A stretch of 64,000 nt of DNA from Rhodococcus qingshengii JCM 15477 (lineage in GTDB: Bacteria > Actinomycetota > Actinomycetes > Mycobacteriales > Mycobacteriaceae): positions 2,338,501 to 2,402,500 of the forward strand of contig NZ_CP096563.1 of assembly GCF_023221595.1 (NCBI RefSeq), read 5' to 3'. The number at the start of each line of letters is the position of its first letter. The stretch's first letter is position 1. Of the stretch, positions 1-64,000 are shown one piece after another. Below the pieces are notes generated by a model. The model was given only the letters and a program-made list of their open reading frames with translations. It did no database searches and was not told the DNA's origin. A program made the position numbers and the translations under genes.

Positions 1-2
1 TT

Positions 3-1022
3 GGCCTGCTGACGCTCTCGAAGATCATCGAGAACATGGAACTCGGGCACAACGTGATGCACGGGCAGTGGGACTGGATGAACGACCCGGAGATCCACTC
101 CACCTCGTGGGAGTGGGACGTCACCGGCCCGTCTGCGCACTGGAAGCAGACCCACAACTACCTGCATCACAAGTACACCAACGTCCTCGGAATGGACGAC
201 GACGTCGGATACGGACTCCTCCGCGTCACCCGCGATCAGCGCTGGAAGCCCTTCAACGCCGGCAACCTGGTCTACAACACGCTGCTCGCGCTGTTCTTCG
301 AGTACGGCATCGCCGCACAGCACCTCGAGCTCGGCAAGGTGGCCAAGGGCCGCGCCGACAAGGAAGAGACGCAGCGCAAGCTCCGTGAGGTCGGCGAGAA
401 GATCGGCAAGCAGGTCCTGCGCGACTACGTCATCTACCCGGCCATCACCGGCCCGGCGTGGAAGAGCACGTTGTCGGCCAACTTCACCGCCAACACTCTG
501 CGGAACGTGTGGACCAACGCGGTCATCTTCTGCGGCCACTTCCCGGACGGTGCCGAGAAGTTCACCAAGGAAGACATCGACAAGGAAACGCAGGCTCAGT
601 GGTACCTGCGTCAGATGCTCGGCAGCGCCAACATCGAGGGCAGCGCGCTCATGGACTTCATGACGGGCAACCTGAGCTACCAGATCGAGCACCACCTGTT
701 CCCCGATCTGCCCAGCAACCGCTACAAGGACATCGCGGTCACGGTGCGTCAGCTCGCGGACAAGTACGACTTGCCGTATACGACGGGCCCGCTTGCCGTG
801 CAGTACGCCAAGTCCTGGCGAACCATCGCCAAGCTGTCGCTGCCCAACAAGTACCTCAAGGACACCGTCGACAATGCGCCCGAGACGGCGTCGGAGCGGA
901 TGTTCGACGGCGAACTTACCTCGACTGTCGATCCCGTGACCGGGCGTCGCAGTGGCCTCAAGAGCGCCATCGCACGTAAGCGCAAGAGCGGAAAGCTGCG
1001 CAGCCTCCTCGGCCTGCGCTGA
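3..1022 (+). CDS. desA3: Membrane acyl-CoA/fatty-acid desaturase, 5'-truncated by window edge
   Basis: The reading frame is open from the first bases of the window, so the N-terminus lies outside; 339 residues are visible. All three histidine boxes of the membrane di-iron desaturase family are present: GHNVMH near the visible start, HNYLHH about 40 residues later, and QIEHHLFP near residue 220. The enzyme would introduce a double bond into membrane-bound acyl chains using O2 and electrons from a ferredoxin-type reductase. Position next to rsgA-aroA matches mycobacterial desA3 (Rv3229c), a stearoyl-CoA delta-9 desaturase. The fold and chemistry are clear from the boxes; the exact substrate is inferred from synteny. 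A strong terminator follows the stop. Confidence 0.9.
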   Translation, partial: GLLTLSKIIENMELGHNVMHGQWDWMNDPEIHSTSWEWDVTGPSAHWKQTHNYLHHKYTNVLGMDDDVGYGLLRVTRDQRWKPFNAGNLVYNTLLALFFEYGIAAQHLELGKVAKGRADKEETQRKLREVGEKIGKQVLRDYVIYPAITGPAWKSTLSANFTANTLRNVWTNAVIFCGHFPDGAEKFTKEDIDKETQAQWYLRQMLGSANIEGSALMDFMTGNLSYQIEHHLFPDLPSNRYKDIAVTVRQLADKYDLPYTTGPLAVQYAKSWRTIAKLSLPNKYLKDTVDNAPETASERMFDGELTSTVDPVTGRRSGLKSAIARKRKSGKLRSLLGLR

Positions 1023-1050
1023 TCGTCGACTGCGCTGACCGTAGACAGCA

Positions 1051-1088
1051 AGCGGCCCGACACCATTCGATGGTGTCGGGCCGCTTTG
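1051..1088. terminator. Intrinsic terminator between convergent desaturase and rsgA
   Basis: A perfect 15-bp stem (1051-1065 with 1071-1085, five-base loop) is followed by TTTGCT. It sits between two convergent genes and probably serves both. Confidence 0.85.
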
Positions 1089-1120
1089 CTGTTCTCGCCC
1101 GGAACGTCGCTCGGGGGCGC

Positions 1121-2110
1121 TCAGTACTGATCGTTGGACTTGATCGCTTCCAGCAGTTGTCGCACAGCGACGACCCGTCGAGCTGATTTGCCCTCCAGCA
1201 GGTCGAGCTTGCATTCGGGATCTGCCGGCGGTCCGAGGTGCGTGCATCCGCGCGGGCAATCCTCGATCGCCGCAGCGAGATCCGAGAACGCCGCCACCAC
1301 GTTCTCGGGCGAGATGTGCGCCAGACCGAACGAACGGATGCCCGGGGTGTCGATCACCCAGCCGCCACCGGCGAGCGGGAGTGCCACCGATTGCGTCGAC
1401 GTGTGCCGGCCCTTGCCGACGCCGGATACGATGCCGACCGCTCGATTGGCATCGGGGACAAGGCGATTGACCAGTGTCGACTTTCCGACGCCGGAATGTC
1501 CGATCAGGGCGGTCAACTTGTGCTCGAGGATCTGCGTCAGTTCGTCCAGGGGATCGTCGCGACCGGCGACGACCACTTGGATGTCGAGGTCGGCGAACGT
1601 GCTCGCGAATTCCTCCGGCGGTTCGAGGTCGCTCTTGGTCAGGCAGACGATCGGCGTCAGGCCACCCACGTAGGCGGCGACCAGTGCGCGCTCGACGAAG
1701 CCGGTGCGCGGTGGGGGATCGGCGAGTGCCACGACGATGAGTAACTGCTCCGCGTTCGCGACGACGATACGTTCGAAGGGATCGGTGTCGTCGGCGGTCC
1801 GTCGTAGAACCGTCGAACGCTCGGAGACCCGGACGATGCGCGCCAGGGTGTCGGTTTTGCCCGACAGATCGCCGACTATGTCCACCTGATCGCCGACGAC
1901 GATGGGGGTCCGGCCAAGTTCGCGGGCGCGCATCGTGACGATCAGCCGGTCGGGATCGCCGCCGAGGACGCAACCCCAACGGCCACGATCCTTCGACACC
2001 ACCATCCCCGATTCGGCCGAGAGATGTTCGGGCCGAGTCTTCGTACGGGGGCGGGATCCGCGCCCGGGGCGTACCCGGACGTCGGACTCGTCGTACTGCC
2101 GCGGACTCAG
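1121..2110 (-). CDS. rsgA: Ribosome small-subunit-dependent GTPase RsgA
   Basis: Circularly permuted GTPase that assists late 30S maturation. The order is OB-fold, G4 (TKSD), G1 P-loop (GHSGVGKS), G3 (DTPG), then a C-terminal zinc motif of cysteines and histidine (CPRGCTHLG...C). The start is unusual. The conserved N-terminus ([11 protein letters not shown]) is preceded by CTG at 2110, which overlaps the aroA stop (TGA 2109-2107) and has a GAAGG ribosome site 7 nt upstream. The nearest in-frame standard start is GTG at 2158, inside aroA and with a poorer ribosome site. CTG would give 329 residues, normal for the family. It is probably translationally coupled to aroA. Confidence 0.9.
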
Positions 2111-3420
2111 AAGCTTGCCTTCGGTGTCGCCGGCGAACTCTCGAGCATGTCGAACCACATGTTCTCGAAGCCCGGCAGTGTCTTGGCCGTTGTTCCGACA
2201 TCGTCGACCTCGACACCGTCGACGACCAGGCCGATGATGGCGCCGGCTGTTGCCATGCGGTGGTCGGCATACGAGAGCCATTGTCCGCCATGGAGTTCCG
2301 CGGGAACGATCGTCAGGCCGTCATCGGTTTCGGTGACGGAGCCGCCGAGTTTGTTGATCTCGTCGGCGAGGGCGGCGAGACGGTCTGTCTCGTGCCCGCG
2401 CAGGTGCGCGATTCCTCGTAGATGCGAGGTGCCCTCGGCGAGAGCGGCCAGGGCCGCCACGGTGGGGGTCAGCTCTCCCACGTCGTGGAGGTCGATGTCG
2501 ATGCCGCGCAGTTTCTCCGGGCCGCGGACGGTCAGGACACCATCGGCGAGAGTGACGTCGGCCCCCATCGAGGCGAGGATCCCGCGGATCGCGTCGCCGG
2601 GTTGCGTCGTCGACGACGGCCACATCGGGACGCTGACGGTTCCGCCGGTCACTGCGGCAGCGGCCAGGAACGGTGTGGCGTTGGAGAGATCGGGTTCGAT
2701 CGCCCAGTCCACGGCGCGCACCGGCCCCGGTGCCACACGCCAGGTGTCCGCGTCACCGCCCGTGGCTGGCGTCGTCACGGAAATTCCGGCCTCGCGGAGC
2801 ATCTCGACGGTCATGTCGATGTGTGGCATGGACGGGACGGGCTTGCCGTCGTGGTGAACGGTGACACCCTCTTCGAACGCAGCAGCCGAGAGCAGGAGAC
2901 CGGAGACGAACTGCGACGAACCGGATGCGTCGATGGTGACCGTCCCGCCGCGTAGGGATCCGGTTCCGGTGACGGTGAACGGGAGTGCGTCACCCTCGAT
3001 CCGAGCGCCGAGACCGCGCAGTGCTTCCAAGATGGTGCCGAGCGGTCGTGTGCGTGCTTGCTCGTCGCCGTCGAAGTGGACGATGCCGTCGGCCATCGCG
3101 GCGAGTGGCGGCAGGAAGCGCATCACGGTGCCGGCCAGGCCGCAGTCGACTTCGCCGCCGCGCAGGGGTCCAGGGGTGATGCGAAGCGTGGTCGCATCAC
3201 CGGCTTCCTCGACGCCGATGCCGAGGTTACGCAGAGCTGCGATCATCAGGTCGGCGTCACGGCTGCGGAGCGCACCGGTGATCGTGGACGGGCCATCCGC
3301 AAGTGCGGCCAGAATCAGAGCTCGATTGGTGATGGACTTGGATCCGGGCAGCGTCACCACTGCATCGACGGGTGCTTGGGCCCTCGGGGCGCTCCACAGA
3401 CTCAGACTCACATGGTCCAT
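2107..3420 (-). CDS. aroA: 3-phosphoshikimate 1-carboxyvinyltransferase (EPSP synthase)
   Basis: Sixth step of the shikimate pathway: joins PEP to shikimate-3-phosphate. The 437 residues are full length. Family motifs are [12 protein letters not shown] near residue 25, a GLAGTVMRF loop near 100 (variant of the usual GNAGTA..R), and YADHRMA near the C-terminus. The gene is divergent from the SRAP gene with only 49 bp between, so the two promoters share that space, and it overlaps the start of rsgA downstream. Synteny matches mycobacterial aroA (Rv3227). Confidence 0.97.
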
Positions 3421-3469
3421 CTTCTCTCATCGGTGGGGGAATGGTCGAAACCGTGCCACCCTGGGTGTC

Positions 3470-4222
3470 ATGTGCGGAAGGTATGCGACCACAGCGGACC
3501 CGGCCACCCTGGCGGTGGAACTCGATGCGCTCGACGAGACCGACCACTCGGCGCCCGTCGAAGCCGATTACAACGTGGCCCCCACGACCGAGGTGTTGAC
3601 CGTCGTCGAACGCCACGATCGGGAGAACCCCGACAGCGATCCGACCAAGAGGATTCGGCGGATGCGGTGGGGATTGGTGCCGTCGTGGACCAAGGAACTG
3701 GGCAAAGGTCCGGTCCTGTTCAACGCCCGCGCCGACTCGCTGGCGGAGAAGCCGGCGTTTCGGACCGCCTTCAAGTTCAAGCGTTGTCTGGTCCCCATGG
3801 ACGGGTGGTACGAGTGGCAGACCGAGGCCACCGGCGGCAAGAAGGCAGCGAAGATTCCTTACTACATGCACCCCGACGACGGATCACGGCTGTTCATGGC
3901 GGGCGTGTGGTCTGCCTGGCGGGACCCGAGGGTCGAGAACGCGAGCCCCGTTCTGAGCTGCTCGATCGTCACGGTCGACTCTCTCGGTCACCTCGAGCAG
4001 GTTCACGACCGCATGCCCCTCGCCCTGCCTCGTGACCGCTGGGAGGCGTGGCTCGATCCCGACAACACCGTCGATTCGGCTCTGCTCGAACCGGTACCGG
4101 ACCTCTTCGAGCGGATCGACGTCGATCGAGTCCGGCCGCTGGTCAACAGTGTCAAGAACAACGGGCACGAGTTGATCGAGCCGGACGTCGACCGTGCCGG
4201 CGAGCAGATCAGCCTGCTCTAG
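3470..4222 (+). CDS. SRAP/HMCES-family abasic-site processing protein
   Basis: Self-crosslinks to abasic sites in single-stranded DNA through the N-terminal cysteine, shielding them from error-prone processing. ATG at 3470 is chosen because it puts the catalytic Cys at position 2 (MCGRYA) as the family requires; the frame is open far upstream but that part is antisense to aroA. Other family motifs are NVAPT, RMRWGLVPSW, NARADSLAEKPAF, RCLVPMDGWYEW and the HDRMP active-site histidine. Length is 250 residues. Homologue of Rv3226c; convergent with the SIMPL lipoprotein gene only 3 nt downstream. Confidence 0.95.
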   Translation: MCGRYATTADPATLAVELDALDETDHSAPVEADYNVAPTTEVLTVVERHDRENPDSDPTKRIRRMRWGLVPSWTKELGKGPVLFNARADSLAEKPAFRTAFKFKRCLVPMDGWYEWQTEATGGKKAAKIPYYMHPDDGSRLFMAGVWSAWRDPRVENASPVLSCSIVTVDSLGHLEQVHDRMPLALPRDRWEAWLDPDNTVDSALLEPVPDLFERIDVDRVRPLVNSVKNNGHELIEPDVDRAGEQISLL

Positions 4223-4225
4223 CAG

Positions 4226-4939
4226 TCAGCCGAGAGCCCAGGTGACGGTCACTTCGAACGAGACCTGCTGGGTTCCCGGGGCGAGAACCATGTCGGACAT
4301 CGAGGCGTCGGGAGCGCGCATGGTCTGACCGCCACTCGTGTCGTGTGCCTCGGTGATGGTCACGACGTTTTCGAGCGACGTCCCGGACAGATCCGCGTAC
4401 TGCTCGGCACGGTTCTTCGCGTCCTCGAAGGCACGGGTGCGAGCGTCGGCCAGAAGCTGAGAGTCGTCGTCGATGGCGAAGGCGACGTTACCGAGCCGTG
4501 CCGCGTTTCCGCCCGCCGCGATGCCGGCGTCCAGGACAGAAGAGGCCTTGTCGAGATCGCGGACGACGATTCGTACCGAGTTGGTCGCCCGGTAGCCGGT
4601 CACGTTGCCGCCGACGAACGGTCCGCCGCTGGCGTCGTACTGCGGCTGGACGGACAGATCGCTTGTCTGCACGTCCTCGGGGGCAACCCCGGCGGCGACT
4701 ATCGCGTCGATCATCTGACGGGCCTTGTCATTCGCCTCCGAGACCGCTCCCGATACATCCGGGGCAACCACCTCGATGCCGATGTCGGCATTGAGGATGT
4801 CCGGCGCCCCGCGGACCTGCCCTGATCCGACTACCGTGACTTCCTTGGCGGCATTGTCCGAACTCCCGCAGGCCGTCAGCGAGACGGTGAGGGCTGCCGC
4901 TGCAGCGGTCAGTGCAAGAGTTTTCAGGTGTGGTCGCAT
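4226..4939 (-). CDS. SIMPL-domain (DUF541) lipoprotein
   Basis: A 237-residue exported lipoprotein. The N-terminus has positive residues, a hydrophobic stretch and the lipobox LTAC at about residues 21-24, followed by a SIMPL/DUF541 domain (VTVVGSGQVRGAPDILNADI start, YRATNSV core). The family's biochemical role is not firmly known; E. coli members are linked to oxidative stress. The gene stands alone, convergent with the SRAP gene. Confidence 0.85.
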   Translation of the reverse strand: MRPHLKTLALTAAAAALTVSLTACGSSDNAAKEVTVVGSGQVRGAPDILNADIGIEVVAPDVSGAVSEANDKARQMIDAIVAAGVAPEDVQTSDLSVQPQYDASGGPFVGGNVTGYRATNSVRIVVRDLDKASSVLDAGIAAGGNAARLGNVAFAIDDDSQLLADARTRAFEDAKNRAEQYADLSGTSLENVVTITEAHDTSGGQTMRAPDASMSDMVLAPGTQQVSFEVTVTWALG

Positions 4940-4963
4940 GGTGAGACCGTAGCGACCGGATAC

Positions 4964-5458
4964 TCAGCCCGCCGTGATTTGCGCCGTGACCGCGCCACTG
5001 AGCTGCGTGAGGTCCGTCGGAGCCAGCTCGATTTCGAGCCCGCGTCGGCCGGCGCTGCAGAGAATGCGGTCCCAGTCGAGCGCCGACGCATCGATCACTG
5101 TCGGCAGTTTCTTGCGCTGGCCGAGCGGTGAGATACCGCCGAAGACGTAGCCGCTCGAGCGCTCGGCTTCGGCGCGATCGGCCATGACGGCTTTGCTCGC
5201 ACCGAGGGCAGCGGCTGCAGCTTTGAGCGAGAGCTTGTCCGGGACCGGCAGGACCGCGACGGCGAGCTTGCCGGTGTCGAGTTTGACGACCAAGGTCTTG
5301 AAGATCTGGGCGGCCTCGACGCCTGTCGACTCTGCCAGTGCAGTGACCGCCTCGTCGCCGAAAGATTCGGCGCGAGGATCGTGGTCGTAGCTGTGGACGC
5401 GGTGCGGTGTCTTCGACTTGTCGAGAAGTACGGTCGCAGGGGTCGCTGTTCCGGCCAT
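4964..5458 (-). CDS. YbaK/EbsC-family aminoacyl-tRNA deacylase
   Basis: A 164-residue YbaK-fold protein that would hydrolyse Cys-tRNA(Pro) or a related mischarged tRNA in trans. Seen: the conserved lysine region (IFKTLVVKL), the core VLPVPDKLSLKAAAAALGASKAVMA split over two strands, and the C-terminal GYVFGGISPLGQRKKLP signature. Start chosen at ATG 5458 where family similarity begins; the frame extends upstream without similarity. Divergent from sigH. Confidence 0.92.
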   Translation of the reverse strand: MAGTATPATVLLDKSKTPHRVHSYDHDPRAESFGDEAVTALAESTGVEAAQIFKTLVVKLDTGKLAVAVLPVPDKLSLKAAAAALGASKAVMADRAEAERSSGYVFGGISPLGQRKKLPTVIDASALDWDRILCSAGRRGLEIELAPTDLTQLSGAVTAQITAG

Positions 5459-5505
5459 GAGGAACACCCTATGTGGATCGCCGAGAGGTGCATTCGACCA
5501 GGCCG

Positions 5506-5531
5506 GGAACAGAGTCGCTGACTCCCGTGTT
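5506..5531 (+). promoter_or_regulatory. SigH-type autoregulatory promoter
   Basis: GGAAC (5506-5510), exactly 18 nt, then GTT (5529-5531) fits the actinobacterial SigH/SigR consensus GGAAY-N18/19-GTT. The expected transcription start is about 5539, just before an in-frame ATG at 5543. The same spacing occurs upstream of the mycoredoxin gene. No transcript data are available here. Confidence 0.72.
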
Positions 5532-5542
5532 GGTACCAGTTG

Positions 5543-5665
5543 ATGAAACTTGTCCCGAGAAGCGAAGGAGCGACCGTGCTGGCTGTGTGTGAGCCACCAC
5601 CGGCCCGTGGGTCGGATCTTCAGTTGGCGGTAACCTTGATCCCTACGGCTAGTGAAGGGATCAGA
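5543..5665 (+). other. In-frame N-terminal extension of SigH (possible long isoform)
   Basis: From ATG 5543 the frame runs without a stop for 41 codons into the sigH core start at GTG 5666. The SigH-type promoter would start a transcript only 2-4 nt before this ATG, so the induced message could be read from it as a leaderless mRNA. Streptomyces SigR has a comparable induced, N-terminally extended, unstable isoform (known for that family). Presence here is inferred. Confidence 0.5.
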
Positions 5666-6364
5666 GTGCTGGAACACGACCGGCCCAAGGACGAACCGTC
5701 AGGGGTAGCTGAACCTATCGACGGCGCAGTGTCCGAAACGCCCGAAACTGCGGATGAGTTGATTGCCCGGTTCGAGCGCGACGCGCTCCCGCTGCTCGAC
5801 CAGTTGTACGGCGCTGCCCTGCGCATGACGCGGAATCCGGCTGATGCCGAGGATCTCGTGCAGGAGACGTACGTCAAGGCGTACACCGCTTTCCGTTCGT
5901 TCCGTGCCGGTACCAACCTGAAAGCCTGGCTGTACCGGATTCTCACGAACACCTACATCAACTCGTACCGCAAGAAGCAGCGCCAACCCGCGCAGTATCC
6001 GACGGACGAGATCACCGACTGGCAGTTGGCCGCCACCGCCGAGCACACTTCGACGGGGCTGCGATCGGCCGAGGTGGAGGCGCTCGACGCGTTGCCTGAC
6101 GACGACATCAAGGCGGCGCTGCAGTCGCTTCCCGAGGAATTCCGTATGGCCGTGTACTACGCCGATGTCGAAGGATTCCCGTACAAGGAGATCGCGGAGA
6201 TCATGGGCACACCCATCGGAACGGTGATGTCGCGACTGCACCGTGGTCGCAAGCAATTGCGTGGTCTTTTGGCCGATGTCGCAAAAGACCGGGGATTCAA
6301 TCGGGACGGCGCGGTCGACACAGCCACAGTCGCAGCCACCGAGACGGAAGGTGTCACACGATGA
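5666..6364 (+). CDS. sigH: ECF sigma factor SigH/SigR (thiol-oxidative and heat stress)
   Basis: RNA polymerase sigma factor for disulfide and heat stress. The 232-residue form begins at GTG 5666 with GAAGGGA 5 nt upstream. Region 2 is clear ([37 protein letters not shown]) and region 4 is the helix-turn-helix [30 protein letters not shown]. It overlaps the anti-sigma gene by ATGA, so the two are co-translated. An extended start at ATG 5543 is also possible. Homologue of Rv3223c; targets in this window plausibly include its own gene and mycoredoxin. Confidence 0.95.
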
Positions 6365-6642
6365 GTGAGCAGGACGAATTCGAAAGGCTCGACTGCTCGG
6401 CAGTCATCGCCGACGTCTGGTTGATGCTCGACGGTGAATGCGACGATTCGAGTCGTGCTCGCCTGCAGCGTCATATCGACGATTGTGGATCGTGCCTCGA
6501 GGCCTACGGGATCGAAGAGAAGGTCAAGAGCCTGATCAACCGTAAGTGCGGCGGAGACCATGCGCCGGAAAGCCTGCGTCAGAGGCTCACCGTCGAGTTG
6601 CGTCGGACCATCGTCATAACGACTACCGAAACCGACAGCTAG
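6361..6642 (+). CDS. rshA: Redox-sensing zinc anti-sigma factor RshA/RsrA
   Basis: A 93-residue ZAS-family anti-sigma factor that holds SigH inactive until its thiols are oxidised. The hallmark H-x3-C-x2-C (HIDDCGSC) is at residues 38-45, with further cysteines at about positions 11 and 61. Four-base overlap with sigH. Synteny with Rv3221A supports the call. Confidence 0.94.
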
Positions 6643-6688
6643 TCCGTCAGCGAAGATCTGAGCGGCAGCAGTCGGAAGGCAGTAACGC

Positions 6689-6730
6689 CGAGGGGCGGGG
6701 AAGCAATGCTTCCCCGCCCCTCGGACGTTT
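6689..6730. terminator. Bidirectional intrinsic terminator between rshA and bL37
   Basis: A GC-rich stem (CGAGGGGCGGGGAAGC with its complement, loop AAT at 6705-6707, ending about 6723) is followed by GACGTTTTG. It lies between convergent genes and can end both transcripts. Confidence 0.85.
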
Positions 6731-6744
6731 TGTTGCGCTACATG

Positions 6745-6819
6745 TCAGGCGTTTGGACGCTTGCCATGGTTAGCGGCGTTGCCCTTACGGCTGCGCTTCT
6801 TACGACCACGCTTACCCAT
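6745..6819 (-). CDS. Large-subunit ribosomal protein bL37 (24 residues)
   Basis: A tiny basic protein, MGKRGRKKRSRKG...HGKRPNA, 24 residues with 11 Lys/Arg. This matches the actinobacterial ribosomal protein bL37 first seen in Mycobacterium smegmatis ribosome structures, in family length and in its NHGKRPNA end. The start is backed by an AGGGAG ribosome site 9 nt upstream. It is below common ORF length cut-offs and easily missed. It has its own promoter space, shared with the divergent biotinyl-carrier gene. Confidence 0.9.
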   Translation of the reverse strand: MGKRGRKKRSRKGNAANHGKRPNA

Positions 6820-6955
6820 GATTGGTCTCCCTTCTGTTTCTTTCGCGTCATTGTTTCACGCCGATGCCGGTGTGGTTCCATTGGCAGGTCGATCGAGTGA
6901 TCCGTCGACGTATTTTCGTGGTCAGAGTGCAGTTCCGACAGAAGTGAGGTTCACG

Positions 6956-7171
6956 ATGGCAGAAGACGTGCGCGCCGAGATGGTTTCGACGGTCTACCAG
7001 GTCGTCGTGAGCGAGGGAGACGTCGTTGCGGACGGCGACACCCTGGTCATCCTCGAATCCATGAAGATGGAGATTCCCGTCCTGGCCGAGGTTCCGGGAA
7101 CGGTGACGACGGTGGGCGTCAAGGTCGGCGACGTGATTCAGCAAGGCGATCTGATCGCCGTGATCTCCTAA
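6956..7171 (+). CDS. Biotin/lipoyl attachment carrier protein (TB7.3-like)
   Basis: A 71-residue single biotinyl-lipoyl domain with the attachment-lysine motif ESMKME at about residues 34-39, flanked by the symmetrical hammerhead valine/glycine turns. Homologue of the biotinylated protein Rv3221c (TB7.3). It could act as a free-standing biotin carrier for an acyl-CoA carboxylase encoded elsewhere; the partner is unknown. ATG 6956 follows a GTGAGG ribosome site. pdtaS starts 8 nt after its stop, so the two probably form an operon. Confidence 0.92.
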   Translation: MAEDVRAEMVSTVYQVVVSEGDVVADGDTLVILESMKMEIPVLAEVPGTVTTVGVKVGDVIQQGDLIAVIS

Positions 7172-7179
7172 GCCGGACG

Positions 7180-8682
7180 ATGTCCACTCTCAGTGACCTC
7201 CTCGCCGAACACACCGATCTTCCCGGTGCGGCGGTCGACCATCTCCAGCGCGTCGTGGGGGAGTGGCAACTGCTCGCCGACCTCTCCTTTGCCGACGTTC
7301 TCTTGTGGGTGGGCACCGAATCGGAGAAGAACCGATCCGAGGGGACGGTCATCTGCGTCGCGCATTGCCGGCCGACAACGGCATCGACGGCTTTTCCGGA
7401 GGATGCGGTCGGAACGGTCGTTTCCGAGTCCGAGCACCCGCAGGTTCTTCGCGCTCTCGTGGAGGGCCGCGTCGTGCGCGGGGAAGACGAGACGTGGCGT
7501 GAAGGAATGCCGCCGCGTCGGGAAGCCGTTCCGGTGCGTCTGGACGGGCGAGTCATCGCTGTTCTGAGCCGCGACACCAACTTGTCGCACCAGCGAGCGC
7601 AGAGTCCGCTCGAGCTCGCGTATCTCGATTGCGCCGAAGACCTGTGTCAGATGATCAGCGACGGAACCTTCCCGATCCGAGAATCGCGCTCCGACACGAA
7701 CTCGAGCCCACGTGCGGGCGACGGCTTCATCCGTCTCGATACCGAAGGCACAGTCGTCTATGCCAGCCCGAACGCGCTCTCGGCCTATCACCGGATGGGT
7801 CTGAGTTCGGATCTGGTGGGTCAAGACCTCGCAGCGCTGACCCGTTCGTTGGTCACCGACCCGTTCGAGTCTCAGGAAGCTGCGGGATACATCCGAGATA
7901 CGTTGGCGGACAAGCCCGGTCGCCGTATGGAGATCGAGGCGCGCGGGGCGACCGTTCTGCTGCGGGCCCTGGTTCTCAAGCCTGGCGGCCGGCATGTCGG
8001 TGCTGCGGTCGTCGTCCGCGACGTCACCGAGGTCAAGCGTCGTGATCGCGCTCTGCTGAGCAAGGACGCAACCATCCGCGAGATTCACCATCGAGTGAAG
8101 AACAATCTGCAAACCGTCGCGGCGCTTCTGCGTCTACAGGCCAGGCGAACCGGCAACGACGAAGCGCGACAAGCGTTGACAGAGTCGGTGAGACGCGTGA
8201 CGTCCATCGCCCTCGTTCACGACACCTTGTCGATGTCGGTGGACGAAGAGGTGGATCTCGACGAGGTGATCGACCGGTTGGTTCCCATGCTCTCCGATGT
8301 CGCGGGAGTAGGTGTGCCGGTGACGATTCGGCGTGAGGGCAGTTTCGGAGTGTTCTCCGCCGAGCGCGCCACCCCGCTGGTCATGGTGCTGACGGAGTTG
8401 GTGCAGAACGCGATCGAGCACGCTTTCGATCCGGGCGTGACCGGCACGGTCACACTCAGTGCCGAGCGTTCTGCACGCTGGTTGGACGTGATCATCCACG
8501 ACAACGGGCGCGGCCTGCCGGAGAACTTCGACCTCGAGAAGTCCGATCGCCTCGGACTCCAGATCGTGCGGACTCTGCTGGGAGCCGAGCTCGGTGGCTC
8601 GCTCGGACTGCACCCGGGAAGCGGAGGCGGTACCGACGCGGTTCTGCGTGTGCCGCTCGGTAGACGTTCTGCGCGTTACTGA
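7180..8682 (+). CDS. pdtaS: PdtaS-type soluble sensor histidine kinase
   Basis: A 500-residue cytosolic kinase without membrane segments: N-terminal GAF domain, PAS domain (about 185-295, FIRLDTEGTVVYASPNAL), HisKA_2 phospho-acceptor box EIHHRVKNN at about 300, and an ATPase domain with N box (ELVQNAIEHAFD), G1 (DNGRGLP) and G2 (GLQIV). Homologue of Rv3220c. In mycobacteria PdtaS signals to the RNA-binding antiterminator PdtaR, which is not encoded in this window. A terminator shared with whiB1 follows. Confidence 0.94.
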   Translation: MSTLSDLLAEHTDLPGAAVDHLQRVVGEWQLLADLSFADVLLWVGTESEKNRSEGTVICVAHCRPTTASTAFPEDAVGTVVSESEHPQVLRALVEGRVVRGEDETWREGMPPRREAVPVRLDGRVIAVLSRDTNLSHQRAQSPLELAYLDCAEDLCQMISDGTFPIRESRSDTNSSPRAGDGFIRLDTEGTVVYASPNALSAYHRMGLSSDLVGQDLAALTRSLVTDPFESQEAAGYIRDTLADKPGRRMEIEARGATVLLRALVLKPGGRHVGAAVVVRDVTEVKRRDRALLSKDATIREIHHRVKNNLQTVAALLRLQARRTGNDEARQALTESVRRVTSIALVHDTLSMSVDEEVDLDEVIDRLVPMLSDVAGVGVPVTIRREGSFGVFSAERATPLVMVLTELVQNAIEHAFDPGVTGTVTLSAERSARWLDVIIHDNGRGLPENFDLEKSDRLGLQIVRTLLGAELGGSLGLHPGSGGGTDAVLRVPLGRRSARY

Positions 8683-8715
8683 TTCGAGCAGCGTTAGCGA
8701 TTCGAGCAGACAAAA

Positions 8716-8741
8716 AGCCCGGCACCATGTGGTGCCGGGCT
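8716..8741 (-). terminator. Intrinsic terminator for whiB1
   Basis: An 11-bp perfect stem, AGCCCGGCACC with GGTGCCGGGCT (loop 8727-8730). On the minus strand it is followed by TTTTTG, so it best fits whiB1; it may also stop pdtaS read-through. Confidence 0.85.
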
Positions 8742-8801
8742 GTCGTCTTCGACTGTGCAGAGGGGCTGTTCTCCGCCGCGAGTCGAACGTCTCGGTTCTA
8801 C

Positions 8802-9056
8802 CTAGACGGAAGTGCGTGCACGGGTACGTGCGTTACGACGCTTGAGTGCGCGACGCTCGTCTTCGCTCATTCCGCCCCAGACGCCTGCATCCTGGCCGGA
8901 CTCGAGAGCCCACGACAGGCACTCGGCGGTGACGGGGCAGCGGTTGCAGACAACCTTGGCATCAGCGATCTGAGCGAGGGCCGGTCCACTGTTTCCCACA
9001 GGGAAGAACAGTTCGGGATCCTCGTCGCGACAGATTGCGTTGTGGCGCCAGTCCAT
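8802..9056 (-). CDS. whiB1: Iron-sulfur transcriptional regulator WhiB1
   Basis: An 84-residue Wbl protein that binds a nitric-oxide-sensitive [4Fe-4S] cluster and sigma-A. Cysteines at 9, 37, 40 and 46 reproduce the mycobacterial spacing; GVWGG is the turn that contacts sigma and is followed by a basic DNA-binding tail (RRALKRRNARTRAR). ATG 9056 is chosen for its AAGGAG site and MDWRHNAIC start; the frame extends 16 codons upstream without support. Three Crp-like sites lie upstream. Confidence 0.96.
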   Translation of the reverse strand: MDWRHNAICRDEDPELFFPVGNSGPALAQIADAKVVCNRCPVTAECLSWALESGQDAGVWGGMSEDERRALKRRNARTRARTSV

Positions 9057-9077
9057 CTTTTTTCGCTCCTTAATTGG

Positions 9078-9091
9078 GTGTGTATTCACAC
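9078..9091 (-). promoter_or_regulatory. Crp-like inverted repeat in the whiB1 leader
   Basis: GTG-N8-CAC inside a perfect GGTGTG-TATT-CACACC repeat, 22 nt upstream of the whiB1 start codon. The position near the ribosome site suggests a repressive or structural role rather than activation. Confidence 0.45.
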
Positions 9092-9145
9092 CATTTGGTA
9101 CCAATGAGTTTGTGTGTGCGTCATCAATGTTTCCGCACTGTTACT

Positions 9146-9161
9146 TGTGAATGCTTTCACG
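9146..9161 (-). promoter_or_regulatory. Crp-like site upstream of whiB1
   Basis: TGTGA-N6-TCACG, a near-perfect Crp palindrome, about 90 nt upstream of the whiB1 ATG. Mycobacterial whiB1 is known to be controlled by the cAMP receptor protein, which supports this reading. Confidence 0.6.
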
Positions 9162-9194
9162 AACTCGCGGTATGTCAATAGGTTTGAACGGGTT

Positions 9195-9210
9195 CGTGGG
9201 CCAACTCACT
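9195..9210 (-). promoter_or_regulatory. Distal Crp-like site upstream of whiB1
   Basis: Read on the minus strand, AGTGAGTTGGCCCACG has the GTG-N8-CAC core typical of actinobacterial Crp sites. It is centred 49 nt upstream of the stronger palindrome. Confidence 0.5.
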
Positions 9211-9311
9211 AATTTGTGACACACCTGACGGCCACCTGGGCGTCACCGGCATTTTACCCGATTTCGACCTTTTGGCACCAGAGTTTTTGCAGGTCAAACG
9301 TGTTGCCTGAC

Positions 9312-10268
9312 TCACGTCGCAATCGGTGCGAACACTTCCAGTGCATCCGGGACCGAGGTGAATTCGACCTTTTCACGAAGTCCGATGTAGTCGCCGTCCA
9401 TCTGGAGTCCGATCGGTCGCGACGATTCGATGGTGATTGTCGGGACGTCGTCGGTGCGTAAGAGGACCTTCGATTTCGGCTCCGCGCCGCGTGCGAGTAG
9501 TTGCCGCACAACCCGCAGGGACGGCAGAACTTTGGTGCTCGTCATGGCGAAGATGCCGAGTCCGCTGTCGAAGGTCGTTCCCGGATTGGTGTGGACGGGA
9601 CGCTCTTCCAGATATGTCCACGGGCTCGAGTTCGAGACGAATGCGTAGTGGACTCCGGAGACGGGATCCTGATCGGGAAGGTGGACGGTCAGCGCTGGTT
9701 CGGCTCGCTTGGCACGGAAGAACGCCGCGATCGCGGTTCGGACATACCGGGCGGGTGTGGCGGCGTCACCGTTCTTACGGCTGGCGTCGACGGCCTCGCA
9801 CACATCGGCGTCGAGGCCCATTCCGGCGTTGAACGTGAACCAACGGTTGTCGCAGTGTGCGAGCCCGATTCGGCGCCTGGTCCGTTCGGAGAGGAGGTCG
9901 ACGAGTTGGTTCGTGGCGTCGATCGGGTCGGCGGCAATACCGAGTGAGCGCGCGAAAACGTTTGCCGAGCCTCCCGGGACGACAGCGATCGTCGGGATCG
10001 GACCGACCGGAACCGATTTCATCGACGCGGGATGCGGTGACCCGAGCAGTCCGTTGACCACTTCGTTGACCGTTCCGTCGCCGCCGTGGACGATCACCGA
10101 GCCGAAGCCGTCTTCGTGGGCTTCGCGCGCCAGTTCGGCGGCATGACCCCGATGTGTGGTGTGCGCCACAGTAAGTCGCACCCGACTCTCGAGGGCGTGT
10201 GCCAACAGGTCACGACCGGCAGCGGTGGTGGAGGTGGCATTGGGGTTGACGATCAGCAGTGCGCGCAC
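9312..10268 (-). CDS. Diacylglycerol/sphingosine kinase-family lipid kinase
   Basis: 318 residues with the DAGK catalytic signature: LLIVNPNATS at the N-terminus, VHGGDGTVNEVVNGLLG ATP loop at about 60-75, and PGGSANVFARSLGI near 108. It would phosphorylate a lipid such as diacylglycerol or an isoprenoid. Homologue of Rv3218. GTG start. The 255 bp between it and whiB1 hold the whiB1 control region and no other gene. Confidence 0.9.
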   Translation of the reverse strand: MRALLIVNPNATSTTAAGRDLLAHALESRVRLTVAHTTHRGHAAELAREAHEDGFGSVIVHGGDGTVNEVVNGLLGSPHPASMKSVPVGPIPTIAVVPGGSANVFARSLGIAADPIDATNQLVDLLSERTRRRIGLAHCDNRWFTFNAGMGLDADVCEAVDASRKNGDAATPARYVRTAIAAFFRAKRAEPALTVHLPDQDPVSGVHYAFVSNSSPWTYLEERPVHTNPGTTFDSGLGIFAMTSTKVLPSLRVVRQLLARGAEPKSKVLLRTDDVPTITIESSRPIGLQMDGDYIGLREKVEFTSVPDALEVFAPIAT

Positions 10269-10309
10269 GGGGCATGAGCCTATCCGGTGTCGTGTTCTAG
10301 GCTGGCCTC

Positions 10310-10780
10310 GTGCCGAATACCGCCAGTCCGAACGCCCTGCCCAAGACAGTCACATGGGCAGGTGCCCTCGTGACGCTGCAAGGGCTGGTTGCCGCCGGGT
10401 TCGCGATCGTCGCAGTGATTCGCGGTGCAACCGGCCACGATCAGAGCGTCACCAACGGATACGGATTTGCCGCGTGGGTCGCGATCCTCGGCGGCGCGGT
10501 GTTGGCTGCCGGTATCGCTTTGCTGACGGGCCGCCGGTGGGGCCGGGCAATCGCCGTCGTCGCTCAGCTGCTGCTCCTGCCGGTCGCCTGGTCGCTCCTG
10601 ACCGATTCGCATCAGGTGCCGCTCGGCATCGTTCTGGGTGTCGTCGTTCTCGGCGCTCTGGGCTGCCTGTTCTCGGCTCCGACGTCTCGATGGATGGCAG
10701 CGGAGTACGGAGCGTACGCAGACGAGGTGTCGCCGGAAGAAGGACGCCCGGACGAGACCGACGAGCCGCGGGACAAGTAG
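10310..10780 (+). CDS. Conserved four-helix membrane protein
   Basis: 156 residues, GTG start, with four hydrophobic helices (about 15-40, 52-73, 77-98, 100-122) and an acidic cytosolic tail (SPEEGRPDETDEPRDK). It matches Rv3217c by position and character. No function is known. Divergent from the lipid kinase with 41 bp between. Confidence 0.8.
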   Translation: MPNTASPNALPKTVTWAGALVTLQGLVAAGFAIVAVIRGATGHDQSVTNGYGFAAWVAILGGAVLAAGIALLTGRRWGRAIAVVAQLLLLPVAWSLLTDSHQVPLGIVLGVVVLGALGCLFSAPTSRWMAAEYGAYADEVSPEEGRPDETDEPRDK

Positions 10781-10806
10781 GACGGAACGCCTACCCTGCT
10801 TCGGTC

Positions 10807-11286
10807 CTACTCAGCTTCGGCGGCGAGAGCTCCGAGGTGGGTGCCGGTCAGGCGATACGTGGTCCACTCCGTCTTCGCGTCGGCACCGAGTGACTCGTAG
10901 AACTTGATCGAGGGGGTGTTCCAGTTGAGCACCGACCAGGACAGCCGGGTGTAGTCGTTGTCGGTGCACTCCTTGGCGAGCGCGGCTAGAAGAGCCTTCC
11001 CGTGGCCTGATCCGCGCTGACTGGGCTTGACGTACAGGTCTTCGAGGTAGATGCCGTGAGCGCCGTCCCACGTCGAGAAATTGCGAAACCACAACGCCAT
11101 GCCGACGACGTCGTCGGCCGAATTCACAGCGACGTGCGCGAAGGCCGTCGCGGCCGGCCCGAACAACGCCTCGCCGATCTGTTCCGCCTTCACGGTGCAC
11201 TCGTCGAGGGCCTTCTGGTAGTCGGCCAACTCGTAGATCATGTCGGTGATCGGCTGGACGTCTGCGGGCGTGGCGCGTCGGATCAT
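10807..11286 (-). CDS. GNAT-family N-acetyltransferase
   Basis: 159 residues. The acetyl-CoA-binding signature is RGSGHGKALLAAL near residue 95, preceded by the LEDLYVKPSQ strand; WNTPSIKFYESLGA is typical of spermidine/diamine-acetyltransferase-like GNATs. The substrate is unknown. ATG 11286 is the family start; the frame extends upstream without similarity. Homologue of Rv3216. Confidence 0.9.
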   Translation of the reverse strand: MIRRATPADVQPITDMIYELADYQKALDECTVKAEQIGEALFGPAATAFAHVAVNSADDVVGMALWFRNFSTWDGAHGIYLEDLYVKPSQRGSGHGKALLAALAKECTDNDYTRLSWSVLNWNTPSIKFYESLGADAKTEWTTYRLTGTHLGALAAEAE

Positions 11287-11303
11287 AGGGAGAATCTTAG
11301 GCC

Positions 11304-11939
11304 TCAAGCCTCGACGAGCGGCGGCACGTTGTGATGGACGAGGTGGGTGGCGCCGTGCTCGTAACCGAGAACCGAGTAAGCGCCGGGGGACAAGGCGAAA
11401 CGCTTTCCTTCCGTCACCGGGAGCTCGAGCCAGCGGGCGATGAGTGCGCGTGAGAAGTGGCCGTGCCCGATCAGGATCACGTCGCGTTCGGGTAGTTGCG
11501 AACGCACCATCGACAGCACCATGTCGGTCCGGGCGTGGATCTGATCGGCCTGCTCGCCGCCGGGGCACGGGTGCGTCCAGACGGTCCAATCGGGCACCGT
11601 TGCGCGGATCTCGGGCGTCGTGAGGCCTTCGTAATCGCCGTAGTCCCATTCGGACAGTGCATCCCAGGTTCGCTCTTCCGGCAGGCCGGCGAGATCACCC
11701 GTCAACTGTGCGCGCAGCCGCGGACTCGTCAGAATCATGGGGTTCCGGAGGTCGAGGGTTCGCAAGCGATTTCCGGTCGCGGTTGCCTGCATCTCGCCGA
11801 GCGGAGTCAGCGGAACCTCGGTCCGGCCCGTGTGTTTCCCGGTGCGTGCCCACTCGGTTTCACCGTGGCGCATGAGTACGACGCGAGCACCGAGGGGGAT
11901 CGACGAGGGGGCGGACTGGGAGGTCATGTCGACCATCAT
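11304..11939 (-). CDS. Histidine phosphatase (phosphoglycerate-mutase-like acid phosphatase)
   Basis: Up to 211 residues. RHGETEW at about 24-30 carries the phospho-acceptor histidine, and IGHGHFSRAL near 160 supplies the second. Homologue of Rv3214, which acts as an acid phosphatase and not as a mutase. Three in-frame ATGs (11939, 11936, 11927) are possible; no ribosome site decides among them. Its stop lies 17 nt upstream of the GNAT start, so the two are probably one transcript. Confidence 0.9.
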   Translation of the reverse strand: MMVDMTSQSAPSSIPLGARVVLMRHGETEWARTGKHTGRTEVPLTPLGEMQATATGNRLRTLDLRNPMILTSPRLRAQLTGDLAGLPEERTWDALSEWDYGDYEGLTTPEIRATVPDWTVWTHPCPGGEQADQIHARTDMVLSMVRSQLPERDVILIGHGHFSRALIARWLELPVTEGKRFALSPGAYSVLGYEHGATHLVHHNVPPLVEA

Positions 11940-11998
11940 TGCAGGCTGCCTCGCGTGTGTAGCTCGCCTCCTGGCGCGAAGTGCGCAAGGATCTACGT

Positions 11999-12796
11999 GT
12001 GACGACGGTTCTCGCAGTGGCGAATCAAAAGGGCGGCGTGGCTAAAACCACTACCGTCGCTTCTCTCGGTGCGGCTTTGTCCGCGCTCGGACAACGAGTT
12101 CTGGTGGTGGATCTCGACCCGCAGGGCTGCCTGACGTTCTCGCTCGGACACAACCCGGATCGCCTCGAGCGTTCGGTCAACGAGGTCCTGGCGGGTGATC
12201 TCGACGCGGTCGACGCCGTGCTGAAGACGGACGACGGTATGGATCTCCTGCCGGCCACGATCGATCTCGCGGGCGCCGAAGCGCTGCTCCTGATGCGACC
12301 CGGTCGAGAGTTCGCGCTCAAGCGGGCGCTGTCTCCGCTCCTGGGCTCTTACGACGTCATCATCATCGACTGCCCACCGTCGTTGGGTGTGCTCACACTC
12401 AACGGATTGACTGCGGCGCAGTCGGTTCTGGTTCCACTGCAATGCGAAACCCTCGCACACCGCGGCGTCGGACAGCTGCTGCGTACGGTTCGTGAAGTCC
12501 AAGCCATCACCAACCCGGATCTTGTTCTGCTCGGCGCACTTCCGACTCTGTACGACGCTCGAACCACGCACAGTCGCGACGTGCTCGCCGACGTCAGCGA
12601 CCGCTACTCCCTGGCCGTTCTGGCGCCTCCGATCCCACGCACCGTCAAGTTCGCCGAGGCGTCCGCGTCGGGCGCGACGGTCCTCGCCGGACGAAAGAAC
12701 AAGGGTGCGGATGCCTATCGTGAACTCGCGGACAATCTCGTAAAGCATTGGGCTGGAAACGAAGTCGTGACTTTCGCGCCGGAGCTGGCGATCTGA
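11999..12796 (+). CDS. ParA/Soj-family ATPase
   Basis: 265 residues with a deviant Walker A (KGGVAKTT at about 11-18), DLDPQG Walker A' and DCPPSLGVLTLNGL. Homologue of Rv3213c. Known relatives position DNA or protein cargo on the nucleoid, but no parB or parS is visible here, so it is an orphan ParA of unknown cargo. GTG 11999 is preceded by AAGGA at good spacing. Divergent from the phosphatase gene with 59 bp between. Confidence 0.9.
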   Translation: MTTVLAVANQKGGVAKTTTVASLGAALSALGQRVLVVDLDPQGCLTFSLGHNPDRLERSVNEVLAGDLDAVDAVLKTDDGMDLLPATIDLAGAEALLLMRPGREFALKRALSPLLGSYDVIIIDCPPSLGVLTLNGLTAAQSVLVPLQCETLAHRGVGQLLRTVREVQAITNPDLVLLGALPTLYDARTTHSRDVLADVSDRYSLAVLAPPIPRTVKFAEASASGATVLAGRKNKGADAYRELADNLVKHWAGNEVVTFAPELAI

Positions 12797-12809
12797 GGAA
12801 GGTGAGCTT

Positions 12810-14012
12810 CTAGCGCAGCGCGAACAAGGTATCGCCGCGCTGTTCCAGAATCGTCTCGCCCGCACTGGCGAGCACGATCGGTGTCGCCGTCTCACCGCGG
12901 TCGACTGCGATCATGCGCTGCACCGCTCCGTCCGACGGACTGACGGCTGCAATGCCGCCCGGAACGGGGATGAGCATCTGACCGGCAACCATGCTTCCGG
13001 GTCCGGACGTTCCGTTGACGATCCACGTCGGAGCCAGATCGCTCAGGCGCAGGTTGACGGTCTGCGAGCCGGTCCACCACGTGATCGAAGCCTTGTCGGC
13101 GTGGGTGCGGGCGCCTTCGGTCACCGTTCCCTCGATCGGATAGTCGACGATCGGATTGCCGGATCCGTCGAAAATGGTGATGCGAGAAACGGTTCCGTTG
13201 GCGGCAGGGAGGTAGACGGCCGTCTTTTCGCCGGCCACGGCAAGCAGGCGGGCGCCCTCGGAGTCGAGGAGAATCGCGGATCCGTACTCTTCGGGTTCCT
13301 GGGCGTCCTTGGGTGCGGGATTCATCACCGTCAACCTGTTGGAGGCTTCACCGGGGCAGCGCTCGAGTACCGAGACTCGGTTGGCGCTCGACGCAGCGTC
13401 GAGCAGCGTGCATCCGGTGCGGGGTTGCTTGTTGGGGTTGACCTTCGCGTCGACCCGGCCGTACTCGAGGGTTCGGACGAGGTCCGAGCGCCACAGCTCC
13501 ATTCGCTCACTGCCGCGCGAAATCAGGTAGGTGCCGTCCGCTGAAAGGCTGACCGCAGAATCGGCGTCGCTGTTGCGCTGGTCCTTTCGGGCGCCGGTGT
13601 CGGCGACCAGCGACGTGACCTGAGAGCAACCGCGATCGTCCTGATAGACGCTGACGACGCGATCCCACGAACCGATCGCGCCGCACAGCGGAATGTTGCG
13701 CGCGTATCGCCATACTTCTTCGCCCGTTGCCGGATCGCGGCCGATCACCTCGGAGCCGTCGGCGGTGACGACGGCATTTCCGACGGTGATCGGTGCCGTC
13801 GAGTCGGCACTGGGAGATTCCCACGTCTGCTTCAGGATGTCGGGTAACAACACCGACGTCGACAGAGGTGGGAGTGGAGATTCGGCGGTGACCGAGGTGG
13901 TTCCGCGCGCATCACTGCGCAACCACACAACGGTCACCGCCACGATTACGGCCAGCGCGATTGCCAGCGCACCGATCACATCTGAGCGAGTACGCCTTTC
14001 GGGAGCCAGCAC
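12810..14012 (-). CDS. Membrane-anchored extracytoplasmic beta-propeller-like protein
   Basis: 400 residues. One N-terminal transmembrane helix (about 13-32) is followed by an exported domain with repeated GNAVVTADGSEVIGRDPATG-type strands like PQQ-like propellers. Paired cysteines suggest disulfides. Homologue by position of Rv3212, of unknown function. Starts 9 nt after rhlE ends, so it is likely in the same transcript. Confidence 0.8.
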   Translation of the reverse strand: MLAPERRTRSDVIGALAIALAVIVAVTVVWLRSDARGTTSVTAESPLPPLSTSVLLPDILKQTWESPSADSTAPITVGNAVVTADGSEVIGRDPATGEEVWRYARNIPLCGAIGSWDRVVSVYQDDRGCSQVTSLVADTGARKDQRNSDADSAVSLSADGTYLISRGSERMELWRSDLVRTLEYGRVDAKVNPNKQPRTGCTLLDAASSANRVSVLERCPGEASNRLTVMNPAPKDAQEPEEYGSAILLDSEGARLLAVAGEKTAVYLPAANGTVSRITIFDGSGNPIVDYPIEGTVTEGARTHADKASITWWTGSQTVNLRLSDLAPTWIVNGTSGPGSMVAGQMLIPVPGGIAAVSPSDGAVQRMIAVDRGETATPIVLASAGETILEQRGDTLFALR

Positions 14013-14021
14013 ATCGGCAGC

Positions 14022-15626
14022 TTACTCTGCGGCGCCTGCTGTCGCGGAAGCCGCGGGGCGACGACGCCGACGGCGACGCGGCTTGGCCGCTCCGTCTTCG
14101 TCCGAGTTCTCGGCAGCGGTTGCCGCGGGTGCCGAAGGGGGAGCTGTGGTGGCGCCGGCGGTGGTGGACGTCGGGGCGTCGGTCGAAGCGCCGGCGCGGG
14201 TGCGGCGACGGGTCCGGTTGCGGCGGGGAGCGGCCTTCTCTTCGTTGCCGTCCGAGTCGGTCGACTTCGGCGCGTCTGCTTTTTCCGTTGCTGCCTTGTC
14301 CGTTGCTGCCTTCTCAGGTGCGGCCTTGGCCTTGCGAACAGTGCCCTTGGCATCGGCCGGAATGGACAACTCTTCGTAGAGGTGCGGCGAGCTGGAGTAG
14401 GTCTCGACCGGGTCGGGGATTCCGAGGCTCAGTGCCTTGTCGATGAGCTGCCAGCGAGGGATGTCGTCCCAGTCGACCAGCGTGACGGCGATGCCGGTGC
14501 GTCCGGCGCGGCCGGTACGACCGATGCGGTGGACGTAGGTCTTCTCGTCCTCGGGGCACTGGTAGTTGATGACGTGGGTGACGTCGTCGATGTCGATACC
14601 GCGGGCAGCGACGTCGGTGGCGACCAGAACGTCGACCTTGCCGTTACGGAAGCCCTTCAGCGCCTTTTCACGGGCGATCTGTCCGAGGTCACCGTGGACG
14701 GCACCGACGGAGAAGCCGCGTTCCGCGAGATCGTCGGCCACCTTCTGGGCTGTGCGCTTGGTGCGGGTGAAGATCATCGTCGCGCCGCGGCCTTCGGCCT
14801 GCAGGACGCGGGCGACCATCTCGGCCTTGTCGAGCGCGTGTGCACGGTAGATGTGCTGGCTGGTGCGATCGTGCACCGCGGAGGATTCGGCCTCTTCGGC
14901 GCGGATGTGCGTCGGCTGCGTCAGGAAGGTACGAGCCAGGGTGATGATCGGGCCGGGCATCGTCGCGGAGAAGAGCATCGTCTGACGCTTGTCGGGGACC
15001 ATGCCCATGAGGCGTTCGATGTCGGGGAGGAATCCCAGGTCGAGCATTTCGTCGGCCTCGTCGAGGACGAGAACGCCCACCTTGCCCAGGATCAGGTGCG
15101 ACTGGTTGGCGAGGTCGAGCAGGCGACCCGGGGTGCCGACGACAACGTCGACGCCCTTCTGGAGTGCCGAGATCTGCGCCTCGTACGGACGGCCGCCGTA
15201 GATGGGCAGAACCTGGAGACCGCGGTCGCCGACCCGGAGGTACTTGCTGGCGTTCTCGAGGTCGCGGGCAACCTGGATGCACAGCTCGCGGGTGGGAACG
15301 ATGATCAGAGCGCGGGGCGTGCCGTCGAGAACAGCTGTGCCGTTCTCGGCGGTGACGATGCGATGCAGGAGCGGGACGCCGAAACCGAAGGTCTTGCCCA
15401 TTCCGGTGCGGGCCTGACCGATGAGGTCGTCACCGGCGAGAGCCAACGGAAGGGTGAGTTCCTGGATGGCGAAGGTGCGCTCGATGCCGATCTCGTTCAG
15501 TGCGCGGACGATTTCGTCGCGGACACCGAGTTCGGCGAAGCTCGGGGGTACATGGGTGTCGTCGAGCTGGACGGAAACGGTGTTCTCGGTTGCTTCGTCT
15601 TCGTGGTCGACAGTGATCTTGCTCAG
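14022..15626 (-). CDS. rhlE: DEAD-box RNA helicase RhlE, CTG start
   Basis: ATP-dependent RNA unwinding. In order: Q motif (SFAELGVRDEIVRAL...FAIQE), motif I ARTGMGKT, II DEAD, III SAT, V ARGIDI, VI HRIGRTGRAG, then an Ala/Pro/Arg-rich basic tail. The only in-frame ATG/GTG/TTG lies at 15446, after the Q motif; between there and the upstream in-frame stop (near 15718) there is none. CTG 15626, with GAGGAAAGG upstream, is therefore the likely start and gives 534 residues. A 29-codon leader ORF ends 4 nt before it. Homologue of Rv3211. Confidence 0.9.
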   Translation of the reverse strand: MSKITVDHEDEATENTVSVQLDDTHVPPSFAELGVRDEIVRALNEIGIERTFAIQELTLPLALAGDDLIGQARTGMGKTFGFGVPLLHRIVTAENGTAVLDGTPRALIIVPTRELCIQVARDLENASKYLRVGDRGLQVLPIYGGRPYEAQISALQKGVDVVVGTPGRLLDLANQSHLILGKVGVLVLDEADEMLDLGFLPDIERLMGMVPDKRQTMLFSATMPGPIITLARTFLTQPTHIRAEEAESSAVHDRTSQHIYRAHALDKAEMVARVLQAEGRGATMIFTRTKRTAQKVADDLAERGFSVGAVHGDLGQIAREKALKGFRNGKVDVLVATDVAARGIDIDDVTHVINYQCPEDEKTYVHRIGRTGRAGRTGIAVTLVDWDDIPRWQLIDKALSLGIPDPVETYSSSPHLYEELSIPADAKGTVRKAKAAPEKAATDKAATEKADAPKSTDSDGNEEKAAPRRNRTRRRTRAGASTDAPTSTTAGATTAPPSAPAATAAENSDEDGAAKPRRRRRRRPAASATAGAAE

Positions 15627-15630
15627 GGGA

Positions 15631-15720
15631 CTAGCCTTTCCTCGTGGCGGTACGCACGCACAAGGTAAGGGGCCAGGCCGTAAGTCGGCCGATGTCGATG
15701 CCCTCTTTTTCTTCGGTCAT
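15631..15720 (-). CDS. Leader ORF upstream of rhlE (29 residues)
   Basis: ATG 15720 to TAG 15631, preceded by GAGGCGTAGGC. It encodes MTEEKEGIDIGRLTAW... and stops 4 nt before the CTG start of rhlE, whose ribosome site lies in its last codons. This arrangement suggests translational coupling. No similarity is recognised and expression is inferred. Confidence 0.5.
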   Translation of the reverse strand: MTEEKEGIDIGRLTAWPLTLCVRTATRKG

Positions 15721-16003
15721 GCCTACGCCTCAGCACTGAATTCCACTCGGACGAATTCGAACCGTCCGGAGATCTCGGCGAAGCGGGCGACAACCGTCGA
15801 TGCAGGTGCGCGCACATTATCGGTGGGGTTCGTGTGAATACAGCCGTCCCGGCTAACCAATTGGCCCGGGGGAACTGGCGAACTCCCAAGACCATTGTAG
15901 CTGCACGTTGTCCGTCCCTCGCGATGACATGTCGAAGATCACCGAATCGGACATGCGGTCCTTGCCGGTCGCGTCGGCCGTCGAAGCACTACAGTTCGTA
16001 GTC
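15721..16003. promoter_or_regulatory. Divergent promoter region between rhlE and ferritin-like gene
   Basis: No supported gene. On the minus strand TACAAT (15894-15899) is a good -10 for rhlE and would give a leader of about 260 nt, as is common for cold-shock-type helicases. On the plus strand TACAGT (15990-15995) lies 8 nt before ATG 16004, fitting a leaderless message. Confidence 0.45.
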
Positions 16004-16699
16004 ATGGGCGCACACGATCTTGATGCTTCGACGGACGCTGGAACCGGAGGCCGAGTCGCTTCCGATCACCCTGGCGTGATCGATTTGTTTGCCGTTCTCG
16101 CGTATGGCGAGATTTCGGCGTTCTACCGTTTGGCGGAGGACGCACAAATGGCACCGGACCTGCGAGGCAAGGTGGCGTTCGCCAGCATGGCCGCCGCCGA
16201 GATGGACCACTTCGAGACTCTGGAAACGGCGTTGACGGAACGTGGCCACGAGATCTTCGCCGTCATGGACCCGTTCGTTCGAGCTCTCGACAACTACCAC
16301 GCGTCGACGACACCGTCGACGTGGCTGGAATCGCTCGTGAAGGCGTACGTCGGCGACGGAATCGCTGCCGACTTCTATCGCGAGATCGGGCACTCCCTCC
16401 CGGCGGATGTCGCGGAAATCGTCGAGGACGTGCTGTCCCAGACGGGCCACTCGGAGTTCGTGGTGCTCGAGGTGAAGGCAGCAGTGGAGGCCAGTACTCG
16501 CGCCAAGGACCGGTTGATGCTGTGGGGACGCCGTCTTCTGGGCGAAGCAATCACGCAGGCACAGTTCGTGCTGGCGCAGCGTGAAGATCTCACCGATCTG
16601 GTGATCTCCGCCTCCGGCGACCTCAACGGAGTTGTCGCGTTGTTCGACGGCATGCAGGCAAAGCATGCCGAGCGGATGGCGATTCTCGGACTCGTCTAG
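16004..16699 (+). CDS. Ferritin-like di-iron protein (MiaE-like hydroxylase fold)
   Basis: 231 residues, helical. Candidate iron ligands are AYGE near residue 30 and AAEMDHFE near 64, with further Glu/His pairs later (QTGHSEFVVLE). The family is annotated as tRNA-(ms2io6A)-hydroxylase-like, but substrate proof is lacking for actinobacterial members. ATG 16004 matches the length of Rv3210c and has a -10 (TACAGT) at leaderless distance; in-frame starts at 15908 and 15929 are less supported. Confidence 0.82.
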   Translation: MGAHDLDASTDAGTGGRVASDHPGVIDLFAVLAYGEISAFYRLAEDAQMAPDLRGKVAFASMAAAEMDHFETLETALTERGHEIFAVMDPFVRALDNYHASTTPSTWLESLVKAYVGDGIAADFYREIGHSLPADVAEIVEDVLSQTGHSEFVVLEVKAAVEASTRAKDRLMLWGRRLLGEAITQAQFVLAQREDLTDLVISASGDLNGVVALFDGMQAKHAERMAILGLV

Positions 16700-16806
16700 G
16701 TGCCTGTTCGCTCTGGGCACAGCGTGCAGAGGAGCGTGGGCGGTCGTTGCTGCATTAGCCTTGCGTCGACAACGGATGTAATTCACGAACAGTTCGGAGG
16801 TTGACC

Positions 16807-17037
16807 GTGGAGGTCAAGATCGGTGTAATCGACAGCCCGCGTGAGCTCATCGTCAACAGCGAACAGACCCCTGACGAGGTCGAGACACTGGTCGCGGCTG
16901 TCCTCGGTGGCCGCGAGCCGGTTCTGGCTCTCGTCGACGACAAGGGCCGCAAGTTCCTGGTGCAGGCTTCTCGTGTGGCGTACGTGGAGATCGGTCCGTC
17001 CGATATCCGCAAGGTCGGATTCGCGCCTACCGTCTGA
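16807..17037 (+). CDS. DUF3107 small conserved protein (TB9.4-like)
   Basis: 76 residues, homologue of Rv3208A. GTG 16807 is chosen because GGAGG ends 6 nt upstream, whereas the in-frame TTG at 16801 abuts it. The protein is soluble and acidic with a compact VEVKIGVIDSPRELIV N-terminal strand. Function unknown; conserved beside the TetR gene in mycolata. Confidence 0.88.
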   Translation: MEVKIGVIDSPRELIVNSEQTPDEVETLVAAVLGGREPVLALVDDKGRKFLVQASRVAYVEIGPSDIRKVGFAPTV

Positions 17038-17056
17038 CGCGTAGCTGTAACAGCAG

Positions 17057-17090
17057 AATGGGCGGGCAGTCGTGAGACTGCCCGCCCATT
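17057..17090. terminator. Bidirectional terminator between DUF3107 and TetR genes
   Basis: Perfect 15-bp stem AATGGGCGGGCAGTC with its complement, loop GTGA (17072-17075), then CTCGTTCGG. Convergent genes flank it. Confidence 0.85.
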
Positions 17091-17106
17091 CTCGTTCGGG
17101 TTCCGG

Positions 17107-17859
<753 letters not shown>

Positions 17860-17965
17860 TCACACCGGTCGTAGCCGAATGAACGATACCGTGTGTCGCC
17901 CGGGCGAGTCGCGCGTGCCTCGGTGAGCGAGACCAGCGGTCTTTCTCGTTACAGGACGGGCTGCC

Positions 17966-19153
17966 ATGACACGCCAGGACCAGCAAGTTTCGGTCAGCCC
18001 GGGCGAGCGACTTGCCGTGTGTGAGATTCTGGACGACGTGACTGACCCAGGGGGACCGCGCATGCGTGGACGAACTACGCAGAACCCTGAACGTGAGGAA
18101 CGTCGAATGCGTAGCGGAACTGGAGCGCCTCGCGACGAACGTCGGCCGGAGGTGCCGGATGATCGTGCCTACGGCGAACGCGACTATCGCGGCATTTCCT
18201 CCCATCAGCCTTTGCGCGCCCAATGGGATCCGACCAAACGAGAAGTGGGCCGAACCCCGCGTAATCCGCGACCGGACCGGGCAGCGCGAAAGCAGAGCAA
18301 GCTCGGGCGCTTCGTCTCGACCTACGGTTGGCGGGCCTACGCGATTCCGGTTCTCGTGGTGCTCACCATTCTTGTGATCGTCGATGCGGTACGGCCGGAC
18401 GCCACAGACTCCGCGAGCAAGACGTCGGCCACCGCCGACCTCGCGCACAGCACCGACGGAACCGATGTCATCGGTGCCCCACCGGCCGGAGACGGAACTT
18501 TTGCCTCGTCGATACCGTCCGGTGCCCTTCCCGACGGTGGTCCGTTCACCGTCGCGGGGGGTGGAACGTGGCACGTCGTACCAGGTACGACGGGCAAGGT
18601 CGGACAGGGAACCGAACGCGAGTTCACGTACACGGTCGAGATCGAGGACGGCGTCGACACGACCGGCTTCGGCGGAGACGAATCGTACGGACGCATGGTC
18701 GACCAGACACTGGCCAATCCGAAGAGTTGGACCAACGATCCCAAGGTCGCGTTCCGGCGCGTCGACGCCGGCGAGCCGGACTTCCGGATCTCCTTGACCT
18801 CACAGATGACGATCCGCGAAGGCTGTGGATACGAAATCGAACTCGAAGGATCCTGCTACAACCCGAGCATGGACCGAGTCCTGCTCAACGAACCGCGATG
18901 GGTGCGAGGCGCCATTTCGTTCCAGGGCGACATCGGCTCGTATCGGCAGTATCAGATCAATCACGAGGTCGGCCATGCCATCGGATACGCCGCTCATCAG
19001 CCGTGCGAGACCGAAGGCGGACTCGCACCGATCATGATGCAGCAGACCTTCGGAACCGCGAACAACGACATCGCTAGGCTTGATCCCGAGGGCGTCGTTC
19101 CGATGAACGGACTCACGTGCCGCTTCAATCCGTGGCCGTACCCCCGAGCGTGA
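17966..19153 (+). CDS. DUF3152 membrane-anchored zinc-metalloprotease-like protein
   Basis: 395 residues: a long charged cytosolic N-terminus, one transmembrane helix at about 130-150, and an exported domain ending in HEVGHAIGYAAHQPC, a zincin-type HExxHxxxxxH. Homologue of Rv3207c. Protease activity is inferred from the motif. Cysteine pairs (GCGYEIELEGSC) suggest disulfides. ATG 17966 has an AGGACGG site; GTG 18038 is an alternative. Confidence 0.87.
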   Translation: MTRQDQQVSVSPGERLAVCEILDDVTDPGGPRMRGRTTQNPEREERRMRSGTGAPRDERRPEVPDDRAYGERDYRGISSHQPLRAQWDPTKREVGRTPRNPRPDRAARKQSKLGRFVSTYGWRAYAIPVLVVLTILVIVDAVRPDATDSASKTSATADLAHSTDGTDVIGAPPAGDGTFASSIPSGALPDGGPFTVAGGGTWHVVPGTTGKVGQGTEREFTYTVEIEDGVDTTGFGGDESYGRMVDQTLANPKSWTNDPKVAFRRVDAGEPDFRISLTSQMTIREGCGYEIELEGSCYNPSMDRVLLNEPRWVRGAISFQGDIGSYRQYQINHEVGHAIGYAAHQPCETEGGLAPIMMQQTFGTANNDIARLDPEGVVPMNGLTCRFNPWPYPRA

Positions 19154-19200
19154 CCGGATCGAGAATCCCTGATCTCGTCTTGAACTAGGAGTGTTTCGCG

Positions 19201-20388
19201 GTGTCTGCAACACCCGTCGTATTGCCACCACTGGTGGAGCCGGCATCCCAGTTGAGCCGGGAGGAAGTTGCCCGATACAGCCGGCACCTGATCATCCCGA
19301 ACATAGGCATGACCGGTCAGAAGCGGCTCAAGAATGCACGAGTCCTGTTCATCGGCGCCGGTGGATTGGGTTCACCGGCACTGCTCTACCTCGCGGCCGC
19401 AGGAGTGGGCACCATCGGGATCGCCGAGTTCGACGAGGTCGACATGTCGAACCTGCAGCGTCAGGTGATTCACGGACGCTCCGACGTCGGACGCCCGAAG
19501 GCGCTCAGCGCGAAGGAGTCGATTCTCGAAATCAACGAGCACGTCGACGTCCGGTTGCACGAGTTCCGCCTGGACAACTCCAACGCGGTCGAACTGTTCT
19601 CCGAGTACGACCTGATCCTGGACGGTACGGACAACTTCGCGACGCGGTACCTCGTCAACGATGCTGCCGTCATCGCGGGAAAGCCGTACGTGTGGGGCTC
19701 GATCTACCGCTTCGAAGGGCAGGTCTCGGTCTTCTGGGAAGACGCCCCGGACGGCGCGGGACTGAACTATCGCGATCTTTACCCGGAGGCGCCGCCGCCA
19801 GGCATGGTCCCCTCGTGCGCCGAGGGTGGTGTGCTCGGAGTCCTGCCCGCGACCGTCGGTTCGATCATGGCGACCGAGGCGGTCAAGCTCATCACGGGGA
19901 TCGGCGAACCGCTTCTCGGACGCCTGATGATCTACGACGCACTTGCGATGACGTTCCGGACGATCCGCCTTCAGCGTGATCCGACCCGCGTGCCGGTCAC
20001 CGCCTTGATCGACTACGACGCGTTCTGCGGTGTCGTGTCCGAAGAGGCGAGTGCCGCTGCTGTCGGTTCGACGATCACGGCGCCCGAACTGGAGGCCATG
20101 ATCGGCGAGGGACGGTCGATCGAGCTGGTCGACGTACGAGAACCGGTTGAATGGGACATCATGCATCTGCCGGGGGCCGTGCTGATCCCGAAGGACCGCA
20201 TCCTGTCCGGTGAAGCTCTGGCGACGTTGCCGCAGAACAAGCAGATAGTGCTGTACTGCAAAACCGGCATTCGTTCCGCCGAGGCATTGGCATTTCTCAA
20301 GAACGCCGGTTTCTCCGACGCGGTCCACGTTCAAGGCGGCGCGATCGCCTGGGCGAACCAGGTGGATGCGAGTCTGCCGGTCTACTAG
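19201..20388 (+). CDS. moeZ: MoeZ: adenylyltransferase-sulfurtransferase (E1-like + rhodanese)
   Basis: 395 residues. The N-terminal ThiF/MoeB domain has the nucleotide loop GAGGLGSPALLYLA near 50 and DNFATRYLVND near 145; the C-terminal rhodanese domain has active-site YCKTGIRSA near 363. It adenylates the C-terminal Gly of small sulfur carriers (MoaD, ThiS or CysO type) and transfers sulfur for molybdopterin and other thio-cofactors. Homologue of Rv3206c. GTG start with an AGGAGTG site. Confidence 0.94.
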   Translation: MSATPVVLPPLVEPASQLSREEVARYSRHLIIPNIGMTGQKRLKNARVLFIGAGGLGSPALLYLAAAGVGTIGIAEFDEVDMSNLQRQVIHGRSDVGRPKALSAKESILEINEHVDVRLHEFRLDNSNAVELFSEYDLILDGTDNFATRYLVNDAAVIAGKPYVWGSIYRFEGQVSVFWEDAPDGAGLNYRDLYPEAPPPGMVPSCAEGGVLGVLPATVGSIMATEAVKLITGIGEPLLGRLMIYDALAMTFRTIRLQRDPTRVPVTALIDYDAFCGVVSEEASAAAVGSTITAPELEAMIGEGRSIELVDVREPVEWDIMHLPGAVLIPKDRILSGEALATLPQNKQIVLYCKTGIRSAEALAFLKNAGFSDAVHVQGGAIAWANQVDASLPVY

Positions 20389-20433
20389 GCGCGCCTCGCG
20401 GGAGGCGGCGCCGCGCACCGGTAGCGTTGGGGT

Positions 20434-21288
20434 GTGAGCACAGGCCAACCTCCCCAGCACGTGTGCTCCACCTTCGGCCTCCGTGAAGTCGATCCCATCC
20501 CACTCGGTGCGGATTGGGACGGCGGGTGGCTGTGTGGAGACGTCGTCCTTTCAGCAGTCGCGGATCATGCCCGCGCAGCGTGGTCGGCGAAGGTGCGAGA
20601 GAACCTCGAAGTCGACGGCGTTCGGCTGGCTCGACCGGTGCGTTCGACCGACGGTCGTTACGTCGTCTCGGGCTGGCGTGCCGACACCTTCATCGTCGGA
20701 TCGCCGGAACCACGTCACGACGAAGTGGTCTCGATGTCCTGCCGACTGCATGCGGCGACGGCCTCGCTCGAGCGCCCGCGCTTCCTTGCGCAACCGCCCG
20801 TGCCGCCGTGGGCCGAGGTCGACGTATTCGTCGCCGCTGATCGCGCGGCATGGGAAACGGTTCCGCTGAGGATCGCGAAGGGCGTCGAGCAACTCGAGAC
20901 GCCCACTCCTGACGGTCGCAAGAGTCTGGAACTGATCGCCGGGCTCGCTACTTTGCGTAAGCCGGTGCAGAGCCCGGACCAGCTCGTGCACGGCGATCTG
21001 TTCGGGACAGTGCTGTTCTCGGGCAGTATGGCGCCCGGAATCACCGACATCACGCCGTATTGGCGGCCGGCTGCGTGGGCCGCCGCCGTCGCTGTGGTCG
21101 ACGCGATCTCGTGGGGCGGTGCCGACGAGGCACTGGTCGGCCGGTGGGAAGATCTCCCCGAGTGGCCGCAGATGCTTCTACGTGCGGTGATGTTCCGCTT
21201 GGCGGTTCATGTTCTGCATCCTCGCTCGACGGCGGACGCGTTCCCGGGGTTGGCCCGTACGTCCGACATCGTGCGCTTGCTGCTCTAG
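20434..21288 (+). CDS. TIGR02569 family protein (aminoglycoside-phosphotransferase-like fold)
   Basis: 284 residues, homologue of Rv3205c. A kinase-like catalytic core is suggested by LVHGDLFGTVLFSG near 187 (HGD loop) and DITPYWRPAAWAAAVAVVD near 205, resembling the APH fold but with the catalytic-loop Asn position changed. Biochemical role unknown. Its stop overlaps the end of the convergent GntR gene. Confidence 0.82.
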   Translation: MSTGQPPQHVCSTFGLREVDPIPLGADWDGGWLCGDVVLSAVADHARAAWSAKVRENLEVDGVRLARPVRSTDGRYVVSGWRADTFIVGSPEPRHDEVVSMSCRLHAATASLERPRFLAQPPVPPWAEVDVFVAADRAAWETVPLRIAKGVEQLETPTPDGRKSLELIAGLATLRKPVQSPDQLVHGDLFGTVLFSGSMAPGITDITPYWRPAAWAAAVAVVDAISWGGADEALVGRWEDLPEWPQMLLRAVMFRLAVHVLHPRSTADAFPGLARTSDIVRLLL

Positions 21289-21965
21289 ATCGGGGCGCCG
21301 GTACCGAAGTCCGAGACCAGGCCCTCGAACAGCTCGCGTGCGGCGTTCGAGGCGGCCACGGTGTTCCCGTCGACGACAGCGTTGACGAGGTTTCCGTGCT
21401 GCGAGTGGAATCCTTCGCCGGTTGCATCGATGTGCTGTTGGATCGTGGTCTCGATGACCGGGAGCAGGGAGTCGTAGAACTCCAGGTAGACCTCGTTGTG
21501 GCTGGCCGCGACGATTGCTCGGTGCAGGGCGACGTCCGCGGTGGTGGCAGCGTCGACGTCCTGACCCTCCCATGACGCGGTGCGAAGCTCGAGTAGCCGC
21601 GTCAGTTCGGCGATGTCGTCTTCGGTTCGCCGTGCGGCGGCGAGGGTGGCTGCAGTGATGTCGAGTGCGCGCCGAAGTTCGAGTACATCCCGCTGGTGGG
21701 CACCGGCAAAGTAGTTGCCGAGAGTGCCACCGAGGTCGGAGACGGCAACGACGTAGGTGCCCGATCCCTGACGACGTTCCAGCATTCCGGCGTGTACGAG
21801 CGCCTGGACCGCCTCGCGCACGGTATTGCGACCGGTCCCGGTCAGCTCCGACAGTTCCGGTTCGGTGGGGATTTTTGAACCGATCGGCCAGGTTCCGCTC
21901 CGGATCTCGTTGCGGAGTTGTTCGGTGACCTGCGAGATGAGACTTGCGCGTCGAACGGGTTGCAC
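21285..21965 (-). CDS. FadR-subfamily GntR regulator
   Basis: 226 residues. N-terminal winged helix (IPTEPELSELTGTGRNTVREAVQALVHAGMLERRQGSGTYV, split over the domain) and C-terminal all-helical FCD ligand domain with a likely metal site (D..H..H). Divergent from the CynX/NimT-type MFS gene with 93 bp between, so that carrier is its probable target. The ligand is not identifiable. Confidence 0.92.
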   Translation of the reverse strand: MQPVRRASLISQVTEQLRNEIRSGTWPIGSKIPTEPELSELTGTGRNTVREAVQALVHAGMLERRQGSGTYVVAVSDLGGTLGNYFAGAHQRDVLELRRALDITAATLAAARRTEDDIAELTRLLELRTASWEGQDVDAATTADVALHRAIVAASHNEVYLEFYDSLLPVIETTIQQHIDATGEGFHSQHGNLVNAVVDGNTVAASNAARELFEGLVSDFGTGAPI

Positions 21966-22022
21966 GTGGTTGTTTCCTCGGGTCCGGGTAAGTGGTGTGA
22001 ATGTGACGTTAGATTACCGCGC

Positions 22023-22052
22023 TTGTGCGAGTTCGTCCGGTCATCCTATGAT
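22023..22052 (+). promoter_or_regulatory. Leaderless promoter for MFS carrier
   Basis: TTGTGC (22023-22028), 18 nt, TATGAT (22047-22052), then 6 nt to GTG 22059. The transcription start would coincide with the start codon, giving a leaderless mRNA. Such messages are common in actinobacteria. Confidence 0.65.
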
Positions 22053-22058
22053 TTGCCG

Positions 22059-23321
22059 GTGACTGCTCAACTGGAGAGAACCGAAACCCGCTCGTTGATA
22101 CAAGGCCGTGTGCTCGTCTTCGCTGCGATTGCGATGTCTGCGCTCGTACTTCGACTTGCGGTGACCTCGTTCTCGCCCTTGGCGGCCGAGATTCGCGACG
22201 AGATCGGCTTCTCCGCCTCGATCGTCGGTGTCTTCGGCATGGTTCCGACCGCAATGTTCGCCATCTTCGGTCTCGTCACTCCCGCCATCGCGAAATGTAT
22301 CGGGCTCGAGCGAACGGCCCTCGTTGCGATGCTCATGGCCGGCGTCGGAATGTTGTTGCGCGCCATGATGTCTCAGACATGGTCGTTGCTGGCCCTCTCG
22401 GCTCTGGCACTGGCAGGCATGGGAATCGGCAATGTCGTGATCCCACCGTTGGTCAAGCGGTACTTCTCGGATCGCCTCGCCACCATGAGTTCGGTCTACA
22501 TCGTGGCCGTGCAGATCGGCACCATCGTTCCGGCGTTTGTCGCAGTCCCGGTTGCCGACGCCTTCGGGTGGCGGTTCTCGATCGGCTGGTGGTCCGCCTT
22601 CGGCTTCGCCGCAGCAGTGCCGTGGTTGATCACCCTCGCTCGCTCGCGCAAGGCTCGCGCGAACGAAGCCGGGTCCGTCGAGAATGCATCGGATTCGGTT
22701 GCGGCAGTGGCAGAACAGCCACGCGGTCAGGTCTGGCGTTCTCCCGTGGCCTGGGGGATGGCCGGCATGTTCGGCATGACCTCACTGATCACGTATTCGA
22801 TGTTCACGTGGATTCCCTCGATCCTTCGTGACGCCGGAGCCAGTGATGCCTTCGGCGGAACGATGGTCGGAATGTTCTCGGTGATCGGGCTCGTCGCAGC
22901 TTTCGGTGCACCGACGCTGTGCGCCCGCATGGCCAATCCCTTCCCTGTCGTGATCGCGTGTGCCGTCTGCTACCTGGTCGGCATGGGCGGGCTGTACTTT
23001 GCCCCGATGGCGGCGCCGGTCGTGTGGGTTGTCGTCCTGGGCCTCGGTCCGAGCACGTTCCCGATGTCGCTCACGCTGATCAACCTGCGTACTCGTTCGC
23101 ACATCGGTTCCTCGGCACTGTCCGGCTTCACCCAGGGCATCGGCTACTCCGTTGCCTGCCTCGGTCCGCTCCTGTTCGGCGTTTTCCACGACGTGTCCGG
23201 TGGATACGCTGCGCCGTTCGGCCTGCTCGTCGTCGCTGTGATCGTGGTGCTCCTGGGCGCCTACCAGGCATGTAAGCCTCGGATGCTCGAGGATTCCTGG
23301 CACGCACCTGCGAAAAACTAG
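22059..23321 (+). CDS. MFS transporter, CynX/NimT (cyanate/nitroimidazole) type
   Basis: 420 residues with about 12 hydrophobic helices. The layout fits the CynX/NimT branch of the major facilitator superfamily, which carries cyanate or related small anions. GTG 22059 is preceded by a -10 at leaderless distance, and similarity begins there. The GntR gene is divergent. Position directly before narK suggests a nitrogen-compound substrate, but this is inference. Confidence 0.82.
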   Translation: MTAQLERTETRSLIQGRVLVFAAIAMSALVLRLAVTSFSPLAAEIRDEIGFSASIVGVFGMVPTAMFAIFGLVTPAIAKCIGLERTALVAMLMAGVGMLLRAMMSQTWSLLALSALALAGMGIGNVVIPPLVKRYFSDRLATMSSVYIVAVQIGTIVPAFVAVPVADAFGWRFSIGWWSAFGFAAAVPWLITLARSRKARANEAGSVENASDSVAAVAEQPRGQVWRSPVAWGMAGMFGMTSLITYSMFTWIPSILRDAGASDAFGGTMVGMFSVIGLVAAFGAPTLCARMANPFPVVIACAVCYLVGMGGLYFAPMAAPVVWVVVLGLGPSTFPMSLTLINLRTRSHIGSSALSGFTQGIGYSVACLGPLLFGVFHDVSGGYAAPFGLLVVAVIVVLLGAYQACKPRMLEDSWHAPAKN

Positions 23322-23437
23322 CTCACACCCGGTCTTGTTACCGGGTGAGGATCAATTGACTTCGCGGTCATCGCACGCAGCACCGGCGCAATAACCGTTT
23401 TCTACCTTTGGGTCTCCAACATATTCAGGAGGCCCTG

Positions 23438-24835
23438 GTGAGTCATTACATCGAGCATTGGGATGCAGAGGACGTCGACGCCTGGGAATCCGGCGGCAAG
23501 GACATCGCGAAGCGGAACCTGATCTGGTCAGTGGTAGCCGAACACGTCGGCTTCTCGATCTGGTCGATCTGGTCCGTGATGGTGTTGTTCATGCCGACGG
23601 ATATCTACGGCATCGACGCGGCCGGAAAGTTCTTCCTCGTCGCAGTGCCCACACTTGTCGGGTCGGTCCTCCGCATTCCCTACACGGTTGCCACCGCACG
23701 GTTCGGCGGTCGTAACTGGACCGTCATGAGTGCGCTGTTCCTCTTCGTGCCAACACTTCTCACGCTCTACCTGATGATGAACCCGGGTGCGTCGTACACC
23801 ACGTTCATGTTGGTAGCGGCCACTGCAGGTATCGGCGGCGGCAACTTCGCGTCGTCGATGACAAACATCAATGCCTTCTACCCGCAACGCCTCAAGGGGT
23901 GGGCGCTCGGTCTCAATGCCGGCGGCGGCAACATCGGTGTGCCGATGATTCAGCTGATCGGTCTGCTGGTGATCGCCACCGTCGGTAACCGCGCTCCGTG
24001 GATCGTCTGCGCCGTCTATCTCGTGTTCATTGCGGCCGCCGCCGTCGGTGCCGCGCTGTTCATGGACAACCTGGGCAACCAGAAGTCGGACCTGCGCTCC
24101 ATGGCCAAGGCACTCAAGTTCTCCGAGTCGTGGGTGATCAGCTTCCTGTACATCGGTACGTTCGGTTCCTTCATCGGATTCAGCTTCGCCTTCGGTCAGG
24201 TTCTGCAGATCAACTTCCTCGCCGGCGGTGCCACTCCGGCCGCGGCCGCGCTGCATGCAGCACAGATCGCCTTCATCGGCCCTCTCCTCGGTTCGATCGC
24301 TCGCCCCCTCGGCGGCAAACTGGCCGACCGGATCGGCGGCGGCAAGATCACCATGTGGACGTTTGTCGCCATGGCATTCGCGGCATCGATACTCGTGACG
24401 GCCGGAACGATGGACGACAACACCGCCGGCGTCGCCAGCGCCGGGATCATGGTGACATTCGTTCTCGGCTTCATCGCCCTGTTCCTGCTCTCGGGCATCG
24501 GAAACGGATCCGTCTACAAGATGATCCCGGCGATCTTCGAGGCGAAGGCTCAGAGCTTCGATCACATGGATCGAAGCGAGAAGGCAACGTGGTCGCGCAG
24601 TATCTCCGGCGCTCTCATCGGATTTGCCGGTGCGGTAGGCGGTTTGGGCGGCGTCGGTATCAACCTGGTGCTGCGCGCGTCGTACAGCAGCCCCGCGAAG
24701 TCGGCGACCATGGCCTTCTGGGTGTTCCTGGCCTTCTACATCGCCTGCATCGCAGTCACCTGGTTCGTCTTCCTGCGCAAGCCGTCGACGCTGACCACAG
24801 ACGTCGACGAGGCGAAGGTCGCAGTCACGGCGTGA
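23438..24835 (+). CDS. narK: Nitrate/nitrite MFS transporter NarK (NNP family)
   Basis: 465 residues, 12 helices. The NNP nitrate signature is GIGGGNFASSMTNINAFYP (about 140-158), with a second glycine-rich stretch, GFAGAVGGLGGVG, in the C-terminal half. GTG 23438 is chosen for its AGGAGG site; the frame opens at 23408 without support. Placed 49 nt before nirB, it supplies the nitrite pathway. No clear GlnR box (GTnAC-N6-GnAAC) was found in the 116-bp upstream gap. Confidence 0.92.
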   Translation: MSHYIEHWDAEDVDAWESGGKDIAKRNLIWSVVAEHVGFSIWSIWSVMVLFMPTDIYGIDAAGKFFLVAVPTLVGSVLRIPYTVATARFGGRNWTVMSALFLFVPTLLTLYLMMNPGASYTTFMLVAATAGIGGGNFASSMTNINAFYPQRLKGWALGLNAGGGNIGVPMIQLIGLLVIATVGNRAPWIVCAVYLVFIAAAAVGAALFMDNLGNQKSDLRSMAKALKFSESWVISFLYIGTFGSFIGFSFAFGQVLQINFLAGGATPAAAALHAAQIAFIGPLLGSIARPLGGKLADRIGGGKITMWTFVAMAFAASILVTAGTMDDNTAGVASAGIMVTFVLGFIALFLLSGIGNGSVYKMIPAIFEAKAQSFDHMDRSEKATWSRSISGALIGFAGAVGGLGGVGINLVLRASYSSPAKSATMAFWVFLAFYIACIAVTWFVFLRKPSTLTTDVDEAKVAVTA

Positions 24836-24884
24836 GCGGTCCGCGGAATCTCAGAACTATCTCGTACCTCAGGAAGTAGGCGTC

Positions 24885-27386
24885 ATGAGCAAGTCGGTTG
24901 TTGTCATCGGACACGGAATGGTCGGACACCGATTCGTCGAGGCACTGCGTTCGCGCGACGAAGCGAACAACTGGTCGGTGACCGTACTCTGCGACGAGCA
25001 GTACGCAGCGTACGACCGAGTCGGGCTGTCCTCGTACGTCGGAGCGTGGGACCCCAAGGAATTGGCACTGGCCGGCAACGATTACGACGGCGACAGCCTG
25101 GTCGACCTCCGTGTGGGGGAAGGCGCGCTCTCGATCGACAAAGATGCACGCACGGTCACGACGACAACCGGCGAGACGATCTCCTACGACGCTCTGGTGA
25201 TGGCGACCGGTTCGTATCCGTTCGTGCCACCCGTGCCGGGGCACGAGGGCGACGGATGTTTTGTCTACCGCACCCTCGACGACCTCGACGGTATCCGGGC
25301 CGCCGCCGAGAAGGCTGGTCCTGGCGCTGTCGGCGTCGTGGTGGGCGGAGGTTTGCTTGGACTCGAGGCCGCAAATGCTCTCTCGCTCATGGGAATGACG
25401 GCACACGTCGTCGAACACAATGCGCGATTGATGCCGATGCAGGTCGACGAGGGTGGTGGCGCACTGCTCGCTCGCCTCGTCACCGAACTCGGGCTCACTG
25501 TCCACACCGGTGTCGGGACGGCGGGAATTTCGCAGGCCGACAATGGAATCGTGGTCGAACTCTCCGACGGCTCCACCATCGACGCGTCGCTGCTCGTCTT
25601 CTCCGCCGGAGTACGTCCGCGTGATCAGCTGGCCCGCGACGCCGGCATCGCAGTGGGGGAGCGCGGTGGCATTCTGACCGACCTCGGCTGCGTGACGTCG
25701 GACGAGAACATCTATGCCGTCGGCGAATGTGCTGCGGTGGAAGGCCGTTGCTACGGTCTGGTCGCTCCCGGTTACACGACGGCCGAGATCGTGGCCGATC
25801 GTCTGCTGGGCGGCGCCGCGGATTTCCCGGGCGCGGACATGTCCACCAAGCTCAAGCTCATGGGCGTCGACGTCGCCAGTTTCGGTGACGCGATGGCGAC
25901 CTCACCGGGCGCCCTCGAAGTCGTCCTCAGCGACGCGTCCAAGGGGACGTACGCAAAGCTCGTGGTCTCCGACGACGCGAAGATCCTGCTCGGCGGCATT
26001 CTTGTCGGTGACGCATCGGCCTACGCGTCGCTGCGCCCGCTGGTCGGTCGCGAACTACCCGGTGACCCGGCGACATTGATCTCGCCTGCGGGGGAGAAGC
26101 CGGGTGCAGGCTCGCTGCCCGACGACGCCGAGGTGTGCTCGTGCAACGCCGTGACGAAGGGAGCCATCTGCGGTGCAATCGCAGCCGGCGCATGCGACAT
26201 CGCTTCGGTGAAGGCGTGCACCAGCGCCGGAACCACTTGTGGCGGTTGCCTTCCCACCGTGAAGCAGCTGCTGGCCGATTCCGGCGTCGTGATGTCGAAG
26301 GCACTGTGCGAACATTTCGCGCAGTCGCGGGCCGAGTTGTTCCAGATCGTCCAGTCGACGCAGACCAGAACCTTCTCGGCGCTGATCGCCAAGTACGGCA
26401 AGGGCGCCGGTTGCGACATCTGCAAGCCCGTAGTCGCTTCGATTCTGGCATCGACGGACTCCGATCACATCCTGCACCGCCAGCAGGCGTCGTTGCAGGA
26501 CACCAACGATCACTTCCTCGCGAACATCCAGAAGAACGGTACGTACTCCGTGGTACCTCGGATGCCGGGCGGCGAGGTCACGGGTGAGCAACTCATCGTC
26601 ATCGGAGAAGTGGCGCGAGACTTCGGCTTGTACACGAAGGTGACCGGCGGTCAGCGCATCGACTTGTTCGGTGCCCGCGTCGAACAGTTGCCCGCGATCT
26701 GGAAGCGCCTCGTCGACGCCGGGATGGAATCGGGTCAGGCGTACGGCAAGTCCCTCCGGACGGTCAAGAGTTGCGTCGGTTCGAGTTGGTGCCGCTACGG
26801 TGTCCAGGATTCGGTGGGTATGGCCGTCGACCTCGAGAATCGCTACCGCGGTCTGCGTTCGCCGCACAAGATCAAGTTCGGCGTCTCGGGTTGCGCCCGT
26901 GAATGTGCCGAGGCGCGAGGCAAGGACGTCGGCGTCATCGCGACGGAGAACGGTTGGAATCTGTATGTGGGCGGTAACGGCGGACAGTCGCCCAAACACG
27001 CTCAGTTGCTTGCCGGAGGCCTCGACGACGCGACCTTGGTCAAGTACATCGACCGCTACCTCATGTTCTACATCCGTACTGCCGATCGCCTCCAGCGCAC
27101 GGCGCCGTGGGTCGAATCACTCGAAGGCGGACTCGATCACCTCAAGGCCGTGATTTGTGAAGACAGCCTGGGTATCGGCGAGGAACTCGAGGCACTGATG
27201 GCCAAGCACGTCGAGGGTTACCAGGACGAATGGGCCGGTGTGCTGGGTGATCCGGAGAAATTGTCGAGGTTCGTCTCGTTCGTCAACGCACCGGAAGAAG
27301 CCGACCCGACGGTTGTGTTCGACGAGACCGGAGTGCGCAAGGTTCCGGTCCTGATGGGCATGCCGAGCATCCCCACGCGCCGGTAA
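24885..27386 (+). CDS. nirB: Assimilatory nitrite reductase large subunit NirB
   Basis: 833 residues, full length. Reduces nitrite to ammonium with NAD(P)H. Domain order: FAD/NAD pyridine-nucleotide oxidoreductase (about 1-400, VVVIGHGMVG and VVVGGGLLGLEAA), BFD-like [2Fe-2S] domain (CSCN near 420 and CGGC near 455), then sulfite/nitrite reductase halves. Siroheme-[4Fe-4S] cysteines are in SCVGSSWCRYG near 629 and GCAREC near 668. Cytosolic; works with NirD and uses siroheme made with help from the downstream genes. Confidence 0.97.
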   Translation: MSKSVVVIGHGMVGHRFVEALRSRDEANNWSVTVLCDEQYAAYDRVGLSSYVGAWDPKELALAGNDYDGDSLVDLRVGEGALSIDKDARTVTTTTGETISYDALVMATGSYPFVPPVPGHEGDGCFVYRTLDDLDGIRAAAEKAGPGAVGVVVGGGLLGLEAANALSLMGMTAHVVEHNARLMPMQVDEGGGALLARLVTELGLTVHTGVGTAGISQADNGIVVELSDGSTIDASLLVFSAGVRPRDQLARDAGIAVGERGGILTDLGCVTSDENIYAVGECAAVEGRCYGLVAPGYTTAEIVADRLLGGAADFPGADMSTKLKLMGVDVASFGDAMATSPGALEVVLSDASKGTYAKLVVSDDAKILLGGILVGDASAYASLRPLVGRELPGDPATLISPAGEKPGAGSLPDDAEVCSCNAVTKGAICGAIAAGACDIASVKACTSAGTTCGGCLPTVKQLLADSGVVMSKALCEHFAQSRAELFQIVQSTQTRTFSALIAKYGKGAGCDICKPVVASILASTDSDHILHRQQASLQDTNDHFLANIQKNGTYSVVPRMPGGEVTGEQLIVIGEVARDFGLYTKVTGGQRIDLFGARVEQLPAIWKRLVDAGMESGQAYGKSLRTVKSCVGSSWCRYGVQDSVGMAVDLENRYRGLRSPHKIKFGVSGCARECAEARGKDVGVIATENGWNLYVGGNGGQSPKHAQLLAGGLDDATLVKYIDRYLMFYIRTADRLQRTAPWVESLEGGLDHLKAVICEDSLGIGEELEALMAKHVEGYQDEWAGVLGDPEKLSRFVSFVNAPEEADPTVVFDETGVRKVPVLMGMPSIPTRR

Positions 27387-27476
27387 TAGTCGCGTAACCC
27401 GTGGGAAACACGGGATCCGTAGAAACGTAGACAAGAACCCGCGCGACGTTGTCGCCGGATCGACAGGAGGACTTCG

Positions 27477-27890
27477 ATGAGTGTCATCGATGCGCAGATC
27501 GCCAAGCTGGATTCGGATCGACTCGAATGGACGTCGGCCTGCCCGCTGAGCCATCTGATCCCTGGACGCGGAGTTGCCGTGCTTCTTCGCGGCGGCGAGC
27601 AGGTGGCGCTGTTCCTACTCGAGGACGGCACACTCCGGGCTGTCAGCAACTTCGATCCGTACGGCCGCGCCGCGGTGATGTCTCGCGGACTCGTCGGCGA
27701 CCGGGACGGTGAGCCGATCGTGGTCTCGCCACTGCTCAAGCAGGCGTTCTCGCTGGTCGACGGCCGGGCGCTGGACGACTCGTCGGTTGCGCTGCCGGTG
27801 TACGGCGTTCGCGTGTGGGCTGGAGTCGTTCAGGTACACAGCTTGCAGATGCAGGGTGTTCGCTCGACTGTCGCCGATGCAGTCTCGTGA
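27477..27890 (+). CDS. nirD: Nitrite reductase small subunit NirD (Rieske-like fold)
   Basis: 137 residues, the small NirD subunit. The fold is Rieske-like but the Cys/His cluster ligands are absent, as is usual for NirD. ATG 27477 has a strong GGAGG site 8 nt upstream. Its stop overlaps the GTG of the next gene (GTGA), so translation is coupled. Homologue of Rv0253, next to nirB as in mycobacteria. Confidence 0.93.
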   Translation: MSVIDAQIAKLDSDRLEWTSACPLSHLIPGRGVAVLLRGGEQVALFLLEDGTLRAVSNFDPYGRAAVMSRGLVGDRDGEPIVVSPLLKQAFSLVDGRALDDSSVALPVYGVRVWAGVVQVHSLQMQGVRSTVADAVS

Positions 27891-29047
27891 GTGACGACAT
27901 GCCGTTGGCTGGATTCACGGTAGGTATCACTGCTTCGCGCCGCGCCGAGGAGTTCGCGACCTTGCTGACTCGTCGGGGAGCGGATGTCGTTCACGCTCCG
28001 GCGATTCGAATCATTCCGTTGGCCGACGACCGTGAGCTCGAAAGGGTGACACAGCAGATCATCTCGGATCCTCCCGAGGTGGTTGTCGCCACCACCGGGA
28101 TCGGATTCCGGGGTTGGCTGGAAGCAGCCGACGGGTGGGGTGAGGCGGAAAATCTCGGATCCGCGTTGGGCTCGGCTCGTCTGCTCGCGCGAGGACCGAA
28201 GGCCAAGGGAGCAATCCGCGCGGCCGACCTTCGTGAGGAATGGTCACCGGCATCCGAGTCTTCCGCCGAGGTGCTCGAACATCTTCTGGCAGAAGGTGTC
28301 TCGGGAAAGCGGATCGCTGTACAACTGCATGGTGCGACCACCGAGTGGGAGCCGATTCCCGACTTCTGTCAGGTGTTGCGCGAGGCCGGCGCCGAGGTCA
28401 TCGCGGTGCCCGTCTATCGATGGGAACCGCCGGAGGATCCGACGCTGCTCGACCGGATGATCGACGCCATAGCGTCAGCCGGAATCGACGCCGTCAGTTT
28501 CACCAGTGCACCGGCCGTAGCCTCGATGTTGATGCGCGCCGACAAGACCGGGGATCTCGGAGACATTCTCGACGCGATGCGGGGTCCGGTGGCGGCCATG
28601 TGCGTCGGCCCGGTCACCTCGGCGCCGCTCGAAGCGTTGAATGTACCGACCACAGCCCCGGCGCGGGCACGTCTGGGCGCGCTCGCGAGACACATCGTCG
28701 ACGAACTCCCGCAGCGAGCCAACAAGATTCAAGCCGGCGAACACGAAATCAGCATTCGCGGCGGTTGCGTAGTCGTGGACGGTGAAGTGAAGCAATTGCC
28801 GCCGGCTGCGATGTCGTTGATCCGCACTCTCGGTGCCAGCCCCGGTCGAGTCGTCTCCCGCGACGAACTGCTGGCTTCTCTTCCCGGCGGCGGCGGCGAC
28901 ACCCATGCCGTCGAGACCGCCGTCGCCCGATTGCGCGCGTGCCTCGGCGCGCCCAAAGCCGTTCAGACGGTGGTCAAGCGGGGCTATCGACTTGCCCTCG
29001 ACCCCGGCGACTACGTACAGAATCCCGGTGACTATGCAACGCGATGA
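27887..29047 (+). CDS. Uroporphyrinogen-III synthase fused to OmpR-type winged helix
   Basis: 386 residues. The first about 260 residues are a HemD-like fold (TVGITASRRAEEFATLL, VSFTSAPAV near 207). The last about 100 form a response-regulator-type winged helix (LPPAAMSLIRTLGASPGRVVSRDELLASLPG, VETAVARLRACLGA, VVKRGYRL). Homologue of Rv0260c, near mycobacterial nitrate/nitrite genes. It may make uroporphyrinogen III, act as a tetrapyrrole-sensing regulator of nirBD, or both. GTG 27887 overlaps the nirD stop; ATG 27899 is the alternative. Confidence 0.88.
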   Translation: MSDDMPLAGFTVGITASRRAEEFATLLTRRGADVVHAPAIRIIPLADDRELERVTQQIISDPPEVVVATTGIGFRGWLEAADGWGEAENLGSALGSARLLARGPKAKGAIRAADLREEWSPASESSAEVLEHLLAEGVSGKRIAVQLHGATTEWEPIPDFCQVLREAGAEVIAVPVYRWEPPEDPTLLDRMIDAIASAGIDAVSFTSAPAVASMLMRADKTGDLGDILDAMRGPVAAMCVGPVTSAPLEALNVPTTAPARARLGALARHIVDELPQRANKIQAGEHEISIRGGCVVVDGEVKQLPPAAMSLIRTLGASPGRVVSRDELLASLPGGGGDTHAVETAVARLRACLGAPKAVQTVVKRGYRLALDPGDYVQNPGDYATR

Positions 29048-29783
29048 CGATGTCCTCGTCCTGGTAGCTCATGGCACGCGTAGTGCACGTGGCGTGGAAA
29101 TGGTTGCCGCACTGGCCGACGCCGTCGGCACGGGCGTCGGACGCACGCGCGTTGCCTTTGTCGATGTGCTCGGTCCGTCACCTTCGGAAGTCCTCCGGGA
29201 CACTCCGGGGCGAGCGATTCTCGTACCGGCGTTCCTGGCGTCCGGCTACCACGTTCACACCGATGTTCGACGCGAAGTGGCGATCAGTGAGCACTCGGCT
29301 GTGAGTGTGACGCCCGCACTCGGACCCGATCCGGCGCTTGCACGCGTGCTGCTTCGGCGCTTGACCGAAGCGGGGTGGAATCCGGGTGACGCGACAGTGC
29401 TTGCTGCCGCCGGGTCGTCCGATGCGCGGGCGCTGCGAGACGTCGAGCGTGCTGCGCTGATGCTTGCCGAAGCGGCGGGGACTCGTGTCGACATCGGGTA
29501 CATCGCGACCGGGGAGCCGAAGGTAGCCGATGTTGTTGCAGCAGCACGCGTTCGCGGCGCGAAGCGAGTTTTTGTCGCCTCGTACCTCCTCGCGCACGGG
29601 CTGTTCCACGAAAGGTTGCACGCTGCAGGAGCCGATGGTGTGACCGAACCGCTCGGCGTCGATCCGGGAGTGGTGGACCTTGTCGTGAATCGGTATGAGA
29701 GTGCGCGAAGGGAACTAGTATCGCTGCATGACGTCTCACTCCGTAACGCCGACGTATGCCGACCTGGTCGCAGCAGTTCGTGA
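29034..29783 (+). CDS. Sirohydrochlorin ferrochelatase-like protein (CbiX family)
   Basis: 249 residues with two CbiX-type halves. The first half has the VLVAHGTRSARG start and SGYHVHTDVRRE; the second has VASYLLAHGLFHERL, bringing the metal-binding histidines. It would insert Fe2+ into sirohydrochlorin to make siroheme for NirB. It overlaps the HemD-like gene by 14 nt and its own 3' end overlaps the next gene by 56 nt, so the last about 18 residues are unlike the family. Start at ATG 29034 or GTG 29028. Confidence 0.88.
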   Translation: MQRDDDVLVLVAHGTRSARGVEMVAALADAVGTGVGRTRVAFVDVLGPSPSEVLRDTPGRAILVPAFLASGYHVHTDVRREVAISEHSAVSVTPALGPDPALARVLLRRLTEAGWNPGDATVLAAAGSSDARALRDVERAALMLAEAAGTRVDIGYIATGEPKVADVVAAARVRGAKRVFVASYLLAHGLFHERLHAAGADGVTEPLGVDPGVVDLVVNRYESARRELVSLHDVSLRNADVCRPGRSSS

Positions 29784-30375
29784 ATCCGACGTCAAGGCAC
29801 AGGCTCTCATCGGTGCACTGACCGAAGAGCAGGCGCGGGAGCCCTCCGGGCTCCCCGGGTGGAGTCGGGGACACGTCGTGACGCACATGTCGCGCAACGC
29901 CGACGCGCTGGGCAGATTTGTTGCCGGCGTGCAGGGCGGCGAATCGGGGGAGATGTATCCAGGGGGGCCGGATGCGCGCAATGCTGCAATCGAAGAGGGC
30001 GCAGATCGCCCGGCTGAATTGTTGGCCCTCGACTACCGCTTCTCGGGAACGAGGCTGGTCGACGCGTTGTGCGAGATCCCGACAGATCGACTGGACACAC
30101 CGGTGCCGTGGCGCAAACCTGTGACGGCATTCGATCTACCGATCCTGCGCTGGAACGAGATCGAGATTCACCTGATGGACCTCGACATCGGTTACACCTG
30201 CCACGACTGGCCTGCCGAGTTCGTGGAATTCACTCTCGCCAGTCAGTTGGGCGCACTCGAGACGGCGGTCCCGGGTGTACGAGTGCCGTCACTGTCCGAC
30301 GCGGAGACCTTGGCCTGGTTGGTTGGGAGGCCGACGAGGGTGGGGCTGCCGACTCTCCCTGCCTGGCCGTTCTGA
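29728..30375 (+). CDS. Mycothiol-dependent maleylpyruvate isomerase-family protein
   Basis: 215 residues of the DinB/MDMPI superfamily. The metal site is suggested by HVVTHMSRNADAL near 50 and RWNEIEIHLMDLDIG near 140, the positions of the zinc histidines and acid in mycothiol-dependent isomerases. The true substrate is unknown; gentisate genes are absent here. It overlaps the chelatase gene, suggesting co-transcription. The stop lies in a tandem repeat. Confidence 0.85.
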   Translation: MTSHSVTPTYADLVAAVRESDVKAQALIGALTEEQAREPSGLPGWSRGHVVTHMSRNADALGRFVAGVQGGESGEMYPGGPDARNAAIEEGADRPAELLALDYRFSGTRLVDALCEIPTDRLDTPVPWRKPVTAFDLPILRWNEIEIHLMDLDIGYTCHDWPAEFVEFTLASQLGALETAVPGVRVPSLSDAETLAWLVGRPTRVGLPTLPAWPF

Positions 30376-30409
30376 GATGCAGCCGTTCTGAGATGCAGCC
30401 GTTCTGAGA
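30366..30409. repeat. 16-bp tandem repeat, 2.75 copies
   Basis: GCCGTTCTGAGATGCA occurs at 30366 and 30382 and, for 12 bases, at 30398. The first copy contains the isomerase stop codon; the last ends 1 nt before the stop of the convergent hypothetical gene. Probable slippage product. Confidence 0.9.
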
Positions 30410-30410
30410 G

Positions 30411-31178
30411 TTAGAACAGGGTGGGGGCGCTCACGTCGTTGCGTGCTTGGGCCAACCGCGCACTCCACCTTTTCACCAACCACATCTCGACGATCTCGGG
30501 TTGGGTGCCGGCGGCATAGGCCCAGCTGTCGAGAAGTTCGCAGTACCGGCGGTAGCGACGCGTCGTGAAGCCGGTGACGGAAGGATCCTCGAGCCAGCCC
30601 TCGTGGATGAGCGTCGAGACTCCGTACTGGTCGATCATCTGAGCGCGTCGGCCTTCGTCCTGTACGCCCACTGCCCACATGAAAGCGGCCATCAGCGATA
30701 CCCCGACACCGGGGGTGAGTGGCCACCCGGACCAGGTGTCGCGCCGGACGACGGGCATCGACTTGTTTTTCGAGCAGTGATCGAGAATGGCTGTGATCTG
30801 GGTCAGCGGATCCTCGTCCTCGCGGTGATGGGGATTGAAGACGTTGGGGAACCGCCGTGTGAAACGTCGGCTCTCGTGCGAGCCCTGCCAGGCCGCGCAG
30901 AGAAACAGTAGTCCGAGGCCGTCGTGCTGGGCGACAACGAGATCGCTCGACGGGCGAAGGTCGTTGCGTTGAACGATGGCTCGACCTTCGGTGATCACTT
31001 TGCCGTCGAGATCACGCCCGCGCAGGCTGATGGTGTGGCCGGCGTCCTTCAGGTGTGCGTTCCACCAATCCAGGTCGACGGTGGCTTCGTCGTCGAGGAC
31101 GTGCAGTGGAAAGGTGCGGGAGCGGCACCACTCGACCAATGCGTCCGGCGGTTCGAATCCTTCGTCGACACGATTCAT
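30411..31178 (-). CDS. Hypothetical cytosolic protein
   Basis: 255 residues, no signal peptide or membrane helix. Rich in Trp, His and Arg (DWWNAHLKDAG, RRFTRRFPNVFNPHHRED, SMPVVRRDTWSGWPLTPG). I do not recognise the family. Convergent with the isomerase and divergent from a lipoprotein gene. Codon use looks native. Confidence 0.7.
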   Translation of the reverse strand: MNRVDEGFEPPDALVEWCRSRTFPLHVLDDEATVDLDWWNAHLKDAGHTISLRGRDLDGKVITEGRAIVQRNDLRPSSDLVVAQHDGLGLLFLCAAWQGSHESRRFTRRFPNVFNPHHREDEDPLTQITAILDHCSKNKSMPVVRRDTWSGWPLTPGVGVSLMAAFMWAVGVQDEGRRAQMIDQYGVSTLIHEGWLEDPSVTGFTTRRYRRYCELLDSWAYAAGTQPEIVEMWLVKRWSARLAQARNDVSAPTLF

Positions 31179-31267
31179 GGCGCGATGATCCCACGAGTCG
31201 CCGACAGTAATTCGTGCGACGCGCAGTCCACCGTGATGGAACCGGACACTCGCGGTACGCTCCGCTC

Positions 31268-31846
31268 ATGAAATTCGCGTCCTCGCAGGTGCGGTCGGCG
31301 CTGTGGACGGTAGCCATCGCTTTGGCGGCCACGAGTCTGAGCGGATGTATCGGTGCCGTTGATCGGATGGATTTCGACAATCAGATGCGCGAACGTGGCG
31401 GTGGGATGACGTCGGAGTTGGTGCGAGGCGGGTTCGACAGCCTCGCACATAGATACGGCGTCGACGCGGTATCGGTGACCAGCATCGACATCAGCCCGAT
31501 CGAGACGCTCGGAGTCACCGTTCGAGACCCCGGGAAGCCGACCCAGCTCGACAGATTCTCTTTCGACGGAGTCATTCTCGGCGAGCCCATCCCCGTGCAA
31601 GTCAGTGTCACCGACGATCTCGATGCACGATCGTTCACGCTGGATCAAGTGCCGGCATTGACGAACCTCGAGAAGTTGGTCGACGACGCGCTGGAGAACA
31701 GCGGTGTCGACGACGGCGAAGTCACCGGGATCTCGGTCAGTCGCACCGAGGCGATTCGCGCATCCGTGATGGTGGAATCTCCACGCTCGCGGGCGCTGGT
31801 GGTCTTCGAGCCTGACGGAACTCCCTTCCTGGTGCACCCGCTGTGA
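31268..31846 (+). CDS. Hypothetical lipoprotein
   Basis: 192 residues. The N-terminus has a short basic region, a hydrophobic stretch and lipobox LSGC, so the mature protein is membrane-anchored outside the cell. No known domain. ATG 31268 lies 6 nt after TACGCT (31256-31261), a leaderless arrangement. It overlaps the next gene by 4 nt, and the two probably act together. Confidence 0.75.
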   Translation: MKFASSQVRSALWTVAIALAATSLSGCIGAVDRMDFDNQMRERGGGMTSELVRGGFDSLAHRYGVDAVSVTSIDISPIETLGVTVRDPGKPTQLDRFSFDGVILGEPIPVQVSVTDDLDARSFTLDQVPALTNLEKLVDDALENSGVDDGEVTGISVSRTEAIRASVMVESPRSRALVVFEPDGTPFLVHPL

Positions 31847-32187
31847 GCCGCCGTATCGCTCCGTTGCTGATCTCCGTAGTGGTGATCGTGGTCGTGGGAA
31901 TCTTTGCTGCACTACTGTCTTCGGTGATCTGGCCAGGACAGGTCGCTCATTTGGCGCCGATTTTCTGTGAAGCTCCCACATCGAGCGCGATGGTCGTCTC
32001 GGATACCTTTTCCGACGGCGACGGTACGTCCACCAATTTCACGCTGTATTGCGTCGGACCGCGCGGTCAGACCGTTGATGCCGGGTGGCTGCTGCCGTTC
32101 TTGGTGCTGTGGGGCGTGTATTCGCTGGTGCTTGCGATAGTGGTCGGCGTGGTCGGGGTCAACCGGCGTAGGCGCCCAAACGACTGA
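31843..32187 (+). CDS. Hypothetical two-helix membrane protein
   Basis: 114 residues, GTG start overlapping the lipoprotein stop. Two transmembrane helices (about 7-29 and 82-106) flank an exported loop with a probable disulfide (FCEAP...LYC). Function unknown; likely partner of the preceding lipoprotein. Confidence 0.75.
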   Translation: MSRRIAPLLISVVVIVVVGIFAALLSSVIWPGQVAHLAPIFCEAPTSSAMVVSDTFSDGDGTSTNFTLYCVGPRGQTVDAGWLLPFLVLWGVYSLVLAIVVGVVGVNRRRRPND

Positions 32188-32192
32188 CCCGA

Positions 32193-33938
32193 TCAGCGTG
32201 GGAGGACAACCACTTCGGCGACGGCATCGTCTTCCGCGTGTGGCGGAACGAGTGCAAACGCGGAGCGCCCGATCAACCCCGCCAGGTGTGCGGTACGTAC
32301 AGACGGTTCGGCGCGCCAGCGACCGTCGGCGGATTGTGTGACCGGCAGTAGGCGTACCGCATCGGAAGTCACCGCAGCGGCGTTCTCGATGATGCCGAGC
32401 AGTGGCGGTGGGGTGTCGCTTCCCGTCAAGGCGGCCACGACGGTGGGCAGCATCGTCAACAGGGTGGTCACTGCGGCGTACGGGTTGCCGGGGAGGCCGA
32501 GAACCACCCGACCACTGGGCAGGACAGCCGTTATCTGAGATCCGCCCGGGCGCGAGGCGACTCGCCCGACAATCGTGCGAGCGCCGAGTCGATCGAGCGC
32601 ACTGCGCATTTCGTCGGCAGCGCCGCCGCCCGTGGCACCAATGACAACAAGCAGGTCCTGTTCAGTCGCATCCGCCAGTACACGCTCGAAACTGTCGGCC
32701 GTGTCCCTCAGGTGCGAATCCGCCACGCACCGTAGGCCGTTGCTTTCCAGTAGGTAGGGGAGAATCCCACCGACGGAGTCGCGGGTCTGACCTTCACGCA
32801 GTGGACCGGTCCGCCGGATCTCGTCGCCGGTGACTATCACGCGTGCCCGTACCGGACCACGGACGAGGGCGTCGAACACTTCACCGCTGGCAGCTGCGGA
32901 GACCACCGCCGGAGTCACCGCGGTACCAGTCGGGGCGATCGTGAATCCGGTGGTCCAATCTTCCCCTCGTGGTCGAGCGTCGTTGCGGTGCGGCGCATCC
33001 GGCAGTCTCCGTACCATCCGAGATGGCTCGTCGACGGACAGATACTCGTCACGAATCACCGAGGTGACGCCGAGGGGCAGGTGTGCTCCCGTGGCAATGC
33101 GAATCGCTTCGCCTTCACCGAGTTCGAGTTGCCCGTCGGCGCCCGCGATACGGATCTCGGTGCGGATTCGCCAGGGACCCTCGCCGGAGACGGCGTACCC
33201 GTCCATCGCCGAGACATCGGATCGAGGAAGATCACCCAGGGCGACGAGAGGCTGCGCGAGCGTTGCTCCGAGACTGTCGGCGAGGGCGGCCCAGTGTGGT
33301 GACAATGCTGTCAGTGAGTTCCTGACGGCGGCGCGGGCTTGCTCGATCGTCAGGCGCGGATGGTTTCGCGCGCGGTCGATGTCCGCCGGTGTGTCGCAGT
33401 CAGTGGTACCAGTGACACGCAGCGTCGAGAACGGCTCGGTGACAATCGCTTTCATAGGTTGATTCTCCAACCCCGAACTCTCCCGCAATGTGGACAGGCG
33501 TTGCCGGAGCTCGCGAAATGTCCACGCGGAGAGCAGGAATTGGGTTCGGTTGTTCTCGTCCACGGCACACGTCACCGGACTGTCCGTCGACGTGGCAGCT
33601 ATCAAAGCGTCGACTGATACGGCCTCGATGTGCGGCAGATCGGACGCCAGGACCACCACCACGGCGTCGTCGGGTAACCGGGTCGCAGACAATCCGGCCC
33701 AGATCGCCTCGACAGGGCCGGCTCCGGCCGGAGTTTCCTGAGTTTGAGTGATGCCAGGATCAAGTTCAGGGCGATGTGGACCGACCACGACGACGGCGTC
33801 CAGATGCGCCGTCGCTGAAAGCGCGATGTCGAGGAGCCTGCGGCCGTGAACGAGCAGGCCGGGTTTGTCGACACCACCCATTCGGGTCCCGCGACCACCC
33901 GCCAGAATGAGGGCGGCGGTCGGCGGCGTGACGGTCAT
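32193..33938 (-). CDS. Fused MobA-MoeA molybdenum-cofactor protein
   Basis: 581 residues. The N-terminal about 185 residues are a MobA guanylyltransferase (LILAGGRGTRMGGVDKP loop, ASDLPHI). The rest is a MoeA molybdenum insertase (DLPRSDVSAMDGYAV near 240, VIVTGDEI, VIGATGGGAADEM, LGLPGNPYAAV). One chain would thus insert molybdate and attach GMP, the last two steps to bis-MGD, the form used by nitrate reductase. ATG 33938 follows GGAGGT; the longer open frame upstream has no similarity. Confidence 0.92.
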   Translation of the reverse strand: MTVTPPTAALILAGGRGTRMGGVDKPGLLVHGRRLLDIALSATAHLDAVVVVGPHRPELDPGITQTQETPAGAGPVEAIWAGLSATRLPDDAVVVVLASDLPHIEAVSVDALIAATSTDSPVTCAVDENNRTQFLLSAWTFRELRQRLSTLRESSGLENQPMKAIVTEPFSTLRVTGTTDCDTPADIDRARNHPRLTIEQARAAVRNSLTALSPHWAALADSLGATLAQPLVALGDLPRSDVSAMDGYAVSGEGPWRIRTEIRIAGADGQLELGEGEAIRIATGAHLPLGVTSVIRDEYLSVDEPSRMVRRLPDAPHRNDARPRGEDWTTGFTIAPTGTAVTPAVVSAAASGEVFDALVRGPVRARVIVTGDEIRRTGPLREGQTRDSVGGILPYLLESNGLRCVADSHLRDTADSFERVLADATEQDLLVVIGATGGGAADEMRSALDRLGARTIVGRVASRPGGSQITAVLPSGRVVLGLPGNPYAAVTTLLTMLPTVVAALTGSDTPPPLLGIIENAAAVTSDAVRLLPVTQSADGRWRAEPSVRTAHLAGLIGRSAFALVPPHAEDDAVAEVVVLPR

Positions 33939-33988
33939 ACCTCCATGCTGCCCCATCGCCCGCGTCACGACGACCGGTGACACGTGAA

Positions 33989-34285
33989 TCAGAAGTGATA
34001 CCGAGCTTTCTTCAGGTCGATCCGACCGTCCTTGATCGGCACGCCTTCGAGTTCGAGCTTGGCGATCTGACGATGAGCCAGGTGCGCCGACGGTTTGCCG
34101 GAGGCGCCGAGAACCCGATGCCACGGCAGGTCGGCAGAGTCCGTTCGCATGATCCAACCGACCGTGCGAGCGCTGGAAAGTCCTGCAGCATCAGCGATAT
34201 CGCCGTATGTCGCCACGAAACCGGCCGGAATCGACGCGATGAGGCGCCGTACCTCTTCGATCTGCTCTTCGGTGGTGGCTGCCAT
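33989..34285 (-). CDS. Alkyltransferase-like DNA repair protein (ATL)
   Basis: 98 residues, the DNA-binding half of an O6-alkylguanine transferase. The active-site motif PCHRV is replaced by PWHRV, so it can bind but not dealkylate O6-alkylguanine; ATL proteins are known to flag such lesions for nucleotide excision repair. TYGDIADAAG and ARTVGWIM form the helix-turn-helix and arginine finger. Homologue of Rv3204. ATG 34285 is 10 nt after lipV. Confidence 0.93.
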   Translation of the reverse strand: MAATTEEQIEEVRRLIASIPAGFVATYGDIADAAGLSSARTVGWIMRTDSADLPWHRVLGASGKPSAHLAHRQIAKLELEGVPIKDGRIDLKKARYHF

Positions 34286-34295
34286 GTCGGTTCCT

Positions 34296-35084
34296 TCAGA
34301 GCATGCTGCGAACGAGGGCGGCGACTTCGTCGGCCCGTACGTGCGGGACCATGTGGTCACAGTCGAATTCGACACCGGTCAGATTTTCACCGAGGTGCTC
34401 GGTGAGTGCTGCCCGGAGCTCGGCGGTGACGTACGGCGGTTGGACCTTCATCGCCTGAACCAGCACGGTGGGCATCGACGACGGAGGCAGCACGATCGGG
34501 CGAGCGAGTTCGCCCCACCCGGTCACGATCGCGGGCGTGGACAGGCGCCAGTTGACGCGTCCGTTGCCCAGTTCGATCAGGTGTTCAGCCATCTCGACGT
34601 CGAGGTCCTGGGTGGGAACCTCACCCCACGAGCCGTGAATCTTCTCGGAGTATGCCTCTGCCGCATCGGTGTAATCCGGTGAGCCGATTGTGAGTTCGGC
34701 CACTTCCTGCATGAAAGTCGGATCCAACCCGATCGCCGGGTCGAGCAGGACGAGCCCACGAATGCGTTCCGGTGCGGTGGCCGCGAGGTGCAGCGCCAGC
34801 ATTCCGCCGAAAGAATGCGCGACGATCACCACCGGTCCGGTGGCATGTTCGTCGAGCGTCTCCAGCAGGCTCGCCACGTGGGATTCGATGTTCCACGGAG
34901 GAGCCCAGGTGGAACGCCCGTGACCGCGTAGATCCGGCGAGATCCAGCGCGCTTCGGGCAGTTGGTTCTCGGCCATCGACTGCCAACGTCGGCCGTGACC
35001 GGTCAGACCGTGCAGCGAAAGGATCTCCGGTGCCCCGACGGGTCCGTAGAGATACGTATGGAGTGCAGACACGAGGTCAATCAT
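34296..35084 (-). CDS. lipV: Alpha/beta-hydrolase, LipV-like lipase/esterase
   Basis: 262 residues. Oxyanion region LHGLTGHGRRW, nucleophile elbow AHSFGGM near 98, acid DPA, and catalytic His in CDHMVPH near 246. No signal peptide. Homologue of Rv3203. ATG 35084 is the family start; the frame extends upstream with no similarity. Divergent from adnA with 52 bp between. Confidence 0.88.
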   Translation of the reverse strand: MIDLVSALHTYLYGPVGAPEILSLHGLTGHGRRWQSMAENQLPEARWISPDLRGHGRSTWAPPWNIESHVASLLETLDEHATGPVVIVAHSFGGMLALHLAATAPERIRGLVLLDPAIGLDPTFMQEVAELTIGSPDYTDAAEAYSEKIHGSWGEVPTQDLDVEMAEHLIELGNGRVNWRLSTPAIVTGWGELARPIVLPPSSMPTVLVQAMKVQPPYVTAELRAALTEHLGENLTGVEFDCDHMVPHVRADEVAALVRSML

Positions 35085-35136
35085 GCCGGATGCAGGCGAT
35101 GTGTGAGTTGTCGGTGCGCTCTGGTGGAATGCCTGG

Positions 35137-38100
35137 GTGAGTGAGACGGCAACACGCAGCAAGGTCACCATTCCGCGGGCGCGGTTGGTGCACCGAACTG
35201 CGCCGTCTCCGATACCCCGAACGTGGGACGAAGGGACGGCCCGGCTGTTCGCGCCGCCGTCCGAGGATCCGTTCCAACTCGCGTTCGGCCCTGTTTCATT
35301 CGGCTCGGGGGCCGCCTGGAGTCCCTGGCAGGTACTCGGCAGCCCCGGAACCGGCAAGACGTCCCTTCTGGTGGATCTGGCAGTGCAGAAGATCTCCGGT
35401 GGCGAAGATCCTGAATCGGTCCTGGTGCTCACCCAGTCGCGCCGGGCAGCGACGCAGGTCCGCGAGCAGATCACGGCCGGGTTGCTCGGGTACGAACAAG
35501 AACGCGGACCGCAGGCAACTCGTGAGCCGTTGGTCCGCACCGTTCACTCGTACGCCTTTGCCGTACTCCGGCTTCAAGCCGCAGCGCACGGCAACGCGCC
35601 GCCACGCCTGATCACCGGCGCCGAGCAGGACTCGGTGCTCCGAGAGATGTTGCGCGGCGACATAGAAGACGGTGCGCTCCGGTGGCCGGAGCGCCTGCGA
35701 CCCGCATTGGGTTTGAACGGCTTTGCCGTCGAACTTCGAGATCTGATGTTGCGAGCGAACGAGCGCGGACTCGGCCCCGAAGATCTGGTCAAGCTCGGCA
35801 AGAAGCGTGGACGTCCGGAGTGGGTGGCGGCCGGGCGGTTCGCCGAGGCCTACGAGCAAGGCGTGCTGCTGCGCGGCAGTGTCGGTGTCGAGGCTCCGGA
35901 GGCGACGGCGCCGGCGCTCGACGCGGCCGAGTTGATCGGTGCGGCATTGACCGCGTTCGCCACCGATCCCGAATTGCTTCGCTCCGAGCGCGCTCGGATC
36001 CGGCACCTACTCGTCGACGACGCACAACATCTGGATCCGCAGGCGGCGCAACTGGTTCGGCTGATCGGAACCGCAACTGCGGGCACGGTCATCGCCGGTG
36101 ATCCCGATCAGTCGGTCTTCGGGTTCCGCGGTGCGGATTCGGCGTTCCTACTCGGACTCGCCGAGCGCGGAGACGAGCGCCAGATCGTCCTGCCCACCAC
36201 GTTTCGCAACAACGCCGACGTCGCGTCGATCGCGGCGAAGATCGCTGCGCGGCTGCCCGGCAACCTCGCTCATCGCATCGCGGTTCCATCCGATCTCGCC
36301 GATGAGGACCCGGGGCGGGCGTCGGTGCGGGTTCTCGGTACGACGGCCAAAGAAGCGGCAGTCGTCGCAGATACCTTGCGCCGGGCGCATCTGCTGGACG
36401 GGATTGCTTGGTCCGACATGGCCGTCATCGTTCGGTCGGTCCCGCGCACTCTCGCCCCTCTCCGGCGAGCCCTGCTCGCGGCCGGGGTACCCGTCACGAC
36501 CGCTGCCACCGAATTGCCGCTGGCCAGGCAACACGGAGTGTCCGGCCTGCTGCTGGTCCTTCGGGCGCTCGGCGGCGATCAGTTCACCGGCGACGAGGCG
36601 CTTGCCCTGATGGCCGGTCCCATCGGCGGCGCCGAGCCGGTCACCCTGCGCCGGTTGCGTCGTGGCCTGCGCCGGGTCGAGTTGGCATCGGGAAGCGATC
36701 GGGACTCCTCGGAGTTGTTGCGGCTCATTCTGATCGACGAGGATCGTGCGCAGTCCAAGCGCCTCATGGGCAAGTTGACAGACGTCGAAGCTGCGGCACT
36801 CAATCGCGTGCTGTCGGTCCTTCGCAAGGCCCGAGTGCCTCTCGAGCGAGGTCTCGGGGTCGAAGAAGTTCTGTGGGCAGCATGGCAGGCGACGGGGCTG
36901 GAACGACGCTGGGCGGCTGCGTCGGCGCGCGGCGGACCTATCGGCTCACAGGCCGATCGAGACCTCGACGCAGTCGTCGCACTTTTCGACGCGGCCGCCA
37001 ACTACGTCGACCGGTTGCCGCGTTCGCAACTCGCCGGTTTCGTCGACTACTTGACCAGCCAGGAGATACCGACCGACTCGCGGAGCCGATCGGTCATCAC
37101 TCCCGACGCCGTCACCGTGGTCAGCGCTCACGCCGCGGCGGGTCGCGAATGGGCGGTCGTGGCGGTGGCGGGTGTGCAGGAGGGACTCTGGCCGAGTTTG
37201 CGGGCACGCGGATCGCTACTGCGTACCGAAGCGCTGATCGACCTGGTCAACGGAGTCTCCGACGGCAGTGACTCGGCTGCCGAACGACTCTCGCGAACCG
37301 CACCGCTTCTGGCCGAAGAACGCAGGTTGTTCCTGGTTGCCTGTAGCCGTGCTCGTCGCCGTCTGCTGATCACCGCAGTCGAATCGGCTTCGGGGGACAC
37401 CGACTTGGTGCCTTCGCGGTTCGTGGACGAACTGATCCGTGGTGACGCGTACTCGGACGATCCGTCCTCCGATCTCGACGTCGTTGCACCCGAGACCGGG
37501 GATACCCGGGTTCTGTCGCTGCCTGCACTGGTCGCACAGCTTCGCAGCGTCGTGTGTGATCCCGACATCGCGCATTTCGACCCCGAGAAGCATTCCCGGG
37601 CCGCTCGCCAGTTGGCACGTCTGGCTGCTGCCGGGGTACGCGGCGCGCACCCGGATCAGTGGTACGGCACAGCCGAGCCGAGTACCGCTGCTCCCATGTG
37701 GCAGCCCGAGGACGGACCGGTTTCACTATCGCCGTCCACCATCGAGCTTCTCGAAACATGCCCTCTCCGATGGGTGTTCGAGCGTCATGGCGGCAGCGAC
37801 GGAGACAACACTCATGCGATCGCCGGTACGCTGGTCCATACCTTGGTGCAGGCATTGGCCGGCCGGATTCCACCGGATCAGGTCGAGAAGGCACTCGAAA
37901 ATGCCTGGGAATCCATCGATCTGGGATCGCAGTGGTACTCGCGCCGCGAACTCAATCGAACTCGGGAGATGCTGGCGACGTTCACCGCCTGGATGAACGC
38001 AACTCGCGGTGAACTGACCGAAGTCGGCGTCGAGGTCGCGGTCGAGGGGGTCCTCGAACCACGTGAGGAGGGAGCGCCTGCGGTCAAGCTTCGTGGCCGG

Positions 38101-38499
38101 ATCGACCGGCTCGAGCGCGACACCGAAGGCCGTCCGGTGGTTGTCGACGTCAAGACTGCGCGAAACCCTGTCAGCAACGAGGCCGCGCAATCTCACGCGC
38201 AGTTGGCGGCGTACCAGGTCGCAGCGGCCGAAGGTGCGATTGCCGGCGAACCGGCCACACAACCCGGCGGTGCACGCCTGGTATTCGTGGCCAAGTCCAA
38301 CAAGAAAGACGGTGCGGCGCAGCGAGTTCAGCCGCCGCTGACGGCCGAAGCCGTCGAGATGTGGCGAGACGTCATCCACAACGCAGCGGCAGCGACCCAA
38401 GGGCCGCAGTATCTGGCCAGGGTCAACGACGGATGTAGACATTGCCCGGTGCGCTCGAGTTGCCCGGCACACGACGAGGGACGACAGGTGAGTAACTAA
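35137..38499 (+). CDS. adnA: ATP-dependent helicase-nuclease subunit AdnA
   Basis: 1120 residues. The AdnAB complex resects double-strand breaks in actinobacteria. UvrD-type motor: Walker A GSPGTGKT near 68, motif II with DDAQ instead of DExx near 292, and GDPDQSVFGFRGAD. C-terminal RecB-like nuclease: GRIDRLE, VVDVKTARNP near 1002 and QLAAYQ, with iron-sulfur cysteines (one in ETCPLRW, three in CRHCPVRSSC). The altered motif II fits the view that AdnB is the lead motor. GTG start; adnB begins at the next base. Confidence 0.95.
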   Translation: MSETATRSKVTIPRARLVHRTAPSPIPRTWDEGTARLFAPPSEDPFQLAFGPVSFGSGAAWSPWQVLGSPGTGKTSLLVDLAVQKISGGEDPESVLVLTQSRRAATQVREQITAGLLGYEQERGPQATREPLVRTVHSYAFAVLRLQAAAHGNAPPRLITGAEQDSVLREMLRGDIEDGALRWPERLRPALGLNGFAVELRDLMLRANERGLGPEDLVKLGKKRGRPEWVAAGRFAEAYEQGVLLRGSVGVEAPEATAPALDAAELIGAALTAFATDPELLRSERARIRHLLVDDAQHLDPQAAQLVRLIGTATAGTVIAGDPDQSVFGFRGADSAFLLGLAERGDERQIVLPTTFRNNADVASIAAKIAARLPGNLAHRIAVPSDLADEDPGRASVRVLGTTAKEAAVVADTLRRAHLLDGIAWSDMAVIVRSVPRTLAPLRRALLAAGVPVTTAATELPLARQHGVSGLLLVLRALGGDQFTGDEALALMAGPIGGAEPVTLRRLRRGLRRVELASGSDRDSSELLRLILIDEDRAQSKRLMGKLTDVEAAALNRVLSVLRKARVPLERGLGVEEVLWAAWQATGLERRWAAASARGGPIGSQADRDLDAVVALFDAAANYVDRLPRSQLAGFVDYLTSQEIPTDSRSRSVITPDAVTVVSAHAAAGREWAVVAVAGVQEGLWPSLRARGSLLRTEALIDLVNGVSDGSDSAAERLSRTAPLLAEERRLFLVACSRARRRLLITAVESASGDTDLVPSRFVDELIRGDAYSDDPSSDLDVVAPETGDTRVLSLPALVAQLRSVVCDPDIAHFDPEKHSRAARQLARLAAAGVRGAHPDQWYGTAEPSTAAPMWQPEDGPVSLSPSTIELLETCPLRWVFERHGGSDGDNTHAIAGTLVHTLVQALAGRIPPDQVEKALENAWESIDLGSQWYSRRELNRTREMLATFTAWMNATRGELTEVGVEVAVEGVLEPREEGAPAVKLRGRIDRLERDTEGRPVVVDVKTARNPVSNEAAQSHAQLAAYQVAAAEGAIAGEPATQPGGARLVFVAKSNKKDGAAQRVQPPLTAEAVEMWRDVIHNAAAATQGPQYLARVNDGCRHCPVRSSCPAHDEGRQVSN

Positions 38500-41400
38500 G
38501 TGGCTGCCGCGACGCAGAAGGCACGCCGACCGAAGATCGATCCTGTCGACCTGGCGGTCGCGCTCGGTCAACACCCGCCGACGCCGGAACAGGCGGCTGT
38601 CATCGCCGCACCGCTCGGTCCGACATTGGTCGTCGCCGGTGCCGGTGCCGGTAAGACCGAGACGATGGCTGCACGCGTCGTGTGGCTGGTGGCCAACGGC
38701 TTCGTCGATCCCGAGGCCGTTCTCGGATTGACCTTCACGCGCAAAGCGGCACAACAGCTCACGTCGCGAATCCGCAAGCGCTTGGCGCGACTGGCGGGTT
38801 CGGACGTTCTGCGGGCACTCGACCCGACCGGCGGAGTGCGTTCCCGGATTCTGGCCGGGGAACCCGAAGTCAGTACCTACCATGCTTACGCGGGACGGTT
38901 GCTGTCCGAGCACGGACTGCTGTTGCCGATCGAACCCTCGGCGACGCTGTTGTCCGAGACCGAACTGTGGCAGGTTGCGCACCGCGTCGTGAGCGGCTGG
39001 GACAGTGATCTGGACACCGACAAGAATCCGGGGTCCATCACCGAAACCGTTCTGGCCCTTGCCGGTCAGTTGGCGGAGCACCTGGTCGACCCCGAGCAGT
39101 TGCTCGAGGCTCACACCGAGTTGGACAAGCTGATTCACACTCTGCCCGCCGGTCCGAAACAGCGGGGTGGGCCGAGCAAAGAGCTGTTGAATTACCTTGA
39201 TGTGCAACACAAACGCATCGAGCTACTGCCCCTCGTTGCCCGGCTGGGTGAGACGCTGCGACGTGAAGGCGCATTGGATTTCGGCAGCCAGATGTCGCTG
39301 TCGGCCCGTGTCGCCTCCGAACATCCCGAGGTCGGGCAAACCGAGCGTGAGCGCTTTCGGGTAGTTCTTCTCGACGAGTACCAGGACACCGGTCACGCTC
39401 AGCGAGTGTTGTTGTCCTCGTTGTACGGTGGGGGAGCCGACGGCCGGTTGGCGCTGACAGCCGTCGGCGATCCGATGCAGTCGATCTACGGTTGGCGAGG
39501 CGCGTCGGCGGCCAACCTGCCACGGTTTGCAACCGACTTCCCGCTTGCCAACGGAAAGCCGGCTCCGACGCTCGAACTGCTCACCAGTTGGCGTAACCCG
39601 CCGGAGGCTCTCGAACTGGCAAACCTGTCGTCGACACCGTTGCGCCGACGCGGTGTGGCCGTCAGCACACTTCGTGCGCGGCCGGGAGCCGTCGCCGGAG
39701 ACGTTCGACTGGCGCTGCTCGGAGACGTCGAACAGGAACGTCAGTGGGTTGCGGAGAAGATCGCCGAAGAATACGAGGCGGCACGTGCCGAAGACCGCCC
39801 GACGCCCACGGCAGCGGTGTTGATCCGCCGCAACGCCGATGCTGCCCCGCTGGCCGAGGCTTTGCGGTCCAAAGGTCTGCCAGTCGAAGTGGTCGGACTC
39901 GGTGGGCTCCTGCACACACCCGAGGTGGCGGACGTGATCGCCATGCTCCGAGTGGTCGCCGATCCGCTGGCGGGCAGCGCCGCCGTTCGGCTGCTCACCG
40001 GAGCGAGATGGCAGATCGGCGCGAAGGACCTCGCCGCACTCTCGCAACGCTCCCGCGAACTTGCCATCTCCGCCGGATACGGAACAGCGGGTGCGGTCAC
40101 CGACGCCGAGGCGCTCACCTCGGCAGTTCAGGACGCGCTGCCGGGGGAGAACGCCGAGCAAGCAGGATTGGTCGATTCGATCTCCGATCCAGGACCGGCA
40201 GAACGTTATTCAGCTCTCGGGTACACACGCATCAACGCGATAGCGGCAGAGTTGGCGTCGTTGCGCGAACGTATCGGCCAGCCGCTCACCGAACTGGTGG
40301 CGGAGGTCGAGCGGGTGCTCGGTATCGGAATCGAGGCAGGCGCGCGAACCCGAGTCGGTGTCGTCGGGACCGCGGGCCGCGAGCATCTCGACGCATTTGC
40401 CGACGTCGTCGCCAATTACGCGACGCGTCCAACAGCCAATCTGCCCGGGATGCTCGCATTCTTCGCGGCCGCCGAACAGATCGAAAAGGGCCTCACTCCG
40501 GGCGAAGTGGAGGTGGCGCCGGATCGCGTGCAGATCTTGACCGTGCACTCGGCGAAGGGGCTCGAATGGGAAGTAGTGGCGATCCCGCATGTCAGCGACG
40601 GGGTGTTCCCCTCGTCCACCGCGTCCGGATCGTGGCTCGGGGCGCTCGCCGAACTGCCACCGTCGTTGCGTGGTGACCGGGCCGTCGACGCGGATTCGGC
40701 CGACGGAGTTCCGGTGCTCGACCTCGAGGAGCTGTACAACCGCAAGGACCTCGAGAACGCGATCACGGCGCACAAGAAGGCCTTGTCCAACCGTCGACTG
40801 GACGAGGACCGGCGACTGTTCTACGTCGCGCTGACCAGAACCGAACGGGCGCTGTTCATCTCGGCGCATCACTGGGCGGAATCCGGTTCGGAACCGAAGG
40901 GGCCTTCGGAGTTCCTGGACGAGCTGCATCAGATGGTCACGGCCGAAAACGATGCCGATGAAGAAGACTCACGCGGTGCGATCGGCGTCGTGGAGGAATG
41001 GGCGCCTGCACCGGAACCCGACACCGAGAACCCGTTGGCCTCCACACCCCGTACTGCGCAGTGGCCGCCCGACCCGCTGGGTGCGCGTCGCGGCGCGGTC
41101 GAGGCCGGAGCCGCGAGCGTCCTGTCCGCACTTGCATCGCTGCCGCAAGACAGCGAAGAGACGGAAGAACCGGAGGACGATCCGGAGAACTGGGCCTCGG
41201 ACGTCGACGTTCTACTGGCCGAGCGCGAAGCCCGGGCAAACGCGCGTGCCGAAGTGATTCTCCCGGCGCAGCTTTCGGTGACTCAGCTCGTCGACCTCAA
41301 GGCAGATCCGGATGAACTCGCGGCACGGCTGCGTAGACCACTGCCGTACCCACCGAACCCGCTCGCGCGGCGCGGCACGGCTTTTCACGCCTGGATCGAG

Positions 41401-41892
41401 CGAAGGTTCGGTGCGACCCGACTGTTGGATCTCGACGAACTACCCGGCGCCGCGGATACCGGCGCGGGTCCCGAGACCGATCTGGTGAAACTTCAGGATG
41501 CGTTCCTGCGGTCCCCGTGGGCCAATCGCAGCCCGATCGAAGTGGAAGTTCCTTTCGAAACATCCATTGCCGGAACGGTTCTCCGCGGTCGGATCGACGC
41601 TGTGTTCGCCGATCCCGACGGCGGATGGACGGTGATCGACTGGAAGACCGGTGCCGAACCGTCGGCCGCTAACGAGGACGCTGTTGTGATGCAGTTGGCC
41701 GCGTATCGGGTGGCCTGGGCCGAATTGATGTCGGCCAGAGCCCGTTCGGCGGGGCGCAACGAACAGTTTCCGGCCGACAAGGTGCGGGCGGCGTTTCACT
41801 ACGTTCGATCGGGTCGCACCATCGCACCCGAGAACCTGCCGGACGGTGAGGCTCTCGCTCGCCTCATCCGAACGGCAGGCGCGCAAGATTAG
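38500..41892 (+). CDS. adnB: ATP-dependent helicase-nuclease subunit AdnB
   Basis: 1130 residues, GTG start immediately after the adnA stop, so the two are translationally coupled. Complete UvrD motor: GAGAGKTE near 45, LLDEYQDT near 290, GDPMQSIYGWRG, VHSAKGLEW and VALTRTERA. C-terminal nuclease: GTAFHAWIERRFG, LRGRIDAVFAD, VIDWKTG and QLAAYR. No iron-sulfur cysteines. Its end overlaps the convergent DoxX gene by 4 nt. Confidence 0.95.
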   Translation: MAAATQKARRPKIDPVDLAVALGQHPPTPEQAAVIAAPLGPTLVVAGAGAGKTETMAARVVWLVANGFVDPEAVLGLTFTRKAAQQLTSRIRKRLARLAGSDVLRALDPTGGVRSRILAGEPEVSTYHAYAGRLLSEHGLLLPIEPSATLLSETELWQVAHRVVSGWDSDLDTDKNPGSITETVLALAGQLAEHLVDPEQLLEAHTELDKLIHTLPAGPKQRGGPSKELLNYLDVQHKRIELLPLVARLGETLRREGALDFGSQMSLSARVASEHPEVGQTERERFRVVLLDEYQDTGHAQRVLLSSLYGGGADGRLALTAVGDPMQSIYGWRGASAANLPRFATDFPLANGKPAPTLELLTSWRNPPEALELANLSSTPLRRRGVAVSTLRARPGAVAGDVRLALLGDVEQERQWVAEKIAEEYEAARAEDRPTPTAAVLIRRNADAAPLAEALRSKGLPVEVVGLGGLLHTPEVADVIAMLRVVADPLAGSAAVRLLTGARWQIGAKDLAALSQRSRELAISAGYGTAGAVTDAEALTSAVQDALPGENAEQAGLVDSISDPGPAERYSALGYTRINAIAAELASLRERIGQPLTELVAEVERVLGIGIEAGARTRVGVVGTAGREHLDAFADVVANYATRPTANLPGMLAFFAAAEQIEKGLTPGEVEVAPDRVQILTVHSAKGLEWEVVAIPHVSDGVFPSSTASGSWLGALAELPPSLRGDRAVDADSADGVPVLDLEELYNRKDLENAITAHKKALSNRRLDEDRRLFYVALTRTERALFISAHHWAESGSEPKGPSEFLDELHQMVTAENDADEEDSRGAIGVVEEWAPAPEPDTENPLASTPRTAQWPPDPLGARRGAVEAGAASVLSALASLPQDSEETEEPEDDPENWASDVDVLLAEREARANARAEVILPAQLSVTQLVDLKADPDELAARLRRPLPYPPNPLARRGTAFHAWIERRFGATRLLDLDELPGAADTGAGPETDLVKLQDAFLRSPWANRSPIEVEVPFETSIAGTVLRGRIDAVFADPDGGWTVIDWKTGAEPSAANEDAVVMQLAAYRVAWAELMSARARSAGRNEQFPADKVRAAFHYVRSGRTIAPENLPDGEALARLIRTAGAQD

Positions 41893-42290
41893 CTTGCGTT
41901 TCGACGAGCCTTGAGTGCTTCGGTCACCAGCGGAACCTGCAGGGGAAGACGTGCGATCGAACCGATCTTCTGCGGTGTGGACGTCTTCGGGCTTCGGCAC
42001 CAGTCGATCGCCATCTGGATGTTGGCGGGGAACACGGCGACAAAGAGCGCGGCGGCAAGGCCCGCGCCGAGCTTGCGGGTCTTCGGCACGGCCAAGGCAG
42101 CGCCGATCGCCAGTTCCGCGACGCCGGACACCTGGGTGTAGGTGCGGGCCTGTCCGGGAAGCTGGCGGGGAACGGTGCTGTCGAAGAAGGAAGGCGCCAC
42201 GAAATGCATGGTGCCGGCGCCGAGAAGGAGGGCCGACAAACGAAGAGCGGCCGCTTGGCTGGGAGTGGACGTCGAACCGGTGAAAGGCAT
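41889..42290 (-). CDS. DoxX-family membrane protein
   Basis: 133 residues, four hydrophobic helices typical of DoxX. It carries the conserved HFVAPSFFDSTVPRQLPG segment seen in the actinobacterial DoxX-like group. Relatives are linked to quinone or thiosulfate redox and to oxidative stress, but the role here is unknown. ATG 42290 chosen because the upstream in-frame residues are not membrane-like. Confidence 0.82.
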   Translation of the reverse strand: MPFTGSTSTPSQAAALRLSALLLGAGTMHFVAPSFFDSTVPRQLPGQARTYTQVSGVAELAIGAALAVPKTRKLGAGLAAALFVAVFPANIQMAIDWCRSPKTSTPQKIGSIARLPLQVPLVTEALKARRNAS

Positions 42291-42446
42291 TTGCCCAGCC
42301 TGCCTCACGGTGGACCTTCTTGCCACTACCGGCGCCACGACCCGCGCGCTATTCGGCGCCCGAGTTCCGAAGTCGATCTTCGAGGGTTACGCTGCCTGCC
42401 GATGTCCGTGTAGGTATTTCGTAAGTTCGAGTGAGAGAGTCGATGT

Positions 42447-43514
42447 ATGGCCGGTAAGCTCCGGGCGCGTTTGACCAGGTCGGAAGCATTGACCGATCAG
42501 CCTGACTTCGCCCTTGTCGGGGTGCTGCGCATTCCCCAGCTACAGACAAGTCCGGCGCGGGCCATCTACAAGCGAGTTCTCATCGCGTTGGGTGCTCTCG
42601 GCGCCGCCGTGTTGATCGTGTACATCGATCGCGCGGGATACCGGGACGCACAGGACAACGAGCTGTCGCTGCTCGACTGCATTTACTATGCGACGGTTTC
42701 GCTCTCGACCACCGGCTACGGCGATATCACTCCGTTCACGCCGTCGGCGCGCCTGGTCAACGTCCTGTTGATCACGCCACTTCGGATCTTCTTCTTGATC
42801 GTGTTGGTCGGAACCACACTTTCAGCTCTGACCGAGAGTTCGCGTCAGGCGTTCAAAATTCAGCGTTGGAGGCAGCACGTGCGTAATCACACCGTCGTCG
42901 TCGGATACGGGACCAAGGGGCGGACGGCAATCGAAGCAATGCTCGGTGACGGTGTACCGGCGTCGGAGATCGTGGTCGTGGACACCGATCAGACCGTCCT
43001 CGATTCGGCGGCGAGCAAAGGCCTGGTGACGGTATTCGGTTCGGCGACGAAATCGGACGTACTTCGGTTGGCAGGTGCGCAGAATGCGTCGTCGATCATC
43101 GTGGCAACCAACCGTGACGACACCGCAGTGCTCGTGACGCTGACAGCCCGCGAAATCGCGCCGAAAGCCAAGATCGCCGCAGCCATCCGTGAAGCCGACA
43201 ACGCGCATCTTCTGCGTCAGTCCGGCGCAGACTCCGTCGTCGTGTCCTCGGAGACGGCGGGTCGACTCCTCGGCATCGCGACCACGACGCCGACCGTCGT
43301 GGAGATGATCGAAGACCTGCTGACTCCGGAGGCCGGATTCGCGATTGCCGAGCGTGCCGTCGAGCGCGACGAGGTCGGCGGCTCTCCGCGTCATCTCTCC
43401 GACATCGTGCTCGGGGTCGTTCGCGACGGCCGTCTGGTTCGCGTCGGTTCGCCCGAGGTGGACGCCGTCGAAGAGAACGATCGACTGCTCTACATTCGCC
43501 GCGTCACGAACTGA
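42447..43514 (+). CDS. Two-helix potassium channel with RCK (TrkA-N) domain
   Basis: 355 residues. Two transmembrane helices (about 43-62 and 110-130) surround the pore loop with selectivity filter TTGYGD near 88. A RCK domain follows (VVVGYGTKGRTAI near 150, Rossmann fold). Ligand-gated K+ channel of the MthK type. Homologue of Rv3200c. The pore motif makes the call firm; the gating ligand is unknown. Confidence 0.94.
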   Translation: MAGKLRARLTRSEALTDQPDFALVGVLRIPQLQTSPARAIYKRVLIALGALGAAVLIVYIDRAGYRDAQDNELSLLDCIYYATVSLSTTGYGDITPFTPSARLVNVLLITPLRIFFLIVLVGTTLSALTESSRQAFKIQRWRQHVRNHTVVVGYGTKGRTAIEAMLGDGVPASEIVVVDTDQTVLDSAASKGLVTVFGSATKSDVLRLAGAQNASSIIVATNRDDTAVLVTLTAREIAPKAKIAAAIREADNAHLLRQSGADSVVVSSETAGRLLGIATTTPTVVEMIEDLLTPEAGFAIAERAVERDEVGGSPRHLSDIVLGVVRDGRLVRVGSPEVDAVEENDRLLYIRRVTN

Positions 43515-43546
43515 GTGTTACCGAGCTTCGTGCGCGCAGTAATGTC

Positions 43547-44452
43547 GTGAGCGTGAACGACTTCCAGCTGACCGAAACACCTCTGCTCTCACGCTCGAGC
43601 GTCGGCCGCGCCGAGGAATTGCGGTCGGACGCCGCTGCACTGACGACGGGTTGGGCGGACGCACTGCTCCTCCGTGTGAATTCACGGGGTCAGGTCAAGG
43701 TGTCGCCGGAAGGTCAATTGGTCTTCGCCGAGGCAACCGAGTTGGGGCCCGAACCGGTGCGCGGCGCGGTCTTCCTGGGAATTCGGGAGAATCGCCACGT
43801 CTGGGCGGTGCGGGTGTCGCTGCTGGCGGGCACTTTGTCTGAATTGCGGATGCTCGGCGGAACACTCGACGACGCGGACGCCGGTTTGTTGACCGGTGCC
43901 GTCGCGATTCTCAACTGGCACGACAGTGCCGGATTCAGCGCTATCGACGGCGCACCGAGTGAACCCACGATGTCCGGCTGGTCACGCATTTCCACGTCCA
44001 CCGGCCACGAGGAGTTTCCCCGAACGGATCCGGCGGTCATCTGCCTGGTGCACGACGGCGGCGATCGAGTTCTACTCGCGCGTCAGCCGACCTGGCCGCA
44101 GCGCCGTTTCTCGATTCTCGCGGGATTCGTCGAGGCCGGGGAGTCACTCGAAACGTGTGTTGTCCGCGAGATCAAGGAAGAAGTCGGTATCGACGTGCAC
44201 AGCGTTCGATACCTCGGGAGCCAGCCTTGGCCGTTCCCTCGCTCGGTGATGTTGGGCTTCGCCGCAATCGGCGACCCCGCCGCTCCGCTGCTGTTCGCGG
44301 ACGGCGAGATCGCCGAGGGCACCTGGTTCACGAAGGACGAGGTGCGCGCCGCTCTCGAACTCGGCGACTGGGGTTCGGAAGCGGACGCGCCACTGTTGCT
44401 GCCCGGGTCGATCTCCATCGCTCGCGGAATGCTCGAGAGCTGGGTCAAGTAG
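43547..44452 (+). CDS. nudC: NAD(+) diphosphatase NudC
   Basis: 301 residues. Nudix box GFVEAGES...REIKEEVG at about 193-214, plus the NADH-pyrophosphatase signature SQPWPFPRS near 224. It hydrolyses NAD(H) to NMN(H) and AMP, and family members remove NAD caps from RNA. The usual zinc cysteines between the domains are missing, as in mycobacterial NudC. GTG 43547 or 43553. Convergent with mycoredoxin, 14 nt apart. Confidence 0.94.
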   Translation: MSVNDFQLTETPLLSRSSVGRAEELRSDAAALTTGWADALLLRVNSRGQVKVSPEGQLVFAEATELGPEPVRGAVFLGIRENRHVWAVRVSLLAGTLSELRMLGGTLDDADAGLLTGAVAILNWHDSAGFSAIDGAPSEPTMSGWSRISTSTGHEEFPRTDPAVICLVHDGGDRVLLARQPTWPQRRFSILAGFVEAGESLETCVVREIKEEVGIDVHSVRYLGSQPWPFPRSVMLGFAAIGDPAAPLLFADGEIAEGTWFTKDEVRAALELGDWGSEADAPLLLPGSISIARGMLESWVK

Positions 44453-44466
44453 CAGCCGGAGAAGGT

Positions 44467-44724
44467 CTACAGACCCAGAGCCTGCTTGACCTGGTTGAGC
44501 GACGGGTTGGTCGCAACGCTGCCGTCGCCGTACTTCACGGTCGGAACGACGTGATTGCCACCGTTGACGCTGCCGACGAAATCGGCTGCTGCCGGATCGT
44601 TCTCGATGTCGATCTCGGTGTACTCGATCCCCGACGCGTTGAGCTGCGTCTTGAGGCGACGGCAGTAGCCGCACCACGTGGTCGAGTAGATGGTCAGGGC
44701 AGGCGCATTTTCGGTAGAAGTCAC
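44467..44724 (-). CDS. mrx1: Mycoredoxin-1 (glutaredoxin-like)
   Basis: 85 residues, thioredoxin fold. Active site WCGYC (Cys18, Cys21), cis-proline in VVPTVK. Mycoredoxin reduces mycothiol-protein mixed disulfides. Homologue of Rv3198A. GTG 44724 is 9 nt after a SigH-type -10, so the message would be nearly leaderless and induced by thiol stress. Confidence 0.93.
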
Positions 44725-44733
44725 GGCCGATAT

Positions 44734-44759
44734 AACACCACGACCGAGAGCGTTGTTCC
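44734..44759 (-). promoter_or_regulatory. SigH-type promoter of mycoredoxin
   Basis: Minus strand: GGAAC (44759-44755), 18 nt, GTT (44736-44734), then 9 nt to the GTG start. Same consensus and spacing as the sigH promoter in this window. Confidence 0.72.
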
Positions 44760-44827
44760 GTATCGGCCCGTGTTCTCTTGCCCACATACCGTCGGGCGCG
44801 GCGAATGGAGTGTCGGAACGTCCTGCC

Positions 44828-46966
44828 ATGATGGTCCCCATGCCTGCGGACACCGGACTGGATCCAGAACAATCGGCCGCCGTGCTCGCGCCACGCGGCC
44901 CGGTATGTGTCCTCGCGGGCGCTGGAACAGGCAAAACCCGCACCATCACGCGCCGGATCGCTCATCTGGTTGCCGACGGTCACGTGTCGGCCGGTCAGGT
45001 GCTTGCCGTGACGTTCACCGCTCGTGCGGCCGGGGAAATGCGTGGACGTCTCCGTGAGCTGGGCGTCGGCGGGAGTGGGCCGCAGGTGCAGGCTCGAACT
45101 TTTCACGCTGCTGCTCTCCGTCAACTGAAGTACTTCTGGCCGCAGGTTGTCGGCGACACGCCGTGGCGTCTGCTGGACCGAAAGTTCGCGGTTGTCAGCA
45201 GTGCCGCAGCCCGGGTGGGATTGTCCACCAGCACGGAAAGCGTCCGCGACCTCGCCAGTGAAATCGAGTGGTCGAAGGCGTCGCTGATCGCGCCGGAGGA
45301 TTACCCACGCGCGATCGCCAAGATTCGCCGTGAGGCACCGGTCGATGCCACCAAGGTGGCCCAGGTGTATGCCGCATACGAAGAGCTGAAAGCACGCGGC
45401 CAGGACGGCATGCTGCTTGATTTCGACGATCTCCTACTGCACACGGCGGCAGCTCTCGAAGAGCATTCGACAGTCGCCGACGAGTTCCGCGAGCGGTATC
45501 GCTGCTTCGTCGTGGACGAGTATCAGGACGTCACCCCACTGCAGCAGCGTGTGCTCGACGCCTGGCTGGGCGACCGAGACGATCTGACCGTGGTGGGCGA
45601 TGCGAATCAGACCATCTACTCCTTCACCGGAGCCACCCCCAACTATCTGTTGGACTTCTCCCGGAAATTCCCCGAAGCGACCGTCGTTCGGCTCGAACGG
45701 GATTACCGCTCCACCCCTGAGGTCGTGTCGTTGGCGAACCGCGTGATCGGTGCCGCGCGCGGGCGGATCGCCGGGACGCGTCTGCAGCTGATCGGGCAGC
45801 GCGCGCCGGGGCCTGAGCCGGAGTTCATGGAGTTCGACGACGAGCCGGCCGAAGCACTCGGCGTTGCGCGGGCGATCAAACGGCTGATCGCGGCAGGCAC
45901 CCCTGCGGCCGAGATCGCTGTTCTGTACCGGATCAATGCTCAGTCGGAGGCGCACGAGCAGGCCCTGACGAAGCTGGGCATTCCGTTCCAGGTGCGCGGT
46001 GGAGAGGGCTTCTTCACTCGCACCGAGGTACGTCAGGCGGTGGCAGCGCTGCGTCAGGCTGCTGGACGCGACGACCTCCCCGAAGGTGCAGACAACGGCG
46101 AAGCACTGGTCTCACTCGTCCGCGCTGTGCTCGCGCCGCTCGGCCTGACCAACGAAGAGCCTTCGGGTACTCAGGCACGCGAGCGCTGGGCTTCGCTCTC
46201 GGCTCTCGTGGCGCTCACCGAAGAACAACTTGTCCACGAACCTGAACTGACGCTCACCGGGCTTCTACAGGAGCTCACGGCCCGAGCCGAGGCGCGGCAC
46301 CCACCGACCGTGCAAGGTGTGACGCTGGCCTCCCTCCACGCGGCCAAGGGGCTCGAATGGGATGCGGTGTTCCTGGTCGGCCTCAACGACGGCACCCTGC
46401 CGATCCAGCACGTTCTCGGCGACGCCAATTCGGGCGCCGACGACGTCGCGGTGGAGGAGGAGCGTCGGCTTCTGTACGTGGGGGTTACTCGCGCTCGCGA
46501 GCATCTGCAGCTGTCGTGGGCATTGGCCCGCAATGAGGGTGGACGCAAGTCCCGTCGCCGGTCGAGGTTCCTCAACGGGCTCATCCCCGAGGACTCGCCG
46601 GCTTCGCGCGTCGCCGCGCCGTCGTCGGGGAACAAGAAGCGTCCGCGCTGCCGCGTATGCGGCAAACCGTTGATCGGGACGTCGGCGACCATGCTCGGGC
46701 GCTGCGAAAAATGCCCGTCCAATGTCGACCTGGAATTGCTCGAGCACCTCAAGGCCTGGCGTCTGGACAAGTCCAGAGAACTCAAAGTTCCGGCCTATGT
46801 CGTCTTCAGTGACAACACACTGATGGCTATTGCCGAACAACGACCACAAGATAATCGTGGACTGGTTTCGATCCCTGGAATCGGGCCGAAGAAACTCGAC
46901 AACTTCGGGGAAGACGTACTAGCTGTCATTCGCGGTGAACTGCGAGCGGCAACACTCGATATCTGA
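44828..46966 (+). CDS. uvrD2: ATP-dependent DNA helicase UvrD2
   Basis: 712 residues, SF1A 3'-5' helicase. Walker A GAGTGKT near 31, [31 protein letters not shown] and [10 protein letters not shown]. After the motor come a four-cysteine zinc motif (CRVC...CEKC near 610-640) and an HRDC domain ([20 protein letters not shown]). This motor-C4-HRDC layout is the mycobacterial UvrD2 (Rv3198c) form. ATG 44828 is one of three close ATGs (44828, 44831, 44840). Confidence 0.94.
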
Positions 46967-47019
46967 CAACACATCCGAATCGACAACGGTGAGTTACATA
47001 ACCGCAGGTCAAAAATAGG

Positions 47020-47048
47020 TTGTGCAGATTCGGCAGATTCTCTACTCT
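47020..47048 (+). promoter_or_regulatory. whiB7 promoter with adjacent A/T-rich activator element
   Basis: TTGTGC (47020-47025), 17 nt, TACTCT (47043-47048). Directly upstream is CAAAAATAGG, the A/T-rich box that WhiB7 contacts next to the -35 in its known autoregulated promoters. The predicted start is about 47055, giving a leader of about 400 nt. Confidence 0.72.
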
Positions 47049-47120
47049 GGTTTTCAGTGTTACGGGGCAACCTGTGCGCAGAAACTATCCGGACCGACAC
47101 GAAATGGAGGTGGCAAAAAA

Positions 47121-47297
47121 ATGACGAACTTGATCTCTTACGAAGCGTGCGCAAGCGCAAAGTTCGCTGTTGCCGCCCCCATGCTGCCGCGTGCAGCGGG
47201 ATGGGCGCAGCATGCGCTCCGCCTGCGCCCTCAAGCAGCAGCAAAGAAAGCAGCTGTCGAGTCCGTGTTCTTAAGCCATCGAGGTATTTCTCGGTAG
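47121..47297 (+). CDS. whiB7 leader ORF (58 residues)
   Basis: ATG 47121 with GGAGG 10 nt upstream; encodes MTNLISYEACASAKFAV... and ends 19 nt before an intrinsic terminator. In WhiB7/WblC systems translation of such leader ORFs senses ribosome-targeting antibiotics and controls read-through. Two mutually exclusive hairpins fit inside it: 47183-47187 with 47193-47197, or the 8-bp 47180-47187 with 47207-47214. Confidence 0.68.
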   Translation: MTNLISYEACASAKFAVAAPMLPRAAGWAQHALRLRPQAAAKKAAVESVFLSHRGISR

Positions 47298-47316
47298 GAC
47301 ACATCCGTTCACTTAC

Positions 47317-47358
47317 GGCCACGGACCCGCAGCCCCTGCGGACCGTGGCCTTTGTGTT
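47317..47358 (+). terminator. Attenuator terminator in whiB7 leader
   Basis: GGCCACGG (47317-47324) pairs with CCGTGGCC (47343-47350), with an inner CGCAG/CTGCG stem, followed by TTTGTGTT. It stands between the leader ORF and whiB7, 100 nt before the coding start. Confidence 0.8.
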
Positions 47359-47458
47359 GGATAGCCCTCTTCATCTGGTTTCCGACTCGGCTCAGGTTCG
47401 CACCCATCGAACCCATATCGTGCGACACAGTTTCGCATCCGAGCACTAGGAGACCGAG

Positions 47459-47803
47459 TTGTCTGCCCAGACAATCCGCGTGGAATCCGAAAACTCCACC
47501 ACTGCAGTAACTTCCACCGACGTCACTTCGGCTGCAGTCACGTTCATCGAGGTCGCGTCCACCCGCCGCGACTTGCCGTGCCGGGCATCCAACCCCGATC
47601 TCTGGTTCGCCGAAGCTCCGGCCGAACTCGAGCAGGCCAAGGCACTGTGCGCGCAGTGCCCCATCCGTTCCCGTTGTCTCAGTGCGGCTCTCGACCGCGC
47701 CGAGCCATGGGGGGTGTGGGGCGGCGAGATCCTCGATCAGGGGGCCGTCATAGCGCGCAAGAGACCGAGAGGGCGCCCACGCAAGCAACTTGTGTGCGCG
47801 TGA
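47459..47803 (+). CDS. whiB7: Antibiotic-response regulator WhiB7
   Basis: 114 residues. Wbl iron-sulfur cysteines (PCRASNPDLWF and CAQCPIRSRC), the WhiB7-specific EPWGVWGGE turn and a C-terminal AT-hook RGRPRK, which together identify WhiB7 (Rv3197A). With sigma-A it activates intrinsic resistance genes. TTG 47459 is preceded by AGGAGA at 7 nt. Control is by its own promoter and the attenuator-like leader. Confidence 0.95.
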   Translation: MSAQTIRVESENSTTAVTSTDVTSAAVTFIEVASTRRDLPCRASNPDLWFAEAPAELEQAKALCAQCPIRSRCLSAALDRAEPWGVWGGEILDQGAVIARKRPRGRPRKQLVCA

Positions 47804-47809
47804 GAGCCC

Positions 47810-47851
47810 TATTCGGCGGAGCCGGTGTCTTATTCGGCGGAGCCGGTGTCA
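47810..47851. repeat. 21-bp direct duplication at the 3' end of the ABC1 kinase gene
   Basis: TATTCGGCGGAGCCGGTGTC occurs at 47810 and 47831. The second copy encodes the last codons (TGSAE) of the minus-strand kinase, including the overlap with its stop; the first lies just beyond it, between the kinase and whiB7 stops. Confidence 0.85.
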
Positions 47852-49173
47852 TCCAGAACCGGCTCCGCAAACCCTGGCAACCAACGAGTCAGGATTTCCA
47901 TGTACGGGGCATATGCGTCCAACTGGGCGCATATGCCGACCGAACCGAGAAGAACACGGAAGATCATCAAATACTCGGCCGGAAGGTTGAGTGCACGGGC
48001 CGTTCGGAACTGCGCACTGTTGAAGTCAGCGGCGGTTCCGGCGGCCTTTTGCAGCCATGCCCGAGTGAAGTGAAATGACTCGGTCTGGATCGGGTCGGTG
48101 AAGGGTCGCAGGTAATCCGCGATCTCCTTGTCGGTCACCGTGCGTCCGGGGATCACGAAACCGTTGGCGCGCAACAACTCCGTCAACTCGTCGAATTGTT
48201 CCTCGACAGCCAAGCGCACCATCGTGCCGAGAACCCGTGGCAGTCCGTTCGGGAACGGCGCAGCAGCACCGAAGTCGATGACGCCGAGTCGGCCGTCCTC
48301 GAGAAGCATGAAATTGCCGGGGTGCGGGTCACAGTGGAGCAATCCGACACGGGCCGGAGACGCGAAGTGGAATTCGGCGAGTAGTGCACCGGCCGCATTG
48401 CGCTGCTCCGGCGTTCCACTCTCGATGATTCTGGTCAACGGGGTTGCCGTCATCCATTCGGTCACGACCACTTTCGGCGCGCTCGCCACGACGTGCGGGA
48501 TCACGAATTGGGGATCTCCGTCGAACTCTTTGGCAAAAGCTCGCTGATTGTTCGCCTCGATCCGATAGTCGAGTTCTTCCTCCGTGCGCGCGGTGAACTC
48601 CTCGATCACGGGCCGTACGTCGACACCGGGCATGACCGAACCGAAGAGACCGGCAAATCTGCCCAGGGTCTTGAGATCGGCGCGTAGAGCTTCGTCGGCG
48701 CCGGGGTACTGAACTTTCACGGCTACGTCGCGGCCGTCCGCCCAGACGGCTCGGTGAACCTGCCCGATGCTTGCCGACGCGGTCGGTTCGTCGTCGAACG
48801 ACTGGAATCGGTCGCGCCACTTGGTTCCGAGTTGCTGGTCGAGCATCTTGTGTACTTGCTTGGTCGGCAGCGGTGGGGCAGCGGCCTGAAGCTTGTTCAG
48901 CGACTCGCGGTACGGCTCGGCGAATTCCTCCGGAATTGCCGCCTCCATGACGCTGAGCGCTTGGCCCAGCTTCATCGCGCCACCCTTGAGTTCGCCCAGC
49001 ACCGCGAACAATTGCTCGGCGGCCTTCGCGCTCAACTGCGCGTCGATCTCGCCTTTGTCGCCGCCGGCGAGCTTGCGTCCGAAGCCCATGGCGGCGCGAC
49101 CGGCCATCCCCAGGGGGATGCTCGCGAGTTTGGCAGTACGGGCAGAACTCTTGCGTGGGATCTCGGACACCAC
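47830..49173 (-). CDS. ABC1/UbiB-family atypical kinase
   Basis: About 447 residues. UbiB motifs: KxGQ (GGAMKLGQALSVM), the alanine-rich ASIGQVHRA loop, VAVKVQYPG lysine, EELDYRIEA, catalytic LHCDPHPGNF and the DFG-like VIDFGA. UbiB proteins support quinone or isoprenoid lipid handling by ATPase activity. Homologue of Rv3197. Starts at GTG 49173 or 49170, 4 nt after the upstream gene's stop, so they are probably co-transcribed. Confidence 0.92.
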   Translation of the reverse strand: MVSEIPRKSSARTAKLASIPLGMAGRAAMGFGRKLAGGDKGEIDAQLSAKAAEQLFAVLGELKGGAMKLGQALSVMEAAIPEEFAEPYRESLNKLQAAAPPLPTKQVHKMLDQQLGTKWRDRFQSFDDEPTASASIGQVHRAVWADGRDVAVKVQYPGADEALRADLKTLGRFAGLFGSVMPGVDVRPVIEEFTARTEEELDYRIEANNQRAFAKEFDGDPQFVIPHVVASAPKVVVTEWMTATPLTRIIESGTPEQRNAAGALLAEFHFASPARVGLLHCDPHPGNFMLLEDGRLGVIDFGAAAPFPNGLPRVLGTMVRLAVEEQFDELTELLRANGFVIPGRTVTDKEIADYLRPFTDPIQTESFHFTRAWLQKAAGTAADFNSAQFRTARALNLPAEYLMIFRVLLGSVGICAQLDAYAPYMEILTRWLPGFAEPVLDDTGSAE

Positions 49174-49177
49174 ACCA

Positions 49178-50092
49178 TCATGTCTGACTGGGGCGTCCTT
49201 TGCCCGAAACAGGTGCCAGGTATTGGCAACTGCAGGATATTTGCCGAGGCCAGCGCCTGGTTGTGATCCGATACGGACGGAGCGCGATCTCGAGCGTCGA
49301 CGACAGACTCGCCGCATGCGTCGCCGCTGTCTCCGATAATGCGGAGTCGATCTCGGCCAGGGCCAGCGCGACACTTGCATGGATCATCGCCGATTCCGCG
49401 TGGCCTGCGCTGCCGAGTAGCTGCGCGGACAGATGAAGCCAATGAGGGTCGAGTTCGGATCGGAGGATGTCTGCGCACCGCAGGCAACTCGACTGACCAG
49501 GCAGGACAAGAGGACCGACCACACCGTTGCCGTCGCGGATGCGGACGGAAAGGTGGGGGAGTCCACAGCGAACGAGATCGCTGACCAGACGAGGATCAGT
49601 CACGACGTCGTCGCTCAGGACCACCAGTTGTTCGTTCCACGTGCGCACGACGTCGGTGTTGCGATACCCGCGCGAGCGACGCGTGCTGACCCCGCCGGTG
49701 ACCAGTGCGCGCTCGATGGCGTCAGAGAGCGGACCGACACCGTGAATCCGGACCGTCGCGGTGCTTCTGCGGGCAGTGTGGGCGAAACCGGAATCGGCGA
49801 GTTGCTCGAGCAACTCCTCCGTCACGGATATGGGAATCCCGAGCCTCGACGCTTCCCAGAGGATGTTTGCGCGGGATCTCGAGCCGTCCATTTTGCGCAG
49901 GATCGACTTCACCGCGCGATCGTCGACCCCGACAGGCAGAGTCAGCAGGACGGCACGTCCGGGGGTCCATCCCAGCTGCAGTCGACCATCCGGGCGCGAC
50001 AGAACAGCGATCCGCGGGTCCCATCGAGGTCCCGCGGATCGCTGTGAAGTGCTGTCTTGTCTGGTGTCGTCGTGTGTGTGACCGGTCATCAT
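49178..50092 (-). CDS. Orphan cyclodehydratase/ThiF-like protein (TOMM-type)
   Basis: 304 residues, homologue by position of Rv3196. Probable peptide-binding winged-helix N-terminus (ILRKMDGSRSRANILWEASRLG), then a degenerate E1-like Rossmann part (VRIHGVGPLSDAI). A likely structural zinc site is CLRC near 210 plus C-S-C near 290. Annotated relatives are called bacteriocin cyclodehydratase or TOMM leader-binding proteins, but no YcaO, dehydrogenase or precursor peptide is seen nearby. The function is therefore open. Confidence 0.75.
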   Translation of the reverse strand: MMTGHTHDDTRQDSTSQRSAGPRWDPRIAVLSRPDGRLQLGWTPGRAVLLTLPVGVDDRAVKSILRKMDGSRSRANILWEASRLGIPISVTEELLEQLADSGFAHTARRSTATVRIHGVGPLSDAIERALVTGGVSTRRSRGYRNTDVVRTWNEQLVVLSDDVVTDPRLVSDLVRCGLPHLSVRIRDGNGVVGPLVLPGQSSCLRCADILRSELDPHWLHLSAQLLGSAGHAESAMIHASVALALAEIDSALSETAATHAASLSSTLEIALRPYRITTRRWPRQISCSCQYLAPVSGKGRPSQT

Positions 50093-50190
50093 TCGATGCT
50101 GGCACGACGGGCCCTCGGCGAGTCCCCGTCAGCGGCAGTTATCCACAGGCGGTCATCGCGGCTGATCTGCGAAAATCGGTCGAGAAGGGA

Positions 50191-51591
50191 TTACTTCTCT
50201 TCGTCGTCCTCGCGGGTCTTGTCCATCGCTGCCTCGGCCGCACGCTCTTTTGCCTCGACGGCTTCGAGCTGGGCTATCGGGTCGTCGAAATTACCGGCTT
50301 CGCCGGCGCCGAGGACACGGGCGACAAATCCGTCCGGTGCGTCGAGATCGCTCGAATCGGGCATCAGGTCGGGATGCGACCAGACGCCGTCGCGAACGTC
50401 CATACCGGCTTCCGCGGTGAGCTTCTGCCACAAACCGGCCGCTTCACGGACCTTGCGAGGACGAAGTTCGAGTCCGACCAGCGTCGCAAAGGTCTGTTCG
50501 GCGGGGCCGCCGGTAGCGCGGCGACGCCGCAACGTCTCACTCATCGCGGCAACACCAGGCAGTCGCTCGCCGAGTGCGGCGGTGACGACCGTCTCCACCC
50601 AGCCCTCGACCAGCGCAAGCAGAGTCTCGAGACGTTCGAGAGCGGCTTTCTGCTCCGGTGTGTTCTGCGGCTCGAACGTGCCCTGCTGCATCAACGCTTC
50701 GAGCTTGCTCGGATCGGTGAGAGCGGATGGATCGAGGTCCTTGGCGAATTCTTCCATCGCCGAGAAGTCCATGGTGATTCCGCGGGCGTATTCCTCCACT
50801 GTCGCGAGAACACGCTGGCGCAGCCACGGAACGTGACTGTAAAGGCGCTGATGAGCGGCTTCCCGCGCGGCGAGGAAGACCAGAACTTCCTGATGCGGCT
50901 GTTCGAGACCCTCACTGAAAGCCTGAACCGCAGCCGGGAGAAGGGCCGCGGTGCCTTCGGGGCCGAGGGGCAGGCCGATGTCAGTGGAGGAGAGCACCTC
51001 GGTGGACAGTTGGCCGAGTGCCTGGCCCAATTGCGAGCCGAACGCGAGTCCGCCCATCTGGCCGAGCATGCCCAGCATCGGGCCAGCCATCTGCTGTGCT
51101 TCGGCCGGAAGACCCTGGACCCACATGCCCGCTACCTTCTCGGCCACCGGATCACAGAGTCGCTTCCAGGTGTCGATCGTGTTGTCGAGCCAGTCGTTCG
51201 GAGTCCACGCAAGAGTGCGGCTCGCTCCGGCAGGGAGCGTTGTCGCGGCGTCCAGCCACATCTCGGCCAGGTGCGCGGCGTCGGCGATCGCCTTGACGTT
51301 GCCCTCGGTGATCGGTGTGACCGATCCGATCTGTTGGCGTGCCAGCTTCTTGGCGATGTCGTAGTTGACCGGGCCGGACGTACCGCCCTGGCCCATCGAC
51401 GAGCCCATTCCGCTCAGCATCTGCCCGAACTGGGTGAGCATCTGGCCGAGCTGAGCCGGATCGAATCCCTCACCGCCCGCGCCGAACCCGAACGGCATGT
51501 CACCACCCCCGAACGGATTGCCACCCGCCGCGTTCTTGTCGCGATCGGGATCGTCGTCGGAGTTGGAGAAGCCGAACGGCATATTGCTCAT
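50191..51591 (-). CDS. Zinicin-like (DUF2342) putative metalloprotease
   Basis: 466 residues. A Gly/Phe/Met-rich N-terminus (MPFGFSNSD...GMGSSMGQGG) precedes a helical zincin-like domain. The expected HExxH reads REAAH (in FLAAREAAHQRLYSH), so the first zinc ligand is replaced by Arg and catalysis is uncertain. Homologue of Rv3195, in the family also named for F420-biosynthesis association. Divergent from the PDZ protease gene. Confidence 0.85.
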   Translation of the reverse strand: MSNMPFGFSNSDDDPDRDKNAAGGNPFGGGDMPFGFGAGGEGFDPAQLGQMLTQFGQMLSGMGSSMGQGGTSGPVNYDIAKKLARQQIGSVTPITEGNVKAIADAAHLAEMWLDAATTLPAGASRTLAWTPNDWLDNTIDTWKRLCDPVAEKVAGMWVQGLPAEAQQMAGPMLGMLGQMGGLAFGSQLGQALGQLSTEVLSSTDIGLPLGPEGTAALLPAAVQAFSEGLEQPHQEVLVFLAAREAAHQRLYSHVPWLRQRVLATVEEYARGITMDFSAMEEFAKDLDPSALTDPSKLEALMQQGTFEPQNTPEQKAALERLETLLALVEGWVETVVTAALGERLPGVAAMSETLRRRRATGGPAEQTFATLVGLELRPRKVREAAGLWQKLTAEAGMDVRDGVWSHPDLMPDSSDLDAPDGFVARVLGAGEAGNFDDPIAQLEAVEAKERAAEAAMDKTREDDEEK

Positions 51592-51701
51592 ACCTCAACG
51601 GTACAAGGCTCGAGCGGTCGGAGTCGCCCTCCGAGTCACGCTGACGGCGAACACGCACGGCGCTCAGGCGGTGCGATCGGTGCTCCGGAGCCTTCGCGCT
51701 T

Positions 51702-51707
51702 TACTCT
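51702..51707 (+). promoter_or_regulatory. -10 element of a leaderless PDZ-protease message
   Basis: TACTCT ends 7 nt before GTG 51715, a spacing that places transcription and translation starts together. Confidence 0.5.
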
Positions 51708-51714
51708 GGATCAG

Positions 51715-52737
51715 GTGAATCGACGGATAGTGACGCTCTTGGCCGCACTCGCACCCATCGTCGTGTTGGGAGTCGTCGGAACAATGGTCACTGTTCCTTA
51801 TGTCGCACTCGGTCCGGGCCCCACCTTCAACACGCTCGGCGACGTCGACGGTAAGCCCGTCGTGGACATCCAGGGGACCGAGGTCGATCCCACCGACGGC
51901 AACCTCAACATGACAACGGTGTCGGTTCGCGACGGTCTCAACATCTTCGAAGCGTTCGGACTGTGGGCGAGTGGCAGCAACGGACTCGTCCCTCGCTCGG
52001 AGATCTATCCGCCCGAGAAGTCGAAGGAAGAGATTCAGCAGGCCAACACGGCCGACTTCCAGCAATCCGAGGACAGTGCCGAGTTGGCGGCACTGCACTT
52101 TCTCGGCAAGCCGGTGGCACTGACTGTTTCGAAGGTGACTCCGGACGGTCCCGCTGCGGGTGCCCTGCAAGAAGGCGACGTCCTGGTCAAGATCGGCGAC
52201 ACTCCGGTAACCACCATCACCGGCGTTCAGGACACGGTCGGTGCGATCGCGCCCGGCACCGCGATCGACGTCACCGTCCTTCGTGAGGGTGTGGAGACCG
52301 TTGTGCCGGTCACCGTCGGGGCGCGGCCCAACAAGCCCGAATCGGGTTACCTCGGCGTCACACCCAGCGAGGTCCCGGACGTTCCCTTCACCGTGCAGTT
52401 CAATCTCGCCGACATCGGCGGTCCTTCTGCCGGACTGATGTTCACACTGGCCTTGGTCGACAAGCTGACTCCGGGGGAGCTCAACGGCGGAAAGTTCGTA
52501 GCCGGAACGGGCACCATCGACTCCGACGGCGAGGTCGGTCCGATCGGCGGCATCAGGTACAAGTTGATCGCCGCGTCCCAAGCCGGTGCTGAGACCTTCC
52601 TCGTGCCGGCCCAGAACTGTGACGAGGCGAAACAGAATGCGCCGGACGGGCTTCGACTCGTCAAGGTCGACAACCTGCCCGGCGCAGTGGACTCACTCGA
52701 GAGCCTCAACACGGGCGGCGACGCACCCCGCTGCTGA
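51715..52737 (+). CDS. Membrane-anchored PDZ-Lon-type serine protease
   Basis: 340 residues. One N-terminal transmembrane helix (about 5-28), a PDZ domain (about 130-205, VTPDGPAAGALQEGDVLVKIG) and an S16 Lon-like domain. The catalytic dyad is Ser238 (GGPSAG) and Lys283 (RYKL), 45 apart as in Lon. It acts outside the membrane without an ATPase. Homologue of Rv3194c. The frame is open far upstream, but that part is antisense to other genes; GTG 51715 is at leaderless distance from TACTCT. Confidence 0.92.
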   Translation: MNRRIVTLLAALAPIVVLGVVGTMVTVPYVALGPGPTFNTLGDVDGKPVVDIQGTEVDPTDGNLNMTTVSVRDGLNIFEAFGLWASGSNGLVPRSEIYPPEKSKEEIQQANTADFQQSEDSAELAALHFLGKPVALTVSKVTPDGPAAGALQEGDVLVKIGDTPVTTITGVQDTVGAIAPGTAIDVTVLREGVETVVPVTVGARPNKPESGYLGVTPSEVPDVPFTVQFNLADIGGPSAGLMFTLALVDKLTPGELNGGKFVAGTGTIDSDGEVGPIGGIRYKLIAASQAGAETFLVPAQNCDEAKQNAPDGLRLVKVDNLPGAVDSLESLNTGGDAPRC

Positions 52738-52763
52738 AAGCTGCCTGGCCGCCGACGACTCTG

Positions 52764-53366
52764 TCAGTCTTCTTCGACCTCGTCGAGCGTCGCGTACAGG
52801 GCGTGCACGAGGTGAGGTGCAAGACCGTCGTAGGTGAGCAGTTCCAAGTCACCGTACGGATCCGCATCCTCGTCGGGACGCATCTGTAGGAGCGACAGCG
52901 AGGGACCGTCACGGAGCACGCCGACGAACAGTCGAGCCTCGCGTCGATCGGGATGCGCGTTGGCCGTCAGCCGCGCGACCTCGTCCGCCGCGTGCTGATC
53001 GGTCAACACCGGCGCCGTGGCGTGGTCGAGATCCGATTCCGCCTCGGGCGGCAGGACGACGATCTCCTGCACCAGGATGCAACCCTGCACGGACTCGGGC
53101 CAATGCGTCGTCGCCAGGAACTCGTCGAGTGCCCGTGAACCGCCGATGATGTCCTCGGGAAGCGATTCCTGTTCGATCGGTGTGTATTCGGCGCCCTCGG
53201 CGAGTTGGTCGAGCAGTCCGGGTTCGGCCGCGGCGAGCATTTCGGTGGGTACCAACGCGTACAGCTTCGGCGGCTGATCCCAGCCTTCGGCGTCGATGTG
53301 GTCGACAACTTCATGAACGCACCGGGCGAGGGCACTCGGTGATCTGCTCATATTCTCTTCACTCAC
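52764..53366 (-). CDS. PPA1309-family conserved protein
   Basis: 200 residues, acidic, no membrane helix. Recognised as the actinobacterial PPA1309 family by LARCVHEVVDHIDAEGWDQPPKLYALVPT and the VLRDGPSLSLLQMRP end. Function unknown. GTG 53366 or ATG 53351. Convergent with the PDZ protease and divergent from the UPF0182 gene. Confidence 0.82.
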   Translation of the reverse strand: MSEENMSRSPSALARCVHEVVDHIDAEGWDQPPKLYALVPTEMLAAAEPGLLDQLAEGAEYTPIEQESLPEDIIGGSRALDEFLATTHWPESVQGCILVQEIVVLPPEAESDLDHATAPVLTDQHAADEVARLTANAHPDRREARLFVGVLRDGPSLSLLQMRPDEDADPYGDLELLTYDGLAPHLVHALYATLDEVEED

Positions 53367-53534
53367 ACGTTCATCCTCCCACCTTCTGTCCGGCTCCCCG
53401 CTCTCCGTGTTGTCAACCCGTGACCGTTGTTACGTAGAGTGGTCGGAAACGGCCAAGTCCACTCGGGCGTGGCCGCAGTGATCGATGCAATCGGTTGCGA
53501 CGCCACGGCGTCGCCAAATCTTGGAGCGTGGCAC

Positions 53535-56510
53535 GTGGGCATGCGGCCCCCCGCAGGTTTACCCTCTCTGTCCAGACGCAGTCGAATCTTGTTGGTGGTG
53601 GCTGTCGTAGTGGCGGCCTTGCTGCTCGTGGGGCCGCGACTGATCGGCATGTACACGGACTGGTTGTGGTTCGGCGAAGTCGGCTTCCGCGGTGTCTTCA
53701 CCAAGGTTCTGCTGACGCGATTCGTGCTCTTCCTGGTCGTCGGAATTGTCGTCGGCGCCATCGTGTGGCTCGCGATGCTTCTCGCGTACCGCGCACGCCC
53801 GGTGTTCGTCCCGGTCTCCGGGCCCAATGATCCGATCGCGCGCTACCGCACCACCGTTATGTCGCGTCTTCGTCTGTTCGGCGTGATCATTCCGGTAGCG
53901 ATCGGCATCCTGTCCGGTCTCATCGCGCAGGCCAACTGGGTCACTATCCAGTTGTTCCTCAACGGCCAGGCATTCGGTATCACCGATCCGCAGTTCAACA
54001 TGGACGTCAGCTTCTACACGTTCGATCTGCCGTTCTACCGTTTCGTTCTCAACTGGTTGTTCGTCTCGATCCTGCTGGCTTTCGTGGCAAATCTGATCAC
54101 CCACTACGTTTTCGGTGGAATCAAATTGGCCGGACGAGCGGGGACGTTCACTACCGCCGCTCGTGTGCAGTTGGCTGTTCTGGCCGGCACTTTCGTGCTG
54201 TTGAAGGCCGTCGCCTACTGGCTCGATCGCTACTCGTTGCTTTCGAGCGGCCGTAAAGAGCCGACGTTCACCGGCCCGGGATACACGGACATCATGGCTG
54301 TGCTCCCGGCAAAGCTGATATTGATGTCCATCGCGATCATCTGTGCTTTGGCTTTCTTCGCTGCGATCTTCACCCGCGACCTTCGTATCCCGGCTATGGC
54401 CGTTGCTCTGCTGGTTCTCTCGTCCGTGCTCGTAGGCGCAGTCTGGCCGATGATCGTCGAGCAGTTCTCCGTCAAGCCCAACGCGGCGGACAAGGAGAGT
54501 ACGTACATCGAGCGGAACATCGCGGCCACCAGGCAGGCCTACGGAATCACGGACGACAAGGTCACATATCAGCCTTACTCGGGTGACGGCGACGCAATTC
54601 CGCGCGAGGTGCCGGCAGACGTCACCACTATTGCCAATGCTCGTCTCCTCGATCCGAACATTCTGTCGCCCACTTTCACCCAGCAGCAACAGCGTCAGAA
54701 CTTCTACGGGTTCCCGCCCTCGCTCGACATCGATCGCTACGACATCGACGGTGAGATGCGCGACTACATCGTGGCGGCGCGTGAGATCTCACCGAACAAC
54801 CTGCAGGGAAACCAGACGGACTGGATCAACAAGCACACGGTCTACACCCACGGCGACGGCTTGGTGGCCGCTCCGGCGAACAAGATCACTGCGCCGGTCC
54901 TGGACCCGACGAAGGACAACGCGAACAACAACAATGCGGGCTACCCGATCTACACGGTCAGCGACATCGCCTCGCAGGACGCGGGAACACAGGTCATCAA
55001 GGTCGATCAACCGCGCATCTACTACGGCGAGGTCATCGGTCAAGGCGCTGACGACTACGCAATCGTCGGTGGTGCCGGTGGTTCGGAAGCTCGCGAATAC
55101 GACACGGAGCAGACCAAGTACACCTACACCGGTTCCGGCGGCGTCTCCATCGGAAACTGGGTCAATCGCTTGGCTTTCGCGGCGAAGTACACGGAGAGGA
55201 ACATTCTCTTCTCGGGTGCCGTCGGTTCGGATTCCAAGATCATCTACAACCGTGATCCTCGCGATCGCGTCGGTCAGGTTGCTCCGTGGTTGACCACTGA
55301 CGGAGATGCGTACCCGGCCGCAGTCGACGGCAAGATCGTCTGGATCGTCGATGCGTACACCACGCTGGAGAACTACCCGTACGCACAGCGCAGTTCGCTG
55401 GACGGACTGGTCGCGGACAGTGTGGATGCAACGACCGGTCGTTTGTTGCCGAAGAAGGAAGTCTCGTACATCCGCAACTCGGTCAAGGCAACCGTCGATG
55501 CCTACGACGGCACCGTGACGCTCTATCAGGTCGACGACAACGACCCGGTACTCAATGCGTGGAAGGGTGTGTTCCCGGACACGGTCAAGCCGCAGAGTGA
55601 TATCTCGGACGATCTGCGGGCACACTTCCGCTATCCCGAAGACCTGTTCAAGGTTCAGCGGGAAATGTTGGCGAAGTACCACGTCGACAATCCGACCGAG
55701 TTCTTCACCAACAACGCTTTCTGGTCGGTGCCCAACGAGCCGACGGTGGAGAATTCGAAGGAAAATGAACCGCCGTACTACGTGATGGTGGGGGACCAGG
55801 AAACCGGCGCGCCGTCGTTCCGGCTCACAAGTCCGATGGTGGGATTCCAGCGAGACTTCCTGTCGGCTTACATCACCGTGAATTCGGATCCGAAGGACTA
55901 CGGCAAGATCACTGTTCTGCAGTTGCCCGTCAACAAACAGACGCAGGGTCCGTCACAGTCGCAGAACTCGATGATCTCGGATGCTCGCGTGGGCTCGGAG
56001 AAGGCACTGCTGGAGAGAACCAACACGATCCGATACGGCAACCAGTTGGCCTTGCCGATCGCAGAGGGTGGAATTCTCTACGTCGAACCCATGTATACCG
56101 AGCGAAGTAACACAACGACTTCGTTCCCGCAGCTTTCCCGAGTTCTGGTGAGTTACCAGGAGTCTGCGAAGGCTGGCAGCAGGGTTCGTGTCGGTTACGC
56201 ATCCACGTTGGCCGAGGCGCTCGATCAGGTCTTCGACAATGGTGGAGCCGCGGGTGCTGCCACCGCACCGGGTGGAACTGCCACGACGGAACCGCCGGCG
56301 GGAACCGGGACCACCCCCGCGCCGACGGCGCCGACGACGCCTACAGGTCCGGCATCATCGGAAGATGTGTCGAAGGCTCTGGCAGAGGTCAACGCTGCCA
56401 TGGATGCATTGAAGTCTGCGCAACAGACTGGTGACTTCAGTGGTTACGGAGCCGCGCTGGATCGCCTGCAGAAGGCGGTTGACGCTTACCAGGCGCTGCC
56501 GCCCAGTTAG
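53535..56510 (+). CDS. UPF0182 large membrane protein
   Basis: About 991 residues. Seven transmembrane helices in the first about 330 residues, then a long exported domain and a Thr/Pro/Ala-rich linker before a final helix. Homologue of Rv3193c; function unproved, with mutant data in mycobacteria suggesting an envelope role. GTG 53535 is chosen for its GGAG site; the open frame upstream lacks similarity. Confidence 0.9.
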   Translation: MGMRPPAGLPSLSRRSRILLVVAVVVAALLLVGPRLIGMYTDWLWFGEVGFRGVFTKVLLTRFVLFLVVGIVVGAIVWLAMLLAYRARPVFVPVSGPNDPIARYRTTVMSRLRLFGVIIPVAIGILSGLIAQANWVTIQLFLNGQAFGITDPQFNMDVSFYTFDLPFYRFVLNWLFVSILLAFVANLITHYVFGGIKLAGRAGTFTTAARVQLAVLAGTFVLLKAVAYWLDRYSLLSSGRKEPTFTGPGYTDIMAVLPAKLILMSIAIICALAFFAAIFTRDLRIPAMAVALLVLSSVLVGAVWPMIVEQFSVKPNAADKESTYIERNIAATRQAYGITDDKVTYQPYSGDGDAIPREVPADVTTIANARLLDPNILSPTFTQQQQRQNFYGFPPSLDIDRYDIDGEMRDYIVAAREISPNNLQGNQTDWINKHTVYTHGDGLVAAPANKITAPVLDPTKDNANNNNAGYPIYTVSDIASQDAGTQVIKVDQPRIYYGEVIGQGADDYAIVGGAGGSEAREYDTEQTKYTYTGSGGVSIGNWVNRLAFAAKYTERNILFSGAVGSDSKIIYNRDPRDRVGQVAPWLTTDGDAYPAAVDGKIVWIVDAYTTLENYPYAQRSSLDGLVADSVDATTGRLLPKKEVSYIRNSVKATVDAYDGTVTLYQVDDNDPVLNAWKGVFPDTVKPQSDISDDLRAHFRYPEDLFKVQREMLAKYHVDNPTEFFTNNAFWSVPNEPTVENSKENEPPYYVMVGDQETGAPSFRLTSPMVGFQRDFLSAYITVNSDPKDYGKITVLQLPVNKQTQGPSQSQNSMISDARVGSEKALLERTNTIRYGNQLALPIAEGGILYVEPMYTERSNTTTSFPQLSRVLVSYQESAKAGSRVRVGYASTLAEALDQVFDNGGAAGAATAPGGTATTEPPAGTGTTPAPTAPTTPTGPASSEDVSKALAEVNAAMDALKSAQQTGDFSGYGAALDRLQKAVDAYQALPPS

Positions 56511-56531
56511 TCGACCTCGTTCGTGAGTCAC

Positions 56532-56567
56532 AGAAGGCCCGCCATCCGACCGGATGGCGGGCCTTCT
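56532..56567. terminator. Bidirectional terminator between UPF0182 and rpf genes
   Basis: A 16-bp perfect stem AGAAGGCCCGCCATCC with its complement (loop 56548-56551), followed by TGTGTTCT. Convergent genes flank it. Confidence 0.88.
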
Positions 56568-56598
56568 TGTGTTCTCAGGTGAAGCTGTACGAGCTGAA

Positions 56599-57386
<788 letters not shown>

Positions 57387-58829
57387 ACCTGTGGATGGTT
57401 CTCGGCGAGGCGGCGTGAGTGGGCGCACCTTCCCGGGAATGATCTGAAATTCCATCAGCTCTGATCAGGACCGGCGTTGGCGCGCTGGTTCGGGAAGGTA
57501 CGCCCATGCTCACGGTAGTTCAGGATCAGCAATCCTCCAACGACGACAGCGGTGTTGGTCGGTCGTTGCTTGACGAGATCGTTCGCGACGGTGCCCGGCA
57601 GATGCTCGCGGCGGCGTTGGCCGCCGAAGTCGCCGCATACATCGAGCAGTTCGCCGAGCATCTCGATGAGCACGGCCGGCGGCTGGTGGTCCGCAACGGC
57701 TATCACCACGAGCGTGACGTGCTCACCGCGGCGGGGGCGGTGACGGTGACCGCACCGCGGGTCAACGACCGCCGTGTCGACGCCGAGACCGGTGAACGGC
57801 AACGGTTTTCCTCGGCGATCCTGCCGGCGTGGTCACGCAAGTCCCCGCAGATGACCGAGGTGTTGCCGCTGCTGTACCTGCACGGGCTGTCCAGCGGCGA
57901 CTTCGGTGCGGCGTTGGAGCAGTTCCTCGGCACTGGTGCCGGGCTGTCGGCCTCGACGATCACCCGGCTGACCGCGCAATGGCAGGACGAGGCGAAGGCC
58001 TTCGCCGACCGGGATCTCTCGGGCACCGATTTCGTGTACCTATGGGTCGACGGCATCCATCTCAAGGTCCGCCTGGAGCAGGAGAAGCTGTGCTTGCTCG
58101 TGATGATCGGCGTCCGCGCCGACGGCCGCAAGGAGCTCGTCGCGCTCACCGATGGGTTCCGGGAGTCCACAGAGTCGTGGGCTGATCTGCTGCGCTCATG
58201 CCGACGCCGCGGGATGACCGCCCCGGTGCTGGCCGTCGGTGATGGGGCGCTGGGGTTCTGGAAGGCACTGCGGGAGGTGTTTCCGGATACCCGTGAACAG
58301 CGCTGCTGGTTTCACAAGCAGGCCAATGTGCTTGCTGCGCTGCCCAAGTCGGCTCATCCAGGTGCGACCGCGGCGATGCGGGAAATCTACAACGCCGAGG
58401 ACATCGACAAGGCCCAGGTCGCGATCAAGGCCTTCGAGGTAGATTACGGCGCGAAGTACCCCAAGGCGGTCGCCAAGATCGTCGACGACGCCGACGTGCT
58501 CCTGGAGTTCTACCGGTACCCGGCCGAGCACTGGATCCACTTGCGCACTACGAATCCGATCGAATCGACGTTTGCGACCGTGCGGTTGCGAACCAAGGTC
58601 ACCAAGGGCCCTGGGTCACGCGCAGCGGGGATTGCCATGGCCTACAAGCTGATCGACGCCGCACAAGCCCGCTGGCGGGCGGTCAACGCCCCCCATCTGG
58701 TCGCGCTGGTCCGTGCCGGCGCGGTGTTCCACAAAGGCAAGCTGCTCGAACGACCCATCGACATCTCACCCGCTGAGCCCGACGAATCAAGCGAAACGGA
58801 GGTCGCCTGAAACACCCTCATCCACAGGT
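57387..58829 (+). mobile_element. IS256-family insertion sequence, about 1.44 kb
   Basis: The ends are inverted: ACCTGTGGATG at 57387-57397 and CATCCACAGGT at 58819-58829, with an additional matched AGGCG about 15 bp inside each. The element contains one intact transposase gene. No convincing 8-bp target duplication is present (TGATCAGA left, CTTGACAA right), so the exact ends may differ by a few bases or the copy may have recombined. Confidence 0.82.
57506..58810 (+). CDS. IS256-family (Mutator) transposase
   Basis: 434 residues, intact. DDE catalytic region: first Asp in YLWVDGIHLKV near 193, second in AVGDGALGFW near 250, Glu in RTTNPIESTFATVR near 355, with the CWFHKQANVL C/H signature between. 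Family-typical length. It cuts and pastes or copies the element. Lower synonymous similarity to neighbours was not measured. Confidence 0.95.
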   Translation: MLTVVQDQQSSNDDSGVGRSLLDEIVRDGARQMLAAALAAEVAAYIEQFAEHLDEHGRRLVVRNGYHHERDVLTAAGAVTVTAPRVNDRRVDAETGERQRFSSAILPAWSRKSPQMTEVLPLLYLHGLSSGDFGAALEQFLGTGAGLSASTITRLTAQWQDEAKAFADRDLSGTDFVYLWVDGIHLKVRLEQEKLCLLVMIGVRADGRKELVALTDGFRESTESWADLLRSCRRRGMTAPVLAVGDGALGFWKALREVFPDTREQRCWFHKQANVLAALPKSAHPGATAAMREIYNAEDIDKAQVAIKAFEVDYGAKYPKAVAKIVDDADVLLEFYRYPAEHWIHLRTTNPIESTFATVRLRTKVTKGPGSRAAGIAMAYKLIDAAQARWRAVNAPHLVALVRAGAVFHKGKLLERPIDISPAEPDESSETEVA

Positions 58830-59083
58830 CTTGACAATATCTCGTCGATTCGCAATTTTCCGGACTGTCTGGTCTGCTCTCGACCCAAAATTTTAGCGTT
58901 TGTGCTGGTAGAGCCTTTCCGATGCCGTTTCGACGTACGTTCGTTACATGCTTGTTATGTGTTGATGCTCACGGGCATTTTGTGAACCCAGTCACCCGAT
59001 TCTTCGACTTTCAGGCGTGTATTTCGCTCCAGCGCAGGCGATTTGCGTTCCGTTCACCTGCTCGTGTAACTTTGTCCATGCAT
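58830..59083. other. Intergenic stretch between IS and tRNA
   Basis: 254 bp, more A/T-rich than the surroundings (CAATTTTCCGG, CCCAAAATTTTAGCG). No gene or clear repeat of the downstream tRNA is seen. On the minus strand it could hold the original rpf promoter now cut off by the IS. Confidence 0.4.
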
Positions 59084-59157
59084 CGCGGGGTGGAGCAGCT
59101 CGGTAGCTCGCTGGGCTCATAACCCAGAGGTCGCAGGTTCAAATCCTGTCCCCGCTA
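59084..59157 (+). tRNA. Initiator tRNA-fMet (CAT)
   Basis: 74-nt cloverleaf. Acceptor GCGGGG/CCCCGC with an unpaired first base (C against T), D arm, anticodon CAT at 59118-59120 on a stem CTGGG/CCCAG with three G:C pairs next to the loop, and T arm GCAGGTTCAAATCCTGT. The unpaired 1:72 position and the three G:C pairs are initiator hallmarks. CCA is not encoded. Confidence 0.92.
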
Positions 59158-59161
59158 CTAG

Positions 59162-59204
59162 AAAAGGACCGCCGCACTGGATTCCAGTGCGGCGGTCCTT
59201 TTTT
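59162..59204 (+). terminator. Terminator after initiator tRNA
   Basis: A 19-bp perfect stem (59162-59180 with 59184-59202) and TTTTTTG run immediately after the tRNA. Confidence 0.92.
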
Positions 59205-59230
59205 GTGCGCAGCCGTCGTAGGGTGGCGAC

Positions 59231-60007
59231 GTGCGACTCTCGAAGATTCTTTTGGCGATGGCGGTGACTACTTCGCTGGTGACCACCGCTCTGGCGTTCT
59301 CGGCAGGAAGCGCTGCCGCCGGTGGGCGGATCACCGATGCGAAGCGCGTGGTCTTCATCGTTCCGGGGCAGCAGCTCTACAACTCGGGAGAAACGCACCA
59401 GGCGACCTACCGCGCCCTCGACAAGGCACTGAGCGCTGCGGGCTACGAGACACACTTCGTCGACGCACCCGGCAAGATGATTGCGGCCGACGCCGAGCTG
59501 ATTGCCGATTCGATTCGCTCCTACGCTGCCGGCGCTGACTCCGTCGGGGTGATCGCGCACAGTGCGGGTGGACTGAGCTCCCGGTACTATGCGAAGTTCC
59601 TCGGTGGCTCCGAAGTAGTGGATTCATTCGTCGCCATCGGTGCGCCACAGTACGGTAGCCCCGGTGGCTGCGTACAAGGCCCTGCCGACGGTTACGACAC
59701 CTGCATGTTCTCCGAAGTTCTCACCAAGCTCAATGCCGGTGAGGACACTCCTGGATCTGCCTACTATTCGGTGGTGCAGAGTTCGGGCGAGTGGGCGGAC
59801 GGTCGGTTGGACGGGGGCCAGTGCCGGGTGTACGTCGATGGCGTTCCCGGGGCCGGAACCGGAGGAGACCACCTCACCGAGCTCGAGCATCCAGAGGTCA
59901 TCTCGGGAGCGATCAGCGCTTTGGGGCGCGACTGTGTCGGTACGTTCGTGGACGAGAACGACGGCGACATCACCTGGCCTGACACACTGTTTCCGTCATT
60001 TCGGTAA
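59231..60007 (+). CDS. Secreted lipase/esterase-like alpha/beta-hydrolase
   Basis: 258 residues, GTG start. Signal peptide with cleavage near SAAAGG (about residue 30). Mature enzyme: VFIVPGQQLYNSGET strand-loop, nucleophile elbow IAHSAGGLSS near 111, and a probable catalytic His in TGGDHLTELEHPEV near 217. Cysteine pairs suggest disulfides. Substrate unknown. Convergent with the GntR gene, 4 nt apart. Confidence 0.85.
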   Translation: MRLSKILLAMAVTTSLVTTALAFSAGSAAAGGRITDAKRVVFIVPGQQLYNSGETHQATYRALDKALSAAGYETHFVDAPGKMIAADAELIADSIRSYAAGADSVGVIAHSAGGLSSRYYAKFLGGSEVVDSFVAIGAPQYGSPGGCVQGPADGYDTCMFSEVLTKLNAGEDTPGSAYYSVVQSSGEWADGRLDGGQCRVYVDGVPGAGTGGDHLTELEHPEVISGAISALGRDCVGTFVDENDGDITWPDTLFPSFR

Positions 60008-60011
60008 AGCT

Positions 60012-60656
60012 TCAGGTCCGGGTTGTTCGGACGAGTAGCCCGGCTACGTGTGCGCTCGCGGCAGTCCTCGCCCCCAAGGCGTCACCCGATTCGATGGCCG
60101 CGACTATACGTGCGTGCTCGGTGACGGCGATCCGCCGATTGAGCTCGAGGCTCCACATGTCCGAACGGTAGAGATGTGACTGTCCATCCAGACGATGCAG
60201 GGCTTCGCTGAGTGGGTGATTGCATGCAGTCTCACGAATCAAGGTGTGAAACTCGAGGTCGAGCTTCGAATCCCGACGCTGATCCGGCGGGCTCTCGAGA
60301 AGTTCGCGTTGCACCTGCACCATCTTGTTCAGCTGTGACACGGTTTCGTGCGTGGCATTGGCCGTGGCGTTGAACGCCGCGAGACCGTCGAGTACCTCAC
60401 GCACCTCGAAGACCGCGCGCAGAGACTCCGCGTCCAGCGAATCGACTTTTGCACCCGCATTCCGTGTGTGGACGGCGATGCCCTCGTAGATCAACTGCTG
60501 CACGGCCTCGCGGACCGGCGTTCGACTGACATTGAGCTTGCTCGCCAGCGCGGGAACACTCAGTGGTGTCCCCGGCGCCAGCTCTCCCGAAAAGATCAGT
60601 TCGCGAAGTGTCTCGTGCACGGACTCGGTGAGCAAAGCTCGTTCGGTGGTGGTCAT
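60012..60656 (-). CDS. FadR-subfamily GntR regulator of the terminal cluster
   Basis: 214 residues. Winged helix (LSVPALASKLNVSRTPVREAVQQLIYEGIAV, split across the domain) and FCD domain with metal-ligand pattern (D..H near 145, H near 190). ATG 60656 has GAGG 6 nt upstream; the frame opens at 60680. Last gene of the minus-strand operon, so it is co-made with the genes it probably controls. Confidence 0.92.
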   Translation of the reverse strand: MTTTERALLTESVHETLRELIFSGELAPGTPLSVPALASKLNVSRTPVREAVQQLIYEGIAVHTRNAGAKVDSLDAESLRAVFEVREVLDGLAAFNATANATHETVSQLNKMVQVQRELLESPPDQRRDSKLDLEFHTLIRETACNHPLSEALHRLDGQSHLYRSDMWSLELNRRIAVTEHARIVAAIESGDALGARTAASAHVAGLLVRTTRT

Positions 60657-60703
60657 CTTGTCCTCACTTCGATCCTGCACGATGTCGACGGTACCCGGGA
60701 GCG

Positions 60704-61774
60704 CTATCCAGCGGCGCGCACCCGGTCAGCGCTGCGACTGTCGACGTCGGGCGCCGTCGCGCCTTTCAGTCCGGCCACTTTGGCCGCGATGTTCTCAGCG
60801 ATCGTGATTGGCGGGTATCCCACTTCGCCCGGTGTGAGAGTCCCTGGCAGTGCTTCGATGACGGCGTCGTAGTTCCCGTCGAAAAAGAATGCGGCAGAGC
60901 GACGTCGGATGATCTGACCATCGACGATAGGTGGGTCGACTCGGTGCACTGTCGAGCGCCATCGGTCGTTCGTCCAGCGTGCCATCGCGTCGCCGAGGTT
61001 GATCAAGAGTGCGCCGTCGGCAGGTTGGACGTCGTGCCATACGCCGTCGGCACTCAGAACTTGAAGGCCCGGAACTTGATCTGCCCACAGGATGGTCAAG
61101 ATTCCGAAGTCGGTGTGAGCGCCCATTCCCGTCATGTCGCCGGAGATGCGGATCTCGCCCTCGGGCAGTGCGTAGTTGTTCATCTTCATCGCGTCGATCG
61201 AATGGTCGAGCATCGAATCGAAGTACCCGGGCTGCAATCCGAGAGCGTCGGTAAAGGCGCACATCAGGATTCGTGCCAAGCCCTGGGAATGACGGAAATA
61301 CTCTTCGATTGCCGGTCGGAATCCGGGCGCGGCCACGGGCCAGGTGTTGGCGGCGTAGCTGGACTCGGGTAGGTCGACGCCCGGATAGTCGCTCACCTCT
61401 GTGCCCACGACTATTGCTTCGTAGAAATCGTTCATCTGGTTCGCAGCGGCGACGCCCAGGCTCATGCTGAGTGATTCCGATTTCGGTGGTGAGTAGCCGC
61501 GGTTCTCGGACGAGGGACGGCGATAGTTGTTCTTCACCGTCAGTGGGAGAGCAAAGAACTCGTCGAGAGCGTCGGCCAGTCCTTTGGTCGCCGATCGTGG
61601 AATGCTGTGTCCGACAATCTGTATGAATCCGACCTCCCGGCACGCGCGATCGAGTTGAGCTGCCACTTCCGCACAGGCAGTGCTGTTGGTGGCGTTTGCA
61701 ACCGCTGCCTCGCCGCGGAGGTACGGGCTGATATCGATCGTAGGAATTTCGAAGACAGGAGTTTCGTGGGTCAT
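60704..61774 (-). CDS. Isopenicillin-N-synthase-family Fe(II) dioxygenase
   Basis: 356 residues. Non-heme iron triad: HTD near 220-222 (GAHTDFGILT) and a His in STVHRV near 277, with RRSAAFFF as the 2-oxoglutarate-binding Arg/Ser region. DIO_N domain at the N-terminus (IPTIDISPYL). Probably hydroxylates or cleaves the compound imported by the neighbouring ABC transporter. Overlaps the permease gene by 4 nt. Substrate unknown. Confidence 0.9.
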   Translation of the reverse strand: MTHETPVFEIPTIDISPYLRGEAAVANATNSTACAEVAAQLDRACREVGFIQIVGHSIPRSATKGLADALDEFFALPLTVKNNYRRPSSENRGYSPPKSESLSMSLGVAAANQMNDFYEAIVVGTEVSDYPGVDLPESSYAANTWPVAAPGFRPAIEEYFRHSQGLARILMCAFTDALGLQPGYFDSMLDHSIDAMKMNNYALPEGEIRISGDMTGMGAHTDFGILTILWADQVPGLQVLSADGVWHDVQPADGALLINLGDAMARWTNDRWRSTVHRVDPPIVDGQIIRRRSAAFFFDGNYDAVIEALPGTLTPGEVGYPPITIAENIAAKVAGLKGATAPDVDSRSADRVRAAG

Positions 61775-62676
61775 TTAAAGTCCTTGCGGCCGGACGTGTG
61801 CCACTTACCGACGAGCACACGTGAGAGGAATCCAAAGGCAGAGAAGACGAGGACACCGAACACCGACGCGATCACGATCGCGGCGATCAGATCCTCGGAC
61901 TGAAGGCGGCTTCGGTAGACGTCGAGCAGCGTTCCGATCCCGGGTTGTCCTTTGGCGAAGAACATGTCGCCGATGATGGCACCGACGACAACAAGGCCGG
62001 AGGCGGTGCGGATGCCGGTGAGAATAGCCGGCATTGCCGCTCGCAGTTCGAGTTTCACCAATCGATCCCAACGGGACGCGCGGCCGAGGGTGAAGAGTTC
62101 GTGCAGTCCGCGATCGACCGATTGCAATCCGAAGTGTGTGTTGGTGATGATCGGGAAGGCTGCGATGAGAACACACACCAGGGTACGCGCGGTCATACCG
62201 TAGCCGAACCAGAGCCCGATGAGGGGGACGATGGCGAGGATGGGAATGACCTGCAGCACAACGGCATAGGGATAGACGATCCGCTCGATCCACTTGGCCT
62301 GGCTCATCAGCACGCCGGTTCCGACGCCGACTGCCACCGCGACGACGAAGCCGACCAGTGCTACCTGTGCCGTCACTGCGAGGGCTTCGAGCATGGGCGA
62401 GAGGTGCTTCCAGTCGAGTAGCGACTTTGTCAGTACTTGACTCGGCGGCGGAAGGAGGAATCGACGTTCAGGGGAGAGAACGAGGTAGCTGACGATCGAC
62501 CACGCTGCGACCGCGCCGGCAAGTGAGAGCAGCGGATAGAGCAGGAAGGTGCCGAGCGCTCTCATTCGAGAGGGCCGTCCGGGCTGTGACTGTGCTCGCG
62601 CAGCGGTCGCAGAATCAGTGCGAACGGCGGAATTGCGTGCGGTGGTGCCCTGTTGCACTGCAAGGACTTCGGTCAT
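61771..62676 (-). CDS. ABC transporter permease (SsuC/TauC/NitT type)
   Basis: 301 residues, about six membrane helices. The EAA-type loop (ELFTLGRASRWDRLVKLELRAAMPAILTGIR) couples to the ATPase. Belongs to the nitrate/sulfonate/taurine/HMP-like importer class. Overlaps both neighbours by 4 nt. Confidence 0.92.
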   Translation of the reverse strand: MTEVLAVQQGTTARNSAVRTDSATAARAQSQPGRPSRMRALGTFLLYPLLSLAGAVAAWSIVSYLVLSPERRFLLPPPSQVLTKSLLDWKHLSPMLEALAVTAQVALVGFVVAVAVGVGTGVLMSQAKWIERIVYPYAVVLQVIPILAIVPLIGLWFGYGMTARTLVCVLIAAFPIITNTHFGLQSVDRGLHELFTLGRASRWDRLVKLELRAAMPAILTGIRTASGLVVVGAIIGDMFFAKGQPGIGTLLDVYRSRLQSEDLIAAIVIASVFGVLVFSAFGFLSRVLVGKWHTSGRKDFK

Positions 62677-63455
62677 CGTGAGCTCCCATGGAGACTGGCC
62701 GAGATCTCGGCGACGTGTTCGGTGTATCGGGCGTCGTAGCGCAGTTCCGGGCTACGCGGGTACGGGAAATCGATGTCCACGACCGAATGGATTCGTCCGG
62801 GCCGGGCGGTCATGACGACCACCTTGTTTGCGAGGTACACGGCCTCGGATACCGAGTGCGTGATGAACATCGAGGTGAACCCCTTGTCGGTGTAGAGCCT
62901 TTGCAGCTCTACCTGCATCTCCAGTCGTGTCATCTCGTCGAGAGCACCGAAAGGTTCGTCGAGCAGCATCACAGCAGGTGCGAGGGTGAGCGCACGCGCC
63001 AACGAGACACGCATCTTCATTCCGCCCGACAACGCGTTGGGCAGTTGTTTCGCAAAGTCCGCCAGGCCCACTGCGCGAATTGCCTCGTCGGCGCGCAACT
63101 TTCGGGCTGCTTTGTCGCCGCCACCGAGTTCGGCGGACAATTCGACGTTGGCCTGCACGGTTCGCCAGGGGAGGAGAGTCGGCTCCTGGAAGATGAAGCC
63201 AACTGATTCGGTGTCGAGGGCAACCGCGCCGCTGGTCGGTCGCTCGAGGCCGGCCGCCATGCGCAACAAAGTCGACTTGCCGCAGCCGGAGGGTCCGACC
63301 ACGGCGACGAAGTCTCCTCGCTCCACGTTCAGATCGATGCCGTCCAGCGCGACAGTGCCGGTATCGAACTTCTTGACGACATCGGAAAAGACCATCTGCA
63401 TCGGTGCGGTGAGCTTGCGAGCGTCGGCATCCTGCATCGTGTTCGCGAGTTCCAT
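62673..63455 (-). CDS. ABC transporter ATPase (SsuB/TauB type)
   Basis: 260 residues. Walker A GPSGCGKST near 55, Q loop FIFQEPTLLPW, signature NALSGGMKMR, Walker B VMLLDEPFGALDE, H loop ITHS. Energises import with the adjacent permease and the divergent substrate-binding lipoprotein. First gene of the minus-strand operon. Confidence 0.95.
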   Translation of the reverse strand: MELANTMQDADARKLTAPMQMVFSDVVKKFDTGTVALDGIDLNVERGDFVAVVGPSGCGKSTLLRMAAGLERPTSGAVALDTESVGFIFQEPTLLPWRTVQANVELSAELGGGDKAARKLRADEAIRAVGLADFAKQLPNALSGGMKMRVSLARALTLAPAVMLLDEPFGALDEMTRLEMQVELQRLYTDKGFTSMFITHSVSEAVYLANKVVVMTARPGRIHSVVDIDFPYPRSPELRYDARYTEHVAEISASLHGSSR

Positions 63456-63490
63456 CTGAGCCTCCGGTTCAATATCGCATGCAAAAGTTC

Positions 63491-63515
63491 TTCAAGATGT
63501 ATGAACCATCTTGAA
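63491..63515. promoter_or_regulatory. 25-bp palindromic operator of the divergent cluster
   Basis: TTCAAGATG - 7 nt - CATCTTGAA, a perfect 9-bp inverted repeat, 36 nt upstream of the ATPase start in the 251-bp divergent region. A likely binding site for the cluster's GntR. Flanked by three TTGCATG-type copies (63477-63484 inverted, 63516-63524, 63617-63625). Confidence 0.62.
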
Positions 63516-63706
63516 TTGCATGTATGTCGCCTAGATTGCTGAATGTAAATGTGAGGTGACATTGCAGGTGAAGCGAGAATCCTGGCGCGCGTTACCTGAT
63601 GGAAACAACTAGTCGATTGCATGTAATCCATGTGCTGCAGAATGTGCACATCGGATCATCCTTCCTGGTTCGCCCACATCCCAATTGTTTTCACGAAGGA
63701 GACGCT

Positions 63707-64000
63707 GTGTATTCAAATCGCAAGGTGCATTCCAATCGCAGAAGTGTGGGAGCGGCCGGCGCGGCACTGGCCATGTGTGCAGCCATCGGATTGACTGCGT
63801 GCAGCTCCAGTGAGGCTGAGACGGCCAAGGCTGAATCTCTCGAACCAGCTGCCGAGGCTCAGAACCTAGCGGGTCTCTGTCCGGAAAACGTTGTGGTTCA
63901 ACTCCAATGGCAGCCGCAGTCGGATATGGGAGCGCTCTTCGAGATGCTTGGTCCCGGCTATTCGGTCGACACCGACGACAAGTCCGTCAGCGGGACTCTT
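63707..64000 (+). CDS. ABC substrate-binding lipoprotein, 3'-truncated by window edge
   Basis: GTG 63707 with GAAGGAG 5 nt upstream; 98 codons visible, open to the window end. Basic N-terminus, hydrophobic stretch and lipobox LTAC followed by a Ser/Glu-rich linker mark a lipoprotein. VVVQLQWQPQSDMGALFEML resembles the first strand and ligand loop of NMT1/ThiY-like binding proteins. Divergent from the ATPase/permease genes, so it probably completes that importer. Confidence 0.82.
   Translation, partial: MYSNRKVHSNRRSVGAAGAALAMCAAIGLTACSSSEAETAKAESLEPAAEAQNLAGLCPENVVVQLQWQPQSDMGALFEMLGPGYSVDTDDKSVSGTL

Follow-up and report, generated by a model that had tools for sequence, protein, structure and literature searches.

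The sigH-rshA locus described here most likely carries two promoters, each serving its own translation start, in the manner of SigR' of Streptomyces, with GTG 5576 as the start of the long form (we put the probability of this reading at roughly 0.74). During thiol or oxidative stress, release from RshA would allow SigH to transcribe the locus from an upstream promoter, P2, with its +1 at ~5541, and the Shine-Dalgarno (SD) sequence GAAGGAG and GTG 5576 on this mRNA would direct synthesis of a SigH that is 30 residues longer. When stress is absent, a housekeeping promoter, P1, whose -10 box TAACCT would lie within the codons of the extension, would give rise to a shorter mRNA from ~5643, on which the SD GAAGGG and GTG 5666 would produce short SigH. 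We infer both the sigma factor that would act at each promoter and the production of the two proteins. By analogy with Streptomyces SigR', we expect the long form to be induced by stress and short-lived. Judged from its DNA, the locus is a conserved example of an arrangement already known from SigR', and its value lies in the details.

The locus lies in a 64,000-nucleotide stretch of DNA (the window), and the coordinates of its features are listed in Table 1. It has an ECF sigma factor of the SigR/SigH type and a zinc-binding anti-sigma gene directly downstream. The two genes form an operon, with the stop codon of sigH overlapping the start codon of rshA (ATGA), and H-x3-C-x2-C can be seen by eye in the RshA translation. 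A ybaK-like gene on the opposite strand, beginning at ~5458, diverges from sigH. Long SigH is 99% identical in R. erythropolis NBRC 15567 and Rhodococcus sp. P-2, which places the genome in the R. erythropolis group. Sequence and conservation together support P2, the SD-linked long start, the TANNNT spacing, the short start with its SD and the overlap with rshA as elements of the layout.

Table 1. Features of the sigH-rshA locus (positions are those of the window).
Feature	Position	Strand	Remarks
P2, SigH-type promoter GGGAAC-N18-GTT	5505..5531	+	From sequence and conservation; predicted +1 ~5541
ATG of the original prediction	5543..5545	+	Possible lineage-specific leaderless or short-leader start; 5/27 same-genus loci
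Shine-Dalgarno GAAGGAG of long start	5564..5570	+	Precedes GTG 5576 by 5 nt
N-terminal extension, 30 codons, from GTG 5576	5576..5665	+	Begins VLAVCEPPP; open, in frame, start conserved
TAACCT, candidate -10 box of P1 (short transcript)	5631..5636	+	Inferred start ~5643
Shine-Dalgarno GAAGGG of short start	5654..5659	+	In-frame GAAGGG-N6-GTG in 109/121 family loci
sigH, short form	5666..6364	+	GTG 5666 to stop; TIGR02947, 373.5 bits (cut-off 251.55)
rshA/rsrA, zinc-binding anti-sigma factor	6361..6642	+	TIGR03988, 108.9 bits (cut-off 62.5)
Intrinsic-terminator-like hairpin, 17-pair stem, 3' of rshA	6688..6724	+	Pattern match only

The original prediction placed a SigH-type promoter, GGAAC-N18-GTT, upstream of sigH, and both the sequence (GGAAC at 5506-5510, 18 nt, GTT at 5529-5531, then 11 nt to ATG 5543) and its conservation in relatives bear this out. 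GGGAA[C/T]-N18-GTT is kept in all 27 anchored loci of the same genus (26 genomes, since L028 and L036 share one, which has 7% contamination). At the level of the family, [G/C]GGAA[C/T]-N18-GTT was present within the 450 nt preceding the conserved core in 113 of the 121 anchored loci among the matches listed, and in 117 when N18 or N19 was allowed, compared with 1 of 121 for a control in which the N18 pattern was reversed. These loci were hand-picked among the matches listed and include a single g29 locus and no loci from g2, g3, or g4; two of the 123, the truncated L035 and the Mycobacterium-like L121, were without an anchor and were left out, so the set of 121 holds no mycobacteria. Among 15 mycobacterial loci examined, the P2 pattern was present in six, each with a spacer of 19, and was not found in the other nine. 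As a separate observation, the region from P2 to the long start of Mycobacterium L182 and L170 contains a TGTCGGTAG-type stretch, followed in L182 by TANNNT, which may be a PafBC-type damage promoter. For other families of the class we applied a looser rule (spacer of 17-19, 500 nt, no reversed control), by which P2 was present in 54 of the 60 anchored loci, the sample being 64 loci of which four were without an anchor and six were without P2; L225, which has no anchor, was left out.

Within the genome itself, GGGAAC-N16-19-GTT occurs 244 times versus 123 for the reversed control, so a single match to P2 counts for little and it is conservation that carries the case. The spacing of P2 equals that of the M. 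tuberculosis SigH consensus, GGAAYR-N17-18-GTT (PMC4803200), the consensus being counted from a six-base box. We placed the +1 of P2 at ~5541 based on the numbering in PMC10012870, in which the fifth base (C) of GGAAC is at -31. The same source, citing Stepanek 2022 (10.1093/femsle/fnac014), names SigE or SigH as the factor that most likely transcribes sigH of R. erythropolis, with GGAAC in all four SigH-dependent promoters analyzed; the sigH of that study is from R. erythropolis CCM2595, a member of the same species group, and is likewise associated with SigH/SigE and GGAAC boxes. P2 itself is therefore probably not new, as the literature already provides the SigH consensus and the transcription of R. 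erythropolis sigH (PMC4803200, PMC10012870).

The long form was originally proposed to begin, on a leaderless transcript, at ATG 5543. This codon is in frame with GTG 5666, the frame is open over the 41 codons between them, and GTG 5666 is preceded by a good ribosome site, all as had been described; GTG 5576 with its strong SD, and TAACCT, had not been part of that description. Based on sequence, the long form most likely starts at GTG 5576, 33 bases downstream of ATG 5543. Of the 27 same-genus loci, 24 have an SD-linked in-frame start in the interval from P2 to P1, and across the family such starts number 95 in the SigH frame versus 9 out of it (among the matches listed). When the other families are included the numbers become 153 in frame versus 19 out, counted over related sequences rather than independent events, and the SigH frame accounts for most of the starts in 31 of 33 groups (g11 and g21 are the exceptions). 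Loci without P2 were left out of this comparison and of the N-terminal motif analyses below, and the 172/175 obtained there is no independent rate. By the rule used, there was no SD-linked start in 28 of 107 family loci among the matches listed, including 14 of 14 in g27. This layout is retained within the genus as well as outside it.

It is possible, though we favor it considerably less, that the 5' end of the P2 mRNA coincides with or adjoins ATG 5543 and that leaderless translation yields a SigH longer by 41 residues, with or without the GTG 5576 form in addition. The predicted +1 is only 2 nt from this ATG, so leaderless use is conceivable in its species group, and the sigE mRNA of M. tuberculosis, a relative, is reported to be leaderless (PMC4921905). 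Four g30 loci (L122, L123, L124, and L129) are also consistent with such a mechanism: an in-frame GTG falls on their predicted +1 (10th base after GTT), and an SD-linked long start was not found in them. Since g30 was assigned to Tsukamurella by its resemblance to L169, these four are candidates for a truly leaderless long SigH in Tsukamurella-like genomes. ATG 5543 is, however, limited to five same-genus loci that belong to one species group and have identical DNA there (L009-L013), an in-frame TGA overlaps its position in three sister genomes (L014-L016), and an in-frame stop follows soon after P2 in two more loci (L028 and L032); in addition, a strong and conserved SD-GTG lies 33 nt downstream. 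Stops in close relatives had been named as evidence against the extension, and those in L014-L016 count against its first 11 codons, while the last 30 are open and in frame in relatives. What stands of the original prediction of a SigH-induced long isoform is thus the placement of the promoter and the conserved layout, and what falls is the leaderless start at ATG 5543 as a general device.

We consider it unlikely that P2 is mainly a SigE promoter, or one shared by SigE and SigH, in which case the long isoform would report envelope rather than thiol stress. A P2-type motif is also present upstream of the genome's own trxB (L281), a classical SigH/SigR target, which argues against this reading. 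A second trxB-like gene (L282, contig C5 of the same genome) scores above the TIGR01292 cut-off, and GGAAY-N17-19-GTT was not found in the stretch scanned upstream of it. Pointing toward SigE, in C. glutamicum the GGAAC class is one that SigH and SigE alike recognize, and sigH of R. erythropolis is said to be transcribed by either of them (PMC10012870). The -35 box also differs between groups, with GGAAC usual in the Rhodococcus family and GGAAT in 49 of the 54 P2 loci of other families, and the preference for GGAAC could add SigE control in the former. Within the two-promoter, two-start model, SigE might also use P2, since the -35 box of this promoter is GGAAC.

Judged from its position, TAACCT probably serves as the -10 box of the housekeeping promoter from which the short form would be made. 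In 91 of 109 family loci (among the matches listed), a TANNNT precedes the short GTG at a distance of exactly 35 nt, and every other offset from -80 to -6 has it in at most 8 of these loci; the set of 109 consists of the family loci with in-frame GAAGGG-N6-GTG and excludes the 12 of 121 without this pattern. The TANNNT fixes a GTA valine codon, which accounts for 0 of 159 valine codons in the sigH core of the genus and ~1% in five genes of the window. A similar TANNNT is present farther upstream in g11 and part of g9. A scan with the sigma-70 consensus found no match for a -35 box and did not find P1, and for this reason P1 is put forward as a candidate. For the SD of the short start, a relaxed search for GARGGN-N6-[A/G]TG found the GAAGGG form in 109 of 121 loci and nothing in the other 12, with no GAG form or synonymous variant, although GAA makes up only 20-26% of the glutamate codons in the sigH core. 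In a single genome (G207, locus L074), the sigma core is in a different reading frame from the extension and the short start, due to either an assembly error or a real frameshift.

Codon conservation of the extension, which had been suggested as a check on its translation, was weak within the genus. The dN/dS of the extension (5576-5629) was 2.63 in clade A (10 loci), with lower ratios in the two shifted frames (~1.1 and 0.5), and 0.51 in clade B (12 loci), with higher ratios in the shifted frames (~1.6 and 1.2), compared to 0.03 for the sigH core. As these ratios give no strong protein constraint on the extension, we rejected codon conservation as proof of translation, and we also rejected the open frame by itself because upstream open frames are common in these genomes (one in L010 has 315 codons). 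The shifted-frame ratios of clade A, along with the mycobacterial loci without P2, slightly lowered our confidence in the model. The weak constraint would fit a P2 mRNA that simply has a longer leader, with GTG 5666 used on both transcripts, the upstream SD-GTG weak or unused, and one SigH produced, and P1 together with the short SD explains the most conserved part of the extension. We nonetheless regard this as unlikely, since the upstream SD-linked starts prefer the SigH frame and the first ten residues after the long start are conserved in a frame-specific manner.

For those ten residues, compared across 32 groups, the z value was 20.1 in the SigH frame versus 5.5 and 5.4 in the other frames, the z being measured against residue shuffles with no regex and all three frames exceeding their own shuffles. 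A weaker test, based on alignment of the N-termini, gave a mean z of 1.10 in frame versus 0.45 and 0.36 (78 pairs). The long N-termini share a rough motif, VxVLCxERP or, more generally, [V/M]-x-V-[L/V]-[C/T/V]-x-[E/D]-R-P, which is shared by many loci of Rhodococcus-related bacteria, Nocardia, and mycobacteria, as well as by some of the class's other families. Examples are VPVLCAERVRP (g10), VPVLVEERP (g23), VSVQCLERP (R. spelaei), VPTVCLERP (some mycobacteria), VGATCLERP (f16), and MLVCEERP (f20), the corresponding sequence in the window being VLAVCEPPP; the motif is absent from several groups, such as g11, g9, f7, f8, and f22. A regex for the motif, chosen post hoc, matched at 0.33 in frame versus 0.03 and 0.00 in the other frames and 0.00 in shuffled sequences. 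A cysteine close to the N-terminus was rejected as evidence, its frequency (mean over groups) being 0.38 in frame versus 0.51 and 0.31 in the other frames. We tentatively suggest that the motif might be a dedicated tag of long SigH/SigR that marks only the stress-made form and sets the duration of the response; it may act as a Clp degron or mediate contact with RshA or RNA polymerase.

The conserved upstream SD-start would also fit a long form that is the only or main SigH, with GTG 5666 an unused internal codon and the annotated start misplaced, but this is very improbable in view of the GAAGGG-N6-GTG and the fixed TANNNT spacing in the family loci described above, and of the citation in PMC5472188 of a peptide that corresponds to the short start of SigH in M. 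tuberculosis.

The SigR' isoform of Streptomyces (Kim et al., 2009, 10.1111/j.1365-2958.2009.06824.x, cited in PMC5472188, PMC4921905, and PMC6282962), whose description refers in its title to an unstable isoform "in actinomycetes", is the nearest counterpart to the proposed long SigH. As summarized in PMC5472188, Streptomyces sigR has the promoter sigRp2, an upstream ATG, a 58-residue extension, instability that depends on Clp, and a GTC start for the short form. The order of parts in Rhodococcus is the same as in sigR-rsrA, with an upstream autoregulatory promoter (predicted here) and then an in-frame start, a vegetative promoter (a candidate here) downstream of the long start, and a zinc anti-sigma gene downstream. 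The details differ, as the extension has 30 residues in Rhodococcus versus 58 in SigR' and an unlike sequence, the starts are GTG and GTG versus ATG (long) and GTC (short), and the promoter box is GGGAAC versus GGGAAT. Stress induction and Clp-dependent instability are features of Streptomyces SigR', to which the Rhodococcus form is likened from its sequence. The Clp half of the Streptomyces loop was not seen, as a scan of the stretch preceding four ClpP-like genes gave no GGAAY-N17-19-GTT. Among our own groups, f15 loci have P2, then MGST..., then a region ending in VTGTD or VPGTD, with an SD-linked start, by the rule used, in 4 of 6; the match to the 58-residue SigR' extension in PMC5472188 suggests that f15 represents Streptomycetaceae.

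M. tuberculosis sigH is similar in having an upstream promoter recognized by SigH and a second one downstream (sigHp1 and sigHp2), and differs in that a WhiB7 site is reported at sigHp2 and no long isoform is described in the portions of PMC4921905 consulted. For another sigma factor of M. tuberculosis, SigE, alternative promoters (three, one of them driven by SigH) likewise produce isoforms that differ in N-terminal length, although there, unlike in the proposal for Rhodococcus sigH, stress leads to shorter isoforms (PMC10027907). The layout is not universal, as C. glutamicum sigH is reported to have SigA-type promoters (PMC3489674). Among the papers listed in searches of the open-licence literature, no title or abstract opening described a long SigH isoform in Rhodococcus or the N-terminal motif. 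If the two-promoter, two-start reading is true, a widely conserved DNA layout would explain a possible brief, self-limiting response to oxidative stress, and the corrected start shows experimenters which codon to change. A promoter box fixed within coding sequence and a shared N-terminal motif together offer precise targets for mutation, and such mutations would bear on the existence, in organisms other than Streptomyces, of a short-lived sigma isoform made under stress.

Hairpin sites of the type listed in Table 1 numbered 2, versus 1.0 expected in shuffles. On the minus strand at 6745-6819, convergent to rshA, there is also a very basic ORF of 24 residues (beginning MGKRGRKKR), which presumably resembles the small actinobacterial ribosomal protein bS22.
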